This document shows, one piece after another, positions 1 through 23,759 of a stretch of 23,759 nt of DNA. This DNA is from a virus. A program made the translations under genes and the position numbers. The stretch lies in IMG/VR virus record IMGVR_UViG_3300031612_000732, positions 1-23,759 of that record; one strand, 5' to 3'. The notes under the pieces are model-generated. The model was not told the origin of the DNA, searched no databases, and saw only the letters and a program-made list of their open reading frames with translations. Position 1 is the stretch's first letter. Each line of letters starts with the position of its first letter.

Positions 1-408
1 AAGTGCAAGTATCATTGCTAAGTCTTCCACACTATTAGGTAAGTGTTGTTTAACAATGTCGTGGTGTTTGCTAATATGAAACAGTTGGTCAACAATTTCT
101 TTATGCTCAAACAACTCCCACATAGGGTCTGTTGCTAAAAGTTTATCTAAATGCTGTTCACTTTTAACGCCATTGTAAATGTGGTTGTTCAATACATCTA
201 ATTTAAAGTAACCAACTGCTTCTGCTTCTTTGTGGTCTATTGTACTAAAGCCTTTTAACGGAAACATAGGAATAGGTTGCACATACACTCCAGTGTTATG
301 CTTTTCAAATTCTATTCCACGTTTGATACTTGCTGGCGTATGTTGAATAAGTTCTAGTAACTTATCCCTATCAGCCATATCAATGTCTACGTCAAAATCT
401 ATATTCAT
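1..408 (-). CDS. DnaE-like (Pol III alpha) palm/finger fragment, 3' end outside window
   Basis: The first 136 residues are visible; the C-terminus lies beyond the window edge. Residues 4-9 (DFDVDI) followed by [10 protein letters not shown] match the catalytic palm motif of bacterial Pol III alpha (E. coli PDFDVDF...KRDQVIEHV). KHNTGVYV (36-43) matches the KHAGV segment, GYFKLDVL (66-73) the GLVKFDFL motif carrying the third catalytic aspartate, and [11 protein letters not shown] the segment before RPGP. The equivalents of all three catalytic aspartates (D6, D8, D71) are therefore present. The PHP domain is missing and the stretch between the first two motifs is about 28 residues instead of more than 100, so the thumb is essentially deleted. 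Its ATG overlaps the glyA stop codon (ATGA), which indicates translational coupling. Activity is unknown: it may be a relic, a regulator or a minimal enzyme. Homology is recognised from motif order only. Confidence 0.6.
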
Positions 409-1547
409 ATTATTTTAGCTATTGTGTTTGCTAAGTTTACAAACCATTTAGCGTCATGTCCTTTAGTTGTTTCAGCGGCAGTACCTAATCGAATACCACT
501 TGTTTCTGTAAAACTTCTAGGGTCATTTGGTATGCCGTTTTTGTTTACAGTAATACCATTCGCCTCTAACATGTTCGCGGCATCTTTACCACTTACACCT
601 CTATTAGTTAAGTCAAGTAATATTATATGCGAATCTGTGCCGTTTGTCAAGCAGTTAAATCCATTTGCTGTAAGTTGCTTTGCAAATGCCTGAGCATTTA
701 TAACAACATCTTTTGCATACTGACTGAAAGACGGAGTGTTTGCCTCAATAAAACATTGTGCTTTTGCGGCAATTAAATGCATCAACGGACCACCTTGTGT
801 TCCAGGAAAGATTGCACTATTAATACGTTTAGAGTATTCTTCGTTATTCCACAATATAATGCCGCCCCTAGGACCTCGTAATGTCTTGTGTGTAGTTGAC
901 GTAACTATATCTGCATAAGGTAGCGGACTTGGATATGCCTTGCCTGCAACTAGTCCACTGTAGTGTGCCATGTCAACTAATAACAATGCTCCTACTGAAT
1001 CAGCAATAGCTCTAAACCATCCCCAATCAATTTCACGTGGGTATGCACTAGCACCAGCAACAATCATCTTTGGCTTATGACGTTCGGCTAACATTTGAAC
1101 TTCAACATAATCGATGTAACCATCATCGTCAACACCATAATGATATGCTTGGTAAACCTTGCCTGATATATTTGGCTTACTGCCATGGCTTAAATGTCCA
1201 CCACTTGCTAAATCCATGCCAAGTATTGTATCGCCCGGCTTTAAGAATGCTTGGTATACTGCTGTATTGGCATTAGCACCACAATGCGGTTGTACATTAG
1301 CAAAGTTACAACCAAATAACTTCTTAACCTCTTCGATTGCAAGGGTTTCAATTTCGTCCATATGTTCGCAACCGTTATAGTATCGTGCTCCAGGATAACC
1401 TTCTGCATACTTATTAGTAAATACACTTCCGCTTAATTCCATTACTGCATCGCTGGCATAGTTTTCACTTGCTATAAGCTCTATTGTGTTATCTTGACGT
1501 ACTGTTTCTTTATCTAAGATTTCTCTTATTTTTGTATCCATATTCAT
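405..1547 (-). CDS. glyA: Serine hydroxymethyltransferase
   Basis: This PLP enzyme converts serine plus THF to glycine plus 5,10-methylene-THF in the cytoplasm. The family signature is intact: [17 protein letters not shown] contains the PLP-binding lysine. Near the N-terminus are [11 protein letters not shown] and [17 protein letters not shown], which form substrate and PLP contacts in the family. The C-terminal half carries [12 protein letters not shown]. With the chosen start the protein is 380 aa, somewhat shorter than the roughly 415 aa of bacterial GlyA. I place the start at the ATG at 1547 because it overlaps the stop of the upstream 59-aa gene as ATGA; an upstream in-frame start at 1565 would lie inside that gene. 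With thyX just upstream, the likely role is to feed methylene-THF to phage dTMP synthesis. A consensus sigma70-type promoter lies inside the gene (622-650). Confidence 0.95.
622..650 (-). promoter_or_regulatory. Intragenic sigma70-type promoter in glyA
   Basis: On the minus strand TTGACA (650-645), a 17-bp spacer and TATAAT (627-622) give both hexamers exactly at the ideal spacing. It lies inside glyA, about 215 bp upstream of the DnaE-like start, and could give that gene its own early transcript. The hexamers also encode glyA codons, so chance cannot be excluded, but six other promoters in this window share the same form. Confidence 0.55.
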
Positions 1548-1723
1548 AGTCCGATTAAACCCCAACCGTGGTTAGCAATTGCATTAAGTATAATAGCAAC
1601 ACATGTCAACATGTGAGTTAACCACCATACCGTTCTAATTCCTGCTACAGTATTTGCTTGAGTATCTGTTTCGCCGACTTTCTCGCCTAAACTTTTTGCC
1701 CAAACATTCCAATACTTATTCAT
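1544..1723 (-). CDS. Small 59-aa single-pass membrane protein between thyX and glyA
   Basis: This small gene overlaps the thyX stop at its start (ATGA at 1723-1720) and the glyA start at its end (ATGA at 1547-1544), so it is embedded in a translationally coupled trio. The product begins [18 protein letters not shown], is polar for about 27 residues, then has a hydrophobic stretch at about 32-50 ([20 protein letters not shown]) that can span a membrane once. It ends NHGWGLIGL. There is no cleavable signal peptide. I do not recognise a family with a known function, although short proteins of this kind occur in marine T4-like phages. The tight coupling supports a real gene. A short palindrome (cacatgtcaacatgtg) lies within the coding sequence and may be coincidental. 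Confidence 0.8.
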
Positions 1724-2409
1724 ATCTCTTTTCCAGCAAATTCTCCAGCCATTGGGAATACCGTTGCAATAACTTCTGCTACTGCATGTGCTAATTCCAT
1801 ATGTTCTAACTGTGTGCCATTTGATCCACGCAATTCAATATAATGTATCCAGCTACGAAGTGTACCATTCACGTAGAGCCTGCTTAGTGTGTTTCCTTCT
1901 GGAAGTACTGCTCTTGCCTGCTCTTTAGCAATTCCTTTGCTTATAGCCCAATTGTAAGCGTCTAAGGATGCGTCTATAACTCGTTGTTGCTTGTTTTTCC
2001 ATTCGCCTTGGAGTACTGCATGTCCATCCATCTCAGGATCAAGTTCAATACTGTTTTGCCTATTAACAGGATCTTGTAATCTTGCTTGTCTAATCTCAAA
2101 TGCTAAATCTTTTGTAGGGTCTGCGTAACGTTGACTAAACTCTTGGAAACTAAAACTTCTGTGTCTCAATAATTGTCTAGCAATGTCTCTAGTAGTTTCT
2201 ACTTCCATACAAACACTTACCATTTCAAGTGGGCTCCAATGTTTGTGCTTCATTAGATACTTTACTAGCTTGTCATTTGTTTTTGTATTGTCTTGATTTT
2301 CTGGATTACTTACCCTGGCACAATATGCCACTAAGCCTAATAGACTTGAATCTTTATCTAATCCGGATGGGTCTGGTGCTTGACTATAACTAATTATCTT
2401 TGCTTTCAT
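1720..2409 (-). CDS. thyX: Flavin-dependent thymidylate synthase
   Basis: ThyX methylates dUMP to dTMP using methylene-THF and FADH2/NAD(P)H, and yields THF rather than DHF. The ThyX signature RHRX7S is present: RHRSFSFQEFS at residues 82-92, continuing QRY. The downstream region AKEQARAVLPEGNTLSRLYVNGTLRSW matches the family's conserved nucleotide-binding segment. The length of 229 aa is normal for the family. The ATG at 2409 overlaps the stop of the upstream SGNH-like gene (TAATG). The stop overlaps the 59-aa membrane gene, followed by glyA. Because ThyX regenerates THF directly, pairing it with SHMT gives a closed two-enzyme cycle that needs no dihydrofolate reductase. Function is secure from the motif. 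Confidence 0.96.
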   Translation of the reverse strand: MKAKIISYSQAPDPSGLDKDSSLLGLVAYCARVSNPENQDNTKTNDKLVKYLMKHKHWSPLEMVSVCMEVETTRDIARQLLRHRSFSFQEFSQRYADPTKDLAFEIRQARLQDPVNRQNSIELDPEMDGHAVLQGEWKNKQQRVIDASLDAYNWAISKGIAKEQARAVLPEGNTLSRLYVNGTLRSWIHYIELRGSNGTQLEHMELAHAVAEVIATVFPMAGEFAGKEI

Positions 2410-3254
2410 TATTTTAAAAATTCCTTATTGTTATCGTTGTTTAAAAATGCTTTTGCTACTTGGTCATGTCCCCAATCATCAAAGTGCGAAGCTAAAGGTA
2501 TCCAGCCTCGTTCCGATGATAATTTTCTCCAGTTTTCAATAGAGCCAAATGATTCTGGAATAATGTCCCAAATATCCATTAACGAAAAGTCTGGTAACCT
2601 TGTTAATGTGCTGGAAGTTAAATCGTCTGTGAAAGGGAAGGGCAATAATATTACTTTGACCCCCAATTGGTCACATATCGCTTTAACTAATGATATACTG
2701 GATAATGCTCTTAAATATCGTTTATATTGAGGAGTAGTATAAAACTCTGTATCTTCTAACCCTACAAACACTTGACCAAATTTGTCAACTACTTTATTTG
2801 CAGGTACTACAGGTGCTTCATTTGCAACAACTCCTCTATGTGCTACCCATTCACGATTACCAAGTCTTCTACCAGCTGGATCTCTGGACTTAGTAGGCAT
2901 GAAATTGCTAAACAGTATTCCAAGTTTAGATAAAAATGCTGGAGTTCTAGCCATGTCTATCACTATCTTTTCATTTAGGTCAAATAAACTCTTCTTATCA
3001 GGTATGTTTTCTTGTTGTAATTGCTCTACAAATGTAAATGTACCAGTATAAATTAAATGGGATATTTTTCTATCGTTTAATAATCTACCAATAGTAACAA
3101 ATGCGCCGGCTTCCCAATCACTCCAATTAATGCCTTCAAATTCTACTTTTTTAAAGTCGCCTTGTTCTGCAATAATGTCTGCCCAATGTGGTTCGTTCCA
3201 ATTAGCGGCGGAATAACTTGCTCCACTGACCATCAGCTTATTTTTTTTCCTCAT
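2409..3254 (-). CDS. SGNH/GDSL-like hydrolase-fold protein (putative)
   Basis: The product has about 281 residues from the ATG at 3254, which overlaps the upstream stop as ATGA; a longer start at 3272 would intrude into the upstream gene. The N-terminus KLMVSGASYSA sits where SGNH hydrolases have their GDS block, with the serine kept but the aspartate replaced by alanine. Near the C-terminus HFDDWGHDQVAKAFL supplies the DxxH block (aspartate three residues before histidine). The middle contains a Rossmann-like strand VKVILLPFPF. This fits the SGNH superfamily, whose members remove acyl or acetyl groups from sugars or lipids, but the substrate cannot be told. The changed block I could mean altered or lost activity. 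It is co-transcribed with thyX and a zinc-finger protein. Confidence 0.5.
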   Translation of the reverse strand: MRKKNKLMVSGASYSAANWNEPHWADIIAEQGDFKKVEFEGINWSDWEAGAFVTIGRLLNDRKISHLIYTGTFTFVEQLQQENIPDKKSLFDLNEKIVIDMARTPAFLSKLGILFSNFMPTKSRDPAGRRLGNREWVAHRGVVANEAPVVPANKVVDKFGQVFVGLEDTEFYTTPQYKRYLRALSSISLVKAICDQLGVKVILLPFPFTDDLTSSTLTRLPDFSLMDIWDIIPESFGSIENWRKLSSERGWIPLASHFDDWGHDQVAKAFLNNDNNKEFLK

Positions 3255-3919
3255 AGATTTGCTCTCACGCATGTTTCTTTAATCTCTGCTACTTCATCTT
3301 TGTTATTTTTAAATAGTTTCATCCAAAACGGAGGATCTATATTATCTTGTATCATTTTTATTTGTTCATCGTTAAAACGTTCTAACAATGTTCCGCCTGT
3401 GTCACTTAAATACAACACCCAAGGACTTACTTTGCCTGAACGTATATCATATACTGCTCTGCTAGGAGATACATTAATAAAGTATGACTGCCATATTTCA
3501 TTATGTTCTTCTCCCCACTTGGACATGTAAATTACAGTTCGCTCTAATGCTTTTAGACCAGGCTCTTTTTTTACATATTCTTTTAAAAACTTATCGTACT
3601 GTGCATCAGATATCCATAACTTTAATTTTACGCCTGTCTTAATTAGCCATTCTGTAAATTGTTCTGGCTGTAGCCATTCGTTCACTTGACATGCTCTGCC
3701 AAATTTAACAAATGATTCGTAATAAGGACTTACAATAAAGTCTTCCATTGTCTTAGGATGTTTAGCACTAGTATTTAAATCATAAAACATTTGGAATGCA
3801 CGGTGGCTTAATCGTATGTGGCTCATATCCTTGTCTGCATATCTGCGTTTCTTTACACACATATGAACTGCCAGAGTAGTCTCTGACTTAAATGATTTTT
3901 TGCACCACTTACATTCCAT
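3251..3919 (-). CDS. Zinc-finger protein of unknown function
   Basis: This 222-aa protein opens with a compact zinc-finger-like motif: C3-x2-C6-x12-H19-x-C21 in MECKWCKKSF...VHMC, followed by the basic stretch VKKRRYADK. The rest is mostly helical and polar with no motif I can name; YYESFVKFGRACQ and SPWVLYLSDTGG are the most distinctive segments. A nucleic-acid-binding role is plausible from the finger and basic patch but is inferred. Its start codon shares one base with the upstream stop (TAATG) and its stop overlaps the next start (ATGA), so it is coupled on both sides. Similar finger-plus-helical proteins occur in marine T4-like phages without assigned function. Confidence 0.7.
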   Translation of the reverse strand: MECKWCKKSFKSETTLAVHMCVKKRRYADKDMSHIRLSHRAFQMFYDLNTSAKHPKTMEDFIVSPYYESFVKFGRACQVNEWLQPEQFTEWLIKTGVKLKLWISDAQYDKFLKEYVKKEPGLKALERTVIYMSKWGEEHNEIWQSYFINVSPSRAVYDIRSGKVSPWVLYLSDTGGTLLERFNDEQIKMIQDNIDPPFWMKLFKNNKDEVAEIKETCVRANL

Positions 3920-4392
3920 TATTTAAATATCTCTTTTATTTCTTTATCCTCAACGCCAGCATCTTTAACATATTGCTTGAGTTCGTCTTTAGTGTTTATA
4001 CTTAATAGTAACTCTAACTCATCATGCTTTAAATGTGGCAGTAATTCTGATATTGCTGTAAACACCTTGTTTTTCTTTTTTCTAGTGTTCGGCGGTTTAA
4101 TGTATTCATGATTTTGTGTTTTGCCACAACCAGCTACAGTAAACAATAGCCATTGTAATTCTGGATGTTTACTAACATCACTAAATCTATTATTAATACA
4201 TTCGTTAACCATATATAAGTAGTCAGCTGACTTTGGGCCTCGAACACAACTAGCATAACGCATCATCATCCAGGCACTAAATGCCTTTTTCTTTTCTGCA
4301 TCAAGCCTAGTATACCATCCTCGATCCTTTACGTCAATCGCTCTCATAACTTCTGATAGTGGTATAGCTGGTGCCTTCTTCTTAGCCGCCAT
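3919..4392 (-). CDS. Putative sliding-clamp loader small subunit (gp62-like)
   Basis: The product is a 157-aa, lysine-rich, helical protein. Its layout resembles T4 gp62, the non-ATPase partner of gp44 that loads the gp45 clamp. It has an N-terminal helical part, a central segment around VNECINNRFSDVSKHPELQWLLFTVAGCG, and a C-terminal run ending in ISELLPHLKHDELELLLSINTKDELKQYV like the gp62 tail, where a run of hydrophobic helices is followed by a final 'ILT' helix. The assignment is by pattern and replication context, not by a diagnostic motif, because gp62 diverges quickly. It overlaps the nucleosidase gene by 11 nt and shares one base with the zinc-finger gene. If not gp62, it is an unassigned T4-like protein. 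Confidence 0.45.
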   Translation of the reverse strand: MAAKKKAPAIPLSEVMRAIDVKDRGWYTRLDAEKKKAFSAWMMMRYASCVRGPKSADYLYMVNECINNRFSDVSKHPELQWLLFTVAGCGKTQNHEYIKPPNTRKKKNKVFTAISELLPHLKHDELELLLSINTKDELKQYVKDAGVEDKEIKEIFK

Positions 4393-4936
4393 GATAATCC
4401 TTGTATGTTTTTATAAAGTGTTCCTCGCCATTAGCAACATTTTCAGCCCATGTAGATCCGGCTTCCTCATCTGCAGTATCGCTGATGTATTTATAACAGT
4501 AAAATTCTACGACTTCATTTTTACAAACTTTTGCAATTGCATAGGCTTCCATTTCAACAATGTCTGTAGGTATTGCCAGTTTAGGATTTATAACAAAATC
4601 ATCTCCAGTACTACAAGAGATGCCTTCACCAATAACAATTGTTCTGCTGTTTGGTTCGAATGGTGTCTCTCCTAGTTCGATACCTAGTTGTGTGCATTTC
4701 ATATCACGTTGTACAACTTTACCAACTTGATGTATGCCGTTATGCAATGTGATTCCTCCAGCAGTACCAAAGTTCCAAACACGTTCAGGCTTGTATCTTT
4801 CTATTAACTTTGCCGCTGTCATACTTGCATTAACTTTACCTACTCCAGTAAAGAAAACGTTTTCCCATGTAGCCATTTCAGGAGCTTCTTGCTCCAATGC
4901 TATTAAAATTATATCTTTGATATTATTCACCTTCAA
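4382..4936 (-). CDS. mtnN: MTA/SAH-type adenosyl nucleosidase
   Basis: The gene encodes a phosphorylase-superfamily nucleosidase that would hydrolyse methylthioadenosine, S-adenosylhomocysteine or 5'-deoxyadenosine to adenine plus the thioribose or ribose. Key E. coli MtnN residues have counterparts: E17 in ALEQE (E12), E130 in VEMEAYAIAKVC (E174) and D153 in ISDTAD (D197). TGVGKVNASMTAAKLIERYKP and NFGTAGG match the ribose-binding core. At 184 aa it is shorter than the roughly 232-aa bacterial enzyme, mostly by loss of outer loops. The start is uncertain: the first in-frame candidates are TTG at 4936 and GTG at 4930, neither with a clear ribosome binding site, and both overlap the end of apt. 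Lying directly after apt, it forms an adenine-salvage pair. Confidence 0.85.
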   Translation of the reverse strand: MKVNNIKDIILIALEQEAPEMATWENVFFTGVGKVNASMTAAKLIERYKPERVWNFGTAGGITLHNGIHQVGKVVQRDMKCTQLGIELGETPFEPNSRTIVIGEGISCSTGDDFVINPKLAIPTDIVEMEAYAIAKVCKNEVVEFYCYKYISDTADEEAGSTWAENVANGEEHFIKTYKDYHGG

Positions 4937-5480
4937 ATTCGATTAGTGTGTTTACGCTGTATCCATGTTGTTTTATTATAGCACTTCCTTTAAGTGTGGG
5001 CAAGTCTATTAGTGCTAAAATTAAAATATTTTCTTTTGGTACAGCAAAATGTTCATGTACAATGTCAGCACACGCTATTGCTGTGCCGCCTGTAGCAATT
5101 AAGTCGTCCATGATTACTACTTTGTCGTGTGGTGCAATGTCTGTACTGCATTGTATGTTTAAACTTGCAGTACCGTATTCTAGTTCGTAGTCTTTCCTAT
5201 ATATCTTACCAGGCAACTTACCAGGCTTACGAGCCATTATAAAAGGCAAGTCTAGATCGCTGGCAATAGGAGCACCAAATACAAACCCTCTACTTTCAAT
5301 GCCAATAAGTTTAGTAGCACCAAAGCCCATTGTTAATGAAGTTAACTCTGATAATGACTTGTTAAATGCTTCGGGGTTTTCTAGCAGGCTTGTAATATCT
5401 CTAAATTCAATACCTGCTTTTGGAAATCCGGAAACTGTTCTAATACTATCTTTTAAATCAATATTATAACTACTCGGCAT
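4923..5480 (-). CDS. apt: Adenine phosphoribosyltransferase
   Basis: Apt converts adenine plus PRPP to AMP and pyrophosphate in the cytoplasm. The PRPP-binding motif is textbook: VVIMDDLIATGGTA at residues 121-134. The other Apt blocks are also present: FPKAGIEFRDIT (19-30), IESRGFVFGAPIA (61-73), ARKPGKLPG (83-91) and YELEYGT (98-104). The length of 185 aa matches bacterial Apt (about 180). Start ATG at 5480; the gene overlaps the preceding acidic-protein gene by 11 nt and the following nucleosidase by 8-14 nt. The enzyme pair should recycle adenine released from SAM by-products into the nucleotide pool during infection, saving purine synthesis. Assignment is secure; the biological benefit is inferred. 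Confidence 0.96.
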   Translation of the reverse strand: MPSSYNIDLKDSIRTVSGFPKAGIEFRDITSLLENPEAFNKSLSELTSLTMGFGATKLIGIESRGFVFGAPIASDLDLPFIMARKPGKLPGKIYRKDYELEYGTASLNIQCSTDIAPHDKVVIMDDLIATGGTAIACADIVHEHFAVPKENILILALIDLPTLKGSAIIKQHGYSVNTLIEFEGE

Positions 5481-6222
5481 TTAATTCATCTTCCATATCA
5501 AGCCACATTTCGTTTTCGTCTAAATACTCCGGTGTGTACTTGGTATCGTTGTCATGCCATTTCATATTCATATACCCTACACTTGCATAGTAGCCTTTAC
5601 CGTTTGTATCGTTATTATCCCATTCCTGTTCTAATACTTCTTTTTTATACCAAACGTCTTCCACAATTTCGCCACACATTGTTTCAACAGTATTGAATGC
5701 AATTTGGTTAGGGTCAAAATCTTCGCCTATAGTTTCAACAAACCAACAACCAAATCCACCTTTCTCACTACTATGAAATTGTAGCACTGGCTTATAATCA
5801 GTCATGTCGTCTGGCTTAGTTGTGTCATGGTATGCTTCTCTACCGTATAAATGCCATCCATCTATATCAATTTGATTGGTGTAGGGATAATCATCGCTAC
5901 CGTCTGCTTTAACTTCTTCGACTGTAAATTGGTCATCTGAGTAAGCACCATTTATATGTTCGATGTCCGTTGTTTCTGTCCACGATTCAAAGTCTTCGTA
6001 AGGAATTGGAATATCGTTATCTATATCTTCATCGTCCCAACCGAAACTAGTAACATAATCTATTAACTCGCTTTCTTCTTTATCCATAAAGTAGTCTACG
6101 AAATCTTCGTTAACTGTACCAATTGTTACTTCGCCACCTCGGTATCCTGCTTCAATTCTAAAACGCCTTTTTACACCTTTCAGTTTCTGCGTCATTTTAT
6201 CTATATCTGTATCTAAACTCAT
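5470..6222 (-). CDS. Highly acidic protein of unknown function
   Basis: The product is 250 aa and extremely rich in Asp and Glu throughout, for example DDEDIDNDIPIPYEDFE and the C-terminus ENEMWLDMEDELNAE, with many Tyr, Trp and Gly residues. The first 25 residues are basic (KLKGVKRRFR), so charge is strongly split. I see no catalytic motif, signal peptide or membrane segment. Segments such as IDIDGWHLYGREAYHD and FHSSEKGGFGCWFVE look like beta structure. A strong Shine-Dalgarno (AGGAGG) overlaps the end of the preceding gene. DNA-mimic or protein-binding roles are possible for such acidity but nothing proves them. It starts the nucleotide-salvage run by overlapping apt. Confidence 0.75.
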   Translation of the reverse strand: MSLDTDIDKMTQKLKGVKRRFRIEAGYRGGEVTIGTVNEDFVDYFMDKEESELIDYVTSFGWDDEDIDNDIPIPYEDFESWTETTDIEHINGAYSDDQFTVEEVKADGSDDYPYTNQIDIDGWHLYGREAYHDTTKPDDMTDYKPVLQFHSSEKGGFGCWFVETIGEDFDPNQIAFNTVETMCGEIVEDVWYKKEVLEQEWDNNDTNGKGYYASVGYMNMKWHDNDTKYTPEYLDENEMWLDMEDELNAE

Positions 6223-6231
6223 TTGAGCCTC

Positions 6232-6735
6232 CTAGTCAATTAACTGACCAATATCTATTTCATGTGGTATTTTATTTGCTTCTTTAACAAACATGACACA
6301 CTTAGGATTGTGACCATCTTCTAGAGGTACAATTAACATGTGTCCATTTTTTAGCTTTGGAAAGAACCACTTCACATCTTGAAAGATATTTGTAATTTTA
6401 ATTTCTTCTGCTGACAACAGTGAGCCGCTTAGTGGATTTAATGCCACTGTTAAAAAGCCTCTATTGTTTAAACTAGTTAATGGAATAACTTCCACGCCAG
6501 TTAAATCTTCATCGGTGATTGCTATACTCCAATCCATCGGCATTTGAATATTGTGTTCACCGATTTGTAAACATATTGCTGGAGCATAAAAACTCTCTAG
6601 GAATATGAGGGGTAGGAAATAGTAATCCATAAATGTCGGATCGGTCGTATCAAACACAGCAAACCGGACATCATCTATCTGATCCGGAACTTGGTCTATT
6701 TCAAATACGGTATTCTCAACTGTTAATATTTTCAT
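6232..6735 (-). CDS. Conserved-type hypothetical protein after uvsW
   Basis: This 167-aa acidic, hydrophobic-strand-rich protein is not recognised. The N-terminus MKILTVENTVFEIDQVPDQIDD and the middle YYFLPLIFLESFYAPAICLQIGEHNIQMPMDWSIAI suggest a beta-rich globular fold. The hydrophobic run contains proline and is short, so I do not call a membrane segment. Its ATG overlaps the uvsW stop (ATGA), so it is translated from the uvsW message. Linkage suggests a role near recombination or late transcription control, but that is only context. A weak promoter-like pair (TTGACA, 15 bp, TATAAA at 6777-6803) lies in the end of uvsW; the spacing is poor. Confidence 0.7.
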   Translation of the reverse strand: MKILTVENTVFEIDQVPDQIDDVRFAVFDTTDPTFMDYYFLPLIFLESFYAPAICLQIGEHNIQMPMDWSIAITDEDLTGVEVIPLTSLNNRGFLTVALNPLSGSLLSAEEIKITNIFQDVKWFFPKLKNGHMLIVPLEDGHNPKCVMFVKEANKIPHEIDIGQLID

Positions 6736-8189
6736 TTATACTCCACTTTGGTAACTTGAAATTTGAAAGATTGCTCTTTATAAAAGGCTTTCCTTTTTGT
6801 CAAATGACGTTTACTATATTTTAAATTACTAGTTACATCGATTACCTGTAAATAGTCCTTGTCTTCTGCTTTACGGATTCCTCTGCCAATACTCTGAATT
6901 ACCCTAACAAAACTCTTGCCTGGTTCTACCATTACAAGATTAAAGATTCTAGGTATGTTAATTCCAACTGCGGCAACTCCGTAAGTTGCTACAATTACTT
7001 TATTATCCATATCGGATACTTCAGCATATTCTTCTTGCCTGTCTTTCACTTTCATTGCACCTGATATAAATGCCCATTCAGGGTTTCTTTCTTTAAACAT
7101 TTCACCTGTTGCAAGTCTATCAATTAGCACTAATGTATTTCCGTTATCGGCTAATCCATTAATAATTGAAGACAAGTGGTCTATACGTTTAGGGTCTGTT
7201 ACTAGCCATTTTAATTCTTGTGCATAACCTGTAAAGCCTTGCACACCGTCTTGCATTTGAAAAATATTAATATCCAGGTCTGCTAGGACGCCTCTGTCTT
7301 GTAACTCTTTACTACTTAAACTTCCAGTAACTGGACCTAAGCAACAAGTACACCCAACTGCTTCGTGTTCATCTTGTGGTATTGTGCCTGTTAATCCCCA
7401 ACGGATTGGAACATTAGCAAACACTCCTCCTAATAGTTTCTGGAGTACATCGGCTTTTGCCTTGTGTACTTCATCTACCATAATACAAACTACTCCATCT
7501 AAGAACTGGTCTATTGGAAAGTCTGCTTCAAACTTCTTACTTTTCTTTTCTAGTACTGCTAAACTCTGCCATGTACAAATAGTATGAGTTTTGTCATACT
7601 GTTTCCTGTCACCAAATAGTACTCCCACATCAAGACCTAAATTCTTATAGTCTCTTTCTGTTTGTACTACTAAGTCCTTATTAGGAACAATAACTATACT
7701 ACGCCCATAAGGTTCACACATATCGCTTAAGGCGGCTGTTATGAGAGTCTTACCGGCTCCTGTAGCCACTTGCTGTAAACTCTGTGGATTCTTTAAAAAG
7801 TTATTAATAACTTCTACTTGATAATCCCTTAGTATTACAGGCGAGCCTTCTGCTGGATGACCTTTGGGCCACATAGTGTTTTCATATCTTAACTCATTTA
7901 TAGGTTCAAATGCAAACTGCCATTTGCTCCTCTGGTCATCTACTTCAACACTATATCCGCAGTCTTGAACTATGGGTAGTAATCTATCCAATAAGTTCAT
8001 ATATGTTCTACCGCCAATATCACAATACCTAACACACCCATCCCACCTGCCAAGTTTATAAGCTGGCATGTGGTAGGCGTAAGGTAAAAAGTATTTTGCC
8101 GCATCAGAAATCTTACGTCTTGTTGCTGGATCTAATCCTGCAAACTTTACGTTAACTTCGTCTCGAATCTCTAGAACACATTTAGGCAT
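6732..8189 (-). CDS. uvsW: UvsW-type DNA helicase (SF2)
   Basis: UvsW is the RecG/RecQ-like SF2 helicase of T4-type phages that reverses forks, branch-migrates recombination intermediates and clears R-loops, ending origin-dependent replication. Motifs appear in order: an N-terminal domain (1-110) that recognises branched DNA in the family, a Q-motif-like RDYQ (121-124), Walker A VATGAGKT (141-148, K147), DEVH box (239-242), motif III GLTGT (265-269), and motif VI QSIGRGIRK (432-440). The length of 485 aa is close to T4 UvsW (about 500). The start ATG at 8189 lies just 5 nt downstream of a consensus -10 box, so the transcript may be leaderless. The next gene overlaps it by 4 nt. Confidence 0.95.
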   Translation of the reverse strand: MPKCVLEIRDEVNVKFAGLDPATRRKISDAAKYFLPYAYHMPAYKLGRWDGCVRYCDIGGRTYMNLLDRLLPIVQDCGYSVEVDDQRSKWQFAFEPINELRYENTMWPKGHPAEGSPVILRDYQVEVINNFLKNPQSLQQVATGAGKTLITAALSDMCEPYGRSIVIVPNKDLVVQTERDYKNLGLDVGVLFGDRKQYDKTHTICTWQSLAVLEKKSKKFEADFPIDQFLDGVVCIMVDEVHKAKADVLQKLLGGVFANVPIRWGLTGTIPQDEHEAVGCTCCLGPVTGSLSSKELQDRGVLADLDINIFQMQDGVQGFTGYAQELKWLVTDPKRIDHLSSIINGLADNGNTLVLIDRLATGEMFKERNPEWAFISGAMKVKDRQEEYAEVSDMDNKVIVATYGVAAVGINIPRIFNLVMVEPGKSFVRVIQSIGRGIRKAEDKDYLQVIDVTSNLKYSKRHLTKRKAFYKEQSFKFQVTKVEYK

Positions 8190-8194
8190 AAGTT

Positions 8195-8224
8195 ATTATA
8201 CTACCAGTTGTACTGAATTGTCAA
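8195..8224 (-). promoter_or_regulatory. Sigma70-type promoter for uvsW inside receptor 3' end
   Basis: On the minus strand TTGACA (8224-8219), an 18-bp spacer and TATAAT (8200-8195) match the consensus. The -35 box and spacer are built from the last codons and stop codon of the TonB-dependent receptor gene. The -10 ends 5 nt before the uvsW ATG, so transcription should start at or within a base or two of the A of the start codon. The sequence TAGTATAAT recurs at three other promoters here. Confidence 0.75.
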
Positions 8225-9868
8225 GTTAAATTCTCTGCCTTTATTATTATAATAAGGAAGAACCTCTGCTTGTTCGTTTGTTAAGTTTAATGCTGTAAAA
8301 GAAATAGTAGTGTTATTAGGAAGTTTTTTTACTGCATAAAAGTTTAGCTTCTTAAGGTCGTCTAAGTATTCTTGTCCAGTTGGAAGTGTATCATACAGAC
8401 CAGGTGTTCTGTCAAATGATCCTACATACCTTACTTTGTATGTAATTTCTTTCCACATCTTTTTATATGTTAGAACTGTAATGTACTGTGCCACTCTTGC
8501 TTTATCAGAATCGTTGTACTTTATCATAACACTTACTGGTCCAAAGTTATTAGAGAATCTAACACCCTGTGTAGAGTAACTGCCTGCATTGTAATACCTT
8601 GCATTGGTCCACACATCAGTACTACTAGCTGGTTCTACCATCTCTATAATATCATCGATTTCGTCAATTGCATTTGCAATAGGCATTATAGTATTAAAGC
8701 CAGGAGTATACTCAATTGATTCTTCAAAGTCATATCTAAATAAACTTAAAGCACCAAAACCAATCTCATAGCCTGTGCCTTCTTCTGGCATTAGCTCATC
8801 ATTAGCATCAACGTAACTGTCGCCGTAAAGCTCGTACAAGTTAGGCTTTCTAAAACTAGTACCTACGTTAAGATAGAACTGGTCTTTAGCTATTCCGAAA
8901 CGCAATGCATTCTGGTCATCGTTGCCATACCTAATTCCAAAGTTGTAGTCTAGAATAAATTGTGCATCAACACTTAGAAACACGCCATAGTTATCATCGC
9001 TATGTTCATTGTATTGTTCTTTGCTACCATCTACACCATATGTTACTTCAAGTAGTGTCGACAAATTTGTAGTGTCGCCTATTCTGAAATAATCTCTACT
9101 GCTTTCGTTTTGATATGTACTTACACCTTCAGTAAAATATTCTGCTTTCTCTTCTGTTCTACCTAGAGTAAAGTATTCGTTCCTTACACTAACTGTAACT
9201 TTTTGACCGTCTTGTAAACAATCGTTTGATTGAGTGAACTCTGGTGTATAACAGTTGTCATAATCGTAAGCATAATCTACTGCATTAACTATAAACTTAA
9301 AGTCGCCGGCGTCTGCTATAATTTTAGCACTCTTGTTTTCGTACTTGTCTGTTTCAGTATTATCATTCCTTGTTTGTTGCTCTACACTAAAGTCTGAATA
9401 CTGGAACCAACTTGTAGGGGCAACACTAATATACTGCTGGTGGTTTGAACCAAGCCTTGCAGTTACACTAGTATCAATAGTGTCTTGAATTAGTACTGTT
9501 CCAGCTATACTGCCTGAGCCGTACATAACTCCGTTTGCACCACTAATAACTTTTACTGTTTCGCCACTAGTAATGTCGTGTCCAAAATCATACCAACCAC
9601 TGCCTGGGTTGTTTGCTGGAACACCATTTTTATATACTACGGTATGTACAGATTGAGCACCACGTTCTCTGAACATTGTACTTGCTCCGTAACCACCTGC
9701 CATCCAAGTCTTATCAGGCATTATTGCCTCGAATAAAGTTGTACTTGTTAACGGACTTGCTTTTGTAGTTTTAACCTCTTGGGCATATACTACTACTTCT
9801 TCTATATTTTCTGCCTGGGCCTGGAATGCGAATAGCATTATGGCGGCAAAAGTAAACATCTTGTTCAT
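8201..9868 (-). CDS. TonB-dependent outer-membrane receptor
   Basis: The product is a 555-aa outer-membrane transporter of the BtuB/Cir type. Residues 1-19 are a signal peptide (hydrophobic core FTFAAIMLFAF, cleavage after AQA). A TonB box, IEEVVVYA, follows at about 22-29. The plug domain (about 35-135) has RERGAQSVHTVVYKNGVP and ETVKVISGANGVMYGSGSIAGTV, the standard plug motifs. The rest is beta-barrel with alternating strands, RKPNLYELYGD, and a terminal aromatic (QYNW) as expected for Bam-dependent insertion. The barrel of about 420 residues is near the minimum for 22 strands. A strong AGGAG site precedes the ATG and a dedicated sigma70-type promoter lies 50 bp upstream. The leader is too short for a cobalamin riboswitch. 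The ligand is unknown. It may be for nutrient uptake or for blocking receptor-dependent superinfection. It is not a tail protein by any feature seen. Confidence 0.93.
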   Translation of the reverse strand: MNKMFTFAAIMLFAFQAQAENIEEVVVYAQEVKTTKASPLTSTTLFEAIMPDKTWMAGGYGASTMFRERGAQSVHTVVYKNGVPANNPGSGWYDFGHDITSGETVKVISGANGVMYGSGSIAGTVLIQDTIDTSVTARLGSNHQQYISVAPTSWFQYSDFSVEQQTRNDNTETDKYENKSAKIIADAGDFKFIVNAVDYAYDYDNCYTPEFTQSNDCLQDGQKVTVSVRNEYFTLGRTEEKAEYFTEGVSTYQNESSRDYFRIGDTTNLSTLLEVTYGVDGSKEQYNEHSDDNYGVFLSVDAQFILDYNFGIRYGNDDQNALRFGIAKDQFYLNVGTSFRKPNLYELYGDSYVDANDELMPEEGTGYEIGFGALSLFRYDFEESIEYTPGFNTIMPIANAIDEIDDIIEMVEPASSTDVWTNARYYNAGSYSTQGVRFSNNFGPVSVMIKYNDSDKARVAQYITVLTYKKMWKEITYKVRYVGSFDRTPGLYDTLPTGQEYLDDLKKLNFYAVKKLPNNTTISFTALNLTNEQAEVLPYYNNKGREFNLTIQYNW

Positions 9869-9917
9869 ACTTCTCCTCTTTTTAAATGTTATTATCTTTG
9901 TCTTTCAACAATAAGTA

Positions 9918-9945
9918 ATTATACACTTTACTGTGTCAAAGTCAA
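9918..9945 (-). promoter_or_regulatory. Sigma70-type promoter for the TonB-dependent receptor
   Basis: On the minus strand TTGACT (9945-9940), 16 bp and TATAAT (9923-9918) form a near-consensus promoter. The predicted start is near 9911, leaving a leader of about 43 nt with AGGAG just before the receptor ATG. A second TTGACA overlaps the spacer (9939-9934) but is only 10 bp from the -10 and is unlikely to be used. Confidence 0.75.
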
Positions 9946-9976
9946 GTAATTTCTATTACTCAATTACACAAAAGGT

Positions 9977-10001
9977 GAAGCCCGGAGGGGATCCGGGCTT
10001 C
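9977..10001 (-). terminator. Strong hairpin, probable terminator of the ATPase gene
   Basis: A perfect 9-bp GC-rich stem (GAAGCCCGG / CCGGGCTTC) encloses a 7-nt loop. On the minus strand it lies about 65 nt after the ATPase stop codon and is followed by ACCTTTTGTG, a short imperfect T-run. It separates the ATPase unit from the receptor promoter. No T-run follows on the plus strand, so minus-strand use is favoured. Confidence 0.7.
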
Positions 10002-10003
10002 GT

Positions 10004-10057
10004 GGTGCTCCATTTAGGGGATGACTAACAATCGAGCACCGGGGGAACTGTTAGTTC
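10004..10057 (-). other. Structured 3'UTR with interleaved stems (possible pseudoknot)
   Basis: Between the ATPase stop and its terminator are two interleaved 7-nt inverted repeats: GGTGCTC/GAGCACC (10004-10010 with 10034-10040) and ACTAACA/TGTTAGT (10024-10030 with 10049-10055). Their order A-B-A'-B' permits a pseudoknot or two competing hairpins. A local hairpin GAACT-GTT-AGTTC (10045-10057) competes with the second stem. The segment 10017-10028 is also the exact complement of the ATPase translation-start region (11117-11128). No known riboswitch or ncRNA family was recognised. Confidence 0.5.
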
Positions 10058-10065
10058 GTTTCTTA

Positions 10066-11115
10066 TTAAATTGTTCCTTTCATACAAGTAGTTCTTGCAA
10101 GTTTTTCCCAATTAGCAGGATCCATTTTTCTAAGATCCGATATCTTCAAAACCATTCTCAAACTTATCTCTCTAAGAGCTTCTTGGTTAGTGGTCATAAA
10201 GTTAATAATTTCTTTATCACCTTCTACACCAAACTTGTATTCTTCAAGCATACCATCTTTAACAATCTGGTTAATCCTGAGGAACTTATCTCTTATAGAG
10301 TTCATTGTAAGATCCAAGTAGTGACATCTTGACATAAGTGCCGCTAAGTGATCCTTAATCTTTTTAGAACGAACGTTTTCAAAGTCTACGTTAGTAATAA
10401 AGATACAACCACCTTTGAATTCAAATCTATCTGGAATACCTTCTCTACGAAGTGCTTGTGATTCTGACTTCCAAGTAATAGTTCTTTTCTTACCTGAGTC
10501 CAAAGTTGCTTTAAGCATATTCAAACATACTTCATCAAACAACACACTATCACAGTCATCAAATACAAGTATGTTACCTGCTTCTGAATTGTTATATAGT
10601 GTTTGGAATAAACCAATTGGAGTAACCGAACCTTTTACTACTTCAGTTCTTGCAGGCTTGCCAGCAACCTCAGTAAGCATATCGTAATCTTCTAGCACAG
10701 TTTCTACACCATAAGATTTACCAACACCTGGAGGACCACTAACAATCATACCACGTACTGTACCTTCTGCTACAGCATGAGTCATTCTATCAAGAATATC
10801 AAAACGTTCTCTGATACGCTCAATTGCTTCTTCGTCATTTTCTTCTTTCTTAGGCTTCAGATCAATTTTTGGTTGCTCTGCATAAACACTAGGAGTTACA
10901 TATTCTAGATCCTGTGTTGGATCTTCTATAAGTACTCTTATACTAGCGAACTGGTCTCCCATTACTTCACTACCGTTTACTGTAATGAACGCACCTTTCT
11001 TACCTATGTTAAGTGGCTTAATAATTGGAAATACTGTATCAACGATTTCGTTTTTACGGTAAGTACCAGCCTTAATCTTTACATAGTTTAGTTTGTTTTT
11101 CTTCATTGTTGTCAT
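10066..11115 (-). CDS. AAA+ ATPase of unknown phage role
   Basis: About 349 residues from the ATG at 11115; in-frame ATGs at 11106, 11124 and 11133 and a TTG at 11151 are alternatives. I prefer 11115 because GGGGA lies 8 nt upstream as a ribosome site. Numbering from the longest form (TTG, 361 aa): Walker A GPPGVGKS at 139-146, Walker B ILVFDDCD at 194-201, sensor-1-like FITN at 251-254 and a candidate arginine finger in LMSRC (R275). The N-terminal 100 residues are a separate beta-rich domain, then an acidic linker. The fold resembles MoxR/CbbQ-type or other single-AAA remodelling ATPases, but the partner is unknown. It stands alone between two tandem consensus promoters and a terminator, so it is expected to be strongly expressed early. 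It may remodel a replication or host complex; that is inference. Confidence 0.8.
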   Translation of the reverse strand: MTTMKKNKLNYVKIKAGTYRKNEIVDTVFPIIKPLNIGKKGAFITVNGSEVMGDQFASIRVLIEDPTQDLEYVTPSVYAEQPKIDLKPKKEENDEEAIERIRERFDILDRMTHAVAEGTVRGMIVSGPPGVGKSYGVETVLEDYDMLTEVAGKPARTEVVKGSVTPIGLFQTLYNNSEAGNILVFDDCDSVLFDEVCLNMLKATLDSGKKRTITWKSESQALRREGIPDRFEFKGGCIFITNVDFENVRSKKIKDHLAALMSRCHYLDLTMNSIRDKFLRINQIVKDGMLEEYKFGVEGDKEIINFMTTNQEALREISLRMVLKISDLRKMDPANWEKLARTTCMKGTI

Positions 11116-11174
11116 ATTAGTCATCCCCGACATTATGATTATTGTTAACAAGCCCTTCTTATTAACTTATGTAT

Positions 11175-11203
11175 ATTATACTAAATTCTAGGACCAATGT
11201 CAA
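11175..11203 (-). promoter_or_regulatory. Sigma70-type promoter P2 for the ATPase
   Basis: On the minus strand TTGACA (11203-11198), 17 bp and TATAAT (11180-11175) are exact consensus. It is preceded by GGTAAAAGG, the same block as at the second promoter 86 bp upstream, and the spacer ends in TAG just before TATAAT. Predicted leader to the ATG at 11115 is about 53 nt. Confidence 0.88.
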
Positions 11204-11260
11204 CCTTTTACCGTTTTTATTGGCTTTTTCTTCCTTTCCTTTATTGTCTAATAAGTATAT

Positions 11261-11289
11261 ATTATACTACCTTTTAGGGGTGATGTCAA
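11261..11289 (-). promoter_or_regulatory. Sigma70-type promoter P1 for the ATPase
   Basis: On the minus strand TTGACA (11289-11284), 17 bp and TATAAT (11266-11261) are exact consensus. GGTAAAAGGTTGACAT is identical to the P2 upstream block. The two promoters are 86 bp apart in tandem, both reading toward the ATPase. Confidence 0.85.
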
Positions 11290-11292
11290 CCT

Positions 11293-11313
11293 TTTACCAC
11301 AAATAGTGGTAAA
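11293..11313 (-). terminator. Hairpin between dexA stop and promoter P1
   Basis: Directly after the exonuclease stop codon lies TTTACCAC-TATTT-GTGGTAAA, a perfect 8-bp stem with a 5-nt loop, abutting the -35 region of P1. There is no T-run on the minus strand, so termination would be weak. It could instead be a protein-binding palindrome or an mRNA 3'-end protector. Confidence 0.45.
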
Positions 11314-11862
11314 TTATTGGATGATATTGAGATGCTTATATGCTTTTTGTACTGCTTTTGCTTGATTGTATGCATCAGCGAGTGCTGAGTGCAAGTCCTT
11401 TTGATTACCTGAATCGTCTTTACGCAGATCCCTTGGGACCAGTTGTCCTAGTGTTCTGCTATCAGCTTCTTGCCAAAAGAACCAATTTTTGTGTTGTTCG
11501 AAACTATTCTCAATTAGGTCTTCAAGGATACCATAATCAAATCTAGATCCTTGTGCCCATTTAAGTTCAGTGCCATTTAGCCATTTATTAAGGTCTGCAA
11601 TAAAGTCGATTACTGAAACTCTGTTCTCATCTGAGAACGCTTCATCTTGAATTGCTTTATCTTGCTTTCCCCACCATTCAATAGTATTAGGATCGATAAC
11701 TCTGCCTTTGGCAGTTTGTTCATCAATATTCAGTCTTACACTAAATGGAGTATGCGGGTCTTCTGCACTATACGGATTAAACTTAACTCCGCCAACAGTT
11801 AATACAACAGCATTAGGCTTAGTAGCTAATGTTTCAATATCAATCATTGCATGAGTTGTCAT
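11314..11862 (-). CDS. dexA: DexA-like 3'-5' exonuclease (DEDDh)
   Basis: This 182-aa RNase H-fold exonuclease resembles T4 DexA and the Rv2179c-type 3'-5' exonucleases. The catalytic acids are visible: D8 and E10 in MIDIETLATKPNAVVLTVGG, D109 in RFDYGIL, then H158 and D163 in LHSALADAYNQA, which makes it a DEDDh enzyme. IEWWGKQ is also typical of the family. Such enzymes degrade single-stranded DNA or RNA from the 3' end; in T4, DexA is non-essential and acts in DNA turnover. The ATG at 11862 directly follows the stop of the small upstream gene with no gap. It is the last gene of the recombination run and is followed by a hairpin and a new promoter. Confidence 0.85.
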   Translation of the reverse strand: MTTHAMIDIETLATKPNAVVLTVGGVKFNPYSAEDPHTPFSVRLNIDEQTAKGRVIDPNTIEWWGKQDKAIQDEAFSDENRVSVIDFIADLNKWLNGTELKWAQGSRFDYGILEDLIENSFEQHKNWFFWQEADSRTLGQLVPRDLRKDDSGNQKDLHSALADAYNQAKAVQKAYKHLNIIQ

Positions 11863-12054
11863 TTATTTAAAGTTTCCGTATTGTTGTGCAAATGATTGCT
11901 CGGCTTCTTCTGCCGTCATTTGCTCTTCATTCCAAGTAAGACGTTCTTGTTGGTTAAGTACACGCCAATTCTGGTAGTTCTGTAAATAACTTTTTTCCCT
12001 ACTATATGTAAATTCATGTGTGGGTTCAGATATTATTACTTTGTCATTACTCAT
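11863..12054 (-). CDS. Small polar hypothetical protein
   Basis: About 63 residues from the ATG at 12054 (a GTG three codons earlier is possible). The product is polar and glutamine/glutamate-rich: NYQNWRVLNQQERLTWNEEQMTAEEAEQSFAQQYG, mostly predicted helix, with no known motif. It follows its own consensus promoter with a leader of about 24 nt and abuts dexA, so it is the first gene of an early dexA transcript. No function is recognised. Confidence 0.65.
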   Translation of the reverse strand: MSNDKVIISEPTHEFTYSREKSYLQNYQNWRVLNQQERLTWNEEQMTAEEAEQSFAQQYGNFK

Positions 12055-12084
12055 ATTTTGCACCAGTTTTGTTTTGTACTAATA

Positions 12085-12113
12085 ATTATACTAAAAATCG
12101 TACCCTATGTCAA
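12085..12113 (-). promoter_or_regulatory. Sigma70-type promoter for the small ORF and dexA
   Basis: On the minus strand TTGACA (12113-12108), 17 bp and TATAAT (12090-12085) are exact consensus, with TAG before TATAAT. The -35 starts 5 nt after the stop of the upstream HExxH gene. It drives the 63-aa gene and dexA. Confidence 0.85.
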
Positions 12114-12118
12114 GAACT

Positions 12119-12580
12119 TTATACATTTAATTTCTTAAAGTAATTATCATACAACCGCTTTTCCCAACGATATGCTTCTCTCTCCCAGGGTTGATGGCTG
12201 TAAGGAACTTTAGCACGATTTACTTCTTGTTGTTTCCACATGTTCATATTAGGGGTTATCTCTCCCATTATAAACTGTTTTGCATGGATTAATTCGTGTG
12301 TTAAATTAGTTAGCATTTTTTCACGTGAGTATGTATGTTCGTTTGACGTTCTAGCTATTTCTATTTCAACTGTTGATCTATCGCCCCAACAATAACCGCC
12401 GGCTTGTTCATCGCAAACGGTTAATATATTGATTGTAATTTCTATTGGGCGTCTTAATTTTGTAGGTATAATATTCTCGAGTAATAGTTCACTGACTCGT
12501 TCTATTAATTGTTTGTTTCTGATTTGTCCTATAACTTGGACTTGGATCATATCCTGGTTCCTACATCCAGCATCTTGCAT
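12119..12580 (-). CDS. HExxH zinc-metallopeptidase-like protein
   Basis: The product is up to 153 aa; an internal ATG at 12550 (residue 11) has a better ribosome site (AGGA upstream), so the mature start may be there. The centre carries LTHELIHAKQFI (H95-E96-x2-H99), a zincin signature, and HQPWEREAYRWE at 129-140 probably supplies the third metal ligand (E134 or E136) as in gluzincin-like proteins. No signal peptide is present, so it would act in the cytoplasm or in virions. SprT-like domains and other small zincins are known in phages, but its substrate is unknown. It lies between a UvsY-like gene and an early promoter, in the recombination run. Confidence 0.7.
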   Translation of the reverse strand: MQDAGCRNQDMIQVQVIGQIRNKQLIERVSELLLENIIPTKLRRPIEITINILTVCDEQAGGYCWGDRSTVEIEIARTSNEHTYSREKMLTNLTHELIHAKQFIMGEITPNMNMWKQQEVNRAKVPYSHQPWEREAYRWEKRLYDNYFKKLNV

Positions 12581-12584
12581 TTCG

Positions 12585-13046
12585 CTAACCTATTGAAATA
12601 TCTTCCATACCAGCAGTTCTTAACCGTGTAATATGTCCGATTTGCCACTGCTTTGTATCTAAGCCTTTCATTATGCCTAGGTACTTATTGCGTAAAAGAC
12701 TGTATTGGTTGCAAAGGTGCTGTAAGTTAATTACACTTTCCTCACCATCAACAAACTTATCAGCATCTCTACTAGTAAGTGTTCTATTATAAGATTCAAA
12801 GAATTTGCGGAATACTTTAGAACGTTCTCTACGAAGTTCTATATTTAAGTGTTCGAGAATTGCTTCAATCTCTTGTAGCTGATTAAAGCGATGCTCAGTA
12901 ATACCAGGAAGGGAGGCACTCAATTTCTCGAGGCTCCCTTTAATGTGACATTCGTATTTTGCTTCTTGAAGTTCTTTTTCAAAGTAGTCTATAGAGCCTA
13001 CAATCTTACTCAGATCCTCAACAACTGAATTATACCACCCTGCCAT
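12585..13046 (-). CDS. Putative recombination mediator (UvsY-like)
   Basis: This 153-aa helical protein lies two genes after uvsX on the same transcript. Its C-terminal part, from NLQHLCNQYSLLRNKYLGIMKGLDTKQWQIGHITRLRTAG, resembles the UvsY C-terminal pattern: a long helix, a short turn and a Trp- or Phe-Gln-Ile segment leading into a final helix. In T4, UvsY loads UvsX onto gp32-covered single-stranded DNA. The N-terminal 110 residues are coiled-coil-like. The identity rests on this pattern plus neighbours (gp32, uvsX), so it remains tentative. If wrong, it is an unassigned helical protein of the recombination operon. Confidence 0.5.
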   Translation of the reverse strand: MAGWYNSVVEDLSKIVGSIDYFEKELQEAKYECHIKGSLEKLSASLPGITEHRFNQLQEIEAILEHLNIELRRERSKVFRKFFESYNRTLTSRDADKFVDGEESVINLQHLCNQYSLLRNKYLGIMKGLDTKQWQIGHITRLRTAGMEDISIG

Positions 13047-13048
13047 GT

Positions 13049-13279
13049 CTACTCTTCCCAGTCGTCATCATCTTCATCTTCGTCTAATCCAAAATGCCCA
13101 ATAATTGCATTTTTCATAGCTGAGTCGAACATGTTGATATTTGCTTGGATATCAGCAAGGTCGGCATTCTCATCAAAAATAGTAATGATTTGTTCTGCCG
13201 CCTGTAGCCTGTCTTTCTTGGTAATGTAATTTTTCATACCGTCCCAAACTTCTACTAGAAAATCTAAATCAGGATTCAT
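13049..13279 (-). CDS. Small acidic protein of the uvsX operon
   Basis: The product is 76 aa, helical, with a strongly acidic C-terminal tail (LDEDEDDDDWEE). The start MNPDLDFLVEVWDGMKNYITKKDRLQAAEQIITIFDE and the acidic tail resemble a small protein that commonly sits near uvsX/uvsY in marine T4-like phages. Its function is unknown. It overlaps the uvsX end by 11 nt and is 2 nt from the UvsY-like gene, so it is translationally linked to both. The acidic tail could bind basic surfaces of recombination proteins; that is speculation. Confidence 0.75.
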   Translation of the reverse strand: MNPDLDFLVEVWDGMKNYITKKDRLQAAEQIITIFDENADLADIQANINMFDSAMKNAIIGHFGLDEDEDDDDWEE

Positions 13280-14387
13280 TTGCCAACTCCTCTACAGTAG
13301 GTTCATCTACTAAAGTTTCATCGTCAACTAAATCACTAAAATCATCATGATAGTTTGCATCAGGTATTTGATTCCATTCATCCATTACTATCTGAAGTCT
13401 CTCTTCAGTCCACTGCTTTCTAAACTCTTTAATAACTTCGCCTGTAACAGGTGATGTGTATTCTAGTTTATTACCAGTTTTTACAACGATTCCTTTCTGC
13501 TCAAGCAATTCTAAAATACCTGAGTATGGATTCATTCCTGATTCATACGGAATTTTAATCTGTACACTTTCAAACGGTTTGCTGTAACGTGTTTTCACTA
13601 CTTTACATGCCGCTCTAATACCTTGTACTGTCGATACTTTATTTCCGTCTTCGTCTTCTTTAAGTTTTAACTTTTTCATTGCTACTACAATACTTGATGC
13701 ATATACAAATCCTTGTCCGCCACTGATTTTATCATCAGGGTCAAACATATCTTGCGATGCATAAGTGTGGTTAGTTGCAACAAGTCCGATTGGATGTGGT
13801 GCTAGTTGGTTAACTGTATTCCTAACTAGGGCTGTTAATGCCTTAGGCTTTCTACCCATATCACCTTTCATGTCGCCTTTTTCAAACTGTGCAACATCTG
13901 TAGGTGTAAGCAACATTCCCAAACTATCCACTACGAATAGTAATTTAGGTTGCTCTGCATATGGTAAGTCACCATAGTTAGACTTATAGTCTTTTACGAA
14001 GTCACTAATTGTTTTTGCTACATCATCAATCATTGAGACGCCAATCTTCAATAATTTCTCAGGAGTTGTATCAACGCCTAATGCTTGTAGCCAATCTTCA
14101 TCTAGTGCATTCTCACTATCAAATAATACTACTTGACAGCCTTGTTGTTGTGCGTTACGCACTAAGTTACCTGAACAGATAAACGATTTACCTGAACCAG
14201 ACTCTCCTGCAAATACACTTACTTTGCCTAGAGGAACTCCCTTTTGGAAGTCCCCACTAATTAGGTAGTTAAGAGTGTAGTTACCAGTTGATATCCAATC
14301 CTGTGGATCATGAAAGCCAGCACTGATGCCAGCGATACTTTTCGTGATTCCTGTTCGGAACTTTGTTAAGTCAAATGGTTTCTGCAT
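13269..14387 (-). CDS. uvsX: UvsX RecA-like recombinase
   Basis: UvsX forms filaments on single-stranded DNA and carries out strand invasion for recombination-dependent replication and repair. Walker A GESGSGKS is at 61-68 (K67), Walker B LLFVVDS around 149-155 (D154), and loop regions PHPIGLVATNHTYASQDMFDPDDKISGGQGFVYASS match RecA-type L1/L2. The length of 372 aa is close to T4 UvsX (about 390). The C-terminus is acidic (DDFSDLVDDETLVDEPTVEELANES), typical of RecA relatives. A clear AGGAG ribosome site lies in the 10-nt gap after gp32. It is transcribed together with gp32 from the promoters upstream of 15420. Confidence 0.95.
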   Translation of the reverse strand: MQKPFDLTKFRTGITKSIAGISAGFHDPQDWISTGNYTLNYLISGDFQKGVPLGKVSVFAGESGSGKSFICSGNLVRNAQQQGCQVVLFDSENALDEDWLQALGVDTTPEKLLKIGVSMIDDVAKTISDFVKDYKSNYGDLPYAEQPKLLFVVDSLGMLLTPTDVAQFEKGDMKGDMGRKPKALTALVRNTVNQLAPHPIGLVATNHTYASQDMFDPDDKISGGQGFVYASSIVVAMKKLKLKEDEDGNKVSTVQGIRAACKVVKTRYSKPFESVQIKIPYESGMNPYSGILELLEQKGIVVKTGNKLEYTSPVTGEVIKEFRKQWTEERLQIVMDEWNQIPDANYHDDFSDLVDDETLVDEPTVEELANES

Positions 14388-14397
14388 GTTGTACTCC

Positions 14398-15420
14398 TTA
14401 AGAACGGTTTCTAATCATGTTCAGAATGTCATCTGCACTAGGTTTCGCATCACCTTCTGCCGCAGGAGCCGCCGGGGCAACTGGTGCCACTGGTGCTGGT
14501 GCTGGAGCAGTTGCTACTACTGGTGCCGCTGTTTCAACTACTGCTTCTGCTGGTGCAGTTACAGGTGCTATTACAGGTGCTACCGGAGCCGCTGTTTGCA
14601 CAGGCGGTGTAGTAGGTTGTGTTGCCGACTTAGGTGTTTCTACGCCATAAGGCTTGTAGAACATTGCCCAACGCTCTGGATCATACAATTCACCGTCAAC
14701 CGATGCTTGGAACATTTCGCTAATTGCGTTAAGTTCGTCTTGTCCAGGTCTTTTAGGTAAAAAGTCTGAAAGTGTATGTAAGCCATTTGCGTCAATCGCC
14801 GCTAGTTCAGTTTCATCCAAACCACGCTCTTTACGAGCCCATTTTGAAGTACTGTAATCAGCATACTGTCCTTTAGTTGTTTTAGTAACTCTGAAATCTG
14901 TACCAGCAACATAGTCAGTTGGAATGTTTTCCATATCTGGGTCCATTAGTGCTGATTTAATAATGTTAAAGATTTGCGGTGAGATTACAAAACGTCTGAC
15001 TGGATTTTCAGGTGCTGTTTCGCTTAGTGGATTTTCAGTTACAAATCCTTGGAAGATGTAACTACGTTTTTTCCAATATTTACGACCTAGGTCTTCTAAA
15101 GATGCATCCTTAAACCAAGGACGTACTTCAGTTAATACTGGACAAGTATCGCCGTACATTTCTGCACAAGGTACTTGTACTGTTACTGGTTTCATGTCTC
15201 CACCTTTTACTCCAGGGAAAGTAAGACGAATCATTTGTCTTTCTACCCAGAAAAAAGTGTTGTCAGGATCGCTATCAGGCAAAAACCTTAGTGTTGTACT
15301 AGTGTTCTCGTCGATATTCCAGTGGGGGTAAATGGCGTTGTCGCCGTTTGATGAACTGTTTGGTTTGGAATTAGATTCCATAGAGGCCAGTTTTGCCCTT
15401 ATTTCTTGTAAAGATGCCAT
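14398..15420 (-). CDS. gp32: gp32-type single-stranded DNA-binding protein
   Basis: This 340-aa protein matches T4 gp32: an N-terminal basic helix MASLQEIRAKLASM for cooperativity, an OB-fold core from about 30 to 260 with NAIYPHWNIDENTSTTLRFLPD, and aromatic-rich stretches. Only C85 and C93 are seen in the zinc-subdomain region, fewer ligands than the three cysteines and histidine of T4. The C-terminal 80 residues differ from T4: instead of a simple acidic domain there is a long Pro/Ala/Val linker (about 262-322), then a short tip, EGDAKPSADDILNMIRNRS, perhaps the partner-binding end. It is first in the recombination run and has both an early and a late promoter. Ribosome site GGAG is upstream of the ATG. 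Confidence 0.93.
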   Translation of the reverse strand: MASLQEIRAKLASMESNSKPNSSSNGDNAIYPHWNIDENTSTTLRFLPDSDPDNTFFWVERQMIRLTFPGVKGGDMKPVTVQVPCAEMYGDTCPVLTEVRPWFKDASLEDLGRKYWKKRSYIFQGFVTENPLSETAPENPVRRFVISPQIFNIIKSALMDPDMENIPTDYVAGTDFRVTKTTKGQYADYSTSKWARKERGLDETELAAIDANGLHTLSDFLPKRPGQDELNAISEMFQASVDGELYDPERWAMFYKPYGVETPKSATQPTTPPVQTAAPVAPVIAPVTAPAEAVVETAAPVVATAPAPAPVAPVAPAAPAAEGDAKPSADDILNMIRNRS

Positions 15421-15481
15421 GTTATTTCTCCATATGTGCCATGTGTGTCAGGACTTCTGTGTTTGTGTCCTAACTTGGGTT

Positions 15482-15510
15482 ATTATAATATATCTTTGCC
15501 ATGTTGTCAA
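15482..15510 (-). promoter_or_regulatory. Sigma70-type early promoter for gp32-uvsX
   Basis: On the minus strand TTGACA (15510-15505), 17 bp and TATAAT (15487-15482) are exact consensus, preceded by AAAAAGG as at the ATPase promoters. The predicted leader before gp32 is about 55 nt. Confidence 0.85.
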
Positions 15511-15517
15511 CCTTTTT

Positions 15518-15531
15518 CTATCACGTGATAG
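15518..15531. promoter_or_regulatory. Palindrome abutting the gp32 promoter
   Basis: CTATCACGTGATAG is a perfect 14-bp palindrome ending 7 bp upstream of the -35 box. With no loop, it looks more like a dimeric protein operator than a terminator stem. Its position is upstream of the RNA polymerase core footprint, so activation or repression are both possible. Confidence 0.45.
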
Positions 15532-15555
15532 CAATCGTTGTCTTTATTGTAATAG

Positions 15556-15563
15556 TATTTATG
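15556..15563 (-). promoter_or_regulatory. T4-type late promoter for gp32
   Basis: CATAAATA followed by CTATTA closely matches the T4 late consensus TATAAATACTATT. It lies about 70 bp upstream of the early promoter start region. It suggests gp32 is also transcribed late by the gp55/gp33-type sigma and co-activator system. Confidence 0.55.
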
Positions 15564-15588
15564 CCTTACGGCACTTTAAACCAGGTTT

Positions 15589-16872
15589 TTATTGAGCAAA
15601 AGGCTTATCAGTATTAGTAAACGTGTCTAGGAAGGATTCATATTTGCCTAAATCGTCTGTACTTTCTGCCATAACTGGTGTTGAATTCTGTGCTGAAAGC
15701 AATGATGCCTTAACTGCTCTGTATTCAAACTGAGACATATTGCCTCCTCCAGATAACTTGCTACCTATACCATTTAAATATCCGCCTAACTTCTCGCTAC
15801 TTGCAGATTGCCCTAGTTGTGATACTCTATATCCTAATTGTGCATTAGGTGTATCAAACTGCATTACTTCACTTTCTTGCATAAGTGTTTTAGCATTCTT
15901 AAATGATTCTGTTTGGATAGTATCCATTATGTAACTTTCAAAAGCGGACTGCTTATTAACTAATCTGCTTAATGTGTGATGTGCATTTCCTACTTTTTCG
16001 TCAAAATGTGTTTCAGTGAAGTGGTCTTCTAAGTTTACTTCATTAACTATTTCAACGTTATTAAATTCTGCTAAACTTTCAACAGCATTTGCATAAGTTT
16101 TTACACCGCTAAGTTTCTTAAATGTAGTTCTAATGTTTTCAATATGTTCTTTAGCAAGTGAGACATACTCGCCATTGGTTTCGTTAACCAATCCTTTCTT
16201 TGTAACATAGCCAACAAACTCTTTAATAGAGCCAAAGTCTTTACACATTCCAATAATGCTTTCAGCGACTGTATCGTGCATTGTACCACCATTGTGTATA
16301 TGCCTAGCCATTGCTCTTGCACCATGTAAGTTTTTACTTGGGAACAAATGACGTTCTTCGTTCGCTTGGATAAAAATCTTATTAATGTTTCTGCTTCTCG
16401 AACCACGTACTTCTTCATTAACGTCTTTACTGTGCTTAACAATAATCTTAACGTTGTCTAGTGGTTGATAACTAGTTTTCACTGAACCGCTAACCGGTCC
16501 TAAATTTGCTTCTGTTACTGATTCCATACCTGTCTCTTTGGATGCTTTTGCAACACTTATTGCATCGCTTATTGGTTTAAGTGTTTTCCCAAATACTCTG
16601 AAGTCTAAATTCATTAAGTAACTTTGGGCTAACTGTTTTAGTTGCTTTCGTAAAATGTCAGTTTCTTCTGTATTTGCACTAACACTAAACTTAATTTCTT
16701 CTTGAGGTACATTAAGTGTAACTAGTAAGTCTGGATCTTCAACGTAAAAACGTACTGCATCTGCAGGATCGCCTACTGTAACGCCTTCTTTATCGTAAGT
16801 GTCAACAGCAAAACCATATCCTTTTAATAAGTTGAATACTTTGTCTGCTACTGTTTTAACTGAAATCGCCAT
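15589..16872 (-). CDS. Probable virion protein of marine T4-like phages
   Basis: This 427-aa protein follows a late promoter box (16892-16899) and AGGAG ribosome site. The N-terminus (AISVKTVADKVFNLLKGYGFAVDTYDKEGVTVGDPADAVRFYVEDPDLLVTL) is a small alpha/beta domain. The central part VKTSYQPLDNVKIIVKHSKDVNEEVRGSRSRNINKIFIQ with LHGARAMARHIHNGG (about 130-195) is the most distinctive; I associate similar sequence with uncharacterised structural-region proteins in marine T4-like phages. The second half is helical and Glu/Asn-rich. No enzyme motif is seen. Late control and the location next to the terminase suggest a virion or assembly role, which is inferred. A small GTAA-loop hairpin (TGCC/GGCA) lies just after its stop. 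Confidence 0.75.
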   Translation of the reverse strand: MAISVKTVADKVFNLLKGYGFAVDTYDKEGVTVGDPADAVRFYVEDPDLLVTLNVPQEEIKFSVSANTEETDILRKQLKQLAQSYLMNLDFRVFGKTLKPISDAISVAKASKETGMESVTEANLGPVSGSVKTSYQPLDNVKIIVKHSKDVNEEVRGSRSRNINKIFIQANEERHLFPSKNLHGARAMARHIHNGGTMHDTVAESIIGMCKDFGSIKEFVGYVTKKGLVNETNGEYVSLAKEHIENIRTTFKKLSGVKTYANAVESLAEFNNVEIVNEVNLEDHFTETHFDEKVGNAHHTLSRLVNKQSAFESYIMDTIQTESFKNAKTLMQESEVMQFDTPNAQLGYRVSQLGQSASSEKLGGYLNGIGSKLSGGGNMSQFEYRAVKASLLSAQNSTPVMAESTDDLGKYESFLDTFTNTDKPFAQ

Positions 16873-16884
16873 TTAATATATCTC

Positions 16885-17661
16885 CTACTTGTATTTATCT
16901 TTTATCGAGTTTAAGTATTGATAATCGTTTTTATAAATTTCTTTAATCATGTCTCTAACACCAGGATCTATTGTTTCATCTGTAACTATAACATTTCTTT
17001 CCATAGAGTATCGTGTTTCATGATCCCATGCATGATCTATTCCTAATTTACGATTAAAGTACTCTGAATCACCTATTTTGTTAAAGTCTAGTAGTACTAA
17101 GTTAACACCAGTGTCTTCCCAACTTGGTATTATATCACTGTATTTGTTCTGTGCATACATTAATTTATCAGGTGTTTCTATTTTTCTAGTTGCATGTTGC
17201 TGTACTTTACGTTTAAGTATATCAACACCTTCTGGTGTATTAAAGTATTCTGCTTCTCTATCAAATACATTACCCATTTGGGTCTTGGCATGTGTCCACC
17301 AACTAGTATGATTAATCGTACTAATCCAAGTTTCGTATGGATCTCTAATCCATAAATAAACAGTTAAATCAAAACGTTCGTCTAATTCTTTAATTACACT
17401 TATACTTCGCTGTGGTTGATACCACCCCAACGAAAAGTCCATCCAAGGTTTTTCAGATTGTTCTATAGTAGTGTAGTATTCACTTAATGATTTTTCAAAA
17501 GGCTTGCCTTTATATAGTAATGGAAAATCGGGGAATGGTTTTTCACACCATATGTATGTTTCTTTTAAATCGTACGAGTTATAGTTATTTTTTAAGTTTT
17601 CCCAAAGCCATGTGGTGCCTGTTCGGGCTGGACCAACACACAACAGTAGTTCCGTGGACAT
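16885..17661 (-). CDS. Sulfotransferase family protein
   Basis: This 258-aa protein has the two PAPS-binding signatures of sulfotransferases: the 5'-phosphosulfate loop GPARTGTTWLW (10-20), and the 3'-phosphate motif RDPYETWIS (106-114) after a hydrophobic strand LTVYLWI. Trp-rich segments and YMERN-like C-terminal sequence fit the family. It would transfer sulfate from PAPS to a hydroxyl or amine on a glycan, lipid or small molecule; the acceptor is unknown. It is embedded between gp17 and a probable virion protein, sharing one base with the gp17 stop (TAATG), so it is expressed late. This could mean modification of virion or cell-surface glycans. The late promoter for the next gene lies within its last codons. 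Confidence 0.85.
   Translation of the reverse strand: MSTELLLCVGPARTGTTWLWENLKNNYNSYDLKETYIWCEKPFPDFPLLYKGKPFEKSLSEYYTTIEQSEKPWMDFSLGWYQPQRSISVIKELDERFDLTVYLWIRDPYETWISTINHTSWWTHAKTQMGNVFDREAEYFNTPEGVDILKRKVQQHATRKIETPDKLMYAQNKYSDIIPSWEDTGVNLVLLDFNKIGDSEYFNRKLGIDHAWDHETRYSMERNVIVTDETIDPGVRDMIKEIYKNDYQYLNSIKDKYK
16892..16899 (-). promoter_or_regulatory. T4-type late promoter for the 427-aa virion gene
   Basis: GATAAATA followed by C lies within the last codons of the sulfotransferase gene, 19 nt before the next ATG, with AGGAG in between. It matches the NATAAATA pattern of the other late boxes in the window. Confidence 0.6.
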
Positions 17662-19256
17662 TACAAGAATCCGATTGGCATAGGCTCGTCATATTCGTCA
17701 TACGGGCCAGTATCTCTATCTGATTTTTCTATTCCGATTGTAGAATTTACTACTGAAAAAACATCATCTTCAAATGTAGCAATATATGAAACCATTCTAC
17801 AAGCAACAACCATAGCCATAACCAAATCATCACTCTCACCTGGTTGCCCGGCAAAGCTATTGCCTCTTGCTACAAATGTTTTTAGCTCTCCAATTAATGC
17901 TTTACTACATATACCTAACTTATCTTGTTCTATGTATCGCTTAATTTGAATACAGCCTTCTATTTTTGTTTTACTACTAGTATGGAATCCTTTACGTCCT
18001 TTACGTCCTTGTACTTTAACAGGATCATGTAAGAACGTTCCTGGAAAAGCTTCTTCACCGGTATCTCTGATTACAACTAGTGCCGCTTCACCGATACTGT
18101 TATTCTCAACCGTCCAATAAATTTCTTTAGCACCATAGTTTTGTATTTCTTCTAGAATTTCCATCATAGTCCTAACTTGCCCCTCAATAGGAGTTTTATT
18201 ATGGCACCATTCTGCAACTTGATTCATACTGGGTAGTTCTATTACTTGTATTGCGGCATTATCTCCACCGGTGCCTGCACTTGGGTCTAAACTCACTACA
18301 TACATCTTATCTGTACTGGGCCTCTTATACCAACGTACTTGCCCCATCTTGTATAGGGCATCTATGGCTGTCATAGTGGCAAGTTTTAAAGGATCTATAA
18401 GTGTTTCATTGTAAATAATGAATTCACATTCATGTTCTCGTCTAAATCTCTCTTCACCAATTCTACTACGTTCTTCATCTGCCCACTCTGCCGTTCTATC
18501 CGGATGTTGATTCCACTTTGCCATGTAACCTTTAAATCCGTTAACACCGACAACACTTGGATTACCGTACTCGTCGACAGTTTTAGTTGCTTGGTTCCAA
18601 ATACTAGCGAAGGTGTCTTCATCACTGTTAGGTGTTGAGGTCATAATACACTTGCCGCCTGTACTTAATGTAGGAGACAACGCTGTCCAAAATTCTGCGG
18701 CGATACGTGGGGGTACAAACGCAAACTCATCCAAGTAAACTAATGTTAACGACATACCACGTCCAGTGTTTTCAGTAGTTGTACTACTTACTATACGTGA
18801 TCCGTTGTCAAATGTTAAACTAGTCTTATTATATTCTGAAACGCCTGCTCTGATATGATCTGGAATCATTTCGTATGCATATCTAATACGTTGCATAATT
18901 TCTTGTGAGCCAGCCGCTTTATGAGCCGCTACAAGTATTGTACTGTCTGGCTTAAACATAGCAAACCATAACAAGTATGCCGCCGCAACAGTAGTTTTAC
19001 CCATCTGTCTGCCCAGCATGTTAATACTATATCTAAATTCGTTGTAGTTTGATATTAAGTCTTTCTGATAATCAAAGGGAACAAAGTCAATGCCGCCTTT
19101 AGTAGGATGTTGGATCTTAACAAAGTTTTCCATGAAGTACAATGCCCCGTCAACCGGGTCACAACACGCCTGAAACTCTCTAAGCATGTCTTGATCATAT
19201 TGTATCTTCTGGTAGGCTGGTTTAACCAGCTCGGTATTTACTGTTCCTTTAGGCAT
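17661..19256 (-). CDS. gp17: Terminase large subunit gp17
   Basis: This 531-aa protein is the packaging motor ATPase and headful nuclease. The ATPase domain has Walker A GRQMGKT (82-88), Walker B LVYLDEF (172-178) with catalytic E177, and coupling motif TSTPNS near 206-211. The C-terminal RNase H-fold nuclease has the acidic triad D324 (VVSLDPSAG), E384 (WTVENN) and D476/D477 (GESDDLVMAM). QGRKGRKGFHT is typical of T4-type gp17. The length is a little short of T4 gp17 (610 aa), with loss mainly at the N-terminus. It starts at the ATG at 19256, only 6 nt after a late promoter box, so its transcript could have virtually no leader. Confidence 0.97.
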   Translation of the reverse strand: MPKGTVNTELVKPAYQKIQYDQDMLREFQACCDPVDGALYFMENFVKIQHPTKGGIDFVPFDYQKDLISNYNEFRYSINMLGRQMGKTTVAAAYLLWFAMFKPDSTILVAAHKAAGSQEIMQRIRYAYEMIPDHIRAGVSEYNKTSLTFDNGSRIVSSTTTENTGRGMSLTLVYLDEFAFVPPRIAAEFWTALSPTLSTGGKCIMTSTPNSDEDTFASIWNQATKTVDEYGNPSVVGVNGFKGYMAKWNQHPDRTAEWADEERSRIGEERFRREHECEFIIYNETLIDPLKLATMTAIDALYKMGQVRWYKRPSTDKMYVVSLDPSAGTGGDNAAIQVIELPSMNQVAEWCHNKTPIEGQVRTMMEILEEIQNYGAKEIYWTVENNSIGEAALVVIRDTGEEAFPGTFLHDPVKVQGRKGRKGFHTSSKTKIEGCIQIKRYIEQDKLGICSKALIGELKTFVARGNSFAGQPGESDDLVMAMVVACRMVSYIATFEDDVFSVVNSTIGIEKSDRDTGPYDEYDEPMPIGFL

Positions 19257-19262
19257 AGTAAG

Positions 19263-19270
19263 TATTTATG
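19263..19270 (-). promoter_or_regulatory. T4-type late promoter for gp17
   Basis: CATAAATA followed by CTTACT then the gp17 ATG. In T4 the box spans about -13 to -6, so transcription would begin about one base before the start codon. No Shine-Dalgarno could then be included in this transcript. Confidence 0.6.
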
Positions 19271-19291
19271 TGAGTTTTGAGGGATTGTTTA

Positions 19292-19858
19292 CTAGGAACG
19301 GCTGTTTTTAAGATAATCTCTAAGTTTATCTCTAATAACGCTAGTTAATACTGCTTTGTCTGTGGACATATTAGGATTAACGTCTGTTTGTGGAAAGTCC
19401 ATAGTTGGGTGACTGCCGTCATCAGCATCTACTTCAACTTCTGCTTCTGGTTGTTCTGGTTGTTCTGGTTGTTCTGGGTTTATGTCTTGCGGAAGTGTTA
19501 TTCCTGCAAGTTTTAATACTTTTGCTAGTTCTTGCATATCATCAGCACTTGCTTCTATACTTACTGAACCTTTATCAGTGTTCTTTTCTTGTCTAAATGT
19601 AACTGAGCCACCAGTTTGTTCTGGAGCAAGTTCAAGTTCTGGTTCCATTCCACATGGTGCTTCGTCTGTTTCTGGTTCTATAACAATTGGTTCTTCTTGT
19701 ACTGCTTCGGCGCCTTCTTCTTCAATTGTTTCGTCAACAAAACCTGTTGTTTCACATACTCTTTTACCACACCCACAATTCTTAGGTTCTTCGTTTACTT
19801 CTTCTGTTTCTGCAAACAGTTCCATTAATCTTTTGTTTAGGTCGTGGTCATTTATCAT
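19292..19858 (-). CDS. Acidic Glu/Pro-rich protein, probable virion or scaffold protein
   Basis: The product is 188 aa and very acidic, low-complexity over much of its length, with a Pro-Glu-Gln tandem repeat (PEQPEQPEQPE) and a Cys cluster NCGCGKRVCETTG near residues 27-39 that could bind metal. A short helical block, SIEASADDMQELAKVLKLAGI, is the only ordered-looking core, followed by a basic tail IRDKLRDYLKNSRS. It sits immediately upstream of gp17 and after a helical protein, in the late block. Scaffold-like or neck-associated roles are plausible from composition and place. I do not recognise a defined family. Confidence 0.65.
   Translation of the reverse strand: MINDHDLNKRLMELFAETEEVNEEPKNCGCGKRVCETTGFVDETIEEEGAEAVQEEPIVIEPETDEAPCGMEPELELAPEQTGGSVTFRQEKNTDKGSVSIEASADDMQELAKVLKLAGITLPQDINPEQPEQPEQPEAEVEVDADDGSHPTMDFPQTDVNPNMSTDKAVLTSVIRDKLRDYLKNSRS
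19445..19477. repeat. 9-bp tandem repeat (three units)
   Basis: Three exact copies of TTGTTCTGG (19451-19477), preceded by a partial copy, encode the Pro-Glu-Gln repeat on the minus strand. This is a likely slippage site where copy number may vary between related phages. Confidence 0.85.
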
Positions 19859-19859
19859 T

Positions 19860-20561
19860 TTAGTTTCTTCTCGAGCTTTGTGATATAACGTCAGCTACCT
19901 TAGATTCAGGTGCTAGTCCGCCATGTGCTAATCCAGTTATGGAATCGTGCATTGCTCTTAAGTTGTCGCCCATTAGTTCATCTTTTGTTGGGTAATTCTT
20001 AAAGTAATCTGCACCTTTCTCTGCTTTAATTCTTTCTAACTCTGCTAAGAACTTGCTGTTATACTCTTCACCAAATACGGCTAAGTCTAAATCTTCGTTC
20101 TGTGCAGTGTAATGTTCTTGTTCTTCAGTTGAATCAACTTCTTCTAGTTGTGCTTCTGGAGTCTCAACACTTCTGTCTAGGTCATCAGCAAGTCTTTGCT
20201 CTGCCTGTTCTGATTCTACTTTTCTTGGATCGTTAACACCGTAACATAATACATGGTCGTGATCCATATTCATTTCAACACAAATTAATACTTCTAGTAT
20301 TCTTTGATTGACTGGGTATTTAAGTACAACATCTGTACTACATACTTCTGATGTAACGTTTACACCTTTTAGTCTTTGAAATTCCATTGGATTTTCTTGA
20401 ATTGGTAATCTTTTCCAAGGAGTAGCACTAACTAAGTTATACTTTGCAAGGACGCCTTCCAGCTTAGATAGGTCATCTGGGCTACAATCTCTCGCTAACT
20501 TAATTCTATAGCCGTACTCTTTGCTAAAAGATTCGTTAATTAGTTCTTTTAAGTTTTTCAT
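19860..20561 (-). CDS. Unassigned late virion-region protein
   Basis: This 233-aa protein has a globular N-terminal half (YGYRIKLARDCSPDDLSKLEGVLAKYNLVSATPWKRLPIQENPMEFQRLKG, then strands VCSTDVVLKYPVNQRILEVLICVEMN), and an acidic helical C-terminal half. Near the end, ITGLAHGGLAPES is a glycine-rich turn. No enzymatic motif is seen. Tandem late promoter boxes and an AGGAG ribosome site precede it, so it is a late gene that leads into the 188-aa protein and gp17. It is likely structural or an assembly factor; function not recognised. Confidence 0.7.
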   Translation of the reverse strand: MKNLKELINESFSKEYGYRIKLARDCSPDDLSKLEGVLAKYNLVSATPWKRLPIQENPMEFQRLKGVNVTSEVCSTDVVLKYPVNQRILEVLICVEMNMDHDHVLCYGVNDPRKVESEQAEQRLADDLDRSVETPEAQLEEVDSTEEQEHYTAQNEDLDLAVFGEEYNSKFLAELERIKAEKGADYFKNYPTKDELMGDNLRAMHDSITGLAHGGLAPESKVADVISQSSRRN

Positions 20562-20584
20562 TTATTATAAACTCCTGTTACACT

Positions 20585-20601
20585 TATTTATCATATTTAT
20601 C
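20585..20601 (-). promoter_or_regulatory. Tandem T4-type late promoter boxes, leftward
   Basis: Two GATAAATA boxes on the minus strand (20601-20594 and 20592-20585) are spaced 9 bp apart. The downstream one is 23 nt before the ATG at 20561 with AGGAG between. They would drive the 233-aa protein, the 188-aa protein and gp17. Confidence 0.6.
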
Positions 20602-20608
20602 AATTTTT

Positions 20609-20616
20609 TATAAATA
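20609..20616 (+). promoter_or_regulatory. T4-type late promoter, rightward
   Basis: TATAAATA is an exact T4 late consensus on the plus strand, divergent from the leftward boxes 7 bp away. Five nt (TAAGC) separate it from the ATG at 20622, which puts the expected start of transcription at the A of the start codon. Confidence 0.6.
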
Positions 20617-20621
20617 TAAGC

Positions 20622-20735
20622 ATGACCATTAAAGTTAAAGAACCTCAAAATCCAACTGACGGCGAATATTCATTGGCGAACGATGGCACTGTAGTAGTTT
20701 TTAAAGATGGTGAATGGACTATTCCTAGTCAGTAA
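20622..20735 (+). CDS. 37-aa plus-strand mini-gene
   Basis: This is the only plausible plus-strand gene in the window. It encodes 37 residues, beginning MTIKVKEPQNPTDGEYSL and ending DGEWTIPSQ, with a strand-turn-strand pattern (GTVVVFKDGEW) like a small beta-hairpin. It has no ribosome site, but an exact TATAAATA late box five nt upstream suggests a leaderless late transcript. It fills the gap between two minus-strand late genes and its stop overlaps the 3' end of the gp16-like gene by 11 nt, so the two transcripts converge. I know no function. Good codon sense, full use of the gap and the promoter support a real gene. Confidence 0.65.
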   Translation: MTIKVKEPQNPTDGEYSLANDGTVVVFKDGEWTIPSQ

Positions 20736-21243
20736 CGTCATCTACCTTAGTATTAATTATTTTCAACAGTTCGTTACGATCCATTACAGCGGTCGCCGGT
20801 GATCCATCATCATAATTACCAGCATTACTATCAAGTCTTGCTTTCTTAATCATCATATCAATTTGTTTTAGTTTTGAATTAACTTTGCTGTCTTTTGCTT
20901 CTAAGGCAGTCTTTAACATTTTTGCGGCACTATCAAATATACTGCCAGCTTCTCTATCTCCAACATTCATACCCAAGTTCATTAACTGCGTGTAACTGTC
21001 AACTGCCTGTTGAGCAATGCTATCCATTTCTAAATCATGCTCCTCAAGACCCTTTACATTCTGTAGAGCGTTATCAATTTTTTCTGCGGTAGTTAATGCT
21101 GTTTGAATATCTTCCACATCAATAGTCTCAAATTCTGTTACTTGCTTGTCATTTATTTCTTTTTGGGGTACAGACTCTGGTATTGATTCGTAGGTGTCTA
21201 CAATGGGTGGTAAGTTAAATTCTTCTTCTAGTTTCTTTGTCAT
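20725..21243 (-). CDS. gp16: Terminase small subunit (gp16-like)
   Basis: The product is 172 aa: an acidic, flexible N-terminus, then a long helical hairpin (about 45-140) containing AVDSYTQLMNLGMNVGDREAGSIFDSAAKMLKTALEAKDSKVNSKLKQIDMMIKKARLD. T4 gp16 has the same layout of a central coiled-coil that forms ring oligomers, with a similar 'D-A-A-K-x-L-x-T-A' helix. It would recognise concatemeric DNA and stimulate gp17. gp17 is three genes downstream. Just upstream of its ATG is GGTAAATA plus 5 nt, a weaker late-box match at the leaderless spacing. Sequence divergence in this family is high, so the call rests on layout and context. Confidence 0.65.
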   Translation of the reverse strand: MTKKLEEEFNLPPIVDTYESIPESVPQKEINDKQVTEFETIDVEDIQTALTTAEKIDNALQNVKGLEEHDLEMDSIAQQAVDSYTQLMNLGMNVGDREAGSIFDSAAKMLKTALEAKDSKVNSKLKQIDMMIKKARLDSNAGNYDDGSPATAVMDRNELLKIINTKVDDVTD

Positions 21244-21247
21244 AACA

Positions 21248-21841
21248 CTATTTACCTACTTTTATATCTATATCTAAAAAATTTGATAACGAATTACTTA
21301 ATTGTTGCGGGTTTGTACTGTCTATTTTTAATTTTGTATATTGTATATGCGAATCATTAAAAATTTGTAAAAAGGATTCTTGTGGTTGAATATGTTCGTC
21401 CCACTCTGTGGGTACTTTTAATAATTCATGTAATGGTAAAATTTGTCTATTAGTTCTTTGTGCAAAATTTAACCAACTAGGATCATATCCTGATGCTAAT
21501 CTTTGATTTATATCACGTGTATTACAAAACCATGTTGCTTGTTGAATATGCTTAGGTGTAAAAAATTGGTCTCGGCCATTGATTGCCGAAGGGGTAGTGC
21601 CAGTGTGAAAAATAATTCTCTCTAAGGTAGAGACCTCGGCTTGGGTATCAAATAGTTTAACTTCTGGATGTTCTGCAATAGCATGTTCAGTGTCTTGTGA
21701 GGCACATTTTGGTATATTTATAAAACAAAAAAGTTTGTTTTTTATAAAAAATGGCTTGAATTGTCCGTATTGATGAGAAAAATGTTTCGGAGTATTGTGA
21801 TTGCAATCCAATACTTCACTAAGATATTTGCTTTGTATCAT
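21248..21841 (-). CDS. Divergent sulfotransferase-like protein
   Basis: This 197-aa protein has FCFINIPKCASQDTEHAI (38-55), the phosphosulfate-binding loop form IPKxAS found in the sulfotransferase-2-like group, and CNTRDINQRLASGY (106-119), matching the RxxxxRxxS 3'-phosphate motif. It is shorter than typical members, and the acceptor region is much reduced. It starts with ATGA overlapping the gp4 stop and is followed by the gp16-like gene after 4 nt. Its sequence is not closely similar to the other sulfotransferase at 16885-17661, so the pair is not a recent duplication. Activity and acceptor are unknown. Confidence 0.65.
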   Translation of the reverse strand: MIQSKYLSEVLDCNHNTPKHFSHQYGQFKPFFIKNKLFCFINIPKCASQDTEHAIAEHPEVKLFDTQAEVSTLERIIFHTGTTPSAINGRDQFFTPKHIQQATWFCNTRDINQRLASGYDPSWLNFAQRTNRQILPLHELLKVPTEWDEHIQPQESFLQIFNDSHIQYTKLKIDSTNPQQLSNSLSNFLDIDIKVGK

Positions 21842-22305
21842 TTACGTTTTGCTTTTCTTGGTTTTGTTCTTTTCTTAGAATTGTTTCTAAATATCTGATC
21901 TTCTGTTATTACTTTAAATCGTATACCTTTTGCTTCTGACCATTGCTGTGCGGCTGTCCACTTGGCGGCATTTACTATAGTTGCCATTTTATCGCCCCTA
22001 CCTTTAGCATTTTCAATTACTGTTTGGCTTTTAGGTTTAATTTCTATAAGTTCTACTAATGTTTTTCCGTTCTTGTCTTGATACTGTACCATAAAGTCGG
22101 GTACATAGTTTGTTATCTTTCCTGTTAAAGGATGTCTGTAAGGAATTTTTACATTCTCACTTGCCCATTTTAATATGTTAGGATGTCCATCACAAAATCT
22201 CATAAAAGCAGTTTCCCAACTACTTCGTGCAAAAGGCTTTTTAGGTCCTATGTATTTTTCTGGATTCTGCGGCGTGTATAGCCCTTGGGAATAACGAGAT
22301 GTCAT
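21838..22305 (-). CDS. gp4: Head completion nuclease-fold protein gp4
   Basis: This 155-aa protein matches T4 gp4 (gp50/4 head completion). RSSWETAFMRFCDGHPNILKWASENVKIPYRHPLTGKITNYVPDF is a family hallmark. The PD-(D/E)xK nuclease core is complete: P69-D70, then E88-x-K90 in LIEIKPK. The C-terminus is very basic (KKRTKPRKAKRK), suitable for DNA contact. In T4 the protein is needed to make filled heads stable and ready for tail joining, and may trim DNA ends. It overlaps the sulfotransferase-like gene by 4 nt and lies 2 nt after the unknown virion gene. Confidence 0.88.
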   Translation of the reverse strand: MTSRYSQGLYTPQNPEKYIGPKKPFARSSWETAFMRFCDGHPNILKWASENVKIPYRHPLTGKITNYVPDFMVQYQDKNGKTLVELIEIKPKSQTVIENAKGRGDKMATIVNAAKWTAAQQWSEAKGIRFKVITEDQIFRNNSKKRTKPRKAKRK

Positions 22306-22307
22306 TG

Positions 22308-22742
22308 TTAAGGCCTGATTACGTTTGCTAGTTTGCTCTGCCTATTTGATTTGGAAACTGTTAAACCAATAAGATTGCCTTTTGGTCTAATTTTATTTAT
22401 GGATTTGTATGTAGATTCTGCTAACTTAATAGAAGATTCGTTTATTTCAAAGTACTCCATAGGATGTACACCTTGCTGTTTAGCAATTTGTATTAGTGCA
22501 ACTGCAAGTGTTTTACCTGTTGCGTTGTTAAAGCCAATACTAGTAAGTCTGTTATATATTAAGTCGATTTCATCGCCATTCATTCCAGCGTTTTGTTTTC
22601 CTAACATTGTTGTTAGTATCTCGACACTTGCTTCTGGTATTGGAAATGCTATAGTAGAGTTTTCTAAAAACTTAACAAGTTTGTCTTTGCGAACTTCGTA
22701 ACTTACTTCGTTACCGAATGTTTCATATAAACTAGTAGACAT
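22308..22742 (-). CDS. Unassigned late protein next to gp4
   Basis: This 144-aa protein is mostly helical: an acidic N-terminal half, then GFNNATGKTLAVALIQIAKQQGVHPMEYFEINESSIKLAESTYKSINKIRPKGNLIGL, and a basic tail SNRQSKLANVIRP. Its start overlaps the stop of the tail-tube-like gene (TAATG) and it precedes gp4 by 2 nt. That place would suit a baseplate or neck component (in T4, gp53 lies next to gp4), but I see no motif that shows it. ATGKT is not a full Walker A. Function left open. Confidence 0.65.
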   Translation of the reverse strand: MSTSLYETFGNEVSYEVRKDKLVKFLENSTIAFPIPEASVEILTTMLGKQNAGMNGDEIDLIYNRLTSIGFNNATGKTLAVALIQIAKQQGVHPMEYFEINESSIKLAESTYKSINKIRPKGNLIGLTVSKSNRQSKLANVIRP

Positions 22743-23752
22743 TACTCTCCACCTGCAGTCGGATCTAGATCGCCTTGATCATTGCTACTTGCAAACGAAG
22801 ATAAAAAATCTACTTGCTCTCTTCTAGTCACTCCATTTAAAAATTCTACTTTTCGTTCTTGTAAATCTAATGGGTACACATAGTTATTACCAACTGTCGG
22901 CAGAGACTGAGCGTTTCCTTTTTGTGCTACTTCCCATTCTTTCTTATTAAAGTCTGAAAATCTTTTTAAGTCGTCTTCTTCAATAAATGCATTTATATTA
23001 GGATCTATAGTAAAATTTTCATATTCAATATTTAAATTAATCTGGTTAGCAGATGAATCGCTATAATCTATTCCGTCGATTTCAAATGATGTTATCATAG
23101 GATTAAATAATGTATACTTAATTGCTCGTCCTCCATGATACTGTACAATGTCTATACTAGTAATAAAGTTACGTTCTTGTGCTGGCTGTAAATTTAAGCC
23201 TGCGGAGTTACTGTTAAATGGTCTATTAAAACTACCCGATGTTCCGTTACCATCACCTGAAGCAACTATTTCTGGAACAATATCATTTTCAATAACAGAT
23301 TTATTTGTTATACCACTGCCGGGATACAAATTAGTAGGGTTAGTGAATAAATGTGCATACATTCTCATTAACATAGCAACCCATACACTATCTACTGTGT
23401 CAAACACAGCAATTTGTACAGGCTTATAGTCAACAGATGAAACTGTTATACGTTTTCTATTATATTGATTTTGTACTGCTGTGGCAAATTCTGCTGAAGG
23501 CATAGTAGCTGTTCTTACTAAACTACTTAATTTATTTGTAAATTCTGCAGAGGGATTCATGTGTTCTGAATTAGGGTATAGAGCTGAGTTAAAAACAAAG
23601 TTAACATAACCATTAAACTTTTGTCTTACTGGATTGTTTGACGGTTTAAATTGGTCAGCTTCTTGTGGTGCTTTTAAAAAGTATTTTGATGGATGCGAGT
23701 CGTCTCTATCATACCCTTTGAATCCTGCATACCCATTGAACATTCCCCTCAT
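22742..23752 (-). CDS. Tail-tube-fold protein, probably baseplate tube initiator (gp54/gp19-like)
   Basis: This 336-aa protein has the tail-tube fold signs of T4 gp19/gp48/gp54: KLSSLVRTATMPSAEFATAVQNQYNRKRITVSSVDYKPVQIAVFDTVDSVWVAMLMRMYAHLF, and later YTLFNPMITSFEIDGIDYSDSSANQINLNIEYENFTI. It is about twice the length of gp19 (163 aa) and close to gp54 (320 aa) or gp48 (364 aa), so a baseplate tube-initiator or cap role is more likely than the tube itself. The ATG at 23752 is 7 nt from the window edge, so an upstream start cannot be ruled out. A promoter-like TTGCCA-17-TATAAT pair inside the gene (23459-23487) is probably chance. Confidence 0.75.
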   Translation of the reverse strand: MRGMFNGYAGFKGYDRDDSHPSKYFLKAPQEADQFKPSNNPVRQKFNGYVNFVFNSALYPNSEHMNPSAEFTNKLSSLVRTATMPSAEFATAVQNQYNRKRITVSSVDYKPVQIAVFDTVDSVWVAMLMRMYAHLFTNPTNLYPGSGITNKSVIENDIVPEIVASGDGNGTSGSFNRPFNSNSAGLNLQPAQERNFITSIDIVQYHGGRAIKYTLFNPMITSFEIDGIDYSDSSANQINLNIEYENFTIDPNINAFIEEDDLKRFSDFNKKEWEVAQKGNAQSLPTVGNNYVYPLDLQERKVEFLNGVTRREQVDFLSSFASSNDQGDLDPTAGGE

Positions 23753-23759
23753 GCCGAGG

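Follow-up and report, generated by a model that had tools for sequence, protein, structure and literature searches.

A widespread phage-borne family of predicted BtuB-like TonB-dependent transporters with a corrinoid as candidate ligand

TonB-dependent transporters (TBDTs) and proteins that act on them have been described in several phages. The marine megaphage Mar_Mega_1 encodes a SusC-like TonB-dependent receptor to which its authors ascribe a role in uptake; it resembles the protein analysed here in being a phage-encoded TBDT but is of the SusC type, and no claim is made there that such genes form a widespread family with a constant genomic position (PMC9723777). A gene of the pelagiphage Skadi is annotated as a TonB-dependent receptor and lies between the tail-tube and capsid genes of a podophage, a position that according to its authors points to an adsorption receptor (PMC10504331); this too is a marine phage gene annotated as a TBDT, but its setting and the reading given to it differ from those of the present gene. 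Cor (phi80, N15) is a phage exclusion protein that disables FhuA (PMC11436027), and a PDB entry for FhuA with Llp (T5) was among the rows of our structure comparison. Both Cor and Llp act on the outer-membrane TonB receptor system as inhibitors, whereas the protein described here is a complete receptor. In BFVD, the sole strong full-length viral fold match was A0A8D9FQQ5, a SusC of an uncultured marine phage (805 aa, 11% identity), and the PHROG family phrog_5687 (760-position profile) matched our family in plug residues alone. The best profile and fold match was BtuB (E. coli, Bacteroides), with which the phage protein has a plug and a 22-strand barrel in common; it differs from BtuB in being phage-encoded, in its identity of about 20% and in an invariant Cys pair in loop L3. 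No description of a BtuB-like phage receptor family was found in the openly accessible literature. Phage TBDTs have thus already been reported (Mar_Mega_1, Skadi), and the present family is a different, widespread, BtuB-like one.

The window, by which is meant the whole stretch of DNA that was analysed, comprises 23,759 nucleotides (IMG/VR record IMGVR_UViG_3300031612_000732, positions 1 to 23,759). The receptor gene and its immediate neighbours within it are:

8201..9868, minus strand: TonB-dependent transporter gene, 555 aa (open reading frame with ATG start and TAG stop; Plug match; fold; family alignment)
6732..8189, minus strand: uvsW-type helicase gene, downstream neighbour (phrog_16)
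10066..11151, minus strand: AAA ATPase gene, upstream neighbour (phrog_1250 and AAA models)

T4-type genes found in the window were uvsW, the AAA ATPase, uvsX, gp32 and terL; a preliminary description of this DNA had placed the receptor gene amid T4-type replication genes, with which these neighbours agree. The annotated terminases nearest to terL were those of jumbo phages (e.g. PA5oct, 57.6%), and the source, a large uncultured T4-like phage, is probably a jumbo phage, as far as can be judged from terL.

The predicted protein was divided into the following parts:

9812..9868, minus strand: putative signal peptide, residues 1-19, cleavage after AQA (assigned by eye; Ala-X-Ala position kept in relatives)
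9779..9811, minus strand: TonB box, residues 20-30, ENIEEVVVYAQ (family conservation)
9479..9778, minus strand: plug domain, residues 31-130 (Pfam PF07715 at 54-124; the most conserved part of the protein)
8204..9469, minus strand: predicted 22-strand barrel, residues 134-555 (AlphaFold2 model, DSSP strand count, BtuB match)

The window protein matched the Pfam Plug model PF07715 at 30 bits (cut-off 23.9), and the match was present in diverged members as well. An N-terminal hydrophobic stretch followed by an AQA/EN site, with the AXA pattern conserved in relatives, was recognized by eye. The core of the TonB box, EEVVVYA, occupies residues 23-29, and the family alignment gave the consensus IEEVxVxAQ; boxes of the IEEVVVxAQ type presumably resemble proteobacterial ones. 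A C-terminal aromatic residue serves outer-membrane assembly, and the last residue is Trp in the window protein and in nearly all relatives. The signal peptide (by eye), TonB box, plug and terminal aromatic residue listed in the preliminary description were therefore all recovered, and all are conserved across the family. The Pfam barrel model PF00593 gave no match to the window protein at E 0.001, although such a match is not essential for TBDT membership, and a single-sequence phmmer search of the PDB found no TBDT; the barrel consequently had to be demonstrated by structure. AlphaFold2 supplied with 50 diverse relatives produced a model with pLDDT 82 and pTM 0.81 in which 22 barrel strands were counted from DSSP, whereas a run with only 20 close homologues gave pLDDT 30 and an unusable model. 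Sequence and predicted fold together confirm the predicted product of 8201-9868 as an intact TBDT. The family contains two receptor size classes, each found in both of the genomic contexts described below; the longer receptors (about 660 aa; L066-L103) carry about 65 extra residues near window-protein residues 286-292 and more in loop L8.

To place the family among known transporters, profile, alignment and structure comparisons were used. In a search of all PDB sequences the family profile hit BtuB exclusively (six sequences, best E 4.7e-10), hhalign aligned the family with E. coli BtuB over 464 columns with a probability of 97.9%, and E. coli BtuB occupied ranks 1-9 in Foldseek. VIA-align Z scores were 37.7 for BtuB:TonB, about 33 for Bacteroides BtuB, 31.5 for ChuA and 30.8 for FhuA, in rankings that may favour BtuB because it is a small TBDT. 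Profiles, hhalign and structure comparison all place the predicted receptor nearest BtuB, and the structure prediction and search proposed in the preliminary description thus returned a complete predicted TBDT with BtuB as its nearest solved relative. Of the two ligand classes suggested there, iron and cobalamin, the second is favoured by this proximity and the first is the less likely; iron-siderophore transporters score below BtuB in VIA-align. The best NCBIfam match of the window protein was TonB-B12 (residues 57-554), at 35.7 bits, far below the equivalog cut-off of 599.7 and too low for the protein to be classed as BtuB; in the plug region, diverged members show a weak preference for heme-type NCBIfam models. 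A SusC-type TBDT was considered and rejected: the SusC N-terminal extension domain was not found (Pfam, E 10), no SusD-like gene was present among the neighbours scanned, and the closest fold is that of BtuB.

The candidate ligand site lies in two outer loops:

9206..9376, minus strand: loops L2-L3, residues 165-221, with invariant acidic residues and Cys206/Cys217, at the position of the BtuB cobalamin/calcium loops (conservation, alignment, PMC7360065)

Averaged over the family, conservation was 0.63 in the outer loops and 0.64 in the barrel strands; L2, L3, L6, L7 and L9-L11 exceeded average conservation, and L1 and L8 were variable. Residues D169, N170, E172, D174, D202 and D204 and the Cys pair 206/217 were essentially invariant. 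At the BtuB residues that we take to be the calcium-cage positions, the phage family seems to have acidic counterparts at three of five and none at the other two, in an alignment of very low identity. In BtuB this cage consists of five aspartates near the cobalamin site, and Y229-D230 of loop L3 contact cobalamin in simulations (PMC7360065). MAFFT aligned Y203-D204 of the phage protein with this BtuB pair, which puts the invariant Tyr-Asp of the phage family at the counterpart of BtuB loop L3. Loop conservation also bears on superinfection exclusion, a plausible function and the main rival, but one to which we assign a rather low probability, in which the receptor would compete for TonB or serve as a decoy or substitute that blocks TBDT-using phages or bacteriocins. 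Phages often use TBDTs as receptors, and some phage proteins disable them, as Cor does with FhuA (PMC11436027). Known exclusion proteins are, however, small inhibitors, a decoy would need no conserved plug or TonB box (competition for TonB would), and the outer loops are conserved and not diversified, except for L1 and L8.

Expression signals around the gene were read from the sequence as follows:

9873..9877, minus strand: ribosome binding site AGGAG (read from sequence)
9918..9945, minus strand: sigma-70-type promoter of the receptor, TTGACT-16-TATAAT, 11/12 (kept in diverged relatives)
9977..10001, minus strand: intrinsic terminator with a 10-pair stem, closing the upstream AAA gene (similar hairpins in relatives)
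8195..8224, minus strand: uvsW promoter TTGACA-18-TATAAT, within the receptor 3' end and stop (perfect sigma-70-type boxes)

As a class, promoter-like sites in this region exceeded the chance expectation only slightly (14 against 10.9). A promoter and ribosome site belonging to the receptor gene itself had been claimed earlier, and the 11/12 promoter, kept in relatives, and the AGGAG bear this out. An "early" class is plausible for the receptor promoter; being host-type, this promoter would permit early expression, a point in favour of exclusion. Two more perfect (12/12) promoter-like sites precede the AAA ATPase gene at window positions 11175-11289 on the minus strand. The uvsW promoter consists of the Leu-Thr codons TTG ACA followed by TAGTATAAT, which spans the receptor stop. 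Of the distinct receptor 3' ends, 21 of the 28 that belong to the AAA/uvsW context have both of its boxes, against none of the 10 that belong to the baseplate context (see below), and this context-specific placement within the receptor 3' end indicates that the receptor gene is fitted to its site. One receptor in the baseplate context (L066), nested among receptors of the other type in the tree, retains the TTGACA codons, possibly as a trace of its origin.

Searches of IMG/VR yielded 29 loci with close relatives and 79 with an alignment query, and with a plug-only query at least 289 contigs were found to encode relatives (80 kept). Almost every complete copy, over an identity range of 39-100%, has an intact reading frame, the receptor of L091 being shortened at its end, and dN/dS between close pairs of receptor genes was 0.08-0.3, which denotes purifying selection. 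A tblastn search of 50,697 annotated phage records, a collection that may not include Skadi, with the window and L085 proteins returned no relative. Cellular relatives were not confirmed in two pattern scans of 84,980 prokaryote genomes, in which distant ones could be missed because the patterns were phage-biased, and tblastn against plasmid records gave weak matches alone, mainly in the plug. Related phages were also inspected for the gene between the AAA ATPase and uvsW, as had been suggested, and many carry the receptor there. Some relatives keep an empty site instead: in L135 and L141 about 118 bases, containing a terminator and a promoter, separate the AAA gene from the uvsW gene behind it, and L155 and L159 are likewise without the receptor at the AAA/uvsW junction. 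The receptor gene is therefore accessory. It was present in 10 of 14 close-group loci (p12585 at least 75% identical) having both p12585 and uvsW, a sample drawn by query from receptor-bearing relatives, so that this ratio does not represent a population frequency.

Absence from these four close relatives would suit a host gene that is passively carried along, or an artefact of assembly, in either case of no function for the phage. We consider this extremely improbable in view of the number of contigs with relatives, the intact frames over so wide a range of identity, the low dN/dS, the uvsW promoter fitted into the receptor 3' end, and GC and GC3 values similar to those of the adjoining phage genes. 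The chimeric assembly that the preliminary description had raised as a concern is contradicted by the recurrence of the same junctions in dozens of contigs from different metagenomes. Its reading of the gene as a working-type outer-membrane transporter is supported, in that every structural claim held up.

Relatives of the receptor gene were found in two genomic contexts. Most loci share the gene order of the window (uvsX ... AAA ATPase, receptor, uvsW); in a few (L143, L335, L345, L353, L356) the receptor lies upstream of the AAA gene. In the second context, comprising about 24 contigs, the receptor is encoded on the strand opposite baseplate genes and immediately follows a nucleosidase gene (PNP/MTA-SAH nucleosidase superfamily), an arrangement found throughout that context. 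Baseplate-context contigs share 49-60 genes with one another, whereas in a comparison with one AAA/uvsW-context contig the receptor alone was common at more than 50% identity. No contig examined carries both contexts, and the AAA/uvsW type also occurs in 9 of the 25 metagenomes that yielded baseplate-context contigs. A maximum-likelihood tree of the receptors requires no fewer than four switches of context, so that the receptor gene must have undergone repeated movement or recombination. Among otherwise similar receptors of both contexts, two or three signal peptides that look unrelated are swapped (e.g. L033, L036, L044, L059), which suggests recombination at the 5' end.

Genes for nucleotide and one-carbon metabolism lie further down the strand that encodes the receptor:

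4382..4936, minus strand: nucleosidase gene, PNP/MTA-SAH superfamily, with a homologue that directly adjoins the receptor gene in the baseplate context (PF01048, NCBIfam, synteny)
4923..5480, minus strand: adenine phosphoribosyltransferase (APRT) gene (NCBIfam NF002636, over cut-off)
1720..2409, minus strand: ThyX, FAD-dependent thymidylate synthase gene (TIGR02170)
405..1565, minus strand: serine hydroxymethyltransferase gene, GlyA (NF000586)

The association with metabolic genes argues against exclusion. From these data we infer a course of expression, export, TonB coupling, ligand import and benefit. During infection the receptor gene would be driven by its own sigma-70-type promoter, the Sec and BAM systems of the host would deliver the protein to the outer membrane, and host TonB would power the import of a scarce ligand into the infected cell; a corrinoid (vitamin B12 family) is the most probable one. 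One-carbon and nucleotide metabolism would be the likely beneficiary, as GlyA, ThyX, the nucleosidase and APRT are encoded in the same cluster and on the same strand; cobalamin may keep host MetH running and so return folate to the pool used by GlyA and ThyX, a chain that rests on established biochemistry. A nutrient importer fits the conserved pocket, the TonB box, the plug, the promoter of its own and the nucleotide-supply neighbours. We regard as evenly balanced the proposition that the protein is a phage-specific BtuB-like TBDT that imports most probably a corrinoid into the infected cell, and a corrinoid is our best-supported guess at the ligand.

Several observations were counted against a corrinoid: the low TonB-B12 score, the lean of diverged members to heme-type models, the small size of BtuB, the partial calcium cage, the riboswitch result and the Nrd genes. 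For the latter two, no Rfam match to a cobalamin riboswitch was found in the window, although riboswitch control of BtuB is usual and not universal, and in one relative two adjacent genes correspond in size and order to NrdA and NrdB, so that the phage has no obvious B12-dependent reductase of its own. An importer of the same type with another ligand (nucleoside, heme, metal chelate or other) would accord with the weak heme-type plug matches of diverged members, and appears to us rather unlikely overall. In its nucleoside variant, a nucleoside-containing ligand would be imported and cleaved by the nucleosidase, and adenine would then be salvaged by APRT; the constant position of the nucleosidase gene immediately before the receptor in the second context, and the overlap of the nucleosidase and APRT genes in the window, speak for this. 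We know of no TBDT for nucleosides, however, and sequence and fold evidence favours BtuB over other TBDTs. Phage C48C1 (L285, OQ984149; Kyanoviridae) encodes at 7487-8546 a nucleosidase, 59% identical, and an APRT-like gene, which are annotated as hypothetical, lie behind ribonucleotide reductase and are without the receptor; the pair can therefore serve another purpose.

Taken more broadly, and as a tentative possibility, the receptors may form a mobile, phage-exclusive family that serves large T4-like phages as a dedicated import module for a corrinoid or adenosyl-containing ligand, coupled to the nucleosidase; these phages would then be viruses controlling host vitamin uptake. The viral metabolic genes known so far mostly act within the cell, and a working outer-membrane transporter, if this is what the gene encodes, would change host uptake. 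The data suggest a phage that keeps or improves scarce-cofactor import by the cell that it is killing. Large parts of the ocean are poor in vitamin B12, and viral control of its uptake, if true, would link phage infection to vitamin cycling. Because the receptor family is widespread, conserved and sharply defined, the question is testable with a single cloned gene, and unannotated viral protein families such as phrog_5687, through its plug match, are given a meaning.

Three further genes of the window were recorded. Two encode sulfotransferase-like proteins, one at 16885-17661 with a weak match to a PHROG sulfotransferase (E 0.0012) and one at 21248-21841 with a PKCAS motif resembling a PAPS-binding loop; the third, at 12119-12580, encodes a small protein with an HELIH zincin motif and a weak NCBIfam match (E 0.0016).
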